Part shown: positions 1-64,000 of the stretch, one piece after another
Layout: each line of letters begins with the position of its first letter
Numbering within the stretch: position 1 is the stretch's first letter
Assembly (NCBI GenBank): GCA_014584465.1
Contig: JACTMU010000109.1
Coordinates: 37,805 to 101,804, forward strand
DNA length: 64,000 bases
From: Pseudomonadota bacterium
GTDB lineage: Bacteria > Bdellovibrionota > Bdellovibrionia > Bdellovibrionales > JACTMU01
Reading direction: 5' to 3'
Program-made: the position numbers and the translations under genes
Notes under the pieces: generated by a model
The model's database searches: none
What the model saw: the letters and a program-made list of their open reading frames with translations, nothing else
Told to the model about the DNA's origin: nothing

Positions 1-1
1 C

Positions 2-175
2 GCTCCCCATGTTTCGGGCGTGGCCGCGTTGGCCTTGGGCTTCCGACCCAATCTTTCCTATCTGGATCTTAAGGATCTGTTGGTAAGGACGGTTCGACCT
101 ATTCCGTCACTCAAATCGGAGGTTGGATCGGGGGGCGTTGTGAATGCATACAACCTCCTTCGTGAAATCGAGTAG
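2..175 (+). CDS. Subtilisin-like serine protease (S8), C-terminal fragment cut by window edge
   Basis: The frame opening at base 2 reads APHVSGVAALALG and ends at a TAG at 173-175. In subtilases this motif directly follows the catalytic Ser (GTSMAAPHVSG), so the window starts just after the active-site serine. The remaining 57 residues contain SGGVVNAYN, which resembles the usual end of the S8 domain (GGRVNAYNAL). No further domain follows, so the protein ends with its catalytic domain. Catalytic Asp, His and Ser lie upstream of the window. Probably a secreted protease by family, but the signal peptide is not visible. Confidence 0.8.
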   Translation, partial: APHVSGVAALALGFRPNLSYLDLKDLLVRTVRPIPSLKSEVGSGGVVNAYNLLREIE

Positions 176-246
176 ACTCCTGCGTTCCAAAAGGTCAACC
201 CACAGCACTTGTCGGGCCTGGAGATTGCAATCCGGGCCCTTTTCGA

Positions 247-284
247 TATAGAAATCGGCAAAAATGGATTACCGGACAGCCCCT
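247..284. repeat. Right-end fragment of hairpin element family A
   Basis: These 38 bases match, with one base missing, the reverse complement of the left end of the complete element at 23719-23853 (TATAGAAATCGGCAAAAATG, then ATTACCGGACAGCCCCT). They end in CCCCTA, the same terminal TA seen in the other copies. The central core of the element is absent, so this is a solo end. A truncated gene starts five bases downstream. Confidence 0.8.
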
Positions 285-288
285 ACTC

Positions 289-786
289 ATGATGGGCCGA
301 AGTGGTCCTCATTCGGTGGTCTACGAGTCCGGAGCAATCAATCGTGCCATGAGCATGTCTGGGTACAGTTCCAATGGATCGATGGATCCTTACAACATAC
401 CTGTTGAACCTTGGGTTCTTGATGAATATCCTCTTGATTACGAACTTCCCATGTCTTGGGATAACCAGAGGCTAGCGAAGATCAATGACCTCTCCATCCA
501 AAGTCTTGGTTATCGAGTCCAGGCTCCGTTTCAAGCACGAAGCGAGAACGACTACATCTGCAACAACCTTAGCTACGTCCTAATCCATGGGACAAGAAAC
601 CCAACCACCAAACTTGTTGCAGGACAGATCGTTGTCGAAACCGAGGGTCTCAACCATACCCAAGTCGGCTTCCTCCACCTCCCCGCTGTTGACTTGAAGC
701 ACCCGCAGCTTGATGATTATCGTCAGGGGATCTTTGAATGGGCAAAGATCGTCATGCAAACAGTGAAGCATACTCTTGCCCCGTAA
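289..786 (+). pseudogene. 5'-truncated pyroglutamyl-peptidase I-like protein (peptidase C15)
   Basis: The 165 readable residues resemble the C-terminal two thirds of pyrrolidone-carboxylate peptidase, which removes N-terminal pyroglutamate. YICNNLSYVLIHG (Cys91) aligns with the family's catalytic-Cys motif (FVCNxLxYxLxH), and GFLHLP (His130) with the catalytic-His motif (GFIHxP). The start, GRSGPHSVVYESGAIN, looks like the mid-protein GQAGGRxxIxxERVAIN. About 75 N-terminal residues, including the region carrying the catalytic Glu, are therefore missing. The break lies at the hairpin-element fragment ending at 284, which suggests that insertion or recombination there removed the 5' part. A divergent functional short protein is possible but less likely. 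Confidence 0.55.
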
Positions 787-813
787 ACTCACTTTCAGCG
801 AAGACGGATCCAT

Positions 814-1869
814 ATGGCAACTTCGAAAAGACTTATCCTCTTTGACCATCCTACAACCGGATTTTCCAAAACCAAAACTTTCTTTAAAGTCTTAATCAAA
901 GAGGGTTTGTTGCATGGGTCTTGGCATTCACTTTTTCATTACCGACATCTTGGCGGTTCCATTGTCATTCCCAACAATCTCATTCAAGGGTTCAATGAGA
1001 TCAATGCAGAGTTTTCCACAAGCTTTTCCTTAAGATCTAAGTATGACGTTGCCTTTGTCTTAAAAAACACTCATGCATTGCAATGGGCGATTCAAGCAAA
1101 GAAGAGAGGACTCATTAAAAAACTTGTGGCCGGACCATTCATCTCCAATTTTCCAAGAGAGAACAAGAAAATTCTTCTCTCAAAGGAGATCGATGGGTTG
1201 CTCTTTCTCTGTGACTGGCATCGCAATCTTTTTCTAGACCATTGTCCTGCCGTGAGAGTTCGAGACTACATCTGGTTTTCGGGTCTAGACACAACCTTTT
1301 GGATGCCCTTGATTGAAGAAAAGAGATACGCACTCATCTACATCAAACGCCCTATTCCAACCGTTTTTCAGTTCGTGGTTTCATCCCTCGAAGAGCGTAA
1401 GATCCCTTATAAAGTCCTCACCTATGGCAACTACACTCCGCAGGAGTACAAATCTCTTCTCAACGGTGCAAGATTTACAATCTTCATTTCACCAAGCGAA
1501 ACTCAAGGTCTCAATATGTTTGAAAGCTGGAGCATGAATGTTCCATCCCTCCACTGGGAACAACATAGATTGGACTATTTTGGCACTTCGTTTGAAAAAG
1601 CCTCATCCTGCCCCTACCTATCCCCCCGATGTGGCCAAACATTTGAAAATAGGGAACAGTTTCAAGAACTCCTCGTTCTCATGGAAAATAACTACTTGAA
1701 CTACACCCCTAGGAGCTATGTCCTTGATCATTTCACTCTTCGCCATTCCGCAAAACGAATGATTCAAATCGGCGAAGATGTCCTCGATGAAAGAAAAGGA
1801 GAGAGCGAGCGAGACGAGTTGCGGCATTATGCGCCTTTTGAACTCTCTTCAACTGAACTTCAGATCTAG
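814..1869 (+). CDS. GT4-like glycosyltransferase
   Basis: This is a 351-residue protein with the layout of a GT-B glycosyltransferase. The C-terminal half holds SPSETQGLNMFESW with Glu229 and Glu237, matching the E-x7-E sugar-nucleotide site of family GT4, followed by a segment like the usual xPxVx strand. The N-terminal half lacks the common Gly-rich acceptor loop, so it is divergent. It probably adds a sugar to the surface polysaccharide made by the neighbouring locus. Its last 21 bases overlap the end of the convergent FkbM gene. Donor and acceptor cannot be told from sequence. Confidence 0.65.
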   Translation: MATSKRLILFDHPTTGFSKTKTFFKVLIKEGLLHGSWHSLFHYRHLGGSIVIPNNLIQGFNEINAEFSTSFSLRSKYDVAFVLKNTHALQWAIQAKKRGLIKKLVAGPFISNFPRENKKILLSKEIDGLLFLCDWHRNLFLDHCPAVRVRDYIWFSGLDTTFWMPLIEEKRYALIYIKRPIPTVFQFVVSSLEERKIPYKVLTYGNYTPQEYKSLLNGARFTIFISPSETQGLNMFESWSMNVPSLHWEQHRLDYFGTSFEKASSCPYLSPRCGQTFENREQFQELLVLMENNYLNYTPRSYVLDHFTLRHSAKRMIQIGEDVLDERKGESERDELRHYAPFELSSTELQI

Positions 1870-2802
1870 TGGTTCAACTGGCATGGACCAATGAGCAAGA
1901 ACATTTTTGTGACACTCTCTTTGAGAATCAAAACAGACGATCTCTTTCATCGTCGGCATTTCAAACAATCGATAACCCAGACGTGCAAGATACTCTAAAC
2001 AGTCACAAGCAGAACTTGATTGCCTTTTTAAAAGAGAATCGCTCAGTTCAAAGAAGATCATCGGGTGCCAGGTGCGGATCACCTCTTGAGCTCCTACAAA
2101 GACCTCCTTTTCGCATCCCTCGACGTCGACCTTTATGAGGTCTACCTTCGAAATGTTCCTTTCGTTCACAAATTGGTCCAACGTGGTCTGAGGCACCAAT
2201 GTCCCGATCTGACCTTTACTCAGATCTGGACAGAGGCGCACTTGACCGCTGTTGTTGTTGCTTGGGTTTTCCAGATTCACATTGTCACAGAAACTCCCAA
2301 CGGCAAATGGAACTGCGGTGACATTTGAAATGCAGTTCATGCCGATGTTCTTACACAACTTGGCGTAGCTCTCAGGATAAGGCTCAAAACAGTAGATATG
2401 GCCGCGAGGCCCGACGAGTTGAGAAAGATAGACCCCAGGAAATCCAAAATTGGACCCAACATCAAACACAGTTTGCTGATCACAAACGAGCCTGAAAAGA
2501 AGCTCAAAGTCTTGATCTCTTAAGTCAAAGTAGAGCACCCACTCCAACAGTTGACTCAGGTCCAGCTCCCACTTCAGACCGAACCTTCTGCAGGTTCTCA
2601 TCGTTTTTGCAGGAAACTGATAATGGTTAGGTAAAAACTTGCTAAAGAAACTATTGATCTCTTTTCGACTTGCCAAACGCAGGAGTTGGTTTTGAACGTA
2701 GGGATACCTCCACAATCTTTCCCTTAAGATATTGAAAACTTCTGTTTTATTCATCATATTGACCATTTCATCATCCAATCGACCCCCGAAGTGCTTTTCC
2801 AC
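1849..2802 (-). CDS. FkbM-family SAM-dependent methyltransferase
   Basis: 317 residues. The SAM-binding motif VFDVGSNFG sits at about 112-120, followed by CFEPYPESY (FkbM signature FEPxP) and VDLIKVDVEGCE at about 220-231, all diagnostic of the FkbM family. These enzymes O-methylate sugars, polyketides or glycan ends. The first 100 residues are not part of the methyltransferase fold. It starts six bases after the PqqD-like gene stops and is probably co-transcribed with it. A second FkbM gene closes the main polysaccharide operon at 20.4 kb, so methylation of the glycan is the likely role. Confidence 0.85.
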   Translation of the reverse strand: MEKHFGGRLDDEMVNMMNKTEVFNILRERLWRYPYVQNQLLRLASRKEINSFFSKFLPNHYQFPAKTMRTCRRFGLKWELDLSQLLEWVLYFDLRDQDFELLFRLVCDQQTVFDVGSNFGFPGVYLSQLVGPRGHIYCFEPYPESYAKLCKNIGMNCISNVTAVPFAVGSFCDNVNLENPSNNNSGQVRLCPDLSKGQIGTLVPQTTLDQFVNERNISKVDLIKVDVEGCEKEVFVGAQEVIRTWHPMIFFELSDSLLKRQSSSACDCLEYLARLGYRLFEMPTMKEIVCFDSQRECHKNVLAHWSMPVEPLDLKFS

Positions 2803-2808
2803 AAAAAT

Positions 2809-3081
2809 TCACAACCCGGACGCCACGTCGAATTTGCAACTTCCAAAAGGAGTTGACTCCAAAAAACTCTTTACGGATTGAAGTGCTCGATCAAAATCGA
2901 CCTCATAATCTTCTACGAGACGATGGGCCATCTGCTCTTCACTCAGATTTGAGATCATCTCCCAAATTGGAGTGGCCGTCTCATTTAAAGAGTAGTACAC
3001 ACCTGTTTTCAGATGAAGAGTGACTCCCTCATCTCCCAATCTCGAAAAGAGCACCTCTTCAGAATGGTTTTGACGCCTCAT
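2809..3081 (-). CDS. PqqD-like peptide-recognition protein (RRE fold)
   Basis: This 90-residue protein has the PqqD pattern: a beta-rich N-terminus (GVTLHLKTGVYYSLNETA, then IWEMI), a helix (SEEQMAHRLVEDYEVD) and a C-terminal helix. PqqD-family proteins bind leader peptides and present them to modifying enzymes in PQQ, lasso-peptide and other RiPP pathways. They also occur next to HPr-kinase-like and asparagine-synthase-like genes. Exactly such partners, though broken, lie divergently just upstream (3.1-3.8 kb). No obvious precursor-peptide gene was found nearby. It is cotranscribed with the FkbM gene downstream. Confidence 0.75.
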   Translation of the reverse strand: MRRQNHSEEVLFSRLGDEGVTLHLKTGVYYSLNETATPIWEMISNLSEEQMAHRLVEDYEVDFDRALQSVKSFLESTPFGSCKFDVASGL

Positions 3082-3118
3082 TTTAGACTTCCTTTATGAT
3101 GACTTTCTCAATACACTG

Positions 3119-3469
3119 ACCCAATGTGGCTGGTCTGGAATCTACTCCATTGGAAACGACAGCTCCCTCTCTCATTCAATCAGAAGGATCCAGTCTGTGT
3201 CCAGTAAGAATATCTATGAAGATGACTCCTCTTTGCTGCTTGGGATTGGAAGGCTTGATGGTCGATCTTGGAGTGATCTCTCCAAAGCCTACTTTCAACG
3301 TGGTCGCGCCCTCTTTTCTGATCTTCGTGGTGATTGGAGACTGGCCCTCTATGACAAGATTCAAAACTCTTTTTTTCTTCAGACCTCAAGACTTTCATCG
3401 TGGCCTCCACTACTTGAAACTCTTTCGAAGATCGAGAATCCAACTGCTCCCCCATGTACCACCACTTGA
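3119..3469 (+). pseudogene. Asparagine-synthase-like N-terminal fragment
   Basis: The plus frame from about 3119 to the stop at 3467-3469 reads SGIYSIGNDSSL near its start and then FSDLRGDWRLALYDK at about 3314-3358. This resembles the glutamine-amidotransferase half of asparagine synthases and lasso-peptide cyclases (LRGDFALALWDxxxxxLxLxRD). No good ATG start exists in this frame, the Cys2-Gly start is not preserved and the ATP-pyrophosphatase half is absent. I read it as the remnant of an asparagine-synthase-related gene, joined by deletion to the kinase fragment that follows in another frame. Confidence 0.45.
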
Positions 3470-3473
3470 AACC

Positions 3474-3794
3474 ATGAATCGATACACCAAGAAAGAGATC
3501 CTCCAAGTCCCTTTCACAAAGAGGGGATCAATGCCTCTCAGCAGTTTCTACTTTCTAAATCCCATAAACCATGGAAAGCGCACGCTTCGAGAACTTGATT
3601 CGAAAGAGTCTTTTTGGCGTCTTGTTCAGAGCACATTCAACCCCATTCCCAACCAACAAGATCGTCTTCGAAATCACTTTGCGGAAATCATGAAATTCTC
3701 AACTTCGATTCCGATGTTTGAACTCACCTATCCTCGAACCTACAAGGGCCTTTCTGAAACCTCTTTGCTCATTTTGGAGAATGAGTCACTGTAG
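3474..3794 (+). pseudogene. HPr-kinase-like C-terminal fragment
   Basis: 106 residues from ATG 3474: PLSSFYFLN, then LRELDSKESFWRLVQSTFN, then STSIPMFELTYPRTYKGL. This succession (PLxxIYFL, LSxxEAxxxLxxxTF, VPxxxLxYP) is the C-terminal end of the HPr-kinase/PEPCK-like family often linked to PqqD in RiPP clusters. The P-loop and catalytic Asp part are missing. The same frame is open upstream to 3126, but there it only shadows the asparagine-synthase-like reading. The final 55 bases overlap the convergent epimerase gene. It is likely non-functional. Confidence 0.45.
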
Positions 3795-4840
3795 GAGAAA
3801 GTTCTTGTGCCAAACCATTCAACGGTCAGAGCCAGCCCCTCACGCAAATCGTGACTCGGCACATAACCTAGCATCTCCTTAGCTTTGTCAATGTTGGCCT
3901 GAGAATGGGGAATGTCACCAGGTCTTGCTCTGCAGAAGATAGGTCTTAAGTCTTGAGTTCCCGCTTCTTGTCTCTGCTTCTTTAAGAGATCGCTCAACAT
4001 CTTGTAGAGATCCATGAGGGTTGTCCGCGCACCTACCGCAATGTTAAATAGTTCGCCGAAGGCTTGAGGGTTGGATGTTGTCCCTGCAAGAAGATTGGCC
4101 TGAACCACATTTCGTACATAACAGAAGTCTCGACTGGACATTCCATCGCCATAGATTGTTCCTCCTCTTCCCAAACTGATGTCGACCAGCCATCTCGGTA
4201 TGACAGCTGCGTAGGGGCTCTTGAAATCCTGTCGAGGACCAAAGACATTGAAATAGCGCAGACCGATCACCTCCATATTGTAGATCTTGTGAAAAATCCC
4301 CGCATATTCCTCACCAATCTGTTTTGTCAGAGCATAAGGGGAGAGCACCTCTCCACGCCGATCTTCAATCTTCGGAAGACTAGGGTCATTTCCATAGACA
4401 GAGCTCGAAGATGCATAGATGAAACGACGAACCCGATTCACTCGCGCTGCATTGAGCATATTCACAAATCCATTCACGTTGTGGTCATGAGTCGACCATG
4501 GATCTTGGATCGAACGAGGAACCGAACCCAACGCTGCTTGATGTAAGACGACGTCCACATCTCGTACAATTTGATCACAAAATGCAAACTCTCTGAGATC
4601 ACCCTCAAAAAATTCATATTGATGGGGTGAAATCGAACCGGCACCCTCGACCGCCTCCTTCAGATTGGAGGACCTACCCGTGATGAAATTGTCAACAGCG
4701 CGTACGTTCTGCCCCTCCTGAAGGAGAGATTCCACCAAATGACTTCCTATAAATCCGGCCGCACCCGTTACAAGCCATCTCCGAGGTGTTTTCCCTACGA
4801 TAGTTCCTAAAGACGCCAATGAACAATCCCCTCTTTCCAC
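3740..4840 (-). CDS. UDP-GlcNAc(A) 4-epimerase, WbpP/TviC type
   Basis: This SDR-fold epimerase has NAD motif GAAGFIGSH (26-34), catalytic Tyr169-x3-Lys173 in SPYALTK, and family-specific strings: HQAALGSVPRSIQDP (100-114), LRYFNVFGPRQD, SSRDFCYV. These match WbpP of Pseudomonas O6 and TviC of the Vi antigen pathway more closely than GalE. WbpP interconverts UDP-GlcNAc and UDP-GalNAc; TviC converts UDP-GlcNAcA to UDP-GalNAcA. It follows the dehydrogenase gene with a 34-base overlap, as expected for sequential steps. The first 20 residues precede the fold, so a later start is possible. Confidence 0.85.
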   Translation of the reverse strand: MERGDCSLASLGTIVGKTPRRWLVTGAAGFIGSHLVESLLQEGQNVRAVDNFITGRSSNLKEAVEGAGSISPHQYEFFEGDLREFAFCDQIVRDVDVVLHQAALGSVPRSIQDPWSTHDHNVNGFVNMLNAARVNRVRRFIYASSSSVYGNDPSLPKIEDRRGEVLSPYALTKQIGEEYAGIFHKIYNMEVIGLRYFNVFGPRQDFKSPYAAVIPRWLVDISLGRGGTIYGDGMSSRDFCYVRNVVQANLLAGTTSNPQAFGELFNIAVGARTTLMDLYKMLSDLLKKQRQEAGTQDLRPIFCRARPGDIPHSQANIDKAKEMLGYVPSHDLREGLALTVEWFGTRTFSYSDSFSKMSKEVSERPL

Positions 4841-6225
4841 ATCTCCTCTGCTGAGTAGATCCCCTTCACGTCCATCACAATGGGGGTTCCTATCGAAAGT
4901 CTTCTAAAGTCTCGCGGACTCAAAGATCTGTACTCCTCATGACGAACTGCCACAATCAACGCATGGGCAGAATCCATCCGATCGATTTCCACCAACTCAA
5001 TTCCATACTCATCTTTCACTTCAAGCAGATTGGCCCGAGAATCTGTCACCTGGACCCTAATCCCATAGTCCTCAAGTTCGCCAATGATATCCAAAACCTT
5101 AGAGTTTCGAATGTCCGGACAATTCTCTTTGAAAGTAATACCCAAAATGGACACAACGGCAGCGTTGAGAGTTACCCCCTTCTTAGCCAGTTTCTTGATC
5201 AACTCCTCAGCCACAAAAGCCCCCATTCCATCATTGACTCTCCTGCCAGCCAAGATGACTTGGGGCATGTAGCCAACCTCTTCCGCCTTGTGAGTTAGGT
5301 AATAGGGATCAATTCCAATGCAATGCCCGCCAACAAGACCAGGCCGAAAGTCAAGAAAGTTCCATTTTGTTCCAGCTGCCTCGAGCACATCGTGTGTTGA
5401 AATACCCAATCGATGAAAAATCAAACTCAACTCATTGATCAAAGCTACGTTCAGATCTCTTTGAGTGTTTTCAATCACCTTGGCTGCCTCAGCAACTTTG
5501 ATGGACTTTGCACGAAATACGCCGGCGTCTACAACCTCACCATAAACCTCTGCAATTCGGTCCAGCGCCTCAGCACTTTGTCCAGAAACCACCTTTTTGA
5601 TCTCGGTAAAACTGTGTGCTTTATCACCTGGATTGATTCTCTCAGGACTGTATCCCACAAGAAAATCAACTCCAGATCTCAAGCCAGAAATTTGTTCAAG
5701 CAACGGGATGCACTTCTCCTCAGTGAGCCCAGGATAAACTGTAGATTCATAGACGACCATATCTCCTACCTTGAGCACCGATCCAACTGTCTTTGTGGCA
5801 TGGGTCAAGGATTCCAGATTTGGATGTTTCATCTCATCAATAGGAGTCGGAACCGTCACAATGTGAAAGGTCGCCGCCTTAAGAAGCTCTGGATCAGATG
5901 TAAATTGAAGATTGGGTCTGCAAAGATCTTCTGATGAGACCTCGCCAGTTCGATCCACACACTTTAACAGCTCAGCGATGCGATCTGCTTTTATGTCATA
6001 ACCAATGGTTCGATACTTTCTTGAAAATCCAATGGCAACCGGAAGACCAACATATCCAAGACCTATTACGGAGATGACTTCACTTCGAATGGCTTTGTCG
6101 CGATTTCCTATCGATCGACTCACTTTCTTCTTTTCAACGATCTCACAATTTGCCAAAATAACCTCCGTGTCATCGACAATAAAAAAATCTTCGAACTTTC
6201 TCTTAGTTCTCTTTTTTCTGCTCAC
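4807..6225 (-). CDS. UDP-N-acetylhexosamine 6-dehydrogenase, TviB/WbpO type
   Basis: Nucleotide-sugar dehydrogenase with Rossmann motif GLGYVGLP (55-62), the YESTVYPG segment and the catalytic Cys301 in GGHCIGIDPYYL. YSPERINPGD and GITFKENCPDIRNSK match the TviB/WbpO branch, which oxidises UDP-GlcNAc or UDP-GalNAc to the uronic acid with two NAD+. About 48 residues precede the Rossmann fold; the family normally starts just before it. An in-frame GTG at 6123 would give a more usual length and would remove the overlap with the divergent reading frame at 6167. Paired with the WbpP-like gene downstream. Confidence 0.88.
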   Translation of the reverse strand: MSRKKRTKRKFEDFFIVDDTEVILANCEIVEKKKVSRSIGNRDKAIRSEVISVIGLGYVGLPVAIGFSRKYRTIGYDIKADRIAELLKCVDRTGEVSSEDLCRPNLQFTSDPELLKAATFHIVTVPTPIDEMKHPNLESLTHATKTVGSVLKVGDMVVYESTVYPGLTEEKCIPLLEQISGLRSGVDFLVGYSPERINPGDKAHSFTEIKKVVSGQSAEALDRIAEVYGEVVDAGVFRAKSIKVAEAAKVIENTQRDLNVALINELSLIFHRLGISTHDVLEAAGTKWNFLDFRPGLVGGHCIGIDPYYLTHKAEEVGYMPQVILAGRRVNDGMGAFVAEELIKKLAKKGVTLNAAVVSILGITFKENCPDIRNSKVLDIIGELEDYGIRVQVTDSRANLLEVKDEYGIELVEIDRMDSAHALIVAVRHEEYRSLSPRDFRRLSIGTPIVMDVKGIYSAEEMWKEGIVHWRL

Positions 6226-6775
6226 CCTTTCGCCGGTGCTCCTTGCCAGTCACACCCTAAAGTCTTACAGAATAATTCGAACTTCTCCACATGAGTTTGT
6301 ATCTGCTCTCCGCATAATGCCACGCTCACAACAATCTAACGGCGCTGCATCCAGCCGATTGGCTAGATTTTTTCGCATAAAACACCAAGTCGTCAGAGAA
6401 AAGAGCATCGAGTTCACACTTATTCCCCATGTCCCCCTCCTTTCCGACTATTTCAACTCGACTACGGAGCTGAGAATTCATCTCATAGAGGAGTCCCAAT
6501 TCAATCAAAACTTCGAGTTTAAAATGACCATCCATGCTGCCAACGGCAACGAAATTCATACAAAACTTTCTGTAGGCCCTCACCTTCAAGGGTCGATTCT
6601 CTACTTGGAACTCATTGACTCCACCTATTCGAACTGGATTTTGACAGCCTTTCACGAAGCTGGAAAGGCGATGGGATTCTACGCTGAAACCGTGGACGTT
6701 GCGGAGAAACTTGAACTACAGGACCGACAGACTCCAGAAACCCAAAAGAAAGAAGAGCATTTGAAACGCAATTAG
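6167..6775 (+). CDS. Hypothetical exported protein (divergent from dehydrogenase)
   Basis: No family recognised. From GTG 6167 the protein begins with a textbook Sec signal: lysines, then FLLVLFFLLTLSPVLL, then ASH. About 165 residues follow with alternating beta-type segments (ELRIHLIEESQF, FEFKMTIHAANG, SILYLELIDS) and a charged end. The GTG overlaps the first 59 bases of the long form of the minus-strand dehydrogenase, so either that start is wrong or this one is. ATG 6317 is the fallback start, without a signal. There is no clear SD. The 3' end overlaps the WecA-like gene by 60 bases. It fills an otherwise empty 490-base gap. Confidence 0.4.
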   Translation: MSSTIKKSSNFLLVLFFLLTLSPVLLASHTLKSYRIIRTSPHEFVSALRIMPRSQQSNGAASSRLARFFRIKHQVVREKSIEFTLIPHVPLLSDYFNSTTELRIHLIEESQFNQNFEFKMTIHAANGNEIHTKLSVGPHLQGSILYLELIDSTYSNWILTAFHEAGKAMGFYAETVDVAEKLELQDRQTPETQKKEEHLKRN

Positions 6776-7633
6776 CAGAAGTGTGGCCTGACTTGAGGAC
6801 AAACCAAATCGTATAAGTTGATGAGAGAGATGATTTTGATCCCCTATGTACAAGGGTCTCTTTTTGAACCAACGTATGACCACCACGAGCGTGGTGTCCA
6901 AGACAAATGGAAAGAAGAAAATCGTAAGCAACAGCAAGAACTTCAAAAGCCTCAGTTCATTCCATTGAAGGTACGATCTCAATAAAAACTCCACAGCGAT
7001 AACACCTGTCATATATCCGAGCAGCTGACTCCCCTGATCTCCCATAAAGATCTTGCCACTAAAGAAATTCCTAATGAAAAAGGCAAAAACTGCAGAAGCT
7101 ACAATGAATGGGAACAATACCTCCCCACTGGATCTCCAAGAGAGATACCCAAAACCCATCAAGAGAACCAAAGAGAGACCAGAGGCAAGACCATTGACAT
7201 TGTCCATGAGATTGAAAGAGTTCACCATTCCCCAGACAAAAAAGAAAATCGATGTATGAAGCAAAACAGATTCCAACCTCGAAAGAGGTTGGGGAACATC
7301 GACCCAAATGCAAAAGATCCCAATTGCCACAATCTGAAATAATACTTTTACAAGCACACTGTTTTGACGTCTGAGATCGTCGTAGACACCACCAGAAAAG
7401 ACAATTGCTGCTCCTACGAGCTCCGCCCACCTCCAGTTCACTTTAAAGTAGAAAATAGAGGCAACCACAGCAATGGCCACGGCAAATGCTGCACCCCCAC
7501 ATCTTGGAATACAAACCGTCTGCATCTTTCGACCACCAGGTCGATCCACAAACCCAAATCTCAGTCCAGCCCCTTCAAGAAAAAGAACCAAAAAAAAGGT
7601 TATTGAGAATGTCATGAGAAGTATTTGAAACAT
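6716..7633 (-). CDS. WecA/MraY-type polyprenyl-phosphate sugar-1-phosphate transferase
   Basis: This polytopic membrane enzyme (305 residues, about 10 hydrophobic segments) transfers a HexNAc-1-phosphate from UDP to undecaprenyl phosphate, the first step of Wzx/Wzy polysaccharide assembly. Family landmarks are present: GGVYDDL (Asp85-Asp86), NLMDNVNGLA (141-150), FMGDQGSQLLGY with the catalytic MGDxGS (197-202), and a His-containing substrate loop GDQNHLSHQ (264-272) in place of the usual DRxHxHH. It lies between two nucleotide-sugar genes on the same strand and is probably the initiating transferase of this locus. Confidence 0.88.
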   Translation of the reverse strand: MFQILLMTFSITFFLVLFLEGAGLRFGFVDRPGGRKMQTVCIPRCGGAAFAVAIAVVASIFYFKVNWRWAELVGAAIVFSGGVYDDLRRQNSVLVKVLFQIVAIGIFCIWVDVPQPLSRLESVLLHTSIFFFVWGMVNSFNLMDNVNGLASGLSLVLLMGFGYLSWRSSGEVLFPFIVASAVFAFFIRNFFSGKIFMGDQGSQLLGYMTGVIAVEFLLRSYLQWNELRLLKFLLLLTIFFFPFVLDTTLVVVIRWFKKRPLYIGDQNHLSHQLIRFGLSSSQATLLLIAFQMLFFLLGFWSLSVL

Positions 7634-7654
7634 TGCATCTCTTAAACACGGATC

Positions 7655-8653
7655 TCAAAGTGAAATCATATCGCGATCAGCATCCCTCCACCTTTTTGCA
7701 TAGACGCTTTCATAGATCCATCGCAGACTGTCATCCAGTTGATATAAAAAGGTAGCTCCCGTGAGTCGTTTCATCTTACTTTGGTCTGGGACCCTCCGCA
7801 TCATATCCTCAAACTTATCTCCATAGACTTCGTCGAAGGTCGAAAACTCTATAGGAGCTCTGGATCGTGTGAGTCTCTGAATTTTACAAGCAAGATCCAA
7901 AATCGATATCTCCTCACAGGATCCGATGTTCACAAGCTCCCCAAAGCTCTCTCGATTTTCGATCAAGAGAGGTAAAATCCGCACAACATCCCGAACATCG
8001 GTAAAACATCGTGTCTGTTGTCCATCTCCATAAACAGTGATGGATCTGCCTCGTTGAGCCTGCTCGAAGAATCTCGGGACCACCATTCCATAATCACCAA
8101 CTTGCCCCACTCCAATCGTATTAAAGAGTCGGATCATCGTTACATTTGTACGATAGGTCTCAAAATAGGCTCTTCCTAAGAAATCATCGACCAGTTTTGA
8201 AGCAGCATAACACCAGCGAAGCTTGTCATAGGACCCCAAGACTACGTCGGTCTCCTCTGAAAACGGAAAACATTTCGACTTCCCATACACCTCAGAGGTC
8301 GAGAAGAGGAACACTCGCTTTTGAAATTCGTTGGAAAACTTCAAGACATTGCTGCAAATGAAAATGTTGTTCTCAATGCTCTCAATCGGATTGGTCATAA
8401 TCTGACGAACACCGACCGATGCCGCCAAGTTGAATATCACATCCGATTCCCGAATCAACGGCTCAACGGTATGTCGATCACGCACATCACCCTCAACACA
8501 CCGAAACTTTCTATTTTTCCTGAAGTGCACCAGATTTCTCTTCAATCCGGTCGAGAAATTATCCAAAACTGCAACATCATGACCTAGGTCTAGAAGTTGT
8601 AACACCAAATGGTGCCCCACAAAACCAGCACCACCTGTTACTAAGACTTTCAC
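7655..8653 (-). CDS. NAD-dependent sugar epimerase/decarboxylase (extended SDR)
   Basis: The protein starts with the NAD motif GGAGFVGHH (7-15) and has FSTSEVYG (117-124) and the catalytic Tyr149-x3-Lys153 in RWCYAASK. RWCYAxSK with STSEVYG is typical of the UDP-glucuronate decarboxylase/ArnA dehydrogenase branch, while the rest also resembles dTDP-glucose 4,6-dehydratase-like and epimerase proteins. It therefore makes or remodels a nucleotide sugar for the locus; the exact product is uncertain. It is the first gene of the minus-strand block and starts 21 bases upstream of the WecA-like gene. The divergent intergenic region at 8654-8911 probably carries its promoter. Confidence 0.8.
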   Translation of the reverse strand: MKVLVTGGAGFVGHHLVLQLLDLGHDVAVLDNFSTGLKRNLVHFRKNRKFRCVEGDVRDRHTVEPLIRESDVIFNLAASVGVRQIMTNPIESIENNIFICSNVLKFSNEFQKRVFLFSTSEVYGKSKCFPFSEETDVVLGSYDKLRWCYAASKLVDDFLGRAYFETYRTNVTMIRLFNTIGVGQVGDYGMVVPRFFEQAQRGRSITVYGDGQQTRCFTDVRDVVRILPLLIENRESFGELVNIGSCEEISILDLACKIQRLTRSRAPIEFSTFDEVYGDKFEDMMRRVPDQSKMKRLTGATFLYQLDDSLRWIYESVYAKRWRDADRDMISL

Positions 8654-8911
8654 CGCCCCTCCGAGTCAATAAGTCCAATCTTCAAATACACCAGAAGCCT
8701 TAACAAAATCCTGACAAAAATCCTGACGTATGACAAGACAAAAACAAACATCACCAAATTCAATGTTCATACGGATCTTAGGCGAGTTTCATCTTTGAAC
8801 TTCTTCCTTTTTTAGACAACAATGTTAAGAGAATCTGTACGTAGTGCCTGGTGCGAAACCTGGTTTCGCGCTAAGCACTACATAAAGCCAGTATGGCTGA
8901 AGGACAACAGG
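8654..8911. other. Divergent intergenic region of the polysaccharide locus
   Basis: About 260 bases separate the minus-strand sugar block from the plus-strand operon. It contains a tandem repeat ACAAAATCCTGAC/ACAAAAATCCTGAC near 8703-8728, AT-rich stretches and the family B palindrome at 8841-8881. No convincing -35/-10 pair could be fixed on either strand, though promoters for both blocks must lie here or nearby. Confidence 0.4.
8841..8881. repeat. Short palindrome of hairpin family B
   Basis: GTAGTGCCTGGTGCGAAACC is followed at once by its near-perfect inverse TGGTTTCGCGCTAAGCACTAC. The arm matches the terminal repeat of the longer element at 29534-29695 (GTGCCTGGCGCGAAACCTG) and the remnant at 23695-23713. 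It sits in the leader of the plus-strand operon, between the divergent promoters and the ParA-like start, and could form a transcript hairpin. Confidence 0.75.
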
Positions 8912-9715
8912 TTGGTACATTCCGGCAAGAAGATCATTTCGTTTGTCATGTGTAAAGGTGGAGTTGGAAAGACAACCACTGCCTTGCTATTGGCAAAACG
9001 CTTTCGCCAAGTTGGAAAAAAAGTTCTGGTCATTGATGCCGATCCTCAAGGAAATCTTACAGCTTCATTCAGTCTTCCTAGGATCAATGTCCTAGTGAAT
9101 GACAAAACTCCAGTGCTGTCGGACATCATCGCGAGGAAGTGCCCACTTCATGATGCCATCATCCATGTTGGAAAGGGTCTTGATCTTATACCTTCAACTG
9201 GCATGAACTCTTTGCTCGACCGTCGACTTGAACAAGTCCCTGATCCAATATTTGAAATGAAAAGAATCTTAAGTCTAGTTCGATCTGACTACCACTATGT
9301 CATCATCGATGTGGCACCAGCTTTGAATCTTGTCAATGCCTCGATCATCTACGCATCCGAACTTGTCATATTGCCAGTGACACTTGACGAGTACTCAAGA
9401 CAAGGACTCATGCAAACACTCTCAGAGATTGAAGATCTTCAAAGTCGTTTCAATTTCAAAAACGAAGTTCGAATTCTTGTCAATATGTACAGTCAGAACA
9501 AATTGTCTCTTCTCTATCTTGGACTTGTTGTAGAGACTATGACCGACAAGGTTCTTCGGTCGGCCATACGATATTCTCTACAAATCAAAAATATGATCTC
9601 AACTCAAACAGATCTTCTTTCTCAAAGGCAGTCCATGGCCAAACTCGATTACTCTCAACTTGCCAATGAGGTCATCACTCTAACTGGACCTAATATCGAG
9701 GCTCCCTGTGGCTGA
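8912..9715 (+). CDS. ParA/MinD-type P-loop ATPase of the polysaccharide operon
   Basis: The Walker-type motif CKGGVGKTT (14-22) with the ParA signature lysine, IDADPQGN (41-48) and VIIDVAP mark the ParA/Soj family of dimerising ATPases. It lacks the C-terminal tyrosine cluster and GEGKS motif of bacterial tyrosine kinases (Wzc/CapB), which normally partner Wzz-like proteins. A longer reading begins at 8822 but runs through the palindromic repeat at 8841-8881. TTG 8912, shortly after GAAGGACAACAGG, or ATG 8948 is more plausible. Its stop overlaps the start of the Wzz-like gene by eight bases, implying coupled translation. It could position or gate the polysaccharide machinery. Confidence 0.85.
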   Translation: MVHSGKKIISFVMCKGGVGKTTTALLLAKRFRQVGKKVLVIDADPQGNLTASFSLPRINVLVNDKTPVLSDIIARKCPLHDAIIHVGKGLDLIPSTGMNSLLDRRLEQVPDPIFEMKRILSLVRSDYHYVIIDVAPALNLVNASIIYASELVILPVTLDEYSRQGLMQTLSEIEDLQSRFNFKNEVRILVNMYSQNKLSLLYLGLVVETMTDKVLRSAIRYSLQIKNMISTQTDLLSQRQSMAKLDYSQLANEVITLTGPNIEAPCG

Positions 9716-11195
9716 CATTGATGAAATCTTAAGATCTCAAAAGTCTGAGATTCAAAAAGAACTGTACAAAAATCGAAAGAGAAATCGTCATGAAATGAGT
9801 CGCGATCATGAAACACGTCCGTGGCACTCACGCATCCCTCAATTTGGTCTTCAAGAGGAGATCGAGGAGTCCCTACAGAGCAAGTCCACACCTACAATCA
9901 ACAACCTCAACACCTCTGATCTACGGTCTAAGACTGCTTCTACGAAACATTTTCTTCTTCACCAGTTCATTTCTCAAAGCATTCGTGAACATTGGAAAAT
10001 CACTATTTTTGCCTGGTTCACTTTTCTCTCGATATCCTTTGGCTTTGTGTCCCAGATGCCCAACAACTATTTTTCTACTCTCTACCTCTTTGCCCCCGAG
10101 ACCAGTCAATCCATAAGCTCTCGACTCCCGTTGTTTTCTAATCGCGTTGAATACGCCTCCTTTCCGATGGAACTCAAGATTCCCATCAGCATTCTTTCAA
10201 GACAACTTCGCAAGGAGGATGCAAGAAAGTGGGTGATCTCCGAATATCTCTCTCATCACTCAGACGTTTCGCCCGCGACCCTTCACTTAGATGAGGTGCG
10301 TGTTGAGCCGGGCTACGTACCTACCACCGAAATATTGGTGATCGAGGGATTTGCTTATGATCCAGAGATGGCCAAGGAGATCACTGATCTCTATTGGCAA
10401 TACTTCAATCTTCAAATAAAGAGACTCGAAGACGAACATAGAGCACGGGTCCGAGATTGGTTTTTCCAGACCAATGCTTCCTTGGACTCCCAGATCGAAA
10501 CTCTCTTAAAGCGACTGGAACCCGATTCAAACGAAAAGCAATCTCCTGTCAATCTTGATATGACCTCGTCGAGGTTGTCAGAATCATTCACCAACACCCA
10601 AACTCAGCGTTCGCTTCTTCTCGCCGAACGAGATGAGCTTCTCAGAGCTCAAACGATTGAAGATCTGAACAAGCTTTCAGATATTTCAGATCGAGACATC
10701 AATAGCATGATTCAAATTCGACGTCAGCTCCTAGAGAGTCCCGATTCTCAACTCTACTTCAATCGTCTGTCGCAAGTGGAGGCCCAGATTCGAGATTTGA
10801 TAGGTCAAAAGATTCGCGAAAAGGATTCGGCTCTGATTGCGCTTTCTCAAAACAGTTCAGCACTCGAGAGACAACTTGGCTCTCTTCAAAAGGCCAGCCG
10901 ACAACGTAAGATTGTAGGGTCGATGGAGAGCGACCTCGTCAATCAAATCACCACTTTACGTTCCTACAAATCTGAAATTGCAAAGTTGAAATCCCAACTT
11001 GAACTTGAGCCCGAGGTCAACAACGTTAAGACAAAGGTTCTTCAACGACCCATAGCAAACCCAGATTCCATGCGCCCATCCCTGTCGACAAGGTATGGCA
11101 TGGCCTTTGCGATATCAACTGCCGTCACCTTGATGGCCACCCTCTTGATGTCACTGTTTCGACTCACAAACCGCAAAACTTCTGAGAACACATGA
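9708..11195 (+). CDS. Wzz/Wzc-like polysaccharide co-polymerase (chain-length determinant)
   Basis: 495 residues with the PCP layout: a cytoplasmic N-terminal tail of about 95 residues, TM1 at about 98-113, a long periplasmic part with predicted coiled coils (240-450), a Pro-containing segment VLQRPIANPDSMRPS just before TM2, and TM2 at about 465-485. These proteins set polysaccharide chain length and couple synthesis to export. There is no fused kinase domain. The tail is unusually long and charged. GTG start overlaps the ParA-like stop. The following glycosyltransferase starts in the ATGA overlap at its end. Confidence 0.8.
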   Translation: MADIDEILRSQKSEIQKELYKNRKRNRHEMSRDHETRPWHSRIPQFGLQEEIEESLQSKSTPTINNLNTSDLRSKTASTKHFLLHQFISQSIREHWKITIFAWFTFLSISFGFVSQMPNNYFSTLYLFAPETSQSISSRLPLFSNRVEYASFPMELKIPISILSRQLRKEDARKWVISEYLSHHSDVSPATLHLDEVRVEPGYVPTTEILVIEGFAYDPEMAKEITDLYWQYFNLQIKRLEDEHRARVRDWFFQTNASLDSQIETLLKRLEPDSNEKQSPVNLDMTSSRLSESFTNTQTQRSLLLAERDELLRAQTIEDLNKLSDISDRDINSMIQIRRQLLESPDSQLYFNRLSQVEAQIRDLIGQKIREKDSALIALSQNSSALERQLGSLQKASRQRKIVGSMESDLVNQITTLRSYKSEIAKLKSQLELEPEVNNVKTKVLQRPIANPDSMRPSLSTRYGMAFAISTAVTLMATLLMSLFRLTNRKTSENT

Positions 11196-13411
11196 GAAGA
11201 AAGCTTCTATTTGTCTCCTCATCGTCAAAGATGGGCGGCGCTGAGACCGTGATCCAAAATCTTATGGAAAAGTCGGCAATGAAATTTGAGTGCAAGCTTG
11301 CCCTTCCAAGAATCTTTATCAAAGTTCAATGCACTTATTGGAACGGTCCCACACTCGGTCTCCTTGGTTTGCTGCGAGAAGATGTCGATGTCATTCATAG
11401 CCATCTCTTTTGGGGTGGATTTTTTGTTCGGATTCGAAGACTCTGGGATAGAAACTTCACCTGGGTCCATACCATTCATTACGATGATTACGGATCGTTG
11501 CGGTTTGGTAGGATCAAGAGGTACCTTGATCACCACTGGATCTACCCAAGGGCTGATCATCTTGTTGCCGTAAGCGCAAGTTGCCAAACTCAATTGGACT
11601 GCAAGATCCCCTCTCTTCACATTCCCAATGGCATCGATCTGCATCCATGTTGGAATCAAGAACGAGTTCACAATCGACTCAGGTCGGACTCAATACAACT
11701 TACATGCACTGCAAGATTCAGATTTGAGAAGGGCCATGATCTTCTCCTCAATGCCCTTGAGGAGCTCAATCGCGGCAAAAAAAGATTTCACCTCAATCTC
11801 ATTGGTGATGGGCCAAGGATGAGATCCATTCAAGACCTGGTCCGCGAAAGAAATCTGTCCTCTTGTGTCACCTTTCACGGATTTACCTCCCCCTCGTCGA
11901 TCCTCAAGGAGACCGACATCTACGTACAGCCCAGCCGTTCTGAGTCATTTGGGTTGGCCATTCTTGAAGCTATGGAGCACTCCTGTGCAATCGTTGCCAC
12001 TCAAGTCGGAAACATACCCAATCTCCTTAAGTTCGGAGAGTTTGGAAAGCTTGTTTCTTTAGATGAGTGGACTGGGCAAACACTGGCAAGCGCCATTCTG
12101 GAATCTGCAGAGAACCTGTTGACCCATCGACGGAATGGCCATCTCGGCGCACTCCAATGGTCCAAGACACTCTCCAGCCAACGTATGATCGAAGAGTACC
12201 ACAAGATCTATGCTCAAGGACGCCCTACAGGGATTCTCATCACTTCACCGTTGGTCACGCAGGGCATAGGGGGTCTTCAAAGACAGATTCTACTTCAATC
12301 GAAAGCTTTGAAAGAGGAAGGCTACAGGATCTATCTACTTCAACGCCACGATCCACAGCTGAGTCAAAGTAAGGACCTTAGAGAGAGGTGGGCCCACCTT
12401 CACATCATTCAAACACCCTGCATCTTTGCTCACTCCCGTCGTCTCGCCGCTTTGACCTACATTCTCTTTGGATTCCTCCACGCATTTCTCATTCGACATC
12501 AGTTTGAGATTGTGCACGCGCACCAACTCTATTCCCCTACCCTTCTTGGCGCCATCATCAAACGTCTGCTTGCCAAATCTCTCGTTGTAAAGGTCACCGC
12601 TTCGGGAGAACTTGGAGAGGCAAGGGAACTTCAACGTCTGGGATTTAGAAGGATTCGATCTTGGGCCTTTGGCCAAATCGATCAGCTCCTCACCTTGGAT
12701 CCCTCAATGAGGCAAGAGATGGTCGATTTCGTAGGAATTCCCTCGGACAAGGTTCAAGTTCTTCCAAATTCCGTCGAAGTTCCGACGAGAACCACATCCC
12801 TCTCGTTGCATGGGGATGGCACACGAAAGTTTACAATACTCTATGTGGGACGCCTCTCTACGGAAAAATCACTTGAAACTCTTTTTGAAGCATTCCAATT
12901 GCTGCCAGAGCTTGGCAAACTCTATCGAATCGATGTGGTGGGCAAGGGGTACCGGGATCGCGACGCGGAGCCCCTCTTACGTCGACTGGCCCAAGACTTG
13001 AACTCTCATTTGGAGATTCGCTTTATGGGGTCCCAAGAAGATGTCAAACCCTTCTACCAGACTTCTGATCTCTTTGTACTTCCATCGCGAAGCGAAGGCT
13101 TATCCAACGCTCTACTGGAAGCAATGTCTTATGGCCTGTTGTGTGTTGTAAGTCAGATCCCTCCGAATGAGTACTTAGTTCAAGATGGCCTTTCTGGATA
13201 CACCTTTCCTGTTGGAGACTCTAAAGCTCTTGCAATGCTTTTGAAAAAGATTGGTTCAAACCTGACCTCTGAAGGTGAGGAGATTCAAAGGATCAGGCAG
13301 AACGCAAGAGCCAAGATCAGAGATCACTTCTCGGATCGGCACATTGGACATCAAATTCACCTCGTTTATGAAAAGATACTGCAAAAAACCTCCAATGAGA
13401 TGCTTCCGTGA
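11192..13411 (+). CDS. Two-domain GT4-GT4 glycosyltransferase fusion
   Basis: 739 residues hold two full GT4 enzymes in tandem. Domain 1 (1-340) begins SSSSKMGGAETVIQ and has SRSESFGLAILEAM near 248-261. Domain 2 (about 345-739) begins with its own Gly-rich acceptor loop (QGIGGLQRQ), has YVGRLSTEKS and SRSEGLSNALLEAM near 631-644. Each has a GT-B fold and an E-x7-E site, so the protein can add two sugars in sequence. The reading is continuous with no sign of frameshift. It starts in an ATGA overlap with the Wzz-like gene and ends in a GTGA overlap with the next membrane protein. Confidence 0.88.
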   Translation: MRRKLLFVSSSSKMGGAETVIQNLMEKSAMKFECKLALPRIFIKVQCTYWNGPTLGLLGLLREDVDVIHSHLFWGGFFVRIRRLWDRNFTWVHTIHYDDYGSLRFGRIKRYLDHHWIYPRADHLVAVSASCQTQLDCKIPSLHIPNGIDLHPCWNQERVHNRLRSDSIQLTCTARFRFEKGHDLLLNALEELNRGKKRFHLNLIGDGPRMRSIQDLVRERNLSSCVTFHGFTSPSSILKETDIYVQPSRSESFGLAILEAMEHSCAIVATQVGNIPNLLKFGEFGKLVSLDEWTGQTLASAILESAENLLTHRRNGHLGALQWSKTLSSQRMIEEYHKIYAQGRPTGILITSPLVTQGIGGLQRQILLQSKALKEEGYRIYLLQRHDPQLSQSKDLRERWAHLHIIQTPCIFAHSRRLAALTYILFGFLHAFLIRHQFEIVHAHQLYSPTLLGAIIKRLLAKSLVVKVTASGELGEARELQRLGFRRIRSWAFGQIDQLLTLDPSMRQEMVDFVGIPSDKVQVLPNSVEVPTRTTSLSLHGDGTRKFTILYVGRLSTEKSLETLFEAFQLLPELGKLYRIDVVGKGYRDRDAEPLLRRLAQDLNSHLEIRFMGSQEDVKPFYQTSDLFVLPSRSEGLSNALLEAMSYGLLCVVSQIPPNEYLVQDGLSGYTFPVGDSKALAMLLKKIGSNLTSEGEEIQRIRQNARAKIRDHFSDRHIGHQIHLVYEKILQKTSNEMLP

Positions 13412-14676
13412 ACTTTATCGTGATTGCACTTTACCTCACATTGACTCTGGCATCGATTCTGGGAATTGCCATGGGCCTAGTCTCTCGTCGATTTCTCTAT
13501 TTCTTCTTCGGGTTCACGCTGCTTCTACGTCTGGGCCTCACCTTGATCTTTGAATCTGGGTTGAAATACTATTTTGTCATTGACAGTATGAAATATGAGT
13601 ACGATGGTTGGTCCATTGCAAAATCTTGGATTGCCGGCTATCAGGATCTCTTGGCAAATCTCGAACGAACAAATCTGTACACCTACTTAAACGCAATTTT
13701 CTTTTATCTTTTCGGAAATGAGCCTCTCGTTATTATGCTTTTCAATTCTGTGATCGGAACTCTCACACTCTTTATCTTTTACAGGATCTCCGTTCGCCAT
13801 ATAGCACCACTCTTTGTCTCTGAAAAGGGACACCATCTCATTCTCAGTAAGATCTATCTTGGTCTCTTGGGACTCTACCCAGCCCTAACTGTTTGGACCA
13901 CAACGAACACAAAGGATCCCCTCTACATCTTTTTCGGGTCCCTGTTTGTCTATGTCCTCTTTGAAGCTCGTCAATGCTTTAGAGACTCCGACTTTAAGAG
14001 GGCGATGGGTTGGTCGGCCTCTTCTCTACCGCTTCTCTATCTTATTCATGAACTCCGATCCTATGGCACCATACTTCTTGCACTGGGCGTTCTAGGATCT
14101 ATGGCTCTCACCTTTCTAAAGGATTGGATTGGAATGGGTAGGGCACTCGTAGCCCTTGGCTCATTGTTGATTCTATCGGTCATCGCAATGTATGCATTTG
14201 CGCCCGAAACAGAGTTGGCCATTCTCAGTGAATTGTTTCAACGTCGACTCTCCTTTACGAATATGAACCTTGATGATGTGGCCAAGAGTTCATTCTTGAT
14301 CGACATCCATCTTGAATCGTTCTTCGATCTATTCTGGTTTGTGCCATCGGCTCTCGGCTACTATTTCCTAGGACCTTTTCCATGGGATATACAAAGTTCG
14401 TTGCAGGCCGTAGGTCTGGTTGAAGCATTTATAACTTGGACTCTTGCAATTCCAACCTATCTTGGATTTCGATCGCTATTTCAAAGAGATGCAAACCTGG
14501 CGTTGTCCATTCTTACGATGGTCTTCGTTCACGCACTCGCCCAGGGAAGCATCATCTCCAACGTGGGAACCATCTTTCGCCATCGGTCCTTTCCGTTTTG
14601 CCTGTTAGCTATCTTCACTGCAGTAGGTTTGTATGAAATCTGGAAAAAAAATTCTAAGAATCTACTCACGACTTAA
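13408..14676 (+). CDS. Polytopic membrane protein, Wzy polymerase or GT39-like
   Basis: 422 residues with about 10 hydrophobic segments. The first periplasmic loop, following TM2, carries DSMKYEYDGWSIAKSW, an acidic loop like that of GT39/PMT-type glycosyltransferases and several Wzy proteins. ALTVWTTTNTKDPLYIF fits the second region of that superfamily. In an operon with PCP, flippase and GTs, the repeat-unit polymerase is the missing function, so a Wzy role is the best guess; a lipid-linked-sugar transferase is the alternative. GTG start overlaps the previous stop; the last 44 bases overlap the next GT gene. Confidence 0.6.
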   Translation: MNFIVIALYLTLTLASILGIAMGLVSRRFLYFFFGFTLLLRLGLTLIFESGLKYYFVIDSMKYEYDGWSIAKSWIAGYQDLLANLERTNLYTYLNAIFFYLFGNEPLVIMLFNSVIGTLTLFIFYRISVRHIAPLFVSEKGHHLILSKIYLGLLGLYPALTVWTTTNTKDPLYIFFGSLFVYVLFEARQCFRDSDFKRAMGWSASSLPLLYLIHELRSYGTILLALGVLGSMALTFLKDWIGMGRALVALGSLLILSVIAMYAFAPETELAILSELFQRRLSFTNMNLDDVAKSSFLIDIHLESFFDLFWFVPSALGYYFLGPFPWDIQSSLQAVGLVEAFITWTLAIPTYLGFRSLFQRDANLALSILTMVFVHALAQGSIISNVGTIFRHRSFPFCLLAIFTAVGLYEIWKKNSKNLLTT

Positions 14677-15820
14677 TGTCGGAGGACCTTCGTATCATGT
14701 TGTAAATCTAAGCCGCGGCTTAGAGCAATACGGCTATACGACGCAACTTCTTGTGGGAAGACCGCCTGAGTGGGAAGGAGATCTATTTGATTATGCACGC
14801 GATCAGATGACTAAGGTCGTGGTTCTTGAAGAGCTTGGACCCAAAATCTCAATCTTCAATGATCTCATTGTTTTTCTAAAGATCGTCTATCTTATGATTT
14901 GCGAAAAACCCGACATCGTTCACACTCACACATTCAAAGCGGGCCTTCTTGGACGCCTCGCAGCTTTGGTGACGTTTCGCCCTACGATTGTCCATACCTA
15001 TCACGGGCACCTCCTCTCCGGCTATTGGGGAAGAGTACGAACCTTCATTTTGGGGTCTATTGAGAGGTTCCTAAATCACTTTACCGATGCCGTGGTCGTT
15101 GTTTCTGAGAAGATCAAAAAAGATCTTGAGACCCTTCATGTCTGCCCTATTGAAAAGATGCATGTCATTGAGTTGGGATTTAATATGGATTACCTCAATT
15201 GCGAAATTGCAGAGACGTCGGACTTACGGTTCAAATTAGGCATCCCAAAGTCCGGTATAGTCATAGGATCCGCTGGACGGATGGTTCCCATTAAGAACTA
15301 TTCGCTCTTTTTGCAATCCCTTGTCCCTCTTGCAAAAGAAAATCCCCTTGTCTACTTGCTCCTCGTTGGAGATGGCCCATGCCGTCCTGCACTTGAAAAA
15401 CTCGCTGATGAATTGTGTCAAACTGAAGGTCATATGGATCATGAGTTGCGATCGCGAATTCTCTTTTTGGATTGGATCGTACCGTTTCAACGACATCTTA
15501 AAGCGTTCAACATCTATGTTTGCAGCTCGAAGAATGAGGGTACCTCTGTCGCAGTCATTGAATCCTTGATCAGTGGTGTTCCTGTTGTGTCCACCGATGT
15601 AGGAGGTATGTCGGATGTGCTTGGAAATGGCCTCCGGGGCAAACTCGTTCCTCAAAGGGCGAATTGTTTGAGAACCGCCTGTCAAGAACTGATCATGACA
15701 AACAGTAGATCTGATAATTTCTACAATCTCAAAGAAATAGCCGTTCAAACGCAATGTCGATTTGACCAGGAACGCCTCTTTTTAGAGCTGGCTCATCTCT
15801 ACAAAGAGCTTTTATGCTGA
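14633..15820 (+). CDS. GT4 glycosyltransferase
   Basis: 395 residues in GT-B form: LNVGGPSYHVVNLSRGL at the N-terminus is the acceptor loop, VHTHTFKAGLLGRLA follows, and the C-terminal half has GSAGRMVPIKNY, LLLVGDGPCR and CSSKNEGTSVAVIESL (about 296-311), where Glu303 and Glu311 fit the E-x7-E motif. This type adds a hexose or uronic acid to a lipid-linked oligosaccharide on the cytoplasmic face. The gene starts inside the preceding membrane-protein gene and overlaps the flippase start by seven bases, a tight operon arrangement. Confidence 0.88.
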   Translation: MKSGKKILRIYSRLNVGGPSYHVVNLSRGLEQYGYTTQLLVGRPPEWEGDLFDYARDQMTKVVVLEELGPKISIFNDLIVFLKIVYLMICEKPDIVHTHTFKAGLLGRLAALVTFRPTIVHTYHGHLLSGYWGRVRTFILGSIERFLNHFTDAVVVVSEKIKKDLETLHVCPIEKMHVIELGFNMDYLNCEIAETSDLRFKLGIPKSGIVIGSAGRMVPIKNYSLFLQSLVPLAKENPLVYLLLVGDGPCRPALEKLADELCQTEGHMDHELRSRILFLDWIVPFQRHLKAFNIYVCSSKNEGTSVAVIESLISGVPVVSTDVGGMSDVLGNGLRGKLVPQRANCLRTACQELIMTNSRSDNFYNLKEIAVQTQCRFDQERLFLELAHLYKELLC

Positions 15821-17139
15821 CCCATCTAAAGGCTCGCTCAGATTTTGGCACTACACTGTTTACAAAAGCACTCATATTTGCGCTATTGTTTCTTCAAGGA
15901 ATTTTTATTGCACGATGGCTTGGTGCTGAAACCAAAGGAGCTCATGCCAAACTTCAGGCAAGCTGTCAATTGTTGGTCATCTTTTTTGAGATCGGTATCA
16001 GTCACGCAATCACCTACTTTGTTGCAAGTGGAAAACTGACCATTCAAAAGGCATTAGGATTTTCTATAATCTATGGTGGCTTCATTTTGTCTCTCTTTGG
16101 ATTGATCGGACTCGGATTTTCTTTAACTTCGTTTCTTGATTTTCTTTTGCCCTTGAACCTCCATGGAGCAACTTTGGTATTGTACCTCATCTTGTCGGCC
16201 ATTGCAGAACTTTTGCGGATTCAAATTGTTGCATTTTTGACCAGCCAAACTCTCTTTGCGGACCTCAATCGATGGGAACGCAATATTGCGATTTTGAGAG
16301 TCATTCTCTTTGGATCGTTCTTTCTTGGTCTCAACGTGGCCGCCTCTGAAATTCGTCTGGATCTCGTTCTGATTGCGGATCTATCTGTAAACATCCTGGG
16401 TTTGCTGACCTATTTATGGATCTACTCAATTCGAATAGGTAAATATCCCTCATTCGACTTTGAAGGGAAAAAACTATTTTCTAATGTCACCCAGTATGCC
16501 AGCCTGATCTATTTTTCAAATCTCATCAACTATCTCTTCATAAGAATTGATTACTGGATCGTTGAATATTTTCTTGGATCCAAAGAACTTGGTTTCTACT
16601 CAGTCAGTGTCGGCATTTGTCTTGGAATCACATTCATACCATTGACCATGGCCACCGTGCTCTTTCCCCACCTGTCGCAAGAGCCTGATGAGTCCAAAGA
16701 AGAGCTCTTTTCGAGTTATTCTCGTCTCAACTTTACAGGAATGCTCATCTTGTCGATCTTGATCTATTTTCTAGCACCTACGTTCATACCCGCTCTCTTC
16801 GGAGAATCCTATGAACCCTCTGTTCACTCCCTTCAGTTTCTCATTTGGGGATATCTCATTGCCGCCTTTCGATATCTTTTCGGGGTCTATCTCAAAGTGA
16901 CCGATGCCCTCAGATTGCGTGTGGAGTCCGACATTGTGGGAGTCATCGCCTGTTTTGCACTTAGCATGCTGGCAACTCCCCTTTTTGGCATCTCTGGAAC
17001 GGTCGCCGCCTTTTCAGGGGCCAACTTGATTGCCCTCGTCTATGTGATGTACCGAGGACGCCATCAATTGGGTCATTGGCACCAATATTTTATATTGCGC
17101 CGCGCTGATTTGCGATACTTCTTCAATATTGATTTATGA
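15814..17139 (+). CDS. Wzx-type polysaccharide repeat-unit flippase
   Basis: 441 residues with about 12 hydrophobic segments and the MATE/PST start pattern (GTTLFTKALIFALLFLQGIF, ARWLGAETKGAHAK). IDYWIVEYFLGSKELGFYSV in the middle is typical of Wzx proteins (RxDxxxLxxxxxxxxxGxYs). It moves undecaprenyl-linked repeat units across the inner membrane. Its position between a GT and an SLBB protein in a co-translated operon supports this. A second flippase of this superfamily is at 51.6 kb, next to an O-antigen-ligase-like gene, suggesting two separate glycans. Confidence 0.85.
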   Translation: MLTHLKARSDFGTTLFTKALIFALLFLQGIFIARWLGAETKGAHAKLQASCQLLVIFFEIGISHAITYFVASGKLTIQKALGFSIIYGGFILSLFGLIGLGFSLTSFLDFLLPLNLHGATLVLYLILSAIAELLRIQIVAFLTSQTLFADLNRWERNIAILRVILFGSFFLGLNVAASEIRLDLVLIADLSVNILGLLTYLWIYSIRIGKYPSFDFEGKKLFSNVTQYASLIYFSNLINYLFIRIDYWIVEYFLGSKELGFYSVSVGICLGITFIPLTMATVLFPHLSQEPDESKEELFSSYSRLNFTGMLILSILIYFLAPTFIPALFGESYEPSVHSLQFLIWGYLIAAFRYLFGVYLKVTDALRLRVESDIVGVIACFALSMLATPLFGISGTVAAFSGANLIALVYVMYRGRHQLGHWHQYFILRRADLRYFFNIDL

Positions 17140-17681
17140 ACTCCTTCTCTCTGAGATACAATAAGATCGTGTTAAGGCTGGTTCTTTCAATCTTTCTCTT
17201 CATCCACTGTTCGATGCCCTTACAACTTTATGGTCAAAGCAGTTCCAGCGCCCCTTTTGTCATCAAAGGGGAAGATACCGGTGCGCGATCTGGAAGTGTC
17301 TATCTTACCTCCAACAAGAAAAATGAGGTCCTCTTCAAGATGAGCATTTGGGGAAATGTCCAGTACCCAGGAGTTCACTATTTGCCTCTAGGTACACGAT
17401 TTTTGGAGGCGCTCTCGATTGCCGGGGGCCCTCTGGACAGTGCCGACACGGAGAAAATAACCCTGTCCACTTCAACTGGCAGTGGAGTGCATGTTCACCA
17501 TCTGTCCATTACAGAGGCGCTGAGCTCAGAATCTGCAAATCCGGTTCTAAAGACAGATGACATTCTCTTTGTAAAAGAGGACCAAACGATCAGAAATACA
17601 AGTTTCTATATGCAGGTGGGGACATTTGTTCTGTCTGTGGCTGCCTTTGGTTTGCTTTTACACCAACAAAGTAACCGTTAG
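17136..17681 (+). CDS. Small exported SLBB-domain protein
   Basis: 181 residues: Sec signal (VLRLVLSIFLFIHCSMPL), then a single SLBB domain with MSIWGNVQYPGVHYLP and RFLEALSIAGGPLDSAD (about 69-108), then a C-terminal hydrophobic helix (about 155-172). SLBB domains occur in outer-membrane polysaccharide exporters of the Wza family, but the polysaccharide-export domain that normally precedes them is absent. It may be a periplasmic adaptor anchored by its C-terminal helix and working with an exporter encoded elsewhere. It starts in an ATGA overlap with the flippase. Confidence 0.75.
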   Translation: MNSFSLRYNKIVLRLVLSIFLFIHCSMPLQLYGQSSSSAPFVIKGEDTGARSGSVYLTSNKKNEVLFKMSIWGNVQYPGVHYLPLGTRFLEALSIAGGPLDSADTEKITLSTSTGSGVHVHHLSITEALSSESANPVLKTDDILFVKEDQTIRNTSFYMQVGTFVLSVAAFGLLLHQQSNR

Positions 17682-17691
17682 GTGTTGAATC

Positions 17692-19524
17692 GTGTGTGGA
17701 ATCTTTGGAGCCATTCTTTTTGGTGATGGTGAGTTTGACCATCAAGAGGTTGTTCAAGCACAGGCATCCCTTTCCCATCGAGGCCCTGATGATTCAGGCA
17801 CTTGGTTGAGCAAGGACCGAAAAGTCGTGCTCGCCCACACGAGACTCTCCATTTTGGATCTTGATGCCCGAAGTCGACAGCCCTTTGAAAGCAGATCGAA
17901 GAAGAGCCTTCTCACCTACAATGGTGAAATTTACAACTTTCGAGAAATGGTCCAGAGTGAACCACTCCCAGAACTGCGAACAACCTCAGACACAGAGGTG
18001 CTCGTGGAACTCATAGAGAGAAAAGGCGTTGATGGCTTAAGCCAAATCAATGGCATGTTTGCCTTTGGTTTTCTCTCGGATCACCAACTTCTTCTGGCTG
18101 TCGATCCTGCCGGACAGAAACCACTCTACACCTATTGGGATGGTCACCTCTTTGCTTTTTCCTCTGAAATAAAGGCTTTTCGTGCGCTTTCCAAATGCCA
18201 CTTTGATCTTGATAATGAAGCCCTTGCACAGTTCTTGGTCTACGGCTATGTGCCACTCTCCAAAACCCTCTTCCGACACATTCGAAAGCTCCCAGGAGGC
18301 CACTTTCAGATCGTTCACCTGACCGATGGACCACGAGCCATTGCAAAGTATTGGGATCTGCCACGAGGTGAGCGCCTCAAAATCGAATACTCTGAAGCCA
18401 CAAAAGAATTAAAAAGGTTGATGTCGGTTTCAGTCCAACGCCATCTTCACTCTGATGTTCCACTTGGATCTTTTCTAAGTGGTGGCGTGGACTCGTCCGT
18501 TGTTTCACTGGAAGCGGCTCGATGTATGGCGCCTCAACCGCTTCATACCTTCTCTGCTTCATTTGCACTGGATGGGCAAGCCAAACTTTACGATGAAAGC
18601 CTCTATGCCAAGATCGTATCTCAAAAGATCTCAAGCCACCATCATGTCATTCAGGTCGATCCACATAAAGAGAACGTACGCTCTCTTCTCAAGCACTTCG
18701 ATGAACCCTTTGGGGACAGCAGCTGCGTGCCCACCTCACAACTTTGTGAACGAACCTCTCAATGGGTGAAGGTGGCCCTTTCTGGAGATGGTGGAGATGA
18801 GCTCTTTGGTGGCTATCGCCGCCTGCGTGCAGCGATCTGGACCGAGTGCAACAAACCGTTGGCTCATCTGATCTCTCTTTCGACCCACCTTTTTGATTTT
18901 TCTCAGGGCTCTACCCCCGGCTATTTCATTCGCTTTAGAAACGCCATCCATCATACCTTGCTGGAACGCCTCAACCTCTGGAACATCTTTTTCGATGAAG
19001 AGGACTTCTTTCGCACAATCAGTCGAAATAGGGAGAATCTCTTTTTGGAGGCACAGCACTGGGAGAAACTCCTGGCCGATCTTGAGGTTGGTGAGCAAGT
19101 TCTTCATTTCAACTTTAAGACCTATCTCTTCTCAGATCTGCTCCCAAAAATTGATCGCATGAGCATGCTTCACGGTCTTGAGGTTCGTTGCCCATTTTTG
19201 GACAAAGAGTTGATTGAATTTGCCTTTCGCCTACCAACCCATTTCAAACTCACAACTTGGAAGGGAAAACGAATATTGAAAGATGCCTATCGAGAGGAAC
19301 TTGGTTCTCAAATTGTCGATCGACCCAAAAAAGGTTTTGCCTTTCCAATTGAAACGTTTGTGAACGGCCAATCTCAAAGCACCCATTTCGACCATGTCCG
19401 CAAACATTTTCCTCATGCCCCGGAGTCATTTTCGGACATCAAGGGACGCAATCGATATTATAAGTACTTTGCTCTTCTTTCCCTTGAAGACACCCTAAGC
19501 GAGAAATATGAAAGATCTATTTAG
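17692..19524 (+). CDS. AsnB-type glutamine-dependent amidotransferase (possible WbpS role)
   Basis: 610 residues. The GTG start is followed directly by Cys2 of CGIFGA, the glutaminase nucleophile, then SHRGPDDSG and TYNGEIYNF. The synthetase half has the pyrophosphate loop LSGGVDSSV (about 261-269), DEPFGDSS and LSGDGGDELFGGY. All active-site parts are present. AsnB makes asparagine, but very similar enzymes in polysaccharide loci (WbpS) amidate uronic acids. With WbpO/WbpP-type genes in the same locus, amidation of GalNAcA is the more attractive role; plain asparagine synthesis cannot be excluded. Confidence 0.88.
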   Translation: MCGIFGAILFGDGEFDHQEVVQAQASLSHRGPDDSGTWLSKDRKVVLAHTRLSILDLDARSRQPFESRSKKSLLTYNGEIYNFREMVQSEPLPELRTTSDTEVLVELIERKGVDGLSQINGMFAFGFLSDHQLLLAVDPAGQKPLYTYWDGHLFAFSSEIKAFRALSKCHFDLDNEALAQFLVYGYVPLSKTLFRHIRKLPGGHFQIVHLTDGPRAIAKYWDLPRGERLKIEYSEATKELKRLMSVSVQRHLHSDVPLGSFLSGGVDSSVVSLEAARCMAPQPLHTFSASFALDGQAKLYDESLYAKIVSQKISSHHHVIQVDPHKENVRSLLKHFDEPFGDSSCVPTSQLCERTSQWVKVALSGDGGDELFGGYRRLRAAIWTECNKPLAHLISLSTHLFDFSQGSTPGYFIRFRNAIHHTLLERLNLWNIFFDEEDFFRTISRNRENLFLEAQHWEKLLADLEVGEQVLHFNFKTYLFSDLLPKIDRMSMLHGLEVRCPFLDKELIEFAFRLPTHFKLTTWKGKRILKDAYREELGSQIVDRPKKGFAFPIETFVNGQSQSTHFDHVRKHFPHAPESFSDIKGRNRYYKYFALLSLEDTLSEKYERSI

Positions 19525-20401
19525 TTTTCTCGTAGGAGTCCGCCAAGTTTTAGGAATGCACCCCAACAAGAAGTCCTTTTTGTTGCTACTGACTTACGCA
19601 AAGATAAGATTCAAAAACTGGCTCAGCCGACATTTTAAACTCAATTTCAAATCAGAAGATTTTTTTGGTTACTCAATCTCTTTGATCGACTACTCGTCAT
19701 TTGCGTATCTTTTTGAAGAGATCTTCATATATAACATCTATGAGTTCACGGCCAATTCGGCAGATCCTTTCATTGTCGATGGTGGATCCAACATCGGGAT
19801 GAGCATCATTTACCACAAGTGGAAGCACCCAAAGTCAAGGATCATTGGGTTTGAGCCAGATCCAAATCTCTTCGATGTTCTCTGTTCTAATGTTCGAAAC
19901 AACTTTGGAGATTCCGTTCAGATCTACAACCATGCCCTCGGTAACTCATCTGGTCAGATCCGCTTTTTCAGATCCTCGCAGAGAGACGATCTCTCTCTTG
20001 TGGGAAGCCTGACTCAGTCGAAAGGTCTAACGGAGCAGACTCTTGCGACTCTGGCTCCTTTATCCAACTACCTGGACACAACTGTCGACTTTCTAAAACT
20101 CGACGTTGAAGGATCTGAGTGCGATGTGATCAAGGATCTTTTCAAATCAAAAAAACTAGATCTGATTTCAAACATGACCATTGAGTACCATCACAATCTC
20201 CGCGACCCCTCAACTCTTTTGGAAATCGTGGAATCCTTGTCGAAGTCCACATTTCAATTCTGCTTTGGCACCAATCGTTTACGCCCACGAGATCCAATGA
20301 GTTTGGACTGCTTTCGGTGCCCTCAGGATGTCATGATCTATGCGGCCAAGGGACCACCGGCCCCCACTCAAAATGAGGTCTCACCAGATCCGAAGTGCTA
20401 A
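19508..20401 (+). CDS. FkbM-family SAM-dependent methyltransferase
   Basis: 297 residues with the FkbM SAM site FIVDGGSNIGMS near 88-99, GFEPDPNLF, and DFLKLDVEGSECDV near 195-208. It methylates an unknown hydroxyl or carboxyl on the polysaccharide or its precursor. It is the last gene of the plus-strand operon and starts 17 bases before the amidotransferase stop. The FkbM gene at 1849 shows only general family similarity, so the two probably act on different positions. Confidence 0.85.
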   Translation: MKDLFSFLVGVRQVLGMHPNKKSFLLLLTYAKIRFKNWLSRHFKLNFKSEDFFGYSISLIDYSSFAYLFEEIFIYNIYEFTANSADPFIVDGGSNIGMSIIYHKWKHPKSRIIGFEPDPNLFDVLCSNVRNNFGDSVQIYNHALGNSSGQIRFFRSSQRDDLSLVGSLTQSKGLTEQTLATLAPLSNYLDTTVDFLKLDVEGSECDVIKDLFKSKKLDLISNMTIEYHHNLRDPSTLLEIVESLSKSTFQFCFGTNRLRPRDPMSLDCFRCPQDVMIYAAKGPPAPTQNEVSPDPKC

Positions 20402-20446
20402 GAAAGATGAACCTCGCCGTATAGTCCGTTATCTCCACCTACAGAT

Positions 20447-21436
20447 TCAGATCTGGGTTAGATCTGCCAGTCGATTTTCTCGAACTCGAAACGAAATGAT
20501 GCTAAAGAGGTAACGCCAATGACGATAGAGGCAGATCACGATGGGATCATTTTGGGCGATCTTCAACCACATCTTCAATGGTCCCCAAATGCTTCTTTCC
20601 CCGATCTGGGAGCCAAGGAAAAGATAGGCAACATGCCTTTTGTATATGCGCATTGCCTTAGGAGCTCGATCGGGAAATCGCCGAAGGATGTCAGTTTCGA
20701 GAAGCCCGATCGCCATGGACATGGATCTTGAGATCTTTTCGATCGAAGTGTTGTTCTCATGTCGGCGATACCAGACTGTGACCGTCGGTGAAAAGACCCC
20801 TTTTCCCCACAATGCACATCGAAGAAGTAGAACTTTATCTTCACTGCCACATAAATTGCGATCGGTCACAAAGCCTCCCATTCTTAAGAAGAACTGCGAC
20901 GAGATCAGAGTTGCACCTAAAGGTATACAATCATGTTCCAAGAAGTACCAAGGATCTTGGCTTTTTTCTGGAAGTCTCTTTGGATAGGCAGGACCAAATC
21001 GATCTGCTCCGAACCACACGACAAACTGAGACGATACAAAGTCATAACTGCCAAGATAGGGTATTAAGAGTCTAATGCCTTGTCGATCCAAACAGTCGTC
21101 GGCATCCAAGAAAATCAGCCAATCTGCGCCCAGATGATTGATGGCATGCTGGGCACCCAGATTTCGAGCCAATCCCCTCTCTCCATTTGGAACCGTCAAG
21201 AGATTGAGATTCCCGCGCTTTGAAATGTGGTCGTCCTTTTCTAGATGATAGTTATGAACTAGAGACTCAGAGGTGCCATCTGTGCTTCCATCATCGACAA
21301 CAACCACCTCAAGACGAAACGCTCCTGGATTGGAAAGGGTCAAGCAGGACTGAATCGCTTCTGAAAGCAATCGACGACGATTGTAGGTCGGTATGACAAC
21401 TGCAATCGTTTGGATCAGCTGGTCCATTTCGTCCAA
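20447..21436 (-). CDS. GT2 (GT-A) glycosyltransferase
   Basis: 329 residues beginning with the GT2 signature AVVIPTYNRRRLLSEAI, then VVVVDDGSTDGTSES and LIFLDADDCLD, where the DAD supplies the metal-binding DxD motif. FLRMGGFVTDRNLCGSEDKVL fits the acceptor/catalytic ED region. A cytoplasmic sugar transferase of the locus. It overlaps the acyltransferase stop by 22 bases and is convergent with the FkbM gene, from which 45 bases separate it. Confidence 0.88.
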   Translation of the reverse strand: MDEMDQLIQTIAVVIPTYNRRRLLSEAIQSCLTLSNPGAFRLEVVVVDDGSTDGTSESLVHNYHLEKDDHISKRGNLNLLTVPNGERGLARNLGAQHAINHLGADWLIFLDADDCLDRQGIRLLIPYLGSYDFVSSQFVVWFGADRFGPAYPKRLPEKSQDPWYFLEHDCIPLGATLISSQFFLRMGGFVTDRNLCGSEDKVLLLRCALWGKGVFSPTVTVWYRRHENNTSIEKISRSMSMAIGLLETDILRRFPDRAPKAMRIYKRHVAYLFLGSQIGERSIWGPLKMWLKIAQNDPIVICLYRHWRYLFSIISFRVRENRLADLTQI

Positions 21437-22254
21437 GTTCCATCTTCATATTGGTAACGAAAACGAATGCCATTTCTTCGAAGCTGATCCTTTACAAAAA
21501 TCGAGAGATCTCTCTCATCACCTTCGATGATCTTCTCCTGAATGTGAAAATGGGTCGTTTTTCTTTGAAAATGAACCACAATCTTGGCAATTTCAACCCT
21601 GATAGAACTTCCTAGATCGCCCTTTTCATATTTGAACTCAGATTCTGTTTGAGCAAATCTCAATATTGCTTGATCTGCAATGCTGTTGAGCAGTGACTCT
21701 TTTTCTTCCCTCATAAGAGTCTTTGGATAGACTTTCTCGCGCAAAATCTTTACAGGCACCCCTGCTGCAAAGCAACCTGAGGGGAGCGAACGATGAACGA
21801 GAGATCGAGCTGCCACAATTGTGAAGCTGCCGATCTCTAGGTCGGGGTTCACCCATGCGTTGGGAAGCCACACATGGTCTCCAATCTTCACACCACCCCA
21901 CTGAACGGGTGCCCCCACATTGTAGGCATCCACATAGGCCCCGTGAGTAAAAATCTTAGTTTCAATGCCAATACCGACTTCATGTCCAACCTCCACTCCA
22001 CGCGCGATGTTGACCTGTGAGTTGACTCCCATGTGGAACCAATCGCCCGCATGCAAACTTGCTTGAGGATCAAAACAGGATCCACCCCCAATGGTCGCAC
22101 CTCGGTCAATGTAGGCTTCCCTTCCGATCTCGACACGACGACCCTCAATCACGGCGCCAGCTTTGACGATTGCTCGATCTCCTAAGTGACCCTCTCGAAC
22201 ATCGATGATTGCGGAGGGATCAATTTGACAATCTTTTCCTATCTTAAATCCCAT
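21415..22254 (-). CDS. Hexapeptide-repeat (LbetaH) acyltransferase
   Basis: Repeated [LIV]GxxxxI-type hexapeptides (IDPSAIIDVREGHLGDRAIV, VEIGREAYIDRGATIGGGS, VEVGHEVGIGIE, VKIGDHVWLPNAWVNPDLEI) form a left-handed beta-helix. GCFAAGVPVKILREK is the typical end of sugar O/N-acyltransferases. A separate C-terminal part of about 100 residues, with no recognised fold, follows. I start it at ATG 22254, four bases after the PIG-L stop and preceded by TAGGGA, rather than at 22320. Next to a PIG-L deacetylase, it could re-acylate the amine freed by that enzyme. Confidence 0.82.
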   Translation of the reverse strand: MGFKIGKDCQIDPSAIIDVREGHLGDRAIVKAGAVIEGRRVEIGREAYIDRGATIGGGSCFDPQASLHAGDWFHMGVNSQVNIARGVEVGHEVGIGIETKIFTHGAYVDAYNVGAPVQWGGVKIGDHVWLPNAWVNPDLEIGSFTIVAARSLVHRSLPSGCFAAGVPVKILREKVYPKTLMREEKESLLNSIADQAILRFAQTESEFKYEKGDLGSSIRVEIAKIVVHFQRKTTHFHIQEKIIEGDERDLSIFVKDQLRRNGIRFRYQYEDGTWTKWTS

Positions 22255-22258
22255 ATCC

Positions 22259-22885
22259 CTACAAAAAAAGTTGAACGGTTTCAAATGCCTCACAAAATGA
22301 GACACCATGAATCGCTGCATAGTTGTGTCCGTGAAAGATCCTCAAATACTCATCGGTCATATAGCACTTCTCAGCTTGGCTCTTGTGTTCGCGAAGAGCT
22401 GCAACCTTTCTTTGATAGACCGAATCGACATCCACAAAGCAGGTGGGTCGAAACTCAGGAGTGTTGCTTAAAATTCCATAAGACAAGATGCTCGCCCTTG
22501 ATCTTCGTGCCGCCGAAATCGTCAGCTCATAAAGCAGTCGATGTTCTTGATGGGTGTCGTGCTGGCTCATGGTCAAAATGAGATTGGGCTGGAAGTCCTG
22601 AATGATGGAGTGGATCTCACCCATAACACTCTCAAAGTCGTGAACAGAGAGTCCAATGTGCCTTCTAAAATGAAGTTCACTCCCTTTTAGACAAGAAAGT
22701 GCGCGCTCAGATTCATCGCAACGATTGAGCCCCGAGGTCGCATCCCCCTGCGAACCCATACTTGCAACATATATGACCTTTCGAACCTCATCGGGCATCT
22801 TGAGCAAAGATCCCAGACATCCATATTCCACATCATCAGGATGGGCGCCTAAAATGAAAACTTTCTCCCCGACCAACATGCTCAT
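22259..22885 (-). CDS. PIG-L/LmbE-family zinc deacetylase
   Basis: 208 residues starting VFILGAHPDDVEYGCLGSL with the zinc-binding AHPDDxE motif (14-20), then SQGDATSG and SQHDTHQEHR, the second metal-binding H-D-H part. The family removes N-acetyl groups from GlcNAc-type substrates. Followed four bases later by a hexapeptide acyltransferase; the pair suggests deacetylation and re-acylation of an amino sugar (known from other O-antigen loci). First gene of the three-gene minus-strand operon. Confidence 0.88.
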   Translation of the reverse strand: MSMLVGEKVFILGAHPDDVEYGCLGSLLKMPDEVRKVIYVASMGSQGDATSGLNRCDESERALSCLKGSELHFRRHIGLSVHDFESVMGEIHSIIQDFQPNLILTMSQHDTHQEHRLLYELTISAARRSRASILSYGILSNTPEFRPTCFVDVDSVYQRKVAALREHKSQAEKCYMTDEYLRIFHGHNYAAIHGVSFCEAFETVQLFL

Positions 22886-22955
22886 TCATTACAACGAAAA
22901 GCCAATACCTCGTCAATAGATGATTGGTGCAAAATCCATGACGGTAAGAATTGGG

Positions 22956-23639
22956 TTAGAACATCTGGGAAAGTCCCACCGACACTGTAGAAAGGAGCGA
23001 TTTCTCTTCTGGAATTGTTGCAAAGAAATCAATTCGACTCATCTCTGCATTGAGCAACATCGGACCTGGACCGAAGTCCCAAACAAAGATCTGAAGACCC
23101 ACACTGTAGGCAACATTGGAGATGATTTGACTGCTGGAGTTTGAAACTGGCCCACCCTTCAAGTACATCAGGAAGTAACGAGGCTCAAATCCCACGTAGA
23201 GTGTTGGTCCAAAGAGCCCATTGTACCCATATTCCATAGGCGCAGTCTTAAGCAGTTGGGCTTGAACTCCCGCACCAAAAGAGAAGAGCCCGCGTCGAGC
23301 CAACTTCCCTATTGTGAGTTGCTCAAAACGAAAAAGAGATGCCGTTGAACCCTCTCCGCTACCTATGAAGTAGTCGGCCGAAAAAGCAACGGCGATCCAC
23401 GCTGTGATGCCCATCGCTGCGGAGAGACCTGCACGAGCTCCGGGGGTCACCTGCCCAGCGACGGTCGTACCCGTTTTGTTGATTTCAAAGTTCACGCTCT
23501 CTGCATAGAACTCAAATCGAAATCTCTCTTTCAGATAGTTATGAGGGCTCAACCGGTAGGAGTAGCCATTTGCCAATCCATAGCAAGACCAAAGGCCAGA
23601 TAATAGAGCTCCTGCTACTGTCAAAAATATTCTTTTCAC
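22956..23639 (-). CDS. Outer-membrane beta-barrel-like protein, unknown function
   Basis: An in-frame GTG at 23639 starts KRIFLTVAGALLSGLWSCYG, a likely Sec signal; the open frame extends to 23687. Alternating amphipathic strands (LTIGKLARRGLFSFGAGVQA, LYVGFEPRYFLMYLKGG, YSVGLQIFVWDFG) and the terminal Phe in VGLSQMF fit an outer-membrane barrel. No family recognised. Just upstream lie a family B remnant and the complete family A element, so its promoter region has been rearranged. Confidence 0.55.
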   Translation of the reverse strand: MKRIFLTVAGALLSGLWSCYGLANGYSYRLSPHNYLKERFRFEFYAESVNFEINKTGTTVAGQVTPGARAGLSAAMGITAWIAVAFSADYFIGSGEGSTASLFRFEQLTIGKLARRGLFSFGAGVQAQLLKTAPMEYGYNGLFGPTLYVGFEPRYFLMYLKGGPVSNSSSQIISNVAYSVGLQIFVWDFGPGPMLLNAEMSRIDFFATIPEEKSLLSTVSVGLSQMF

Positions 23640-23694
23640 TTCCTCATCCGTTGCCTTCAGGTTAGTGACTCTCACAAAGGGAATCAAGACAAAT

Positions 23695-23713
23695 GAGGTT
23701 TCGCGCCAGCCAC
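23695..23713. repeat. Remnant end of hairpin family B
   Basis: GAGGTTTCGCGCCAGCCAC matches the terminal repeat of the element at 29534-29695 in its first 14 bases. It abuts the family A element that begins six bases later, so one element may have inserted beside or into the other. Confidence 0.65.
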
Positions 23714-23718
23714 TATCT

Positions 23719-23853
23719 AGGGGCTGTCCGGTAATTCCATTTTTGCCGATTTCTATAAGTTTTCCTTATACCTTCGTTGAGCCTCCTCGAGTTAGCGCCT
23801 CTGGCTAGCCCCTTATAGAAATCGATCAAAAAGCGAATTACCGGACAGCCCCT
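23719..23853. mobile_element. Complete hairpin (MITE-like) element, family A, 135 bp
   Basis: The ends are perfect 18-base inverted repeats, AGGGGCTGTCCGGTAATT and its complement, and pairing continues imperfectly inward (ATTTTTGCCGATTTCTATAAG against TTATAGAAATCGATCAAAAA). The middle holds a core, GAGCCTCCTCGAGTTAGCGC, shared with other copies. ATCT flanks both sides; alternatively the target is TA, since every copy begins TAGGGG or ends CCCCTA. No coding capacity, so it would have to be moved in trans. The hipA stop codon lies in its right end. Confidence 0.8.
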
Positions 23854-25090
23854 ATCTACCAAGATCCGCAATCCGTTTGAGCATCATCTCATCGATTTGA
23901 CGACTCTTCTTCTTTTCCATTGGGATCTCAAAGAGAATGGATCTGAATTTATGAAATCTCTTGAGCAACTTGTCCAATATCAACTCAATGGCACTCTTCT
24001 TCAGATCAAATCGTTGACCAAAATCGATAAAATGGGCTCTTTGTATGTTGTCGTCCCTGCCATTGAGTTTAATGGCCATTCGATGGTCTTTGTAGAGATA
24101 GGTGCAAATAAGATCATAGGCAGGGGAGAGATTGATTCGTCCTGAATGAGGGTGAGTTTGCAAACTTATGTTTTTGGCATGAAGGTCCCCATTTCCGATC
24201 AGATAGGAAAAGGCATAGAGTTCAATCAGTTTGAGCAGATCTATAGGTGGCGCAGTGGAGTGCTTCACAATTCCCTCGGCAATATCTCTTAAAGAGACTC
24301 GATATTTTTCTGAGGGATACTTATCTAAGAATTGACATGCATCTTCTTGATGCACCAAAGTGGGCCCGTGAGATTCATCCTCAGACAATCGATCAAATCT
24401 CTCGACCAAGAGACCCGGATTTCTTTCACTGTCATGGACAATCTTTGCTGTGCTCGTCGTCAATCCACAATGTTTGGCAAGTGCCAGGCAGTAAAACTCA
24501 TTTTGCACGAGGTTGGGCATTCCGGTGGGGTTGAGCTTGAGTATGTAAGACTTGTGGCGTTTTGCCATGTGTATGGGAAAACTGATCATTGAAGAAGAGA
24601 GCTTGTCTTGAACACCTGCCAAACTGTCACCAAAGTTGAACGTCCCCTCAAGTTCAAGGCTCTTTTCAAAGTAGGAATAGAAGTTGACCTCGGAGAGAAC
24701 AGGAACTTCCTGTACAGGACGATGAAAATTTTCAGCAACGGCATAAACATCTCCAACACAGCGCTCTCCTGCAACCGCAAGGATCGTAAACATATCATCC
24801 ATCGAAGTCTTGAGGTTTTTGACGAGCGCCTTCAGCCTGAGTCCCTCTGGCAAGAGACCCGCAAAGAATGGATGAAGATTGACTCCATGGACATCGTAGG
24901 GTTCCATTCGTTTTGGCATCGTGTAGGAGAGACCCGTGAAGTTCTGCAAGTTCACGGCCTCCTTCGCAAATTCAAAACGACAACCTCCATGACTTCGCCT
25001 GAGAGACCCAACGAGGCTGCCCTGCCGATAGATCCTCAGCTGATTCAACCCCTTGGGATCAAAGGGCGTCACGCACCCCCCCCTTTCCAT
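23852..25090 (-). CDS. hipA: HipA-family Ser/Thr kinase toxin
   Basis: 412 residues of HipA type: an N-terminal couple_hipA region (GSLRRSHGGCRFEF, LHPFFAGLLPEG), AGVQDKLSSS near 160 (GxQxK loop), SYILKLNP for ATP-binding Lys, LVERFDR, HQEDACQFLDKYPSEKY, catalytic GNGDLHAKN near 298-306 and LSPAYDL as metal-binding Asp. All kinase residues look intact. Members phosphorylate aminoacyl-tRNA synthetases and cause growth arrest. It overlaps hipB by 32 bases; GTG 25072 is a possible later start. Its TAG stop lies in the end of the hairpin element, so the original C-terminus may have been altered. Confidence 0.9.
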   Translation of the reverse strand: MERGGCVTPFDPKGLNQLRIYRQGSLVGSLRRSHGGCRFEFAKEAVNLQNFTGLSYTMPKRMEPYDVHGVNLHPFFAGLLPEGLRLKALVKNLKTSMDDMFTILAVAGERCVGDVYAVAENFHRPVQEVPVLSEVNFYSYFEKSLELEGTFNFGDSLAGVQDKLSSSMISFPIHMAKRHKSYILKLNPTGMPNLVQNEFYCLALAKHCGLTTSTAKIVHDSERNPGLLVERFDRLSEDESHGPTLVHQEDACQFLDKYPSEKYRVSLRDIAEGIVKHSTAPPIDLLKLIELYAFSYLIGNGDLHAKNISLQTHPHSGRINLSPAYDLICTYLYKDHRMAIKLNGRDDNIQRAHFIDFGQRFDLKKSAIELILDKLLKRFHKFRSILFEIPMEKKKSRQIDEMMLKRIADLGR

Positions 25091-25301
25091 AGGCGATTGT
25101 GAGCTCGAGTCCTAGGACGGTGAGGACACTCAACAGCTTGTCAAGATGAACAGAAGGTTTCCCACTCTCCAACTGACTGACAAAATTGAGACTCACCCCC
25201 GCCAGATGGGCCAGTTCCGATTGGGAGATCTTTTGCTCCTTTCTCTCTCTTCTGATGCATTGAGCTATAACTGAGGTTGATTTGGATCCTATCGTAGCCA
25301 T
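25059..25301 (-). CDS. hipB: HipB-like XRE antitoxin/repressor
   Basis: 80 residues with one Cro/CI helix-turn-helix: IRRERKEQKISQSELAHLAG, VSLNFVSQLESGKPS, then a hydrophobic helix (LDKLLSVLTVLGLELTIAYG). This is the HipB pattern, including the short C-terminal tail that binds HipA. First gene of the hipBA operon with SD AAGGGA. It should bind HipA and repress its own promoter, which is readable just upstream. Confidence 0.9.
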   Translation of the reverse strand: MATIGSKSTSVIAQCIRRERKEQKISQSELAHLAGVSLNFVSQLESGKPSVHLDKLLSVLTVLGLELTIAYGKGGVRDAL

Positions 25302-25334
25302 AAATTTCCCTTGATTGTGCGAATTTATATGAAA

Positions 25335-25363
25335 ATTGTATCATCTTGAGCCTGAATGATCAA
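25335..25363 (-). promoter_or_regulatory. Sigma70-type promoter of hipBA
   Basis: On the minus strand TTGATC (25363-25358), 17 bases, then TACAAT (25340-25335). Transcription would begin near 25328, giving a 5' UTR of about 27 bases before hipB. Confidence 0.6.
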
Positions 25364-25411
25364 TTTTTCCCTCAAACATGTGAATAATCTTAGAATCCCG
25401 TCCAACGGCGT

Positions 25412-26341
25412 ATGAATTTCATCTTTTTTCCTTTGATTATAGGAAAAATCTCCAATTTCTATTTCCATCAATCTGCCAAAAGTGCAAGAAAATTAAAGCG
25501 GGGCGGGGCCAATCTTTTAGCTGGAAGGGCTTTTGTGTATGAACTTTTTCCACTTACTCCGATTGAAATTGATAAGGACTTTGATTTGGTTTCTAACCTC
25601 CACTGGGGCAGTCTTCCTGGTGTTTTCTCCCTGCCATCTAATAAAGATAAACAAGCTTTTTTAAATAGCTATATTCTAACTTACCTCAATCAAGAAATTA
25701 GACTTGAACAAATCGTCCGGCGTCTTGATCCCTTTCGATCTTTTTTGGAGATCAGCGGCCAAGTGTCTTCTAAAATTATAAATCATAGGAAAATTGCAAA
25801 TGAAATTGGAGTAGATACAAAAACTGTGCAATCGTATTTTCAAATATTAGAGGATACTTTGCTGGGTTTCTATCTGCCCGCCTTCCACTTGAGCGTTCGA
25901 AAAAGTCAAAAGATGAATCCAAAGTTTTTTCTATTTGATACGGGAATTAAGAAGGCGTTAGAGAACTCCCTGGAGCAGATTCCTTCACCAAGAACGTCGG
26001 TTTTTGGGGAGCTCTTTGAAAGTATGGTGATTTTGAATATTTATAGACTTAACAAATACTTTCAAAGTAATTACCGTTTATCTTACTTTGCAACAAAAAA
26101 TAATGTCGAAATCGATCTGGTAATGTCAAGAGGGCGTAAACATATTTTGATCGAAATCAAATCCTCGTCCTCAATTGAGGAATCCGAAGTTCGATCCTTA
26201 CGTGCAAATACAAGAACGTTTCCTGGCGAAATTGAGGTCTTTTATCTGAGCCAAGATCCTCACAAAGCCAAGATTGACGAAATTCATTGCTGGCCATGGC
26301 AAGACTTTTTATCCAAATGGAGTGGCTGGAAATCGGTATAG
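25412..26341 (+). pseudogene. AAA/DUF4143 ATPase missing its N-terminal ATP-binding part
   Basis: 309 residues. SARKLKRGGANLLAGRA aligns with SSARKLRRAGTNLLGGRA of the complete homologue at 40.6-41.7 kb, where that motif comes after about 110 residues holding Walker A and B. Those are missing here. The rest is complete: a winged-helix-like middle (NHRKIANEIGVDTKTVQSYF) and a PD-(D/E)xK-like C-terminus (VEIDLV, LIEIKSS). The region is AT-rich compared with its neighbours. The truncation point lies against the divergent hipBA promoter, so insertion of hipBA may have removed the 5' part. It may still be translated as a nuclease-like fragment. Confidence 0.7.
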
Positions 26342-26423
26342 GAACACCCCTGCGGGCTCTTTCCCTCTCACACCCTAGATGTCCTACTACGGCCACTGTG
26401 TTCCCGATTTTGAAGTTCCTACT

Positions 26424-27077
26424 TTAGAACTCAAATCCCCATTTCATCTCCACTCTGGGGACCAAGCTTGGAAAAACGTTGGTTGAAATCACAACATCAC
26501 TTGCTCCAACCGTCTCATCTTGAGAAGATGTGCTCCCTGCCCCTTTGATCTTGGAGGTCGAAGAGATGACGTTTGTCTTGATGGACGCATGGTCGCGAAC
26601 CTCAATCCCCGCTCCAAGGAGCAACGCAAAAGAGGAGATCCTCCATTGATATCCTGCGGTCGAGTGGCCTCGGACTCCGCGCATTTCGTTATAGACGACA
26701 TCATTGGCTCGAGAGGAGCTTCCATACTGTTTGAAAGATTCATAATAGAGATGGCCGCTCAAATACCAAGAACTCTTGGAGGCTGATTGAAAGTAGTAGT
26801 TCGCATTGAGACCCAGTCCATATCCCTGGAGTTGAAACCCCGTGATGTTCTCACTCTCACCCGAATCATTGTAGAACACAAAGGCGGGTCCAATCGATAT
26901 CTTTTGAGACAACCGATAGGCAACATCAAGAGGATACCACTTGGCAATGAATTCCAAAGGCGCGGTCGTAAGCTCCCATTGTGGTCGCCCAGTGAGCTCC
27001 TTGCTCTCTGCTTGCCAAACCAAAGTCAAAACCAAAAGAAAAGTCAATAGGTTGAATCCAAAGAGCCGCATTTGCAT
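26424..27077 (-). CDS. Outer-membrane beta-barrel-like protein, unknown function
   Basis: The start at 27077 is set by a strong SD (GAGGAGG at 27081-27087) and by a signal peptide: MQMRLFGFNLLTFLLVLTL followed by VWQAES. The open frame continues upstream to 27251 but without such signs. The mature part has alternating strands (SIGPAFVFYND, GYGLGLNANYYF, YLSGHLYYESF, FALLLGAGIEV) and ends MKWGFEF, with the terminal Phe recognised by the BAM machinery. 217 residues; no family recognised. Confidence 0.65.
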   Translation of the reverse strand: MQMRLFGFNLLTFLLVLTLVWQAESKELTGRPQWELTTAPLEFIAKWYPLDVAYRLSQKISIGPAFVFYNDSGESENITGFQLQGYGLGLNANYYFQSASKSSWYLSGHLYYESFKQYGSSSRANDVVYNEMRGVRGHSTAGYQWRISSFALLLGAGIEVRDHASIKTNVISSTSKIKGAGSTSSQDETVGASDVVISTNVFPSLVPRVEMKWGFEF

Positions 27078-27503
27078 AGATCCTCCTCGTCTCCACCCAT
27101 TGGAACGCCCGACGATGGCGGCAGGTTGCAAAGAGAAGTAAAGGGAAAGAACAAACTTGATCCCCTCTCGCTCAATCAGTCGGTGGGAGACATCAAGGAG
27201 CCTTGGAATCTTCTGCCTAATTGAGATACTGTCAAACTCGTAGACAGACACTCTCTTTTTTGCACCAATTCCAAATCTATTTTACCGCAGTTTTTTAATC
27301 CTGTATTCTCCAGACGAAATCGGATTTACATCGGATTGATCATAAATTGCCAATGCTCTCTGCACAAAGTGGTCAATTCTATCAAGGATGCTAATGATTC
27401 GGGTACGCTGCTGTTCTCTGTGAACTCGTGCCTGGAACCCCTGAAGACCTCCAAAAGAACTACAGCATGAACGTCGGATTGGTATTTAACAGAATGTTAA
27501 GCT
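27078..27503. other. 426-base stretch without a supported gene
   Basis: Contains the SD of the preceding minus-strand barrel gene and otherwise no recognisable coding, RNA or repeat feature. Short open frames on both strands show no start signals. Confidence 0.4.
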
Positions 27504-27773
27504 GTGAGGGCCATATTTTTATTCTTGATTCTGCTTCAAAACGAGGCCTTCGCTTCAATGCACAAAATGCGGATCGCTCACCAGTCAAGTTCTGGTGCAA
27601 CAGCACTAGTTCTTTCAGAAAGTTACTGCGATAGTGTGCGTGGCCTCCATGAGGCACGCCAAATTCAGACAGAAGTGGCAACCATAGCGCATCGTCAACC
27701 AACTGCATTGATCACATTGAAAGGTGATCAAATATCTGAAGTCTCATTGAGCCTTCACCTCTTCGCTTCTTGA
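27504..27773 (+). CDS. Possible small exported protein
   Basis: 89 residues from a GTG. The first 17 residues, MRAIFLFLILLQNEAFA, make a compact Sec signal ending in AFA. The mature part (about 70 residues) has one Cys and no known motif. No good SD is visible and the reverse strand is also open, so the call is weak. It ends just where the HNH pseudogene homology begins. Confidence 0.3.
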   Translation: MRAIFLFLILLQNEAFASMHKMRIAHQSSSGATALVLSESYCDSVRGLHEARQIQTEVATIAHRQPTALITLKGDQISEVSLSLHLFAS

Positions 27774-28020
27774 CGAATTTAAGCAAGATGCAAAGACCGC
27801 GCGCTGCTTCATGGAAACCAAGAAGCAAAGCATCAGGATGCTTGGCAACCCCTTCTTCTCGTTCCATCTCATTTCGAGACGACATCCATCCTGACATTTG
27901 GGGGAAGAGACCCTGCCGATTGCGAAACGATCTCAAAATGAGACATCGATAGAATGGACCGCCGTAAGGCGATCCAAAACATTGCCCATTTTCATGCAAC
28001 CTTTGCCTGCGACCCGCGTT
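27772..28020 (+). pseudogene. Decayed HNH-endonuclease fragment
   Basis: From 27775 the frame reads EFKQDAKTARCFMETKKQ, nearly identical to DLKKQDKTAQCFMETKKQ (213-230) of the intact HNH protein at 56.7 kb; the nucleotide match around 27808-27833 is practically unbroken. After SIRML the homology continues in another frame (SSRSISF and IWGKRPC against CSRYISV and VWERSSGRC), then as weak resemblance near 27990. Frameshifts and stops show it is dead. The N-terminal two thirds are absent. Confidence 0.65.
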
Positions 28021-28075
28021 CTATCTCTTAAGAAGCCCTGATAGGCTATCCCCAGATCCCTTCGAGGAGGTCCCT

Positions 28076-29449
28076 ATGAAGAAAATCCTATCTCTTTTCA
28101 ACCAGCCAATCATCGCCCTCACCGTGGTGGCAACAGGTACTGTCATTGTGATATCTTTGCCATCTAGAGCCGACGTAGATAAGTATGGACTTGAGAGACT
28201 TGTTTGGGACAATAATACCATTGACTACAATTCATATAGTGTTGATGGAACTCGACATTCTACATATGGTGTAGAAGAAACGAAATCTATAGAGGATCTC
28301 AAAAATACGGCGATGGAGCCTTGTTTTCAAAGCTTCACAGCAGCAGAGGCCGCATGCTCGACCAATAGTTACAAGCAGAACGAGATTGCAGGCGCTGCAG
28401 ATCTAAACGCACTAGAAGCGGCAGCCAAACTCAAAGAAAAGAATTCCGAAATGAATGAAGGACATGACATTGGGCGTGGCGAATTTTTGAACGCATCAAA
28501 ACTCTACGGCAATTGGAATAACACGTGCTCACCTCTATTATTTGAGTGCCTAAAGAAATGCAAATTTGACCGCGATAACGATTCAGCTATTCTAACAAGA
28601 TGGCAATATGGCCAAGACTATTACGGTCGTTGTTCAACCGAATTCAAAACGAACATGGCGAAGGCTCGGAAGAATGAGGCAAGCTACAAGGACGCGGCGG
28701 GGCAGTCGTTGATTGGGAAGATTGCCTCTGAGGGCGGAAAGATGATTGCGCAGAATCCAGGAATGGTGTGGCAGGGGCTGCAAGCACTTGGAAGCAAATT
28801 GTTTGGCAAGAAGGATGAGAAGCCGGATGTGAAAGAGGAGCAGCTTGATGTGAAGAAGGAGAAGAAGACCTGTCGGCAAAATCCAGAGTCCCCACGATGT
28901 CGATGCATCATGATGGGATTCAATGCCCCTGGATGCAATCCGTTTGAAGGAAGAGATCTTGATCGAGCCGCTGTGGGCCGCAATGATGATCCCGACTTTG
29001 ACAAGATGTTGAGAGATTCGCTAGTGGCAAACGAGATTAAGGATTCTCCGGATACGAAGGCGCAAGGGCCAGGTGGCCGACTTGAGCCTGGTGGTGGATT
29101 GGACAAGGGTTCAGGCGTGGGTAAAGGCGGTGAGCTCGATGATGGAAAGCCGCGAGGCGGAGGCAGCAACCTTGCCTCTGAGGTTGAGGTGAAACAGAAC
29201 AGCACGCGAGGCTATACGCAGGCCCTTCGTGATCCAAACCAGAGAAGAGAGGATCGATATGGGTTGTTGAATGACAAAAAGAAAGATCAGTCCTTGCAGC
29301 TCTCAAAGCTTATGCCTCATGGCGAGCGCGATCCTGCCGCATCCTACGCTCTTGAGGTGAGCGGGTCGAGTGGACTGAGCAACTTCGAAAAGATTCGTCG
29401 CAAGATGAAGGCGCGCTGTCCCTATATGAAAAACGACTATTGCATCTAG
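28076..29449 (+). CDS. Secreted Cys-containing protein with Gly-rich linker, unknown function
   Basis: 457 residues with a perfect SD (GAGGAGG, 28062-28068) and a signal/anchor peptide (MKKILSLFNQPIIALTVVAT, then IVISLPSRAD). The mature part has a helical region with Cys spaced as pairs (PCFQSFTAAEAACS; NTCSPLLFECLKKCKFD; RCRCIMMGFNAPGC), probably disulphide-bonded. A Lys/Glu stretch, a Gly-rich linker at about 330-365 and a basic end (FEKIRRKMKARCPYMKNDYC) follow. No family recognised. It is flanked by an HNH pseudogene and by hairpin elements, so it may be an accessory gene. Confidence 0.7.
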   Translation: MKKILSLFNQPIIALTVVATGTVIVISLPSRADVDKYGLERLVWDNNTIDYNSYSVDGTRHSTYGVEETKSIEDLKNTAMEPCFQSFTAAEAACSTNSYKQNEIAGAADLNALEAAAKLKEKNSEMNEGHDIGRGEFLNASKLYGNWNNTCSPLLFECLKKCKFDRDNDSAILTRWQYGQDYYGRCSTEFKTNMAKARKNEASYKDAAGQSLIGKIASEGGKMIAQNPGMVWQGLQALGSKLFGKKDEKPDVKEEQLDVKKEKKTCRQNPESPRCRCIMMGFNAPGCNPFEGRDLDRAAVGRNDDPDFDKMLRDSLVANEIKDSPDTKAQGPGGRLEPGGGLDKGSGVGKGGELDDGKPRGGGSNLASEVEVKQNSTRGYTQALRDPNQRREDRYGLLNDKKKDQSLQLSKLMPHGERDPAASYALEVSGSSGLSNFEKIRRKMKARCPYMKNDYCI

Positions 29450-29490
29450 AACCCGGATCTCAAATTAGAAATGGGCTAGAAGAGCTGCGA

Positions 29491-29526
29491 TAGGGTTTTC
29501 GACAATTCCATTTTTATCGAAATCTT
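29491..29526. repeat. Degenerate left end of hairpin family A
   Basis: TAGGGTTTTCGACAATTCCA then TTTTTATCGAAATCTT follows the left end of the 23.7 kb element (AGGGGCTGTCCGGTAATTCC, ATTTTTGCCGATTTCT) with several mismatches. Directly followed by a family B element. Confidence 0.5.
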
Positions 29527-29533
29527 GTTGTTC

Positions 29534-29695
29534 GTGTCTGGCGCGAAACCTCATTTCAATGAATTTGCCATAAATTTTCTTTATATCTTTGTTGAGCCTC
29601 CTCGAGCTAGCGCCTCTGGCTAGCCCTTCGTCGGCTCGCCTCGGTATAGATAAACCTATGCAAATTCATCCGAAAGCAGGTTTCGCGCCAGGCAC
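29534..29695. mobile_element. Hairpin (MITE-like) element, family B, carrying the family A core
   Basis: The ends are 23-base inverted repeats with three mismatches (GTGTCTGGCGCGAAACCT..., complement GTGCCTGGCGCGAAACCT...). Inner inverted arms follow (GAATTTGCCATA against TATGCAAATTC). The centre contains GAGCCTCCTCGAGCTAGCGC and CTCTGGCTAGCCC, the same core as in family A. No coding capacity. The chimeric build suggests that both families share a core and swap ends. Confidence 0.7.
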
Positions 29696-29773
29696 TGGGC
29701 AGATCCATGTTTTCACTGTCTCAGAGACTTAGGAGCGAACTGGAGGCGTGTTGATGGAGTGTGGTGGGCCTTG

Positions 29774-29803
29774 ACTCCAGTTTACTCATGAGTAAACTGG
29801 AGT
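29774..29803. promoter_or_regulatory. Perfect 30-bp palindrome at the start of the AAA/DUF4143 gene
   Basis: ACTCCAGTTTACTCA is followed by its exact reverse complement, ending two bases before the GTG at 29805. The right arm contains GGAG (29799-29802), the only SD candidate, so either a repressor bound here or the folded transcript would hide the ribosome site. Autoregulation is likely but unproven. Confidence 0.7.
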
Positions 29804-29804
29804 T

Positions 29805-30938
29805 GTGTCCATTTTACTCAGAAAGCCAATTTCATCTCAAATTCAAAAAGATCTAACCAATAAGATGGTTTTCTTGGGAGGACCCCGCCAGGTGGGCAAA
29901 ACGACTCTTGCCCAAAGCCTCCTTCACAAGTACAGGGAAGGACATCCGGGCTATTACAATTGGGATCTTCCACTCCATCGAAAACAGATCTTAGGCCAGG
30001 AATGGCCTAAGAGACAGCGCCTGATTGTCTTTGATGAGATACACAAGTATAAGAATTGGAGAAATCTCGTGAAGGGATACTTCGATTCTTACAAGGAAAC
30101 TCATCACTTCTTGATCACTGGATCAGCACGTCTTGACTATTATCGAAAGGGTGGTGATTCTTTGTTGGGGCGCTACTACTACCATCGACTTCATCCGTTT
30201 TCGATTGCGGAACTCGGCCACCGAGGTAACCTCGAACAACTCTTGCACTTCGGCGGATTCCCTGAGCCTCTTCTAAAAGCTAACGATCGCGAACTCAAAC
30301 GTTGGCATTTGCAAAGAAGGGAGAGGGTTATCTATTCTGACATACGCGATTTGGAAAACATTCGAGAGATCTCAATGATCGATGTTCTTATAGGGGCACT
30401 TTCAGATCGAGTCGGTTCCCCATTATCGAGAAAATCACTCGCTGAAGATCTTGAAGTCGATCAAAAAACAATTGAACGTTGGCTCCAAATCTTAGAGCGC
30501 GTCTACTATTGCTTTCGAATCAGCCCCTTTGGAGGACCTAAAATACGAGCGGTCAAAAAGGAGCAGAAACTCTATTTATGGGATTGGAGCGAACTTACTG
30601 ATCCGGGCAAACGATGGGAAAATTTTGTAGCCTCCCATCTCCTCAAGTACTGTCATTACCACGAAGATGTTGAGGGCGAGAAGATGGAACTTCGTTTTTT
30701 ACGTGACACCGACAAAAGAGAGGTAGATTTCGTGGTTCTCAAAAATAGAAATCCTCTATTTGCGATCGAATGCAAATCGGGTGACAAAGCTATCCACCCC
30801 CATATTCACTATTTTGCAGAACGCACTCGAATCCCCCATTTCTTCCAAGTTCATAGGGGAACTCGACGGCAGCGAGCTGGTGAACGAATTGAACTTCTCC
30901 CCTTCTCCGAACTCTCCGAAGAGCTCTCGCTACCCTAA
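29805..30938 (+). CDS. AAA (AAA_14) ATPase with DUF4143 nuclease-like domain
   Basis: 377 residues. Walker A GGPRQVGKTT (25-34), Walker B LIVFDEIHK (75-83) and sensor LITGSARLD belong to the AAA_14 domain. DUF4143 follows: a helix-turn-helix-like segment (SRKSLAEDLEVDQKTIERWL) and REVDFV (305) with AIECKSGD (319-326), which resembles a PD-(D/E)xK active site. The biological role of the family is not established. It is preceded by a 30-bp perfect palindrome. One of three homologues in this window; the others are at 25.4 kb (truncated) and 40.6 kb. The GTG lies very close to the SD, so the start is not certain. Confidence 0.88.
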   Translation: MSILLRKPISSQIQKDLTNKMVFLGGPRQVGKTTLAQSLLHKYREGHPGYYNWDLPLHRKQILGQEWPKRQRLIVFDEIHKYKNWRNLVKGYFDSYKETHHFLITGSARLDYYRKGGDSLLGRYYYHRLHPFSIAELGHRGNLEQLLHFGGFPEPLLKANDRELKRWHLQRRERVIYSDIRDLENIREISMIDVLIGALSDRVGSPLSRKSLAEDLEVDQKTIERWLQILERVYYCFRISPFGGPKIRAVKKEQKLYLWDWSELTDPGKRWENFVASHLLKYCHYHEDVEGEKMELRFLRDTDKREVDFVVLKNRNPLFAIECKSGDKAIHPHIHYFAERTRIPHFFQVHRGTRRQRAGERIELLPFSELSEELSLP

Positions 30939-31717
30939 TGCCAGTAGCGGGGAGGTTCGTTGTTGTCTTCAGGTGGTTTTGAGTCGTTGTTGACCACAAG
31001 CCGCAGATTGGATTTGCGAGGGCGTGAACTTCCTCCGCCATCTTTTCGTAAGCGTCGTGTTTGGCGATGGGTGTAGTAGATCAAAAAGAGAAATCCCGAG
31101 ATGAGACCGCCTAAGTGGGCGAGGTTGGCGACTCCGCTTCCTGCGACTCCGGTGCTAAAGAGAACCATAAGTTCCACAAAACCTAGAAGCATCACGAAAA
31201 ACTTGGCCTTCATCGGAAAGATCATCATGAAGTAGACAATGCGCTCCCCGAAGATGATTCCATAAGCGACGATGAGTCCAAAGATGGCGCCCGAAGCCCC
31301 GATCACAGGAATGGACATGACCATGGAGTCCCCGGTGAAGAGCGCGTAGATGGAGACTGCCAAGACATAGATGAGGGCTGCACCAACTCCTGTGACAAAG
31401 TAGTAGAGAAGAAAGAAGCGCGAACCCCAACGAAGTTCCAACTCAGCCCCCATCATCCAAAGCATCAACATATTAAAGAGAAGATGGGTCATCTGCGAGG
31501 TGGAGTGAAGAAACATGTAGGTGAAGGGTTGCCAAATGAAAAAAGAGTCGAGCATTCGAGCCGGAACGAGTCCAAAAAAATAGGTGATCATTCCCGGAAA
31601 GAAGTTCTTCTCAATGATGATCTGAAGAACCAACCAGACACACACGTTGATGATCACCAACCACTTGACAACGTTGGAGAAGGGAATGGTCATCTGAATG
31701 CGTGCATAGCGATTCAC
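30935..31717 (-). CDS. Rhomboid-family intramembrane serine protease
   Basis: Six or seven hydrophobic segments, with the catalytic Ser in GASGAIFG (Ser142) and the His in ANLAHLGGLISG (His201); NMLMLWMMGAELE and the upstream WQPFTYMFLH are also typical. Cleaves membrane proteins within the bilayer. The start is set at GTG 31717 because its GTGA overlaps the stop of the preceding gene; a longer frame to 31804 reads through that gene. Fourth gene of the sppA-HIT-epimerase operon. The C-terminal tail is basic and cytoplasmic. Confidence 0.88.
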   Translation of the reverse strand: MNRYARIQMTIPFSNVVKWLVIINVCVWLVLQIIIEKNFFPGMITYFFGLVPARMLDSFFIWQPFTYMFLHSTSQMTHLLFNMLMLWMMGAELELRWGSRFFLLYYFVTGVGAALIYVLAVSIYALFTGDSMVMSIPVIGASGAIFGLIVAYGIIFGERIVYFMMIFPMKAKFFVMLLGFVELMVLFSTGVAGSGVANLAHLGGLISGFLFLIYYTHRQTRRLRKDGGGSSRPRKSNLRLVVNNDSKPPEDNNEPPRYWH

Positions 31718-32130
31718 TCTTTGATTTCTCCTGATTTGGGGGATTCGCTCAGCTCCACAAGAACACCCCCTGCGCCAGATGGGTGGACAAAAGCCACTTT
31801 GCATCCATGTGCACCGGGGCGAGGTTCGTCGTTGATGAGACGCACACCCTTGGATTTCAGAGCAGCAAGTGTCTTACGAAGGTCTTTCACCTCAAAACAT
31901 ATGTGATGAATTCCCAAACCTCGCTTCTCAATGAACTTCGCAATAGGGCTTGTGGGAGAGGTCGCCTCCAGAAGTTCAAGGTTGACTCCACTTTCTGTTT
32001 TCAAGAATCCCACCCTGACCTGTTCGGTTGGCACCTCTTCCACATGATCCATCTCGAGACCCAAAGCTGAGTAGAACTCACCCCCTTCTTTGAGGGAATT
32101 TACGGCAATGCCAATGTGGTTTAGCTTCAT
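31714..32130 (-). CDS. mce: Methylmalonyl-CoA epimerase (glyoxalase fold)
   Basis: 138 residues, the usual length. It starts MKLNHIGIAVNSL with the first metal His, has VNLELLEATSPTSPIAKFI, GLGIHHICFEV with the second metal His, and a final Glu in GVLVELSE. IAKFIEKRGxGIHHICF is diagnostic for methylmalonyl-CoA epimerase, which interconverts the R and S forms in propionate metabolism. Starts in an ATGA overlap with the HIT gene. The mutase is not in this window. Confidence 0.85.
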   Translation of the reverse strand: MKLNHIGIAVNSLKEGGEFYSALGLEMDHVEEVPTEQVRVGFLKTESGVNLELLEATSPTSPIAKFIEKRGLGIHHICFEVKDLRKTLAALKSKGVRLINDEPRPGAHGCKVAFVHPSGAGGVLVELSESPKSGEIKE

Positions 32131-32750
32131 TTTGTGCGCTCTCTTTCCGAGGAACCCGAGTGACTCTTCTTAAAATAGGGTAACAGACGCGCATGACTCT
32201 GCTCAAGTGTTTCTGCCAAGACCTTGGTCTCGGCAATGATTGGAAAGAAGTTGGAATCGCCCACCCAGCGCGGAATCAGGTGGTAGTGCAAATGATCAGG
32301 AATTCCTGCACCCCCTGCAGCACCAAGATTCATCCCCAAGTTGATCCCCTCACAACCATAGGCCTGCTTGAGAGCATGAACACTCACGCGGACCAGCGCG
32401 TGGAGTTCACCGTATTCCTCCTCTGAAAGAGCCAAAAGATCACCTTCGTGGCGAAAAGGGACCACCAAGAGATGTCCCGGATTGTAGGGAAACTTATTGA
32501 GTATCACAAGAGAGTGACTCTCACGATGAAGAACGAGCCTTGCCTGTTCTCGATCCGCCTCACTCTGCTCATTTGATTTTTGAGGATCGAGCGCGGCAGA
32601 ACAGAAGACACACCCCGTGGGCCGCACCAACTTTCGTACATACCTAAAACGATCAGGACGATAGAGAAGATCACGTTCAATGGGCCAATGATCTTTACAG
32701 AGCTCCTTATTGAAAGCTGACTGCTCTTCTTGAGTCGGCCCCTTGGTCAT
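32127..32750 (-). CDS. HIT-family nucleotide hydrolase/transferase
   Basis: The C-terminal HIT motif HLHYHLIPRW is at 153-162, and the core has LVILNKFPYNPGHLLVVPFRH. The N-terminal CVFC (47-50) may bind zinc together with a later His. This variant is related to Ap4A phosphorylase-like HIT proteins of about 160-200 residues. The start at 32750 lies in an ATGA overlap with the sppA stop; the longer reading to 32771 overlaps more. Substrate unknown, probably a dinucleoside polyphosphate or AMP derivative. Confidence 0.85.
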   Translation of the reverse strand: MTKGPTQEEQSAFNKELCKDHWPIERDLLYRPDRFRYVRKLVRPTGCVFCSAALDPQKSNEQSEADREQARLVLHRESHSLVILNKFPYNPGHLLVVPFRHEGDLLALSEEEYGELHALVRVSVHALKQAYGCEGINLGMNLGAAGGAGIPDHLHYHLIPRWVGDSNFFPIIAETKVLAETLEQSHARLLPYFKKSHSGSSERERTK

Positions 32751-33685
32751 TGCACAAGATCCATATCCCAAGTGCCGGGCATCATGAAAAGAGGTTTTCC
32801 AACGAGCTCCCCTTTGAGAAGGCGATGAAGTCCATGAAGACTCCCCTCAGCTTCATTCTCTTCGGCCATCCCCCCAAGCAAATCAAGAAGGCTTGGTCGC
32901 TGGGAGGGCGGTTCAAAAAGTTCCGGCTCTCCCTCAATTCCTGCAAGATTGACGGCCTCATCAATGGCATCTTGAAGATCTCCCAAGCGGTCGGCAAACC
33001 CAAGTTCAACGGCTTGGCGCCCTGTAAGAATTCGTCCATCGGCATAGCTTTCCACCAAGGCCATCTTCATCTTGCGCCCATCGGCCACGGCCTCTTTGAA
33101 CTGCCGGTGAACATCATCCACCAGATCTTGAAAGAGCTCCTGTTCATCTGTGCGCATGGGTCGGTACTCTGCCCCGGAATCTTTGTATTTTCCCGTCGTG
33201 ATGGAGTAACGTTTGATCTTGGCCCAATCATAGAGCTTTTCCAAATTGGCAAACTCCATGATCACACCGATCGAACCCATCATTGTTCCAGGTTGAGTTA
33301 TGATTTTGTCGGCAGCGACTGCGGCATAGTAGGCTCCACTTGCCGTAACTGCAGAACAGGTGACCACCACTGGTTTTTCAAGCTTGGTCCGAGTTCGTAA
33401 AATCTCATCATAAATGGCTTGGCTTGGACCGACCACTCCGCCAGGTGAGTTGATCTCAATCACCACGGCACGCACTTGATCCATCTTTGCATATTTTCTT
33501 AGATTCTTAAGAAACCGATCAGGCTTAAGTATGATCCCCTCAAGCTGAAGATGAAGAATGGAGTTCTTGGCCACCTTGGGTTCACTCTCATCTCGGATCG
33601 ACTTAACGACCGTTCCAACAATGACCCAACATCCTCCCATAAAAGAGAGAAGGAACACCAAAAAAAAGAGAGTTCCTCTTCTCAT
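32747..33685 (-). CDS. sppA: Signal peptide peptidase SppA (short form)
   Basis: 312 residues with one N-terminal anchor (GTLFFLVFLLSFMGGCWVI) and a single S49 protease domain: VIEINSPGGVV, TASGAYYAA with nucleophile Ser116, MMGSIGVIM, and TGKYKDSG with general base Lys168. Length and single domain match the Bacillus-type SppA rather than the 67-kDa form. It degrades cleaved signal peptides in the inner membrane. First gene of a four-gene operon whose members overlap by four bases each. Confidence 0.92.
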   Translation of the reverse strand: MRRGTLFFLVFLLSFMGGCWVIVGTVVKSIRDESEPKVAKNSILHLQLEGIILKPDRFLKNLRKYAKMDQVRAVVIEINSPGGVVGPSQAIYDEILRTRTKLEKPVVVTCSAVTASGAYYAAVAADKIITQPGTMMGSIGVIMEFANLEKLYDWAKIKRYSITTGKYKDSGAEYRPMRTDEQELFQDLVDDVHRQFKEAVADGRKMKMALVESYADGRILTGRQAVELGFADRLGDLQDAIDEAVNLAGIEGEPELFEPPSQRPSLLDLLGGMAEENEAEGSLHGLHRLLKGELVGKPLFMMPGTWDMDLVQ

Positions 33686-33774
33686 AGTTTCCCCTTCTTA
33701 GGGAGCCCCCACTTTGAACCAATCACGATTCCACCATGAATCCTGAAAGAAGATGGGGCACCCATTGCAGCAAG

Positions 33775-33819
33775 TCTCTGTTTCAAACGCATTCAAACGC
33801 ATTCAAACTGAAACAGAGA
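33775..33819 (-). terminator. Hairpin after rpsA, possible terminator
   Basis: An 11-base perfect stem, TCTCTGTTTCA with TGAAACAGAGA, encloses a loop holding a tandem decamer (AAACGCATTC). It lies nine bases beyond the rpsA stop. No U-tract follows, so it may stabilise the mRNA end rather than terminate by itself. Confidence 0.5.
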
Positions 33820-33827
33820 TCTATCGC

Positions 33828-35666
33828 TTATTCCTCGTTGGCGTTTGTGTTGTCAGCCGCAGTCGTCGTTGAGGACGATTTAGGTTGTGTCACGCCCTTA
33901 AGAGTCTCACCAAAAACTTCACCAAAACTTGTCTTTGAGGTCGACTTAGCCTTCTTCAAATACTCAGTGACATCAGCCTTCTGCTCTCGAAGCTTTACAA
34001 GTTTCGCACTCAGTCCAATCTTTCGTGCATCCTTGTCGATGGTGATGATCTCAGCCCGGACCATATCACCCTCATTGACCACATCACTGGGTTTGTCGAT
34101 TCGTTGAGAAGAGAGTTCACTGATGTGAATGAGCCCTTCGATTTCAGGAGCAAGTTCCACAAAAACTCCGAAGTCGGCAAGCTTGGTCACCTTCACATCC
34201 AGTTGACTGCCAATTGGAAAATCGGTGTCAACTTTGGCCCATGGATCTGCATCGAGCTGTTTGATCCCCAGGCTAAAGCGCTCATTGTCAATGTCAACGC
34301 CCAAGACCACTGCACGAACTTTGTCACCCTTTTCAAACATCTCTTTGGGGTGGCTGATTCTCTTCGTCCAAGAGAAATCGGAAATGTGCACGAGGCCATC
34401 GATTCCCTCTTCGATCCCCACAAAGATTCCAAAGTCTGTGACCGATTTGACATCGCCTTCAATGATCGTTCCAGCAGGATAACTCTCTTTGAGTTCAACC
34501 CATGGATTTTGTTGAAGTTGCTTCATACCCAAACTGATGCGGCGGTTGGCTGTATCGACATCCAACACCACAACATCAACTTCATCGCCAACCTTAACGA
34601 TTTGAGAAGGATTTTTAACTCTCTTCGTCCAGCTCATTTCGCTGACGTGGATCAACCCTTCAATTCCTTCACCCAGCTCTACGAAGGCTCCGTACTCTGC
34701 CAAGCTTACAATAGAACCATGGAGCTTCGTGCCTGAAGGATACTTTTCTTTCACGCTCTCCCAAGGATCCGGAGTCAACTGCTTAAGACCAAGACTTACG
34801 CGTTCGCGTTCATTGTCAAACTTGAGAACCTTAACCTCGACTTCACCACCCACCTTCAAAAGTTCAGAGGGGTGTTTCACTCGGCCCCAGCTCATATCCG
34901 TGATGTGAAGAAGTCCGTCCATACCACCAAGATCAATGAATGCACCATAATCTGTGATGTTCTTCACAATTCCTCTCACCACGGCACCCTCTTGCATAGC
35001 ATCGAGAGTCTGGTTGCGTAGGCTTTCTCGCTCCTCTTCAAGAAGAACTCGGCGAGACAGAACAATGTTGCCACGCTTTTTGTTAAACTTGATGACTTTA
35101 AATTTATAACTTTTGCCGATGTAGATATCCATATTGCGAACAGGGCGTAGATCAATCTGACTGCCCGGCAAGAAGGCCTTAACTCCAATATCCACACTGA
35201 GTCCGCCTTTGACCTTGGAGACAATCGTTCCTTCAACCACCTCTTGGTTCTCCGCTGCGCGGGAGATGTCTTCCCATGCACGCAACATATCCGCCTTGTC
35301 CTTAGAGAGGACGATCATTCCATTTTCATTCTCGATGCGATCAATGTAGACTTCCACTTCATCGCCAGGCTGAACGTTGCACTTCCCATCGACAATGCGA
35401 AATTCGTTGATCGGAATCAACCCTTCAGATTTGTAGTTGATGTCAACCAGAACGTAGTCCTCTTGAACCTCAACAACCTTCCCGTGAACCACATCGCCAG
35501 GTCGAAAAGAGTGCTCTTTTGTGGAGGCTTCAAAGAGCTCCTCAAAACCTTTCGATGCCTTGGAACTTTCTAATCCAACCTCGTCGTCCATCTGATCCAA
35601 CAAAGCTGTGATTGCAGCGCGATTTTGTTGCGCCTTTGTCATGTTTTTACCATCACTCACCATCAA
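33828..35666 (-). CDS. rpsA: 30S ribosomal protein S1
   Basis: 612 residues with six S1 (OB-fold) repeats. The repeats carry the G-(x)-V-x-x-(I/V)-x-D-Y/F-G-A/I-F-V pattern (VKNITDYGAFIDLG, VSLAEYGAFVELG, VKSVTDFGIFVGIE, VTKLADFGVFVELA) and LIHISELS/DLSW endings. The protein holds mRNA on the 30S subunit. A strong SD (GAGGAGGT) lies about 10 bases before the start. Somewhat longer than E. coli S1 (557 residues) owing to N- and C-terminal tails, the latter Ser/Thr- and Asn-rich. Confidence 0.95.
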   Translation of the reverse strand: MMVSDGKNMTKAQQNRAAITALLDQMDDEVGLESSKASKGFEELFEASTKEHSFRPGDVVHGKVVEVQEDYVLVDINYKSEGLIPINEFRIVDGKCNVQPGDEVEVYIDRIENENGMIVLSKDKADMLRAWEDISRAAENQEVVEGTIVSKVKGGLSVDIGVKAFLPGSQIDLRPVRNMDIYIGKSYKFKVIKFNKKRGNIVLSRRVLLEEERESLRNQTLDAMQEGAVVRGIVKNITDYGAFIDLGGMDGLLHITDMSWGRVKHPSELLKVGGEVEVKVLKFDNERERVSLGLKQLTPDPWESVKEKYPSGTKLHGSIVSLAEYGAFVELGEGIEGLIHVSEMSWTKRVKNPSQIVKVGDEVDVVVLDVDTANRRISLGMKQLQQNPWVELKESYPAGTIIEGDVKSVTDFGIFVGIEEGIDGLVHISDFSWTKRISHPKEMFEKGDKVRAVVLGVDIDNERFSLGIKQLDADPWAKVDTDFPIGSQLDVKVTKLADFGVFVELAPEIEGLIHISELSSQRIDKPSDVVNEGDMVRAEIITIDKDARKIGLSAKLVKLREQKADVTEYLKKAKSTSKTSFGEVFGETLKGVTQPKSSSTTTAADNTNANEE

Positions 35667-35845
35667 GCAAAGTACCTCCTCTTGGAAAAGCAGCGCTCTC
35701 CCTAAATTTCTCCTCGCTTTTAATGAGTCGACTTGGGCCTACTCGCATTCGCCCGACTTTTCGCCCGACCTGAGATTGAGCAAATCGATGGACTCCAGCT
35801 AAAAAATTAAGGAGATCTCCCTTTATAGGTCGTAACCCCTTAAAG

Positions 35846-36523
35846 TCAAAGAGATTTTGCTTGGAAAAGCTTGTCGACCTCATCGACGACCTCCTCGAGC
35901 GTGTGACGATCCGTGTTAATAAGGACTCCGCCATCAGGAAGCTGAAGGGGGGCCACCTTTCGAGTTGAATCGCGCTGATCACGCTCCTTTTGGGCTGCAA
36001 TCGTCGCCTTTAAGGAGGCCTGAGTCTCTTGGGCCCGACGAGCCGCTCTAAGCTCTGGCGAGGCCTCCAGGTAGATCTTTAGGACTGCATTGGGAAAGAC
36101 CACGCTTCCACAATCGCGCCCTTCGGCAATCAACCCCCCTTGGCACCGTTTCACACAGTCTCTTTGGGCTTGAAGGAGTGCCTTTCGAACCTCAGGCAGC
36201 GCGCTGACTTGACTTGCCAAGGCTCCCACCTCTTCTCCATGAATCTCCTGGGTGGAGTCCTGACCGTTGATCCACACTTCGGTTTTGGCCTGAGTCATTC
36301 GCACCTCCCAACTCTTTGAGGATGCCAGCTTTACCACAGCATCGAGATCGGTGATGGCGAGGTTGTTCTTGAGGCATGCAAGTGCAATCCCTCGGTAGAA
36401 GGCCCCGGTTGAAACCCAACTCCAACCATAGCGAGCCGCCAGCTCTCGGCTGACCGAGGATTTTCCCGAAGCTGCTGGTCCATCAATTGTGACTACGGGA
36501 ACCGGTGAGAGGGGGGATTTCAC
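35846..36523 (-). CDS. cmk: Cytidylate kinase
   Basis: 225 residues with P-loop IDGPAASGKSS (Lys21), DTGAFYR-like STGAFYRGIAL, the CMP-binding insert and AEGRDCGSVVFPNA (usually GRDIGTVVFPxA), and RDQRDSTRKVAPL near the end. Phosphorylates CMP and dCMP. The Ile-Gly-Thr to Cys-Gly-Ser change in the GRDIGT motif is a mild deviation. It overlaps hisC by 41 bases and precedes rpsA, a gene order widespread in Proteobacteria. Confidence 0.92.
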   Translation of the reverse strand: MKSPLSPVPVVTIDGPAASGKSSVSRELAARYGWSWVSTGAFYRGIALACLKNNLAITDLDAVVKLASSKSWEVRMTQAKTEVWINGQDSTQEIHGEEVGALASQVSALPEVRKALLQAQRDCVKRCQGGLIAEGRDCGSVVFPNAVLKIYLEASPELRAARRAQETQASLKATIAAQKERDQRDSTRKVAPLQLPDGGVLINTDRHTLEEVVDEVDKLFQAKSL

Positions 36524-37625
36524 CTAATACCTCCGTCAATGCTGAGATGGCCATCTTATTCTCACTCTCAAGACCCACACTCAATCGAAGATGGTGTTCA
36601 AAACCATATCCGCGAATGGGGCGAACAATCACACCACGTCTTAGGAGAGCATCGCTCACTTTTTGGGCATCTCGTAGGGTGTCAAAAAGAAGAAAATTCC
36701 CCTGGGACTTCACATAGGGCAGTTTAAGCCTCTCCAATTCTCGATAAAAGTAGTCAAGCCCGTTCCAAATCACCTCTTGAGAGCGCTTGAGATGTTCACG
36801 ATCCTGGATGGCTGCAATGGTTGCCACTTGAGCCAATGAGTTGACATTGAAGGGATTACGAATGCGATTGATGAAATCCACGACCTCCGGACGCGCCAGC
36901 AAGACTCCCAATCGTAAGCCCGCAAGGCCGAAGACTTTACTCATCGTACGTAAGACCACCACATTGGGATATTTTTTCATCAAAGTGAGCCCGCTCGGAT
37001 AGTCCTTGGCTCTTACATATTCAAAATAGGCTTCATCAAGAACCACAACCAAATCGTCTCGAAAACCAACTTCATCTAAGAAACCCTCAAGCTCACTCTG
37101 AGTCAGGTAGGTCCCTGTTGGATTGTTGGGATTGGAGATGAAGATCACCTTATGGCCTGCGGGAGTTTGAGTTGACCGAAAATGGGAGCCAAAGGCCTTG
37201 ATGTCAAAGCGAAGGTCCTGAGTCATGGGAATTTCGTGCACATTGACTCGAGCCCCCAGCGCGCATAACTTGTAGGCAATGAATGCGGCCTGGGATGTGA
37301 CGATCGAATCCCCGGGCTCACAATAGAGGCGGATTAAGAGGTCAATGAGCTCATTGGAGCCATTTCCAAAAATAATCCAACTTGGCTCGAGTTGAAAGTA
37401 GGCGCTCATGGCCTGACGGAGATCGTAACATCCGCCATCTGGGTAGCGATGCAACTCACTTGCTGCCTTTTGAATTGCCTCGATGGCCCGTGGACTCGGC
37501 CCTATTGGATTTTCATTGCTGGCAAGCTTGCAGACCTTGGTCAAGCCATACTCTCGCTTGGTCTCTTCGATCGGCTTGCCAGGTTGGTAGGGCTTAAGAT
37601 TTAAGATTTTTTCTGAAATATGCAT
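36483..37625 (-). CDS. hisC: Histidinol-phosphate aminotransferase
   Basis: 380 residues of the PLP-dependent fold type I: KLASNENPIGPSP, YPDGGCYDLR, FGNGSNELIDLL, SNPNNPTGTYL, DEAYFEYV, and the PLP Lys in RTMSKVFGLAGLRLG. VRPIRGYGFEHHLRLSVG is the usual end. Converts imidazole-acetol phosphate to histidinol phosphate, and many homologues also accept aromatic substrates. In related genomes hisC lies with aroA/tyrA-type genes before cmk-rpsA; here aroA is missing. Confidence 0.92.
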   Translation of the reverse strand: MHISEKILNLKPYQPGKPIEETKREYGLTKVCKLASNENPIGPSPRAIEAIQKAASELHRYPDGGCYDLRQAMSAYFQLEPSWIIFGNGSNELIDLLIRLYCEPGDSIVTSQAAFIAYKLCALGARVNVHEIPMTQDLRFDIKAFGSHFRSTQTPAGHKVIFISNPNNPTGTYLTQSELEGFLDEVGFRDDLVVVLDEAYFEYVRAKDYPSGLTLMKKYPNVVVLRTMSKVFGLAGLRLGVLLARPEVVDFINRIRNPFNVNSLAQVATIAAIQDREHLKRSQEVIWNGLDYFYRELERLKLPYVKSQGNFLLFDTLRDAQKVSDALLRRGVIVRPIRGYGFEHHLRLSVGLESENKMAISALTEVLGEIPPLTGSRSHN

Positions 37626-37703
37626 GATTCATCCTTCAAAAATCGATCAAACTGGTCGATAATGATGAGCGCCCATTGTCATTATTGTTAGTAAAGGTAT
37701 TCG

Positions 37704-39074
37704 ATGGCCTGGTCAAACGGTTTAAGTGTAGGTTGTTCGTTTGCGGAACTCTGTTGCGCCTCAAAGAGTGAGAGTTTCGTTCAAAGATGGTATTTGCAGA
37801 AGAAGTCGTTGGCTTCAGGCATCAAAGACTTTCTTCAACAGCATCCTCAAGTTGAGCTTCAAAGGCTATTTGTCTCAACCAAGATGGTTCAACGAGTGAT
37901 GGAGCAAAGAAGAGATCCCAAATTGGCCCTATTGGTCACCACGGGATTTCAGATGTGGCCTGGCATACGCCAAGTGGTCAAACCAAACTACTTCTCCATC
38001 TATCCTCACCGATCCCAACCATTGATCTCTACGGACCTTATCTTTGGAATCACTGAACGGATCAACCAAAAAGGTGAGGTGATCACACCTGTGGACTCCA
38101 GCGAACTTGAGTTTTTGGTCGTAAAGCTCAAACTTGCTCAGATCTCCAAGGTTGCCGTCGGCTTTTTGCACTCTCAAACCAATCCAATCAACGAGATTCA
38201 AGTTGCAGAATATTTTCGAAAAGAGGGATTGACCGTTCTCTGCAGTCACGAAGTCAATGCCTCCAACAATGAGGTCGCAAGGTGGTGGAGAGCCATTCTC
38301 AACACCTACCTGGTTGATGATTTTATGGAGCAGCACCAAGAGCTCAAAGAGGCACTTCCTGAAAATTGCGAGATTCACTACTGGTCTTCGGAAGGGATCT
38401 TCAGCGAACGTGACCATTCGCGGTTTTTCCCAAGTCTTTTTGGAAACCTCGAAGCCCTCAGACAACAGGCTTCTCGATCCCAACAGAGTTTGACCGCTCA
38501 GATTCACTTTGGTTTGGAGGAGTTCTTCATCATGAGCGAGGGAGTGCAAGAGGTCTATTTGTCAGATCTGGGCCCTATTGCAACCACCTTTCCCTCTCAC
38601 CAACTCCTCTCTGTACAACCACTTCAACGAGTTGAGATGAGCCCTTGGGGATGTGCCCACTTCTCTTCTCAGGAGATTCATTCACAGTCGAGTTCGATGA
38701 TCTTTGGACGAGGAGGAGCTCCATCTTTTTTGGATCTTCTTTTTGTTGTGGAACAACTTCCACCCATTCAGGGTTTGATTGAAAATGTTTCCATGAAGAT
38801 GAGAACACAGATCTTGGACTCAATCATTCTGGCCGAACAGCACAACAAGAACCGTCCGCAATCCATTGCCCAAGATCTGATCCAGATGGCCTGTGATTTG
38901 GTGGCCATGGATGTGGGTTATTTCGTTAAGGAGGACCGGGTGATCCTTTCTGGTGAACTCTCCACTCTTTTTGGAAAGGAGCTCCAAAAACGTCTTCCAC
39001 GAAAGGAGTTCTTCATTCAAAAAGGTCATCATCGACTTGAATCTTATGCCGTCAGCCAGGGGTGTCAGCTATGA
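37704..39074 (+). CDS. HyuA-like (hydantoinase/oxoprolinase A) protein, degenerate
   Basis: 456 residues matching HyuA in overall order (VGFLHSQTNPINEIQVAEYF, VLCSHEVNASNNEVARWW, ILNTYLVDDFM) but much shorter than the usual 650-700. The phosphate-binding start DVGGTFTD is replaced by SVGCSFAELC (9-18), and the GGAGPLH motif by GRGGAPSFLD. Classical ATP-dependent hydantoinase or oxoprolinase chemistry is therefore doubtful. It is translationally coupled to a HyuB-like gene, so the pair still works as a complex. Substrate unknown. Confidence 0.7.
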   Translation: MAWSNGLSVGCSFAELCCASKSESFVQRWYLQKKSLASGIKDFLQQHPQVELQRLFVSTKMVQRVMEQRRDPKLALLVTTGFQMWPGIRQVVKPNYFSIYPHRSQPLISTDLIFGITERINQKGEVITPVDSSELEFLVVKLKLAQISKVAVGFLHSQTNPINEIQVAEYFRKEGLTVLCSHEVNASNNEVARWWRAILNTYLVDDFMEQHQELKEALPENCEIHYWSSEGIFSERDHSRFFPSLFGNLEALRQQASRSQQSLTAQIHFGLEEFFIMSEGVQEVYLSDLGPIATTFPSHQLLSVQPLQRVEMSPWGCAHFSSQEIHSQSSSMIFGRGGAPSFLDLLFVVEQLPPIQGLIENVSMKMRTQILDSIILAEQHNKNRPQSIAQDLIQMACDLVAMDVGYFVKEDRVILSGELSTLFGKELQKRLPRKEFFIQKGHHRLESYAVSQGCQL

Positions 39075-40543
39075 GCGAAGGAAAGATCTCCCATTCACAA
39101 TGTGAAATCATCTTTCGCTTCTTTCAAAGGACTCTCAAAAAGGTCAAGCGAGGTGCCATCACAACCGTTGAGGGCCAACTTCTGGATTTGCGCTATGAAA
39201 ATCTTGTGGACATAGGGACACTTCCCTTTGCATGTCAGACGGTTCAACAGTACTTGGGCCTTAAAGATGGGGACATGGCCCTGGTCAACGATCCCTACTG
39301 TGGTGGAACCACACTTTCCACCTTCACCTTGGTCGCCGCCGTCTCTCTCAAACCTCGCATGAAAAAGGGCGATCTTCTCATTGCACTTCGTTTTGGGCTG
39401 CGACCCATGATCTCTCTTGAGGAGACCATTGAGGCTGAAGGTGTGCGAGTGCCACCAACACCAATTGTACAAGATGGGAGAGTCAACGAAGAGACCCTCA
39501 AGGCGATTTCAGCTCATCCGCGATGCCCCTCGACCTTTCTCAAAGAGGTTGAAAGACACATTGTTCTACTTCAAAGCGTCTGTTCTGAGTTTGTCATGTT
39601 GAGAGAGACTCTTCAAATTCCCCTAGAGAGATCTGCACTCAAGGAGTACCTCCACCAATCCAACCGCATGATGGTTCGCCAATTGGAGGCCATTCCTAGA
39701 AATGAGGCCCAGGCAAAGACCCGCTTCGACAGCGGCGAGGGGATCTATCTGAAACTCTCAACACTGCGAGGGATCGTGCAGATGGACTTCTCTGGGACCC
39801 AGCCTTCTAAACGGTGCTGTCTTACACATTCAGCCACATTTGGTGTCGCCTTTGGAACCCTTTTGGCAATCTTGAACAAGCCTCTACCGATCAATCAAGG
39901 CACCTTTGAAGTGCTTGATGTTGTTACAAGCAGCGATTCCCTTTTGAATGCAAAATATCCGGCCCCCTCCTACAAAGGGTGCACCGATGGCGCAGGTCGA
40001 TTGGCCAACTGCATTCTTTCGGCATTTGGTGATATCTCCACCAAACTTATGGTCGCCGATCATGGACACGCCTATTGCCCCATTGAACTGAGATTTCAAG
40101 ATGGCTCCCACTTTTTTGATGCGCTTCCTGGTGGATGCGGAGCCACTCCCGATCATGATGGAACCGATGGCGTTCAGATGTGGTCGAAAAACTTTCGTGA
40201 TCCCTCTGTCGAACAGGTCGAAAAACGCTTTCCCTTTCTCGTAAAGTCCGTCATGACCAAACCAAGTTCTGGTGGAGTGGGAGACCATCGCGGTGGCCAT
40301 GGACTTGTGAAGGCTTATCAGATTTTGGCACCAGCCCAAATGACTTGGAGTCTCGAACAGGCACGAAGCGTGGCCCGTGGACGACGTACGGGAAAACTTG
40401 GTAGTCCCTCTGAGATATTTCTTCAGCGTGCCTCCACAGGAAAGCGTGAAAAGTTGGAATCTGAAGGAACCATCGAAGTTGGTGCTGGCGATCTTGTCAC
40501 GGTTCACTCAGCTGGAGGCGGAGGATACTCCATCACCGCCTAA
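39071..40543 (+). CDS. HyuB-like (hydantoinase/oxoprolinase B) protein
   Basis: About 490 residues. GDMALVNDPYCGGTTLSTFTLVAAV corresponds to the HyuB motif GDxxxxNDPYxGGTHLxD, in two parts: NDPYCGGTTL and the following strand. YPAPSYKGCTDGAGRLANCI, MTKPSSGGVGDHRGGHGLV and the terminal GDLVTVHSAGGGGY are also HyuB signatures. His of GGTHL is replaced by Thr. Start at ATG 39071 lies in an ATGA overlap with the HyuA-like stop and follows GGGG. Substrate unknown. Confidence 0.8.
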   Translation: MSEGKISHSQCEIIFRFFQRTLKKVKRGAITTVEGQLLDLRYENLVDIGTLPFACQTVQQYLGLKDGDMALVNDPYCGGTTLSTFTLVAAVSLKPRMKKGDLLIALRFGLRPMISLEETIEAEGVRVPPTPIVQDGRVNEETLKAISAHPRCPSTFLKEVERHIVLLQSVCSEFVMLRETLQIPLERSALKEYLHQSNRMMVRQLEAIPRNEAQAKTRFDSGEGIYLKLSTLRGIVQMDFSGTQPSKRCCLTHSATFGVAFGTLLAILNKPLPINQGTFEVLDVVTSSDSLLNAKYPAPSYKGCTDGAGRLANCILSAFGDISTKLMVADHGHAYCPIELRFQDGSHFFDALPGGCGATPDHDGTDGVQMWSKNFRDPSVEQVEKRFPFLVKSVMTKPSSGGVGDHRGGHGLVKAYQILAPAQMTWSLEQARSVARGRRTGKLGSPSEIFLQRASTGKREKLESEGTIEVGAGDLVTVHSAGGGGYSITA

Positions 40544-40574
40544 GCAACGAGAGGTGACCATTTCCTTTGAAGAG

Positions 40575-41726
40575 TTAATCCCATTCATGAGCCCAGAGAG
40601 ATTTCAGAAATTCCTCCCAAGGAAGAATCAAAACATGGCCCACCAGACGTGCTTTGGGCTCAAGTGAAACGACCACATATTTCTTTAATAGATTTTCTTC
40701 CATGAGCGCTCGAATCCCTCTGAGATCTCTATGAGACACGACATCCTTGGCCTTCACTTCAATTGCTGTGGAATGATTCAAAACAAAATCCACTTCAAGA
40801 TTGGATGTGGACCTCCAATAGTTTAAGTGACCATTAGGAAGATAGTAATCGATGTAGGCACGTATTTCTTGACATATAAAATGCTCAAACGCATCACCAA
40901 AGTCTTTTGATTTAAATTTAATGTCTGGAAGATCGTTGATGGCTCGAGCAACTCCAACATCAAAGAGATAAAACTTGGAGGTTTCCATTGCCTTTCGCTT
41001 TCGAGATCTGCTCCAAGCAGATACTTCATCGCCAATTAAGGTGTCTTCAAGAATTTGAAAGTAACCCGTCACGGTTTTACGTTTTTCCCGAGCATCACTT
41101 GCAATGCTCGAATAGTTGATGATCTGGCCATTGCAAAGGGCCGCCACCGATAGAAACCTCGAGAAGGAGGAGATGTCTCTGATAGAGGCTTCTTGCTGAA
41201 TCTCCAAATCAAGATAAAGTCCAACGTAGTCCCTTAAGTTGGATCGCGGCTGATCGGAGAAATAGACAGATGGAAGAAGACCAAAGTTCAGCGCCCGAAT
41301 GAGGTCAAATCGAGGACCAAGCTCATGGTAGGTGAGTGGGTGAAGATGAAACTGAGAGGCTCGCCCTCCGAGCAAGTTCGTCCCCGCCCTGCGCAGTTTT
41401 CTTGCGCTTGAACCCGTCATGAGAAACCGCAACGAATGCTTTTCTATGAGCAGATGGATCTCATTAAGAAGTTCTGGTAATTTTTGAATCTCATCAATCA
41501 CCACAAGACCTTGAGTGTAGTTCTGAGCCTCGAGCTGCTGCCGCATGAGCGAGGGATTGGCTGCCAAAGAGGCAAAAAGAGTGTGGTCCAAAAGATCAAA
41601 GAGCGGGATCTCCTTTGGCAAGGTGTGGCGTATGAGCGACGATTTTCCTGTCTGCCGGGGGCCTAGCAGAAAAACCGATCGACTTCTGGTGATCTCTGTG
41701 AGGTTGAGAGAGCGATTTTGAAACAT
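40575..41726 (-). CDS. AAA (AAA_14) ATPase with DUF4143 nuclease-like domain
   Basis: 383 residues from ATG 41726, which has GGAG five bases upstream; the open frame extends to TTG 41765 over the operator-like repeat. Walker A LLGPRQTGKSS (about 20-30), Walker B LVVIDEIQK, sensor FLMTGSSARKL, then DUF4143 with LEVDFVLN and AIEVKAKD. Closest in this window to the truncated copy at 25.4 kb (shared SSARKLRR-G-NLL-GRA and GYFQILEDTLIG/LG). Role unknown. Stands alone, convergent with the HyuB-like gene. Confidence 0.9.
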   Translation of the reverse strand: MFQNRSLNLTEITRSRSVFLLGPRQTGKSSLIRHTLPKEIPLFDLLDHTLFASLAANPSLMRQQLEAQNYTQGLVVIDEIQKLPELLNEIHLLIEKHSLRFLMTGSSARKLRRAGTNLLGGRASQFHLHPLTYHELGPRFDLIRALNFGLLPSVYFSDQPRSNLRDYVGLYLDLEIQQEASIRDISSFSRFLSVAALCNGQIINYSSIASDAREKRKTVTGYFQILEDTLIGDEVSAWSRSRKRKAMETSKFYLFDVGVARAINDLPDIKFKSKDFGDAFEHFICQEIRAYIDYYLPNGHLNYWRSTSNLEVDFVLNHSTAIEVKAKDVVSHRDLRGIRALMEENLLKKYVVVSLEPKARLVGHVLILPWEEFLKSLWAHEWD

Positions 41727-41754
41727 TTTGACTCCGAACCACGAATATTGTCCG

Positions 41755-41777
41755 ATATTAGTCAAATTTTCTAATAT
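41755..41777. promoter_or_regulatory. Inverted repeat upstream of the second complete AAA/DUF4143 gene
   Basis: ATATTAG, nine bases, CTAATAT, about 30 bases before the ATG at 41726. A TTGACA (minus strand, 41794-41789) lies just upstream, so the repeat would cover the -10 region. An operator is likely; its sequence differs from the palindrome of the 29.8 kb paralogue. Confidence 0.5.
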
Positions 41778-41819
41778 TTGGCATAAAATGTCAAAATTTC
41801 AATGATTTTACCACCCGTT

Positions 41820-43394
41820 CTAGCGCGGGTTGCCATCCAAATTTGTAGCAAGGTCCGGTGATGGACCTTCTCTCTTTATTGAATCGATGGCTCGCATGGT
41901 GATGTGAAAAGTTGAACCTACTCCTTCTTGGCTTTCCACAGTGATCTTTCCACCCCAACTGTGAACAATTCGATAGGCTGTGGCAAGCCCAAGACCTGTC
42001 CCCTTGCCAACCTCCTTGGTGGTGAAAAAGGGTTTAAAAAGATGGGAGATGTTCTCTTTGGTGATGCCGCATCCGGTGTCGGTAATGGAGATGACCCAGT
42101 GGTCGCGCTCTCGTGTGCTAAAGATATGCAAAGCGTGGTTTGTCTTGCGACCGCCACGCATCGCTTCTTCTATGGCATGAATGGAGTTTACCAGTAGATT
42201 GAGAATCACCTGGTGAAGAGGATCCTCTTCGGCCAAAACAAGAGTCTGTTCGTCGATGGATATTTCAACTTCGACCTCAAGCTTCTTAAGATCGTGAGCT
42301 ACGAGATCAAGGACATCATAAATGACCGAGACAACCGATATGGGTCCTGCTCCCATGGGATTTTCTGTACGAGTCAGATTCAATAAGGAGCGAATGAGTT
42401 TAGAGACTCGGTCAATCTGAGCCATGATGATGTTGAGATTTCGTTTTGTGCGACCGTCGTTTCGTGAATTCATGCCCAAGATTTCAGCTCGACCGCGAAT
42501 GACACCCAGAGGAGTGCCAATCTCATGGGCCAAACTCGATGCCAGAAGCCCCGCTGAGGCCAAACGGTCTTGATGGAGGATCTGTGCCTCCATCTCCTTT
42601 CGTTCCGAAGTATCTCGAATGGAGGTAAGTCTCATCTTATTTCCAAATCGAGAGTAGTTTTTCGTAAATATTTCAACTTCAAAGGGTTGGGCATCTTGGA
42701 TTCTGATCCCAGTTGCATGAATGAAACGGTTGGGATCTTGTTGATGATCTTGAATGTGCTCCATCGCGACCTTCTGGGAGCGTTCGTCAAAATAGGAGCA
42801 GAGACAGCTTCCAACCATCGAACCGGGGGAGACACCTAAAATCTGCCCAGCACGCTGATTGGCCTCAACGATTCGCCCATCAAAATCATGAATGATGATC
42901 CCCTCAAAGGTCGCATCAAAAAGACTCTTAAGCTCCTTAAGACCGATCGCCCTACGAAGAGCGTAGCGAATGCTTCGCTCCAGAAGCGATGGAGTCAGCT
43001 GATCTTTGCTCAAATAGTCTGCGGCACCAACCTCCAAAGCCTTTTGATCAATGTAACTGTTTTCGCTCTCTTCAAGCAAAATCATGGGCACAGAGACCCC
43101 ATTTGCTGTGACTTTGGCGATGATATCAAGGCCTGTCACAAGGCCCTTCTGCTCGTAATTCAAAAAGCAGAGGTCACAGCTCTCTTGTTCCAACAAAGTG
43201 AGCCCGACCTGGGGCATGGAGCATCCATGAAATTGATAAGTGCCAATCTGTGATTTGGCCAAAGCTTGAGAAAAGAGCTCCACCTCGGTCTCATTGGGTG
43301 AAATCAAGAGAATGCGAATGGGGGACTCCACCAAACTTCCTTGGGACTCGCTCCTTTTCGCTCTGTTGAGGCAGGGGGGAATGGATTCACTCAT
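41820..43394 (-). CDS. Soluble histidine kinase with pseudo-receiver, PAS, HisKA and HATPase domains
   Basis: Order from ATG 43394: receiver-like domain (about 25-150), PAS (about 155-265, FDATFEGIIIHDFDGRIVEAN), HisKA with SSLAHEIGTPL (His290), and HATPase with NLLVNSIHAI, DTGCGI and GKGTGLGLA. The receiver keeps Lys130 (YLSKDQ), but the acidic pair is replaced by SPNETE and the phospho-acceptor Asp by Asn79 (CFLNYEQ), so it cannot be phosphorylated normally. No membrane segment, so it senses cytoplasmic signals. The longer frame to 43442 lacks start signals. No response regulator adjacent. Confidence 0.88.
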   Translation of the reverse strand: MSESIPPCLNRAKRSESQGSLVESPIRILLISPNETEVELFSQALAKSQIGTYQFHGCSMPQVGLTLLEQESCDLCFLNYEQKGLVTGLDIIAKVTANGVSVPMILLEESENSYIDQKALEVGAADYLSKDQLTPSLLERSIRYALRRAIGLKELKSLFDATFEGIIIHDFDGRIVEANQRAGQILGVSPGSMVGSCLCSYFDERSQKVAMEHIQDHQQDPNRFIHATGIRIQDAQPFEVEIFTKNYSRFGNKMRLTSIRDTSERKEMEAQILHQDRLASAGLLASSLAHEIGTPLGVIRGRAEILGMNSRNDGRTKRNLNIIMAQIDRVSKLIRSLLNLTRTENPMGAGPISVVSVIYDVLDLVAHDLKKLEVEVEISIDEQTLVLAEEDPLHQVILNLLVNSIHAIEEAMRGGRKTNHALHIFSTRERDHWVISITDTGCGITKENISHLFKPFFTTKEVGKGTGLGLATAYRIVHSWGGKITVESQEGVGSTFHITMRAIDSIKREGPSPDLATNLDGNPR

Positions 43395-43502
43395 AAATAA
43401 CACGCAGTAGCATACGATCAAGACCATTGTCAAAGGTGACACTGCTTAACAGTCGGTGCGAAGCGTAGACTTTGGCCGCAAAGGGGTCTGGGTCCCCACC
43501 GG

Positions 43503-43521
43503 GTGGCTCAAGTTGAGCCAC
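43503..43521. promoter_or_regulatory. 19-nt palindrome between divergent genes
   Basis: GTGGCTCAA-G-TTGAGCCAC: nine perfectly paired bases around one central base, in the 200-base region between the histidine kinase and the MotB-like gene. The absence of a loop favours a protein-binding site over an RNA hairpin. Confidence 0.45.
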
Positions 43522-43594
43522 AACTTCGCCGTAAATAGATGATGAGTGAGGAATCGACAGGAGTTCATCACCCCAACAAGGATAGGTTACCCAT

Positions 43595-44512
43595 ATGCAT
43601 GAAGGCACCCAAGATCTACCTAGTGAAGCATCTCAAAATTCAAAAGATGGTGAACTCACCTTCAAAGATTCAGTCAACATCACCTCCTACGCAGTCGTAT
43701 TGGTTGTGGTTTCGTGGTTCATGGGTTTTTACTGGGCTAAAGAACATCCCGACAAGTTCACCTTGATCTCTCTTCAGCGATGGTTGAAGGGTGCACCTCA
43801 GAAGAGTCACTCTCAAGCCTCAACCACTGCCGACGCTCCATCGATGCAGATGGAGTTTCATGAGGTCACAACCAATGAGATCCACACAGATCAGACTCTC
43901 AAAGAGGTCGTGGAAAAACACCGAGACCCACGAGAAAAGACAAGCTCAATTCAAGTCTCCAATACCGCAAATACTGCAAATACTGCAAATAACGAAAATA
44001 CTGCAAATATTGCAAACACCACAAACATGATCAAATCAAATGAACTCCCTTACGAACAGCTCACTCTTGAAAAAGCTCTGGACGCAAAGTTTTTCAAGAA
44101 GATTTTGCCAAGATACCTCAAGGTCAACGATGAGATCGTGCGAATTTCCATTGAGGTGCGCGACATCTTTCCGCCAGGAAGAGCCATGATTCAAAAAGAG
44201 TACCAAGCAGATCTGAATCGGCTGGTGGAAACCGTTGTAGCCAAAAGTGGTGAGGGATACATCGATGTGGAAAGTTACACCGACCTTACACCGGTCATTA
44301 AGAATAAGAAGTTCTTTCCCACCAACTGGGAGTTGAGCAGCGCTCGGGCTGCAACACTTCTACGTCTCTTTGTCGATCGCGGATTTCCAAAAGAAAAGAT
44401 ACGCCTTATTGGATATGGCCCCACGCAACGAGGAGATGTCGCTCGTTCTTTGGCCTCCACCAATCCCTCGGACCGTCGCATTGAGCTCGTGCTCAAGTCA
44501 AAAGGGTTTTAG
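43595..44512 (+). CDS. Inner-membrane-anchored OmpA/MotB-like peptidoglycan-binding protein
   Basis: 305 residues: short cytoplasmic start, one TM (ITSYAVVLVVVSWFMGFYWA, 29-48), a long variable linker that includes an Asn-Thr-Ala repeat, and an OmpA-type domain at about 165-303. The latter has IFPPGRAMI, VESYTDLTPV, NWELSSARAATLL and the final NPSDRRIELVLK. NWELSSARA with TDxxP is typical of MotB and PomB, but the TM lacks the proton-binding Asp, so it is not a stator. It probably anchors something to the cell wall. Overlaps the convergent dsbD end by 15 bases. Confidence 0.8.
   Translation: MHEGTQDLPSEASQNSKDGELTFKDSVNITSYAVVLVVVSWFMGFYWAKEHPDKFTLISLQRWLKGAPQKSHSQASTTADAPSMQMEFHEVTTNEIHTDQTLKEVVEKHRDPREKTSSIQVSNTANTANTANNENTANIANTTNMIKSNELPYEQLTLEKALDAKFFKKILPRYLKVNDEIVRISIEVRDIFPPGRAMIQKEYQADLNRLVETVVAKSGEGYIDVESYTDLTPVIKNKKFFPTNWELSSARAATLLRLFVDRGFPKEKIRLIGYGPTQRGDVARSLASTNPSDRRIELVLKSKGF
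43961..44026 (+). repeat. 9-base coding repeat (Asn-Thr-Ala) in the linker
   Basis: About seven units of AATACTGCA-type sequence encode repeated Asn-Thr-Ala with minor changes. The length is a multiple of three, so copy-number change would only shorten or lengthen the linker of the MotB-like protein. Confidence 0.75.
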
Positions 44513-46402
44513 CCCAGATTTGGACTCCAGTCCATCGAGGCGCTTTAAAAATTCAGCGGCACTCTCAAAGCCTGTCAGAGTCAGCTCCTTTCGCAGCTCT
44601 CCAGAAGAATCAAAAAAGAGAATTGTGGGCAGCCCCACAACTGAAAACCGCTGCTGCAGTACTGTGATCTCCTCACTTTCGTGAGTTGCATCGACTCGTA
44701 AAAGAACAAAGTTCTCGGTCCGTTGAACGACCTCGGGATGGCTAAATGTGTAGGCCTCAAGTTCTAAACAAGCCGCACACCAATCGGCCCTAAAATCAAT
44801 GATGACGCTTTGATGATTTTGACGAGCTCTCTCAAGGAGCTCATCTGAAAAGGCTTTCCAGCTTTCACTATGTTGAGTCCTCTGCGAGTTGTCCCAAAAG
44901 AGATCAAAGGGATCCTCTCTTAGACTTAGAACCGAGAGCCCAATCCCAGTGAAGAAGAGTAGGATCAACAGAGACTGAAGGAGACGATGCCTGAGGGCCT
45001 TGAGCTCACCCTCTTTGGAAGTTCGAAAGGCCCCAAAAAAGACTGATACAAAGAGCAGTGTCGCTGCACACAGCAAGGCAAAAAGATGATCACTGATCAA
45101 GGGACGCACAAAGTAGAGGGCGACCACAAGCATGGAGGTGCCGAAGATGAAGTTTACAAATCGCATCCATGGTCCTGCTTTAGGAATCTTGGAGGTCAAG
45201 GAGCTGAAGGTTCCAAGTGCAATGAACGGAAGCCCCAGCCCCATGGCAAAGACAAAGAGGAAGAGAAAACCCTCATAGGAATTTTTTGTTTGCCCCACAT
45301 AGGTGAGTATAGAGACAAGAACCGGACCTACACAGGGACCCGCCACAACACCAGCAATGAGCCCTGCACCATAGGCGCCTAGAAAGCCTGCACCCGTTGA
45401 ACCTCGTCCCAAGCGATGACGAACCCACTGCGGAGCTTGAATCTCAAAGACTCCGTACATACTGAGACCCATTGCAAAAAAGAGGGCGGCCATTGGAAAG
45501 ACGATCCATTTGGAACTGAGCTGAGAGCCCACAAGAACTCCCGCGTTGGCTGCCAGGAGCCCTAAAAGAGAGTAGGTCGTTGCAATGCCCAGGACATAGA
45601 CAAGACTCAGGAAAAATCCCCTCCATTGAGAAGATCGTTGCTGGGAAGATCGTGCTCCTAAAATGGCAAGCGTGATCGGGATCATAGGATAAACACAAGG
45701 GGTCAGAGAGGTGAGAAATCCCGCTACAAACACAAAGAGCAGAGCAAAAAAGAGCCCCTTCTGGATCTGATCTTGCAAGGATTGATCAAGGAGCTCCCCT
45801 GTGGGCCTAACTTGATTGGAGGGCTCCAATTGATCGATGGGTCCAACCACCAGAGGCGCCTCAAGCTTCAGCGTTTGAGGAAAAAGACAAAACTCTTTCG
45901 TGCAGGCTTGATAGGTGAAAAGAAAGGTGATGACCTCTTCACGCAGAGGGTACTCCTCGGGGATCTCAATCGAACTGGTGAGTATGGCTCTCTTCTCGAT
46001 CCCACGTTTCATTTTCTTTGTAACTGTGTCGTGAAACTCAACCAACGGAGTGATGTTCTGGCCCCCCACCTTGATGGGAGGATCCGAAAGAACTGCAAGC
46101 TTGAACTTGTCCAAGTAGGCGTGAAAACCCGGCGCCAACTCCATTGAGATCACTACTTCGCCATTTCCACCCGGAGGAATTCGCGAGGGTTTGATCTCGA
46201 CCGTCGCCGTCAACGGATTGGTGTTGAGTGACTCATCTGAACCCAAATCGTGCTGCTGGGCATCGGCTCTCTTCAAACCGCTGCGCACATACGAAGAGCT
46301 CCAATCTGGACCCACGAGCCAAAGGGTCAGACACAACAAGAGCCATCTCACTCCAAGAGCAAGGCTCAATCGACAACCTTGGGCCTTTTCCAATCTCACC
46401 AT
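44498..46402 (-). CDS. dsbD: Thiol:disulfide interchange protein DsbD
   Basis: About 634 residues in DsbD order: signal peptide, N-terminal DsbD-alpha domain with CTKEFCLFPQ, an eight-TM CcdA core with SLTPCVYPMIPI and VAGPCVGPVLVSI (the two redox Cys), and a C-terminal thioredoxin domain with FRADWCAACLELE. It passes reducing power from cytoplasmic thioredoxin to periplasmic proteins. I start it at ATG 46402, after AAGGGT; the open frame reaches 46444. All six functional Cys are present. Confidence 0.93.
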   Translation of the reverse strand: MVRLEKAQGCRLSLALGVRWLLLCLTLWLVGPDWSSSYVRSGLKRADAQQHDLGSDESLNTNPLTATVEIKPSRIPPGGNGEVVISMELAPGFHAYLDKFKLAVLSDPPIKVGGQNITPLVEFHDTVTKKMKRGIEKRAILTSSIEIPEEYPLREEVITFLFTYQACTKEFCLFPQTLKLEAPLVVGPIDQLEPSNQVRPTGELLDQSLQDQIQKGLFFALLFVFVAGFLTSLTPCVYPMIPITLAILGARSSQQRSSQWRGFFLSLVYVLGIATTYSLLGLLAANAGVLVGSQLSSKWIVFPMAALFFAMGLSMYGVFEIQAPQWVRHRLGRGSTGAGFLGAYGAGLIAGVVAGPCVGPVLVSILTYVGQTKNSYEGFLFLFVFAMGLGLPFIALGTFSSLTSKIPKAGPWMRFVNFIFGTSMLVVALYFVRPLISDHLFALLCAATLLFVSVFFGAFRTSKEGELKALRHRLLQSLLILLFFTGIGLSVLSLREDPFDLFWDNSQRTQHSESWKAFSDELLERARQNHQSVIIDFRADWCAACLELEAYTFSHPEVVQRTENFVLLRVDATHESEEITVLQQRFSVVGLPTILFFDSSGELRKELTLTGFESAAEFLKRLDGLESKSGLKPF

Positions 46403-46599
46403 AGACCCTTTTACTACCAGGTGTTTGGGTCCTGTCCAGAACAATGTCGTGGCTTGCGCAAACAGCCATTGGGTTGTGAGATGGAAGTCCAGTTGGATCA
46501 GAAGGATTGGGCTCGACCTATTTTTCTCTGAAATCCCTAAGTTTCATTTTGAGGCAACCGATAAGAAGATCAGTCAATGAGCTTCGAGAGAATTCACGG

Positions 46600-47238
46600 A
46601 TGAGTTTAGTGAGACCACTTTTAAAACGATCCATATCTTTAAGGCGTACCTTTGCGCTGGTGATTCTTTTGGGAGTCTGTGAACCCCTCTTGGCCGAAGA
46701 GTTCCAACATGAAGTTGGTTTAGGCCTTCACTACTATTCGGGGCTGACCGACAAATCACTTGCTCCCAACTTCAGTACAGTTTTGCGATTTGCTGCCGGC
46801 AATGTCCCTCGCTCATTTTACAAGTGGGTGACCAACTTGACGATTCTGAGCGGAGCCAACACCTCAACTTTTGATGATGCTGGAACCTCAATTTCCCTAG
46901 ACTATACCTTGTTGGGTGGTGAATTCAATTTTGGATTTGCGATCGTCCCCATGGCGAGCTATTCAAAGCTTCCGGTTCAACCCTATTTTGGAGTTACAGG
47001 ATCTCTTCAGGTGGCCTCTTTAAAATTTGGTGACACCTCCAGTGCCTCAGCAACTTTTCCAAAAACCGATGCAGGGATGTTTATGGGGTATGCGCTCTTT
47101 GTGGGTGTCGACATTCAGATGTCAAAGTCCTTTGGAATGGGATTCAATGTTGAACAGAGCGCAATCAACGGTCAAGTCGCCGCAGCGACCTTTGGCATGG
47201 GCGGCAATCGCATATTTCTCAACTTCTTCTTTCGCTAA
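46600..47238 (+). CDS. Outer-membrane beta-barrel-like protein, unknown function
   Basis: From ATG 46600 the protein begins with a Sec signal (KRSISLRRTFALVILLGVCE, cleavage after LLA). About 180 mature residues of alternating strands follow (VGLGLHYYSG, LGGEFNFGFAIVP, PYFGVTGSLQVAS, GYALFVGVDIQM), ending in RIFLNFFFR, an aromatic-rich last strand. No family recognised. Divergent from dsbD. The longer frame from 46507 would bury the signal peptide. Confidence 0.65.
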   Translation: MSLVRPLLKRSISLRRTFALVILLGVCEPLLAEEFQHEVGLGLHYYSGLTDKSLAPNFSTVLRFAAGNVPRSFYKWVTNLTILSGANTSTFDDAGTSISLDYTLLGGEFNFGFAIVPMASYSKLPVQPYFGVTGSLQVASLKFGDTSSASATFPKTDAGMFMGYALFVGVDIQMSKSFGMGFNVEQSAINGQVAAATFGMGGNRIFLNFFFR

Positions 47239-47249
47239 CTGGCCAAGCA

Positions 47250-48032
47250 CTAACTCCGCCAGTACTTTACCAGTCGATCCACCATCTCCTCAAACTGGGC
47301 TCGGGCTCGTTTCTTAAGTGAAGGCTTCATGTAGAGAAAGTATCCAATTTGCGCTGCATGTTCGAGTTGAAATGAACCCACCTCTTTCCCCCACACTTGG
47401 CTTTGAGCCTCAATCAGCCCGTCGGAGAGATCATGGATTTCAGGGTTGTGCACATTTCGATATCCAAGAAGATAGGGCCAACTGAGTTCATGCTTCTGAA
47501 GAGCACACATCAGATGGCCATATTGAATTCCCCCAATGTCTGGGCAACTTTCGTTAAATTCTCTAACGGATGGATGAGAAAGATGAGAGATCCAGGATCG
47601 ACGACTTTTAAGATCATATCCCACAATCTTCAGAAGAAGAAAAAGGGAGGTCTGTTTTTTATGAAAATCGTGAACCTGATCTGCAATGTAGCATCCGTGG
47701 TGGGGAGTTCCAATTGTGGTCAGCGTGAAGACTCTCTTTTGCACTTTAGGGATCTGCAGAAATGCGCGAGCAGCCAGTCCTCCCGTAGAGTGGGCTATGA
47801 TATGAAAGCGATCTCCTCGCCGCCAAGCCTCGGACCGAAAGAGATATTGAGCAGCTCGCTCTGCCATCTCCCAGATGTTTCCAACACCCATCTCGTAGAG
47901 TGGATAGAGGATGATCCCCTTCTTTTGCAAAAGATCAAAAAGGGGTTTATGAGCTGGTCCAAAGCGAAGAGGACCCATTCGAAAATCTTCATCACCAAAT
48001 GTATTAAGGCCCCGAAAAAAGAGAACGGTCAT
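47250..48032 (-). CDS. Triacylglycerol-lipase-like alpha/beta hydrolase
   Basis: About 260 residues with the nucleophile elbow HIIAHSTGGLAAR (AHSxGG, lipase class I) and GTPHHG further on, as in LipA and related lipases. SDGLI near the C-terminus is a candidate for the acid residue and EHAAQIG for the catalytic His. No signal peptide, so probably cytoplasmic. Start M at 48032 (MTVLFFRGL) fits the fold better than 48068. Substrate unknown. Confidence 0.8.
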   Translation of the reverse strand: MTVLFFRGLNTFGDEDFRMGPLRFGPAHKPLFDLLQKKGIILYPLYEMGVGNIWEMAERAAQYLFRSEAWRRGDRFHIIAHSTGGLAARAFLQIPKVQKRVFTLTTIGTPHHGCYIADQVHDFHKKQTSLFLLLKIVGYDLKSRRSWISHLSHPSVREFNESCPDIGGIQYGHLMCALQKHELSWPYLLGYRNVHNPEIHDLSDGLIEAQSQVWGKEVGSFQLEHAAQIGYFLYMKPSLKKRARAQFEEMVDRLVKYWRS

Positions 48033-48159
48033 CTCTCTATGTTCTGTTAGGACTGAACAAAAGGCCATTGCCGCCTCTTTCTCCTAGACTTCAGACTGGT
48101 TTTCCTCAGAAAGACTTACACTGTTTAGGTTAAGTACCGAAAGAATAAGGGGAGAATCT

Positions 48160-49020
48160 ATGGGAATTGTAGGGTTTCTAATTGTGATTGGTTGTGTCTT
48201 TGGTGGGTTCATTGCTGCGGGTGGGCACCTTCATGCCATTTGGCAACCTTTCGAATTGATCATCATCGGTGGTGCGGCCTTCGGGGGCTTTGTCATTGGA
48301 AATCCCATGAAGACCGTCAAAATGGCCTTCAAAAAGGGAATTCATGCCATCATCGGAAAGGGGCCCACTCAAAAGGACTATCTAGAGCTTCTTCAAATGA
48401 TGTTCCAACTCTTTCAACTCTTTCGTAGAGATGGTCCGCAAGCTGTGGAAAAACACATTGAAGAGCCTGAAAAGAGTGAGCTCTTTAAGTCCTATCCCAG
48501 CTTTCTGAACAACCACCATGCGGTCGACTTTCTCTGTGACACCCTTAAAATTACGCTCTCTGCAGACTTGAGCCAATATGATGTCGATGATCTTCTTGAA
48601 GGTGACATCAAGGTGGCCCACGAAGAGGAGCATGCGGCTCAACATGCCATCAACGCCATTGCCGAAGGACTGCCAGGACTGGGGATTGTGGCTGCGGTCT
48701 TGGGGGTTGTGCACACCATGAGTCTTCTTGATCAGGGAACGATGGTCATCGGGGGATCGGTTGCGGCCGCTCTGGTTGGAACCTTCATGGGGGTTTTGAT
48801 GTGTTACGGTTTCATTGGGCCGATCGCACTTAAGATGACCAGTGACATTGAGGCCGAGGGTCGCTACCTTCGCGTCATCAAGGCAGGGCTCGTCTCTTTA
48901 CAAAGTGGAGCTCCTCCTCTTGTTTGTGTGGAAACAGCAAGAAGGGTGATCTTTCCTGAAGAACGACCAACTTTCAACGATCTTGACAAGGCAACCAAAG
49001 AGGCCAAAAAAGCCGCCTAA
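48160..49020 (+). CDS. motA: Flagellar motor stator protein MotA
   Basis: 286 residues, four TMs: two at the N-terminus (GIVGFLIVIGCVFGGFIAAG, FELIIIGGAAFGGFVI) and two at about 165-215 (GLPGLGIVAAVLGVVHTM, IGGSVAAALVGTFMGVLMCY). The long cytoplasmic loop interacts with FliG. AEGLPGLGIVAAVLGVVHTM carries the TM3 Pro. SD GGGGAG is well placed. The end is charged. Followed by motB after 48 bases containing a hexanucleotide repeat. Confidence 0.95.
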   Translation: MGIVGFLIVIGCVFGGFIAAGGHLHAIWQPFELIIIGGAAFGGFVIGNPMKTVKMAFKKGIHAIIGKGPTQKDYLELLQMMFQLFQLFRRDGPQAVEKHIEEPEKSELFKSYPSFLNNHHAVDFLCDTLKITLSADLSQYDVDDLLEGDIKVAHEEEHAAQHAINAIAEGLPGLGIVAAVLGVVHTMSLLDQGTMVIGGSVAAALVGTFMGVLMCYGFIGPIALKMTSDIEAEGRYLRVIKAGLVSLQSGAPPLVCVETARRVIFPEERPTFNDLDKATKEAKKAA

Positions 49021-49034
49021 GAGGTAGTCTTAAA

Positions 49035-49064
49035 GGTTTAGGTTTAGGTTTAGGTTTAGGTTTA
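49035..49064 (+). repeat. Five tandem GGTTTA units in the motA-motB gap
   Basis: Five perfect copies of GGTTTA fill most of the 48-base gap and end four bases before the motB ATG, next to the only SD-like GAG. Each unit is six bases, so slippage would change spacing between motA stop, SD and motB start in steps of six. Confidence 0.9.
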
Positions 49065-49068
49065 GAGT

Positions 49069-49947
49069 ATGGCAAGTCGTGAAACACAAATTGTGATTAA
49101 AAAGATCACAGTCGTCAGCGGTGGGGCCCACGGCGGTGCCTGGAAGGTCGCCTTTGCGGACTTTATGACTGCGATGATGGCCTTCTTTTTGGTCATGTGG
49201 CTTACAGCTCAATCTGAAGAGACCAAGAAAAACGTTTCAGACTATTTTTCAACGCCAAGTGTGATTGAGTATAATTTTTCTAACTTTGGTGTTGAGTTGA
49301 CCTTAGAAAAACTCTTTCTCGACCTCGTCAATGAACCCCTTAAATTCTTTCAGAGCATACTGAGCCCGATGGACTCAACCCCGAACATCTTTGACTTTGG
49401 CTCCAAAAAGATTGTGATGGCACATCTTGCCAATGAATTGGGCGACATAGCAAACAATGTGCAGGTCTTTGGCGATACGGTGGAGTTTGAAATTCCGGAT
49501 CACTACCTCTTCCTTCCGGGATCGACCACTCCTGCAGGGCAAAGTGCTGAAGTCATGGAGAAGATCAAGGGCATCATCATGGGGCTTGAAGACTCTGTGG
49601 TTGAGATCAAATCTCAACTCAACTATCACCCCTCCATGGACAAGAGTCCATCCTCACTCAAAACTGTGGCAACGCAGAGACTTGACCTGGTTGAGGCTGA
49701 CATCGAAAAGAGACTTGAAAACCCATCGGTGGATCTCGAAGGGTCCGTCCATATTCTCAAGGCCAAAAGTCCGCCCCCTCGCGCAGGGCCCACAGGCTCT
49801 TTTCACTTCAAAGTGAGACAGAAGGAGATGGGATCGGACGGGAAGAAGACCAAGAAGCTTGACGTCCTCTTTGGCTCTCCTGATCTCAGTGGCAGTGTCT
49901 ATGAGAGCTTCGTCAAACAGATCGTGAATCAGAAAAAGAAAGAGTAA
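49069..49947 (+). CDS. motB: Flagellar motor stator protein MotB
   Basis: 292 residues: basic start, then [20 protein letters not shown] (about 24-43) with the proton-carrying Asp of MotB and FLVMWL. The periplasmic part contains [20 protein letters not shown], equivalent to the start of the OmpA-type domain. The peptidoglycan-binding signature is eroded: TDxxP is replaced by LNYHP and the NxxLSxxRA helix by [10 protein letters not shown]. It pairs with MotA to form the proton-driven stator. Wall anchoring may differ from the standard form. Confidence 0.9.
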
Positions 49948-49960
49948 CGCGTCCAGTTGT

Positions 49961-49989
49961 TTGACAGAAAATCAAGTAAAATCAAATAT
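49961..49989 (+). promoter_or_regulatory. Possible promoter of the zinc-ribbon/threonine-deaminase operon
   Basis: A consensus -35 TTGACA (49961-49966) is followed after 17 bases by the weak -10 AAATAT (49984-49989). A stem of AGGACCAA with TTGGTCTT (about 50012-50047) lies in the leader. Confidence 0.4.
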
Positions 49990-50148
49990 TTACACGCTGC
50001 TCTCGGCTTGCAGGACCAAGGTCTAAGTGCTATTCTGTATTGGTCTTGTGGGAACTCTCCAGCGGCGGGAATCAAGTAGAGGCCATTCATCTCGAAGGTC
50101 TGCATCTTGCGACCCAGCCATTTCAGATGTTGATGATGAGGAGGATGA

Positions 50149-50388
50149 ATGGAGTTGATGATCCATTTTCGCCGCTGTCATGTCTGTGGGCAGATCTCAC
50201 AGATATCGGGGCAGATTGTAGAGCGTTGCACGTCTTGCCAGAAGCCCATGGCACCGTTCTTCTATTTTGATGAGTTGTCGGCAACGGTCTATGAAGACCA
50301 TCAGGCGCGTCCCGAACAGGGGGTGGGAGAAATTCTACCGATATGGGGTTTGACAGCGTTCTGGGATCTCGATACTCAATATGATTGA
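50149..50388 (+). CDS. Small zinc-ribbon protein, unknown function
   Basis: 79 residues with two CxxC knuckles, CHVC (10-13) and CTSC (27-30), 13 residues apart, followed by KPMAPFFYFDE. It resembles rubredoxin-like zinc ribbons in spacing but matches no family I can name. Its stop overlaps the threonine-deaminase start (ATGA), so the two are co-translated. No role is evident. Confidence 0.7.
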   Translation: MELMIHFRRCHVCGQISQISGQIVERCTSCQKPMAPFFYFDELSATVYEDHQARPEQGVGEILPIWGLTAFWDLDTQYD

Positions 50389-51593
50389 TGGTTATTTCAC
50401 TTGATGATGTCCTAAAAGCCCGAAAGATCATTTCTAAAGATGTTCGAAAGACAGAGCTCAGCTTTTCTCGTGGGTGCTCCAAACGTCTTGGAACCGACGT
50501 CTACTTGAAATTTGAAAATGAGCAGCTCACCGGAAGTTTTAAGACGAGGGGAGCTGTCAACAAGCTCCATTCACTGAGTGAAGAGGAGAGGGCACGCGGA
50601 GTCGTTGCCTGTTCTGCTGGCAATCACGCTCAGGGGGTTGCCTTTGCAGCAACCCTGCTCAATGTAAAGTCTCACGTGGTGATGCCTGAAGTCGCATCTG
50701 CTGTTAAAATTGCAGGGACACAAGGGTACGGTGCGGAGGTCATTCTTCATGGAGAGATCTTTGATCAGGCTTACGATCATGCACGTGCTCTTGAAAAGGA
50801 GCATGGTTACACCTTCATTCACCCCTTTGAAGATCCTCTGATCATTGCAGGTCAAGGTACGATTGGACTTGAGATCTTTGAGGATCTTTCGCGTGTGGAC
50901 ATGGTGGTCATTCCTCTGGGCGGTGGTGGACTCATCAGTGGCATTGCCACAGCTCTTAAGAGCCAAAAACCCGATTGCAAGATCATTGGGGTGCAATCCG
51001 AAAAGGCCCATGGAATGTGTGACCTCTTTCATCACAAGAACTCGGTGGAGCCAAAGCTCGGAAACACGATTGCCGATGGCATTGCCATGAAGGTTCCAAG
51101 TCGAAAAATGTATGACGATTACATCAGTCGCCTTGTCGATGAGATTGTCACGGTCAATGATGATCAAATTGCCGAGGCCATTGTCTTTCTCTTGGAACGC
51201 GCCAAATCGGTGGTTGAAGGAGCCGGGGCCATTGGGCTTGCTGCAGCTCTATCTGGAAAGATTCCCTCATTGGGAAAATGTTGCTGTTTCATCTTAAGCG
51301 GTGGGAACATCGACATGAGCATAGTCTCCAAGGTCATCGAAAAGGGAATGGCTCATCGAGGGCGTCTGGTGAAACTTTCGGTGGTCATTGATGATCTTCC
51401 CGGAAATCTCAATCGACTCACGCAGGTCCTAGCAGAAAAGCGGGTCAACATCATTCAAATTGAACATGATCGTATTTCTCAAGGCCTCTTCTTACGCGAA
51501 ACGCGTGTGGATTTTCTACTTGAAACTGTGGGACCTGACCACATCAAGGCGATCCGAGAAGGGATGGTGGCCATTGGCGCTCGGATACTTTAG
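50385..51593 (+). CDS. ilvA: Threonine ammonia-lyase with C-terminal ACT domain
   Basis: 402 residues. The PLP Lys53 is in GSFKTRGA, followed by SAGNHAQG (76-83) and the phosphate-binding loop PLGGGGLISG (about 175). A single ACT domain closes the protein (about 327-402: KLSVVIDDLPGNLNRLTQVL). Length and single ACT match the shorter TdcB/YgeX-like type (about 400) rather than E. coli IlvA (514). It makes 2-oxobutanoate from threonine, for isoleucine synthesis or catabolism. The symbol is tentative between ilvA and tdcB. Confidence 0.9.
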   Translation: MMVISLDDVLKARKIISKDVRKTELSFSRGCSKRLGTDVYLKFENEQLTGSFKTRGAVNKLHSLSEEERARGVVACSAGNHAQGVAFAATLLNVKSHVVMPEVASAVKIAGTQGYGAEVILHGEIFDQAYDHARALEKEHGYTFIHPFEDPLIIAGQGTIGLEIFEDLSRVDMVVIPLGGGGLISGIATALKSQKPDCKIIGVQSEKAHGMCDLFHHKNSVEPKLGNTIADGIAMKVPSRKMYDDYISRLVDEIVTVNDDQIAEAIVFLLERAKSVVEGAGAIGLAAALSGKIPSLGKCCCFILSGGNIDMSIVSKVIEKGMAHRGRLVKLSVVIDDLPGNLNRLTQVLAEKRVNIIQIEHDRISQGLFLRETRVDFLLETVGPDHIKAIREGMVAIGARIL

Positions 51594-51611
51594 GGGCTGG
51601 CACTCCTTACC

Positions 51612-53117
51612 TTAGCTTTTTGAAGATCGACGAACAATCCAATTGAGAACCAAACGCTTCTCATCAAACGAAAGGGCATATCGCCACAGTATCACGCCAA
51701 GCAGGGCCATAACACCCAAGAAAAGTGTAAAACGGGTCGAAATACTTGATACAAACGGCAAGACCAATGCATAACCCATCAAGATCAGAGAAATCACGCC
51801 ATTGAGATAGATGGGCTTTCGATCGGGCAAAACACGATAGGCAAACAAGGTCATCAGAAGAAGATCCATCACCATTCGTAGGGTCCATGCAGATGCCGCT
51901 CCCACAAGACCAAAGCGGTTTGTAAGAATCCAGAGAAAGAACAAAAAAATGGGAAGTTCTCCAAGATGAATCATCGCCGTGATCTTTGGCTTTTCCGCTG
52001 CATGAAGGATCGAAAATGGGACGCGCGCAAGACTGTTGAAAAAGACTCCTAGAGAAAAGATCTGCAGAATCGAGGTGCTCTTGAGTGCAAACTCGGGACC
52101 CAACCAAAGGTGCATCCCCTCTCGCGCAAATGTGATGAAACACAAAATCACGGGGAGCAGAACGGCGATCACAAATTTATAGCCATATTGGGCAATCACT
52201 TTAGCCCGCGGTGGATCCTTGACCAGACAATTGGAAAGTGCCGGAAAGATCACCTGTGTGATGGAGGCTGGAATGAGCCAAAGGCGCGTGACCACCTCAT
52301 AGGGTGTGGTGTAGAAGGCAAGACCTCCAACGGAAATGAGGGTCCCGACAATGAATCGATCCAGATAAACCATGATGGGGCTGATGCTATTGCTCACGGT
52401 CATCCACGAACCAAACTTAAGCACTCGTTGCACATCGGAGCGACGGAAGGCGATCCTTGCTTTCAACTGAGGAAGTGTGTGAAACGCCATGACCAACAGC
52501 ACACCCAGCGCAAGCAGACGAGTTGCCATCAGCACAGCGACCACACCCACAAGACTCTGACTCCAAGGAAGAACCAACAGCGGCCCCGCATAGGTAAAGA
52601 TCGACAAGAAGGCTTGAACGAGATTGGTCAAATCAAAACGCTGCTGGGCCTCAAGCACTCCCTTCACTCCCGAACCCAGTGTGATGATCGGAAGACCGGC
52701 TGCCAGAATGTAAAAGCTGATCCGAGCCTCCTGCTCAAGTTCAAAGGGAATTTCAAAGATGCGTGAAACAAAGATTGGGGTCAATCCCATCAAAATCAAC
52801 ATCCCAATCAAACTGATGATCAACATGAGTGTGAGCGAAGACCAGACCAGAGGAGGAATCTCCCCTGCATCTTCGCTGCCCAAACGCTCAGAGACCAACT
52901 TGATGATGGCTCGCCCAATTCCCAAATCAAAAAGGGCAAAGTATCCAAAAACCGCCCAACAAAGTGAAAGTAAACCATAGCGGTCCACGTTGAGGCTGCG
53001 AATTAAAATAGGGATCGTGACCAAAGCCACCAAAGCAGGTGCCCCCTGACCCAAAAGCGTGATCAGGGTGTTCTTGGCCAACAATCTTCCTCGAGTTAAA
53101 CTTTCAGGTGACCCCAT
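51612..53117 (-). CDS. Polysaccharide flippase (Wzx/MVF superfamily)
   Basis: 501 residues with about 14 hydrophobic segments. The start (AKNTLITLLGQGAPALVALV, then TIPILIRSLNVDRYGLLSL) and DLGIGRAIIKLVSE are typical of oligosaccharide flippases, as is VYLDRFIVGTLISVGGLAFY in the middle. It would export a lipid-linked oligosaccharide. It is divergent from an O-antigen-ligase-like gene, so it probably serves a second glycan or the lipopolysaccharide rather than the 9-20 kb locus. Confidence 0.85.
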   Translation of the reverse strand: MGSPESLTRGRLLAKNTLITLLGQGAPALVALVTIPILIRSLNVDRYGLLSLCWAVFGYFALFDLGIGRAIIKLVSERLGSEDAGEIPPLVWSSLTLMLIISLIGMLILMGLTPIFVSRIFEIPFELEQEARISFYILAAGLPIITLGSGVKGVLEAQQRFDLTNLVQAFLSIFTYAGPLLVLPWSQSLVGVVAVLMATRLLALGVLLVMAFHTLPQLKARIAFRRSDVQRVLKFGSWMTVSNSISPIMVYLDRFIVGTLISVGGLAFYTTPYEVVTRLWLIPASITQVIFPALSNCLVKDPPRAKVIAQYGYKFVIAVLLPVILCFITFAREGMHLWLGPEFALKSTSILQIFSLGVFFNSLARVPFSILHAAEKPKITAMIHLGELPIFLFFLWILTNRFGLVGAASAWTLRMVMDLLLMTLFAYRVLPDRKPIYLNGVISLILMGYALVLPFVSSISTRFTLFLGVMALLGVILWRYALSFDEKRLVLNWIVRRSSKS

Positions 53118-53200
53118 ATCCTCTCATCAATAGCGCATAGCAAAAATAGTGGTTCGCACTCTATGGCCAAATACAAATTCACCCTACATCAACCTCAAAT

Positions 53201-54523
53201 TTGGGGCCAGTGAATTTGATTGGAAAAGCAACTGATACATATTACCCTTCCCTCTCAATGAGTAACGATGAAGCTACCCTCCCACCGCAACTCAACCAGG
53301 CGCTTTTTGGGGCCATGTGGCTCTACTTTCTGGGCATTCTCACCTCAATGGCCGCCATGGAGATCTTTAGCACCCTCATCGCTCTCTTCATGATCGTAAC
53401 CTACACAGTTTTGCGTTTTCAAAGGAGAGGTTCTATCCCAATACCTTTTCGCATCGGTCCTGACCTCCCACTTCTTGCTCTCTTTTGTGTCACTTTTTTG
53501 GGAGCTCTTTGGACCCCCTCGCCCACGGCTCGCACACTGGACATCATTGGAAAGGTCCGATGGATTCCCCTACTCTACCTTCTCACCTATGCACTGCTCC
53601 TTCTCAAACCCTACTGGAAGAGACTCTCCTACCTTCTTGTGCTCACAGGACCCATTGCAATCTATGGAATCTTTCAACACTTCACCGGAATTGATCTGCT
53701 TCGAAATGGCCATCGTGCCGTGCAACCCATGCAGGATCTCTGGCGAACGGCAGGGCTTTACAGCAGCCCGATGAGTTACGGTTACCTCTTCGGGCAACTG
53801 AGTTGCATTCTCCTCGCAGGCCATCTTCTCTTGATTCACCATAAGGGTTCGCCCAAGATCAAGTGGGGCCTTCTCACCCTCTTCCTCCTTGTCGCAATCA
53901 GCCTTGGCACCACAATGACTCGCGGAGTATGGCTTGCCTCCTTGCTCACCTACGGCTTCATCATTCTCTTATCTCACCGAAAACTCTTTTGGAAATATTT
54001 GGCACTGATTCTCATCGCCCTCACACTCATCCTTTCAACAAATTCCTATCGCAACCGCCTAACCACTGCGTTTGATCCCAGCGCCAAAAGTGTGAGTGAA
54101 CGTTTTGACATCTGGCGAGCCAACCTCGCAATGTTCCAAGAGCATCCCCTCCTCGGAGTTGGCTACGGTGAAAATGAAAAACTCATCCCCACCTACTTTC
54201 AAAAATTGGGAATTCAAAACGGATTCCAAGGTCATGCCCACAACACCTTTCTCCACTTTCTCTCCGGCACCGGAATCATCGGCTTTGCAGCCTTCCTCCT
54301 CTTTCTCCTTGCATCTTTTCGCAACTCATGGCGACTCTACCACACACTTCCCCACGACCACCTCTTTGCCCGCACCCTCCACCTCAGCGTGATGGGCGCA
54401 CTTCTCTTTCTCACCATCGGCGGCCTCACCGAAAACGTCTTTCAAGACGCCGAAACCCGCCACGCTCTCCTAGCGCTCCTCGCACTTACCTTTGCGCACT
54501 CATTCACTCTTTCTCGGAAATAG
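53201..54523 (+). CDS. O-antigen ligase/polymerase family (Wzy_C) membrane protein
   Basis: About 420-440 residues with about 11 TMs. The large periplasmic loop carries RFDIWRANLAMFQEHPLLGV and HAHNTFLHFLSGTGIIGFA, matching the Wzy_C signature (RxxIWxxAxxxxxxHPxxGxG, HxHNxxLxxLxxxGxxG). Such proteins ligate O-antigen to lipid A-core or polymerise repeat units. The frame opens with TTG 53201 without an SD; ATG 53258 is also possible. Divergent from a flippase gene. Confidence 0.85.
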   Translation: MGPVNLIGKATDTYYPSLSMSNDEATLPPQLNQALFGAMWLYFLGILTSMAAMEIFSTLIALFMIVTYTVLRFQRRGSIPIPFRIGPDLPLLALFCVTFLGALWTPSPTARTLDIIGKVRWIPLLYLLTYALLLLKPYWKRLSYLLVLTGPIAIYGIFQHFTGIDLLRNGHRAVQPMQDLWRTAGLYSSPMSYGYLFGQLSCILLAGHLLLIHHKGSPKIKWGLLTLFLLVAISLGTTMTRGVWLASLLTYGFIILLSHRKLFWKYLALILIALTLILSTNSYRNRLTTAFDPSAKSVSERFDIWRANLAMFQEHPLLGVGYGENEKLIPTYFQKLGIQNGFQGHAHNTFLHFLSGTGIIGFAAFLLFLLASFRNSWRLYHTLPHDHLFARTLHLSVMGALLFLTIGGLTENVFQDAETRHALLALLALTFAHSFTLSRK

Positions 54524-54561
54524 ACTCATCCATCTTAAGACCTAAACAGTTGGCACTAAAT

Positions 54562-54659
54562 AGGGGCTGTCCGGCAATTCCATTTTTGCCGATTTCTATA
54601 AGTTTTCCTTATACCTTCGTTGAGCCTCCTCGAGTTAGCGCCTCTGGCTAGCCCTTCGC
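54562..54659. repeat. Hairpin element family A, left end plus core
   Basis: Identical, apart from one base in the terminal repeat (GGCAATT for GGTAATT), to bases 1-93 of the 23.7 kb element. It starts after TA, runs through the core GAGCCTCCTCGAGTTAGCGC to CTGGCTAGCCC, then continues as TTCG like the 29.6 kb copy. The right half is missing. It ends 11 bases from the stop of a minus-strand secreted-protein gene. Confidence 0.8.
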
Positions 54660-54669
54660 CCTAAATATC

Positions 54670-55110
54670 TTATCGGGCACCATTCTTATCGGGCTGCCCA
54701 GTTCCTACCGGTGTTGATAGCAGCTTCTTTTCTTTACCTGTGGCTTTCAATAGACCATTCAATGTTGGTTCATTGCTCCCATCCCCCAATATGGAATTAA
54801 GCTCTCTTAGTGCATCGAATGCATTCTTTGAACTTCCAGATCTCTGATTGATTACCGGATTAGAATCAGTCCCTTGAACTGTCGTACCGCCTTCAGTTGC
54901 ACTGCCTGCCAATTTTTTCAATTCAAGATCCCGAGGATCTGCTGGGACAAAAACCAAATTTGCCTCTACTGAATCTTGATCTTCAAGGAGGTTGGGATCT
55001 TCCTTGTCGAAACACAACCCACTGCTCTCGATTGACAAACAAATCAAAAATACAACCATTTGCCGACCAATTTCACTTCTCCATGAACCTAGGCTTACAG
55101 CATCTATCAT
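54670..55110 (-). CDS. Small exported protein, unknown function
   Basis: 146 residues. An internal Met (55059) begins VVFLICLSIESSGLC, which could be a signal peptide or lipoprotein signal; the frame extends to 55110. The mature region is acidic and Ser/Gly/Thr-rich (GSATEGGTTVQGTDSN, DGSNEPTLNG), likely disordered. No family recognised. It lies 44 bases downstream of the next secreted-protein gene on the same strand and may form an operon with it. Its 3' end abuts a hairpin element. Confidence 0.5.
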   Translation of the reverse strand: MIDAVSLGSWRSEIGRQMVVFLICLSIESSGLCFDKEDPNLLEDQDSVEANLVFVPADPRDLELKKLAGSATEGGTTVQGTDSNPVINQRSGSSKNAFDALRELNSILGDGSNEPTLNGLLKATGKEKKLLSTPVGTGQPDKNGAR

Positions 55111-55154
55111 TTACTTTGCCTTTTTTTTTTCCAATTCCGGAATGTATCCACTTG

Positions 55155-56453
55155 TCATTTTATCCCAGATCCATTGTCTCCATGAGCATCCTGAGTCCCC
55201 CACCCGATACTGCCTGATTCTAGATCTTTCTCAAGGTTCTCCCTAAGTTTATTGTCACCATCGAGATCCTTCATCGTCTTATTTCTTGCTCTCAACCAGG
55301 AATTGATGCCCATGTTGTGCTCTCTAGTATCATTACCAGCTCCACCCGCAGTTAGAAGTCGATTGGAGACACCTTCATGTACATATTTATCATTATCAAT
55401 TTGAACAACTTGCTTTCCCTTATTCTTGGAAAAATCAAGCACGCGATCATATTGGCTTTGCTCCCCAAATGAAGCCAAGGCCTCGCCTACAACATCTTTG
55501 GCCTCTGTAGCATCTCCCTTCAACGGATGAAGGACACACTTACCCTCACCCTTCTTGAACTTCCCACAGACCAGCACAGCATCCATATTGTCCGAAGAGT
55601 TACTGGCATCGACTCTCGAGATTGGAAAGATCGTGTACTCAGGCCCGCGCTTCCCCTTCTTCACTACAAATCCTTTACGTATCTGCCCATCAAACGCAGA
55701 TCCCCCTGCTTTTCCAGGCAAAGAAATCTCTCCCTTACCACCTAAGATCCCCAATCCTAAGGACAATTTACCATTGTTGTTGTTGTATTTGCCATCCGCA
55801 AACGGCAAACCCACCTCTTTGGCCCCACGATCCCAAGCTTTCTTAAGGGGATGGCTCTTCATTACGATGTACCCACTCTCGCCTTTCTTACTCTTTGCCA
55901 ATCCATTCATCCCATCTTCAAAAGACTTCACCGACATTGACACCGCCGGAACTTCTATCACAACCGGTTCAGCATTCCGCGCTGTGATATTGGAAACTTT
56001 GAGATTTACGTCAGAAGCCTCAACCATCGTCGTGCCAACAGTGCTGCCAATCACACCACCGGCCTGACCTAACCAACTACTTTCTTTATTTTGAATCTCG
56101 GCGACTCTTTCGATCACAGCTGCTTTATGATCATCTGGAATACCTTTCTCATTAAGGGCTTTCGCAACTTCTCCAGTATCACCTTTCGAATTTGTTAAAA
56201 CCTCTGCCAACTCGTCATCGGAAATAACTTTTCGAGACTCTTCGCGCGCTTCCGCTCTTTTATCTATGTGACCGCCCTTGCTCTCATTTATTGCAGTGTT
56301 GTAGTCGTAAACCCACGCTGTTTTAACCTTTTCTGTGATTTTACTCCACCAGCCTTCCCTAGCGTGTGAACGGTTTGGCATGACTGTGATTGCCGCTGCT
56401 GAAAACATGATTATAATTGAAAACAAATGAAAATATCTATTCTCGAATCTCAT
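55155..56453 (-). CDS. Secreted protein, unknown function
   Basis: 432 residues from ATG 56453, set by SD AAGGGGG and a signal peptide (RYFHLFSIIIMFSAAAITVM, cleavage near SHA). The mature part is charged: an N-terminal helical region (about 30-130), a Gly/Lys-rich beta-type middle (KLSLGLGILGGKGEISLPGK, FVVKKGKRGPEYTIFP), a Cys pair (LVCGKFKKGEGKCVL), and an Asn/Asp-rich end. No known fold. AT-rich codon use compared with housekeeping genes nearby. Probably accessory. Confidence 0.65.
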   Translation of the reverse strand: MRFENRYFHLFSIIIMFSAAAITVMPNRSHAREGWWSKITEKVKTAWVYDYNTAINESKGGHIDKRAEAREESRKVISDDELAEVLTNSKGDTGEVAKALNEKGIPDDHKAAVIERVAEIQNKESSWLGQAGGVIGSTVGTTMVEASDVNLKVSNITARNAEPVVIEVPAVSMSVKSFEDGMNGLAKSKKGESGYIVMKSHPLKKAWDRGAKEVGLPFADGKYNNNNGKLSLGLGILGGKGEISLPGKAGGSAFDGQIRKGFVVKKGKRGPEYTIFPISRVDASNSSDNMDAVLVCGKFKKGEGKCVLHPLKGDATEAKDVVGEALASFGEQSQYDRVLDFSKNKGKQVVQIDNDKYVHEGVSNRLLTAGGAGNDTREHNMGINSWLRARNKTMKDLDGDNKLRENLEKDLESGSIGWGTQDAHGDNGSGIK

Positions 56454-56744
56454 AAGGTCGCCCCCTTCAGTTGCGGAAAACAATATTCCCTGTTTTCCTT
56501 TTACTAGCATTCATTGATTGAATGCCAAATCTATCTTATGTTCTTGTTCCCTCTACCAAGACTCCTAAGCAAATTGTGTGCCGTGCGTCCGAATTGAAAA
56601 ACAGAGTGATCCTACACCTTTAAGTGCGTTTCAAGATGAGACATCGTCCAATTGGTGTCCATTCGTTGGTCACGAGCGGGATGTAGCGACAGTCTTCACA
56701 TTCGCCACCTTCTCCGTGCAGTTACCACGCGATTCCGTCAGTGT

Positions 56745-57776
56745 TCAATTACCAAGCGAATCTGTCATGACGACTGCGCCCTCATCGGTTAAAAAGCCAG
56801 GCCGGTCCTGTGCTCTTCGAAGGTGAGAGGTTGTTTCATATCCGATTCCCATTTTCGAAGCTTCACTCAAATTGTGGACTCTGCAGAGCATTCGAAGGTT
56901 GCAAGCTTCGGTGATCCCACCGTGAGCCAGAGGTTTTATGTGATCGTACTGAAGCTGATACTCACTTCCACAGCGAACGCCCTCGGGGCTTACGTGCTCG
57001 CAGCGACCCGACGATCGCTCCCAAACCGACTTTTTGATCTGAACAGAGATGTAGCGGGAGCAAGTGGGCTCAGATCTCTTAATGCTTTGCTTCTTGGTTT
57101 CCATGAAACATTGCGCTGTTTTGTCCTGCTTCTTCAAATCTTCTCTACCATTCTTGGTTGATCTGGTCGCTCGTTCCGGACTCTTCTTACTCAGGTAGAA
57201 ATCAAAGAGTGTTTCAAGAATGTCTCCGATCTTCTGGTCGGGACATTGGTGGGAGAGCAGGCTCTTGATCTTTCGGAGCTTTTCATGTTGTGCCTGGGTG
57301 AGTTGAGCTTCGAGTCGAACTGTGCCATTGGATTGGGGTCGAATTCGATCATTCTCCTTTGGGGGTAGACCTAAATTTTCTGAGAGAACTTTCTGAGTCT
57401 CGAAGTTGTTTTGGTTTGCGATTGCAGCAATGAGAGCCTCCTTCTTTTCTTGAGGAATTTCTCTCTTCTCTTTTTGTGCTGCTTCGAGAGCCTTTTGGGT
57501 TTGAGCTGCTTGTGAGAGATTCAGAGTGCCATTTTGAATTTGAGCTGCTGCTTTAGGGACCTCGTCCAAAAGCTGGGCGGCCTTTAACCTTCGGTAGGCT
57601 TGATCATCACTGTAGCCTAGATGGCGTGTCAGGTAGCTCATCATTGAGGGGTAGCCGAGCTTTACAAACCCGGAACATTTTTGAAAGAGCAGTATGTTCT
57701 GTAGGATCTCACCTGTGATCTTTCTCTCATTTTTTACAAGTTGAATCAGATGTTCGTTGATTTGAAATGCGCTCAC
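56745..57776 (-). CDS. HNH endonuclease with helical N-terminal domain
   Basis: 343 residues. The N-terminal helical part (KNERKITGEILQNILLFQK, GYPSMMSYLTRHLGYSDDQA, NGTLNLSQAAQ) resembles the DUF222-like arm found in standalone HNH proteins. The C-terminal HNH domain has CEHVSPEGVRC (259-269) as zinc knuckle, YDHIKPLAHGG (His279), Asn293 and LCRVHN (His301). All catalytic positions are kept. A decayed relative is at 27.8 kb, so the family is multi-copy and mobile. No intron, phage or restriction partner is adjacent. Confidence 0.85.
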   Translation of the reverse strand: MSAFQINEHLIQLVKNERKITGEILQNILLFQKCSGFVKLGYPSMMSYLTRHLGYSDDQAYRRLKAAQLLDEVPKAAAQIQNGTLNLSQAAQTQKALEAAQKEKREIPQEKKEALIAAIANQNNFETQKVLSENLGLPPKENDRIRPQSNGTVRLEAQLTQAQHEKLRKIKSLLSHQCPDQKIGDILETLFDFYLSKKSPERATRSTKNGREDLKKQDKTAQCFMETKKQSIKRSEPTCSRYISVQIKKSVWERSSGRCEHVSPEGVRCGSEYQLQYDHIKPLAHGGITEACNLRMLCRVHNLSEASKMGIGYETTSHLRRAQDRPGFLTDEGAVVMTDSLGN

Positions 57777-58172
57777 TTTGGACTCCTTTGAAGAAAGTTC
57801 AGATCGGACTCTAACACACCTTTTTTGAATCTCAGTTTTGGATGCACCTTAGTGAACTTTCAAGATCCTCCGTAGAGCACAAAATGGCCGTCTAGAGCGG
57901 CGTTTGAAGGGTGAGCTATCTCTTTTTTCAAAATCATCATCAAACTGTTCATAACTCCAAAATGAAGAGGTCAAAAACCTCGTCAAGACATTTTATCTTT
58001 TTTTGTGGGATCAATGCGGAAAGTTAACGAAACCCCTCTGAATTTGAATTGCAGTGGCCCAGCGAGAAATTGGTGACAGTGTCAATTGGTTGCATTTGGC
58101 GAAGTGCAAGATGAGGAGGATGCTGTGACTAAAAGACTTGCGTTTTTCGCTCATGTGTCCTCATAATTTAGA
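57777..58172. other. 396-base intergenic stretch
   Basis: No supported gene. It contains poly-T stretches near 57817 and 57930, and short repeats (GTGACAGTGTCAA) near 58072. Promoters for the HNH gene (minus) and the MNT-HEPN gene (plus) presumably lie here, but no clear -35/-10 pair stands out. Confidence 0.4.
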
Positions 58173-58943
58173 ATGGACAATTCACTGATTTCGTTAATCA
58201 CACGGTATGTTTCAAAAAGAGACGACATTCAAATTGCCGTTTTATATGGATCATTTGCCTCTGGCCGAGAGACTGGCCAAAGCGATGTGGACTTGGCAGT
58301 GGCCACTTCTCATGCTCTTTCTGCAGAAGAAAAAATCGAAATGATTGACGAGCTGAGTTTGCTTACGGGCCGTACAATTGATCTTGTGGACCTGCGGCAG
58401 ATACATCCACCACTGAGTCAAGAGGTGCTTTCTGCCGGAAAGATTTTGAAGAATTCGGATAGAAGATTTTGGGAGTCCTTGGTTCTTCGCATGCTCTATG
58501 AAGTCGCTGACTTTTTGCCTTTAAAACGAAAGGAACAGTACAAAAGAATTGAGAATATCAAAAATGCCATTGAACGAATTGAAAGTAAAATGCCTTTTAC
58601 AATGGATCAGCTCAGAACTGACTTTGACTTGCAAGATATTATCTCAGTGAATCTTCAACGTACTGTTCAATGTGCGGTGGATCTCGCCAACCACCTTTGC
58701 TCAGAAAAGGGCTTTGAGACGCCTCGACATATGGCCCACGCCTTCGAGATACTTGTGACTCATGGGGTGTTGGAAAAGAAGGTCGGGCACGAACTTGTCA
58801 AGTCTGTTGGCTTGAGAAACGTTTTGGTTCACGAATATGATGGCGTGGATTGGGGAATCGTTCATACTGTGGCAAATCAAAGGATTGATAATTCTCAACT
58901 CTGTACGGTAGTAGTCCCAATCACCTTGTGTTGGTCTAGGTGA
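58173..58943 (+). CDS. Fused MntA-like nucleotidyltransferase and HepT-like HEPN protein
   Basis: 256 residues. Residues 1-95 form a minimal nucleotidyltransferase: YGSFASGRETGQSDVDLAV with Gly-Ser and Asp38/Asp40, and a third acidic strand in RTIDLVDL. Residues about 110-240 form a HEPN (DUF86) domain with DLQDIISVNLQRTVQ and RNVLVHEYDGVDW, where Arg215-x4-His220 is the RNase motif. These are normally two proteins of the MntA-HepT toxin-antitoxin system, the antitoxin AMPylating the toxin on the Tyr after the His. Here both are in one chain, with Tyr222 kept. The last 20 residues look unlike the usual end. Confidence 0.8.
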   Translation: MDNSLISLITRYVSKRDDIQIAVLYGSFASGRETGQSDVDLAVATSHALSAEEKIEMIDELSLLTGRTIDLVDLRQIHPPLSQEVLSAGKILKNSDRRFWESLVLRMLYEVADFLPLKRKEQYKRIENIKNAIERIESKMPFTMDQLRTDFDLQDIISVNLQRTVQCAVDLANHLCSEKGFETPRHMAHAFEILVTHGVLEKKVGHELVKSVGLRNVLVHEYDGVDWGIVHTVANQRIDNSQLCTVVVPITLCWSR

Positions 58944-59096
58944 AAATGTAAGAGAACTGGGTTCCAACTTTCGCGGATCCATTTCGAACGTATGCCCGCT
59001 TTGGATGAGGCAAATACTGTGCCCCAAGAAAGGTATTGGCATGGCTATTGCTTTTTAGTTGCTGGAGTGGCGAGAACCCTTGAGGGAGGCATTGAA

Positions 59097-60404
59097 TTGC
59101 GTCTATTTTTTTTGATAGTGACCATTTTGGGCAGTTTGAACGCATCGGCGGGTTTGCCATGGATGGGAAATGGTTATAAGCGTAAGGTTTTGAAAAACCT
59201 CGGTCTGATCGTATCAGAGGACAATTCTGTGGTCCTCTACGAAGTCTCAAAGTCTCAGGACGGCGAGGTCACATTTAAGCCGAAGCGAGTGAAACTTGAT
59301 GACATTCGGATCACAAAGGGAGCTCCCATTATCACTTCCAAGGATCATCGCACACTCTTTGCGCTGAACAATGCATCAAACTTCTCTCGTACGATTACCG
59401 ATAACTACAACGAACTCCTCGATCTATCAAAAGAGGGCAAAGTAGTCATCTCAAAGGAAAGCGCTCATGAAGCTTGGGAAGAGACCCAAAAAAGAAAACG
59501 CCTCAAGAGGGTCGTGCATTCAGGCCTAGGAATGGATGTCTTATATGACACCATTTTTGTCGTTGATTCGAATCAGAGCGACTTTACTTTAAAGTGTTAC
59601 CTTCACCAAACAGAGTTTGTGCACGGTACGTTGTATTGCAATAAAGACGGAGGTCGTCGGAAAATCAGTCTTTTAAGTAAAAGTGTTGCAACTCAAAAGA
59701 ATGGTTTAATTGGATCCTTAAATTCCAAAGAAAAAGAGATTCGACCTATCAAGAAGATCAGAGTTGAGGCATCAAGTGGTTTGCAGATTCAAGAGGATAC
59801 ACCCTTTAAGGTCGTAGAGCGTCCACTTGTTGCAAAATCGGAGCCCCCTTTGCAGAGATTAGAGGTGAAGGTCAAGTCGTCTTCTGATGACTCGAAGATG
59901 GATGTAGGGCGTGCGCGCCACTTTTCGACTTCATTGAGCAAATTTAAGGGCAAATTTACGCTTGGCAGTCATACTATCGAGATAGGGACGGATCAGATTT
60001 CGATCTCGGACTCTCAAGGCAAGGTGAAAACCCTTTACGTTGGAAACGATGAGGTGAATCACCGTGTGCTACTCTATCGTGATACAGAAATGAAAAGGTC
60101 CGTTGGGGATTTAAGCTGCTCTTTGGAGGGCCAATCAACCCGAGGATGTGACCTTTCGCTTTCCATTGTGGAATCCAATGATGGGCCACTACGAAAGGCT
60201 CGAGTGTCCTTGGCCATCGACCCAAACAGAGAGGTCTTAGAGATTCGAAAATACCAACTCAACACTCTTTTTTCGGCATTGAACATGAGTGCAGAAACTC
60301 TTTCGACTGAAGACCGGCTCCATAAAGTCCGATTTAGAAAATCTCATGATTCTTCTGAATTCAACCCTGCATTGGTGAACACATCCATGGCTGGAGCAAG
60401 GTGA
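59097..60404 (+). CDS. Exported protein, unknown function
   Basis: 435 residues from TTG 59097, chosen because GAGGGAGG lies seven bases upstream and the reading begins with a signal peptide (RLFFLIVTILGSLNASAG). The longer frame from 58992 would place that signal internally. The mature part has beta-rich segments, among them two short sets about 300 residues apart (NSVVLYEVSKSQDGEVTFKP; HTIEIGTDQISISDSQGKVK), and a central Lys/Pro-rich linker (about 220-280). Four Cys occur as two pairs. No family recognised. Follows the MNT-HEPN gene but is probably independent. Confidence 0.65.
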   Translation: MRLFFLIVTILGSLNASAGLPWMGNGYKRKVLKNLGLIVSEDNSVVLYEVSKSQDGEVTFKPKRVKLDDIRITKGAPIITSKDHRTLFALNNASNFSRTITDNYNELLDLSKEGKVVISKESAHEAWEETQKRKRLKRVVHSGLGMDVLYDTIFVVDSNQSDFTLKCYLHQTEFVHGTLYCNKDGGRRKISLLSKSVATQKNGLIGSLNSKEKEIRPIKKIRVEASSGLQIQEDTPFKVVERPLVAKSEPPLQRLEVKVKSSSDDSKMDVGRARHFSTSLSKFKGKFTLGSHTIEIGTDQISISDSQGKVKTLYVGNDEVNHRVLLYRDTEMKRSVGDLSCSLEGQSTRGCDLSLSIVESNDGPLRKARVSLAIDPNREVLEIRKYQLNTLFSALNMSAETLSTEDRLHKVRFRKSHDSSEFNPALVNTSMAGAR

Positions 60405-60685
60405 AGATGTCCTCAAACTGTTAGATCTTCATTTCTTGAAGTAGGGCCAGCCACTCGCAGATGAGGATGTCCTCCATTTGGAGTGCGAGAGAAATGGATG
60501 TCTGGAGGGAGATCTTGCGCCAGCATGGAATTTCTGATCTGGGAGTAGATAAGATGCTCAAATAGAGTACCCTTTCTATCACCTGAGACGGGGAAATTGC
60601 TTCTATGTGGTTAAATTTACCGTAAATTTTACCACTTGTGGACAAATTTGACAATAACTGGGCAACCCGCCGCCTGAATGAGCGG
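60405..60685. other. 281-base stretch without a supported gene
   Basis: A 77-codon minus-strand frame exists, but it has no SD and no recognisable motif. An AT-rich segment near 60605-60650 contains TTTACCGTAAA, a short palindrome. Nothing else is seen. Confidence 0.4.
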
Positions 60686-61030
60686 TCATCGACCGTCTTG
60701 AAAGATGAAAAAGACGGCTCCCAGAATGCAGAGTGAGGCCCAAAGAAAGTTCCATGATGGACGGATTCCCATGTAGGTGATGCTGAAGATCACAAAGATG
60801 GTGAGGGTGATCACCTCTTGGAGAATCTTAAGCTGTGGCAGAGAGTAGGTCGAAAATCCAAGACGATTGCCCGGCACTTGAAAACAGTACTCGAAAAAAG
60901 CAATTCCCCAACTGACCAAAATGGCAACCCAGATGGGTTTGGTGTTGAGATTTTTGAGGTGACCGTACCAGGCAAAGGTCATAAAGACATTTGAGATGAT
61001 GAGGAGGAGGATCGGAAGCGTGGCTCTCAT
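60686..61030 (-). CDS. DUF486 (DMT-like) small membrane protein
   Basis: 114 residues with four TMs. SNVFMTFAWYGHLKNLN, SWGIAFFEYCFQVPGNRLGF and QLKILQEVITLTIFVIFS are the DUF486 hallmarks. Members resemble half-size drug/metabolite transporters and probably dimerise; the substrate is unknown. Monocistronic, with its own gap of about 200 bases upstream shared with the divergent small secreted protein. Confidence 0.92.
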   Translation of the reverse strand: MRATLPILLLIISNVFMTFAWYGHLKNLNTKPIWVAILVSWGIAFFEYCFQVPGNRLGFSTYSLPQLKILQEVITLTIFVIFSITYMGIRPSWNFLWASLCILGAVFFIFQDGR

Positions 61031-61135
61031 AGGTGGACCTCTAGGCTAAAAGATCAGAATTGGTCACACCATGTTAAAGTGGGTTTCTCATGAAAATCAA
61101 GCAAGTCCATGGCTGCTCCCTTTGCGGAAGAATCC

Positions 61136-61157
61136 AAAATGATAAAAACATCATTTT
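61136..61157. promoter_or_regulatory. Inverted repeat upstream of the small secreted protein
   Basis: AAAATGAT, six bases, ATCATTTT. It lies about 90 bases before the ATG at 61229, just upstream of promoter-like TTGACT (61167-61172). It could be an operator; the -10 is not clear (TATAAC at 61197 is too distant). Confidence 0.4.
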
Positions 61158-61228
61158 GAGTTCATTTTGACTCCATTATGGAAAGGTACTCTAGCTTATA
61201 ACAACAAAGCCTATGGAGGATTAGGACT

Positions 61229-61453
61229 ATGATGAAATTTGTTTTGGCATCTCTTCTTATGTTTGGTGGATATGCATTTGCTGAGGGCGATAGTGAAGAG
61301 CCTGCCGATGAGCCCACCATGGAACAACCTGCCGCTCACCAAAGCGCTCCTGCTGCTGTTGCAAAGAAAGATCCTTGCGCAGGAAAGAAAGGACCAGAGC
61401 TCAAGAAGTGCGAAGCAATGCAAAAGAAAGCTGCTAAAAAAGGTAAAGGCTAA
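61229..61453 (+). CDS. Small exported protein with basic tail
   Basis: 74 residues after SD GGAGG. Signal peptide MMKFVLASLLMFGGYAFA with AFA cleavage, then an acidic/Pro-rich stretch (DSEEPADEPTMEQPAAHQ), then a Lys-rich end with two Cys (DPCAGKKGPELKKCEAMQ and KKAAKKGKG). The mature form is about 56 residues and may carry one disulphide. No family recognised. A strong terminator follows, so it is a well-defined single-gene unit and probably well expressed. Confidence 0.75.
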   Translation: MMKFVLASLLMFGGYAFAEGDSEEPADEPTMEQPAAHQSAPAAVAKKDPCAGKKGPELKKCEAMQKKAAKKGKG

Positions 61454-61484
61454 TCGCTTTACAGTTGAGTATGAATTTGTTCTC

Positions 61485-61524
61485 AGCCGCCCACCTGTCT
61501 GTGCAGGGGCGGCTTTGCTTTTTT
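61485..61524 (+). terminator. Rho-independent terminator
   Basis: Stem AGCCGCCC (61485-61492) with GGGCGGCT (61507-61514), 14-base loop, then TTTGCTTTTTT. It lies 32 bases after the small secreted-protein stop. Confidence 0.85.
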
Positions 61525-61526
61525 GA

Positions 61527-61782
61527 ATCACGGCGCCGTAAATTAGACCAAATCTTTTGTTGGCCACCCGTTGGCTCCTTCAGCAAGCTTGCCTGGTATT
61601 AGTCGATACAGCAGTTGAGGAGATGAATCTCTCCATATTTCAAAGAGCGCTTTGCGTTAGTTTGGGGGGTGGGAAGCCGCCCTGATGGGAAACTTTTGAC
61701 ACCCATTGAGGAACGTGAAAAGAGTTGAGCGAGCTGGGCCTCATTGAATGTCGTTGGCCATCAGGTGGTTTTCGGTATTTTT
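61527..61782. other. Intergenic region before the two-component system
   Basis: About 250 bases with no supported gene. A GC-rich patch with G-run (GGGGGGTGGG near 61661) precedes the response regulator. No clear promoter could be set. Confidence 0.35.
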
Positions 61783-62472
61783 ATGCAACTTCTTGTGATT
61801 GAAGATGACCTTCGTCTTTCTGACTACCTCAAAGAGGCCCTGGGGCGCGAGGGCCATTTTGTGGATGCCTGCGCATCCATCAGTGAAGTCGACACCTACA
61901 TGAGTGTCCAAGACAACCCTTCCCCCCAGGTGGTGATCCTTGATCGAATGTTGGGCCGCGATGATGGAGCCACCCTCATTAAACAGCTTAAGAGCCGCTA
62001 CCAAGGGGTCGGCGTCCTTGTGCTCTCATCTCTGGATATGCCTTCGGAAAAGGCAAAAATCATCGACAGTGGGGCCGATGAGTATCTCTCAAAGCCATTT
62101 TCACTTGAAGAGCTGAGTGCACGCCTTCGCCTTGTATCGCGAAGAAACACAACGCAGAGTATCTCCCAAGAGAACTACATTCAGGCCGTTGGGAACTTGG
62201 GCCTTAATCTTAAATCTCAATTGGGTTTTGTAAACTCCTCAAAAATGGACCTTACTCGTAAGGAGTTTCAAACTTTGGTGCTTCTGTCTGAGCAGCCGGG
62301 GCGAGTGTTCAGTCGGTTTCAACTCTTGGATCGAGTTTGGGAGACTGAGCGAGTGGGCGAATCCAATGTGGTGGAAACTTTGATCAAGAACTTACGCCGA
62401 AAACTTGAAGAAGTCGGATCAACGGCTCGAATTGAAAATCGCAGGAACGTTGGGTATTGGATTGAGGCATAG
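61783..62472 (+). CDS. OmpR/PhoB-family response regulator
   Basis: About 229 residues from ATG 61783. The receiver has acidic pair Asp8-Asp9, phospho-acceptor Asp54 in VVILDRML, and Lys104 in YLSKPFS. The DNA-binding winged helix has DLTRKEFQTLVLLSEQPGRV, FSRFQLLDRVW, NVVETLIKNLRRKL and the ending RNVGYWIEA. A longer frame starts at TTG 61744, but neither start has a good SD. Overlaps the kinase gene and would be phosphorylated by it. Confidence 0.92.
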   Translation: MQLLVIEDDLRLSDYLKEALGREGHFVDACASISEVDTYMSVQDNPSPQVVILDRMLGRDDGATLIKQLKSRYQGVGVLVLSSLDMPSEKAKIIDSGADEYLSKPFSLEELSARLRLVSRRNTTQSISQENYIQAVGNLGLNLKSQLGFVNSSKMDLTRKEFQTLVLLSEQPGRVFSRFQLLDRVWETERVGESNVVETLIKNLRRKLEEVGSTARIENRRNVGYWIEA

Positions 62473-63826
62473 GTTCTTCGTCGTCGCCTTTAGTTTTCTG
62501 ACTGTCTTGTTTTTGGTTATTTCTACTCTTCAGGTGCTCTTCTTTGAAAGCGAGCGAATGCGTCTGTTGGATGGGCAACTTGAAGTTGTGGCCTCAAGCC
62601 TGATTGCCTCAGGACTCTCCTTGGATTTGATTCAAAATTTGGAGTCCAGCGAGGATCTGATCAATGATCTTTTGGGAGAAGAACGCGTCGATAAGATCAT
62701 CAACATCTACTCGGTCGATGGAGAGGCTTTGACAAGAAATCTTACAGCCTTTGAGTTTTCTCTCCCTTTTGATCCCGATCAACAGAGAGTGACCTACACG
62801 ATTGATGGCCGAACGGTTCGCGTACTCAATTTGAAAGAGAAAAATTTGGTGATTCAAGTTGGGGTGATCTTTAATGATACGCTTGAGAGTTGGAGCATCC
62901 TCAACAGCCGTTTTGGGATTTTTATATTCTTGATCGTCATTATACTTTTGGCCACAGCTTTTTTTGCTTCAAGAATGTTGTTTCAGCCACTTAGAAAGTT
63001 GACCCTGGAACTTGAGATGATGTCCCACCAGTTGGATCACAAGCTGGGACAACCCCTTACTCAATTTACCATTGGTCAGGAATTTTCTAAACTGTCCCAT
63101 TCAGCCAAAAGAAATAAAGATGAGTTTGAACAGCTCTGTTTTGGAGTTGATCAGTTTCTTAAGAAACTTGAAAGTTACACGAAGTCCTTCAATGGACAAA
63201 TTGCCATCCTGACCCATGAACTTAAGACCCCTTTGACCATACTCAAAAGCTATCTCTCTGAAGCCCAGAGGTTATTGAATGAAGAATCGAAAGAGGCCAA
63301 TTTGATTCATCGATCTCAAAGTGAGATCGATCACCTAGCTACCTTGATCAACAACTACCTTCAGTGGAGTCTATTGGTGTCAAATCCCGGAAATTCTGAC
63401 CTTTATGCGGTCAAACTCATTGAAATCTCACATCGGGTGGTTGAGGGTTTGAATAAGACATTTGGTGGTCGCGTTCGAATGGAAGGGACCACGAATCTTG
63501 TGGTCTTTTGTCTGCCAAGTCACTTAGAACAGCTATTATCCAATATTTTGCTCAATGCTCTTAAGTACTCCCCTCAGGATCAAATCGTCGTGCTCCATCT
63601 TACAAACGATGGCTTTTGCGTTGAAGATCAAGGTTTCGGAATTGAGATCTCAGTTTTAGAACATCTCGGAAGTCCCTTCAATCGGGGATCCCATCGCACG
63701 GCCTCAGAACGAAGCTCTGGCTTGGGATTGACTTGGGTTCATGCCTTGTGCGAACGCTACCAATGGAAGCTTCACATTGAGAGCCATAGGCCCCATGGCA
63801 CCGAGGTCACCGTGGCCATGGGTTAG
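62450..63826 (+). CDS. Membrane sensor histidine kinase
   Basis: Two TMs (FFVVAFSFLTVLFLVISTLQ; FGIFIFLIVIILLATAFFAS) enclose a periplasmic sensor of about 120 residues. HAMP-like region, HisKA (ILTHELKTPLTIL, His271 counted from 62405) and HATPase (NILLNALKYS, VEDQGFGI, SSGLGLTWV) follow. The F-box/G1 region is short. The frame starts as far up as TTG 62405, but TTG 62450 (after AGGA) or 62462 is more likely. It overlaps the response-regulator stop, so the two form a coupled pair. The signal is unknown. Confidence 0.88.
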   Translation: MGIGLRHRFFVVAFSFLTVLFLVISTLQVLFFESERMRLLDGQLEVVASSLIASGLSLDLIQNLESSEDLINDLLGEERVDKIINIYSVDGEALTRNLTAFEFSLPFDPDQQRVTYTIDGRTVRVLNLKEKNLVIQVGVIFNDTLESWSILNSRFGIFIFLIVIILLATAFFASRMLFQPLRKLTLELEMMSHQLDHKLGQPLTQFTIGQEFSKLSHSAKRNKDEFEQLCFGVDQFLKKLESYTKSFNGQIAILTHELKTPLTILKSYLSEAQRLLNEESKEANLIHRSQSEIDHLATLINNYLQWSLLVSNPGNSDLYAVKLIEISHRVVEGLNKTFGGRVRMEGTTNLVVFCLPSHLEQLLSNILLNALKYSPQDQIVVLHLTNDGFCVEDQGFGIEISVLEHLGSPFNRGSHRTASERSSGLGLTWVHALCERYQWKLHIESHRPHGTEVTVAMG

Positions 63827-63908
63827 TCAATCCACTGCAGATTCACTGCAAATCGATTGGACATAATCGAAACTCTAGACAGAGGCGCGAAGGGTCGAAA
63901 ATCATAAG

Positions 63909-63923
63909 GCGGACTTCGTCCGC
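63909..63923. terminator. Short GC hairpin after the kinase gene
   Basis: GCGGAC-TTC-GTCCGC, a perfect six-base stem with a three-base loop, 83 bases after the stop. The nearest T-run is near 63979, so intrinsic termination is not certain. Confidence 0.35.
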
Positions 63924-64000
63924 AGCCTACAGATTTCAGTCTCCAGTCTTCAGCTTTTGGATAAAGGCATAAAGCATTTTTTTTATTTCTTCTGATTTCT

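Follow-up and report, generated by a model that had tools for sequence, protein, structure and literature searches.

How bacteria place their envelope polysaccharide machines and share them out is poorly known. The question raised by the locus described here, which lies in a 64,000-nucleotide stretch of DNA (the window), is why a ParA-type ATPase should be coupled to an apparent Wzz-like polysaccharide co-polymerase (PCP). A sequence-only reading of the window had suggested that a ParA-like switch might position or time polysaccharide assembly, in place of the tyrosine kinase (BY-kinase) with which such co-polymerases usually pair.

The ATPase and its operon

The ATPase gene lies at 8822..9715 on the + strand and encodes 297 residues from its ATG; a second in-frame start, the TTG at 8912, has AAGGA ~8 nt upstream and would yield a protein of 267 residues. 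From the sequence, both starts are possible. The 34-residue N-terminal extension of the protein was modelled at low confidence by AF2, and the TTG may be the real start; a candidate amphipathic membrane anchor within the extension was rejected (moment ≤0.43, mean hydrophobicity near zero). The gene itself is real and intact, the sequence-only reading having begun it at the alternative TTG. Walker A (KGGVGKTT, 8954..8977, residues 45–52, with signature Lys45 and P-loop Lys50) lies in invariant columns of alignment A1, in which D72, D74 and Q76 of Walker A′ (IDADPQGN, 9032..9055, residues 71–78, including Asp74) are also invariant. Walker A, A′ and B are all intact, and K45, K50, D72, D74 and D163 are invariant.

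The protein scored 138 bits against Pfam AAA_31 (versus 27) and 43.7 bits against the BY-kinase model TIGR01007, below the curated cut-off of 108.05. Its last 30 residues contain a single tyrosine, and it therefore has no C-terminal Tyr cluster. Foldseek searches with an AF2 model built from nine sequences (pLDDT 78.7, pTM 0.81) gave Soj, ParA and McdA as the best PDB matches; BcsQ came 23rd, and the first 50 matches included no BY-kinase. In a maximum-likelihood tree the ATPase falls in a clade of partition ParAs (support 97/95), apart from Soj, from MinD/FlhG and from Wzc, although the positions of Wzc and of BcsQ (the E. coli K-12 copy, the remainder of a pseudogene) depend on long branches. 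Its sister is the ParA of genome G008 (100/97), and the clade comprises ParAs of this phylum together with others from plasmids or mobile elements, found in Piscirickettsia and Bandiella and on a Coxiellaceae element. On family scores, fold search and tree, then, the ATPase is a ParA and not a BY-kinase, as its ParA motifs and missing Tyr cluster had led the earlier reading to propose. A basic stretch near the C-terminus (IRYSLQIKN...) is common to the clade. The window ParA lacks the 60–75-residue N-terminal HTH-like domain that most relatives have, which is consistent with departure from plasmid-style autoregulation.

The ParA gene heads a nine-gene operon on the + strand, in which neighbouring genes overlap by 4–44 nt with one gap of 10 nt; no sigma-70-like promoter was found before it. 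The overlap with the PCP gene is eight bases (9708–9715), as first read. The PCP gene in turn overlaps by 4 nt a gene (11192..13411, 739 aa) that joins two GT4-type glycosyltransferase halves in one chain by Pfam, both complete. There follow a candidate Wzy polymerase assigned by topology alone (13408..14676, 422 aa, nine hydrophobic segments, no Pfam match) and four genes whose products were assigned by Pfam: a GT4 glycosyltransferase (14633..15820), a Wzx-type flippase (Polysacc_synt, 15814..17139, 11 hydrophobic segments), an asparagine-synthase-like amidotransferase (17692..19524) and, as the final gene, an FkbM methyltransferase (19508..20401). Between flippase and amidotransferase lies a gene for a small SLBB protein (PF10531, 17136..17681, 181 aa), an unusual Wza-like fragment with an N-terminal hydrophobic segment (signal or anchor) and a C-terminal TM segment but no polysaccharide-export domain. 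A divergent operon encodes nucleotide-sugar enzymes and an initiating polyprenyl-phosphate sugar transferase of the WecA/MraY type (PF00953, 6716..7633, − strand). By its gene content this is a Wzx/Wzy-type polysaccharide locus. Beside it the window also holds a gene for a HipA-like kinase (HipA_C and Couple_hipA, 23852–25090, − strand).

The co-polymerase candidate

The second gene of the operon (9708..11195, +; 495 aa) begins at a GTG with GAGG ~6 nt upstream, and very likely encodes a PCP, judging from profile comparison, topology and operon context. Two TM segments predicted from hydropathy, TM1 (9999..10055, residues 98–116) and TM2 (11103..11159, residues 466–484), flank a large periplasmic part, whose helix-richness appears only in a low-confidence AF2 model (pLDDT 44.5), and a Pro-rich, PCP-like signature, RPIANPDSMRP (11046..11078, residues 447–457), precedes TM2. 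No family in Pfam or NCBIfam matched the protein, the Wzz domain PF02706 included. In an hhalign comparison with a profile built from E. coli Wzc and nine PCPs of the class, ten in all, residues 336–488 scored 47.4, against ≤26.5 for 350 other real proteins and ≤24.5 for 150 block shuffles; the alignment takes in the final coiled coil, the Pro-rich stretch and TM2, the N-terminal part being unaligned. The label 'Wzz-like' given by the sequence-only reading thus stands at the level of profile comparison and fails at that of Pfam and NCBIfam, to which the protein is invisible.

Since TM1 spans residues ~98–116, the protein has a cytoplasmic N-tail of ~97 residues, close to the 95 first estimated. 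Only ~11 residues follow TM2, and a C-tail of the kind that activates a BY-kinase is therefore missing. The genome itself (3.75 Mb, 99.7% complete) has no Wzz-family match in Pfam and no BY-kinase above cut-off, and a sequence search of contigs gave no homologue of the PCP. Weak PCP matches in 99 relatives and 369 phylum genomes were discarded, the six that were translated being Lon-protease coiled coils and not homologues. Wzz-type PCPs were found in 11 of 144 genomes of the class, with BY-kinase domains or with no ATPase gene in the flanks seen. A second ParA–PCP pair, expected if the pairing recurs, was not found in the 369 phylum genomes; this tells in part against the earlier reading, but it is weak evidence because only a single genome stands for the window's family.

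ParA partners and their N-terminal tails

Profile searches of the class and phylum recovered more than 50 clade members, which scored ≥208 bits and were separated by a clear gap from Soj at about 145 bits; some of them sit on complete plasmids. Of the hits checked in a wider ParA scan most were Soj–Spo0J pairs, but the scan also yielded one informative element of a Coxiellaceae (L133). Directly downstream of nearly every clade ParA is a gene with a characteristic N-terminal start. Usually this is a basic tail of the form M[AP]D[LI]xELLKxxK…RP[WG]; in the Bdellovibrionaceae-like family f8 it reads MPSIKDFxxKKK...KRRP[GH], with a BolA-like gene next at several loci; and on short contigs and complete plasmids it is exemplified by MADLKDLLKTQKVKKFKRKEKSRPW, MPDLKELVEQRERKQFKKRSYRPWD and MATAEELLKKAENRKKKDKKKFQPTKRRAWD, after which come long linkers and in some cases a region resembling a winged helix. 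As a loose pattern, the RP[W/G] block is present in 36 of 52 clade partners and in 20% of background ORFs. ParA/MinD partners bind their ATPase through a charged N-terminal stretch, and the remainder associates with cargo or is cargo (PMC10241942). The clade layout would likewise be that of a partition partner, with a tail contacting ParA and a body holding cargo.

Several members of the clade differ in detail. Among the chromosomal members, in family f8 (L008–L031, L085–L093), most ParAs carry KGGVAKT and others KGGASKT or KGGSTKT, not KGGVGKT; these changes to Walker A are unusual, and the proteins are conserved apart from them. One partner of 127 aa (L098, genome G199) has KRRVW in its tail and a C-terminal hydrophobic hairpin, and is thus membrane-anchored. 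The window's own genome encodes a second clade ParA (L002, C58:12174-12911) whose 105-aa partner begins MPKVSDF...RRRRPGREES; possibly this ParA cross-talks with the PCP tail. In G008 (L094:7694-9653) the ParA gene overlaps that of a PlsC-like acyltransferase (PF01553) with the N-tail ...SRDAHGTRPWKAFG (GTRPWKAFG), which matches only the RPW block of the tag. Because it is the nearest ParA that overlaps this gene, the branch may have switched to envelope enzymes on two occasions, and the acyltransferase is possibly another such cargo of the same ParAs.

We found that the N-terminus of the PCP resembles these tails. The predicted ParA-docking tag comprises residues 1–42 of the cytoplasmic N-tail (9708..9833, +; MADIDEILRSQKSEIQKELYKNRKRNRHEMSRDHETRPWHSR), with RPW, its second block, at residues 37–39 (9816..9824). 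Among 62 window ORFs only the PCP has RPW within its first 80 residues, and counterparts of the block in ParA partners read ARPW (L077), SRPW (L095), YRPW (L133) and TRPW (L094). Under a ten-residue N-terminal profile the PCP start ranks best among 1,120 candidate starts in the window, and a gapless HMM of 13 plasmid-type tails, weak alone, gave it E = 0.4 (992 candidate starts). When the same 13 tails, with the window left out, were used to train a two-block profile, the PCP N-terminus scored 17.8 bits, within the leave-one-out range of true partners (13.3–28.4); of about 1,280 ORFs, the top non-partner came to 10.2. Some two dozen f8 partners outside the training set also rank at the top, and PCPs of relatives score ≤2.3. 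The PCP tail score was reached by 4 of 20,000 composition shuffles, although neither this nor the other tail-match figures are clean probabilities, because the two-block test was devised after the resemblance had been spotted by eye. Since its N-terminus matches the partner-tail profile, the PCP is probably the ParA partner, its cytoplasmic N-tail docking ParA and the remainder being cargo. The adjacent gene with a charged, putatively docking N-terminal tail that marks ParA/MinD systems is thus found here by the profile, and the N-tail is a candidate for the direct route by which ParA and PCP are coupled.

The co-polymerase as possible ParA cargo

The reading we favour, and hold to be reasonably probable, is that a partition-type ParA has been recruited to position or partition the Wzx/Wzy polysaccharide assembly complex. 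The ATPase would descend from the plasmid and chromosome partition ParAs of the phylum, whose downstream partners bear the basic N-terminal tail, and because the docking tail sits on the PCP's own N-terminus, the PCP would be partner and cargo in one. We infer that ATP-bound ParA dimers coat the nucleoid, binding its DNA, and that PCP tails, clustered on the cytoplasmic side of the membrane, engage ParA and speed up its ATP hydrolysis; the ParA gradient so formed would position, space or share out PCP complexes relative to the nucleoid. In this way ParA would be the PCP's cytoplasmic partner instead of the absent BY-kinase, and the C-tail being too short here, its role may fall to the long N-tail. 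For placement at a pole or a timing role, which the earlier reading had also considered, the analysis gave no support. A wider form of this proposal, for which we see about even chances, is that the clade swaps cargoes by means of a mobile N-terminal tag, borne by DNA binders, a soluble acidic protein, an acyltransferase, a small membrane protein and here a PCP; the polysaccharide machine would then be placed and passed on as a plasmid is, instead of being controlled by a BY-kinase.

The same pair could work without the nucleoid. ParA may have replaced the BY-kinase and position nothing, an ATP cycle driven by the PCP tail switching or assembling the PCP ring at the membrane and so setting polymer length or export. 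Its gene occupies the slot that belongs to a BY-kinase elsewhere in Wzx/Wzy loci, Wzz–BY-kinase fusions occur in relatives of the same class, this genome has no BY-kinase above cut-off, and ParAs and BY-kinases share a P-loop fold family. We nevertheless regard this as unlikely: the ATPase has no Tyr cluster, its clade relatives all resemble partition ParAs with partner genes, several of them on plasmids, and it has kept with the clade the basic C-terminal stretch, which is putatively DNA binding.

Membership of a clade of plasmid and mobile-element ParAs, and the failure to find a second pair in the 369 phylum genomes, would also fit a ParA left behind by, or carried in with, a plasmid or island, which stayed in front of the operon and still partitions DNA or has no polysaccharide role. 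Such an origin sits poorly, however, with a ParA that leads a tightly coupled operon with its motifs all intact, that adjoins no DNA-binding partner gene or plasmid genes we could find, and whose downstream PCP bears a partner-like tail, and we think it quite improbable. We give equally little credence to the proposal that the tail match reflects chance or generic basic disorder, the N-tail doing another job, such as glycosyltransferase contact, and the coupling being genetic only. Short basic tails do match easily, as the simple HMM value illustrates, and the RPW block alone arises in 3% of shuffles (601/20,000); both blocks together, in contrast, arise in only the four noted above, no non-partner ORF comes near the score, and the match falls in the exact gene where the clade rule expects a partner tail.

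The pair has parallels in the McdAB, ParC/PpfA and FlhG systems (PMC10241942), in which, as in the window, the gene for a deviant Walker A ATPase adjoins that of a partner whose N-tail is charged and probably disordered, and the partner is cargo or attached to cargo, as we propose for the PCP. The cargo here differs in being a two-TM PCP of the Wzx/Wzy pathway; positioning of cargo by ParA/MinD proteins is known, whereas in the open-access literature we found no report of a ParA–PCP system or of such a cargo. If the proposal is right, the partner tail fused to the PCP would tie exopolysaccharide assembly directly and physically to the nucleoid. BcsQ of cellulose synthesis, reported at the cell pole, is also a ParA/MinD-family ATPase of exopolysaccharide production (PMC9178275), but it has the deviant motif RGGVGTT, serves a synthase-dependent pathway with BcsR/BcsE as partners and lies far from the window ParA in the tree. 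The BY-kinases Wzc and CapB/CpsD likewise pair a P-loop ATPase with a PCP, and CpsD interacts with ParB, tying capsule to the cell cycle (PMC4574921). They are set apart from the window ATPase by its ParA-type Walker motifs, its want of a Tyr cluster and its score far under the TIGR01007 cut-off; moreover, CpsC recruits the CpsD BY-kinase through its C-terminal tail (PMC4574921), whereas in the window PCP the long tail is the N-terminal one and the C-tail is only ~11 residues.

Nearer in descent are the plasmid ParAs of Bdellovibrio, Piscirickettsia and Bandiella, most of them in the same clade, with a wHTH partner directly downstream. Several of these partners have an M[AP]xLxELLK...K...R[PA]W tail, like the PCP, but their terminal part is winged-helix-like, as would suit a protein that binds centromere DNA, where the window has a membrane PCP, and the window ParA lacks the N-terminal HTH-like domain. 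On the chromosome of B. bacteriovorus the gene order is parA1-bd1327-bd1328, the last encoding the BolA protein Bd1328, and a published knock-out had no measurable phenotype (PMC7186360). ParA1 (Bd1326) is probably a clade member, because chromosomal clade loci share the order ParA, KRRP[G/H]-tailed partner, BolA-like gene, an equation made by gene order and not by accession; unlike the PCP, the partner of the Bd1327 type is soluble, small and acidic. The tail thus offers a sequence rule for the cargo of 'orphan' ParAs in the phylum, such as that of the ParA1–Bd1327 pair, and the same rule helps to annotate 'hypothetical' plasmid partition partners in Piscirickettsia, Bdellovibrio and Bandiella. 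On plasmids of Piscirickettsia, Bdellovibrio sp. HAGR004 and Ca. Bandiella (L197–L203), ParA is followed by genes for a 'hypothetical protein', several with R[PA][WY] tails, and these are likely to be unannotated partition partners.
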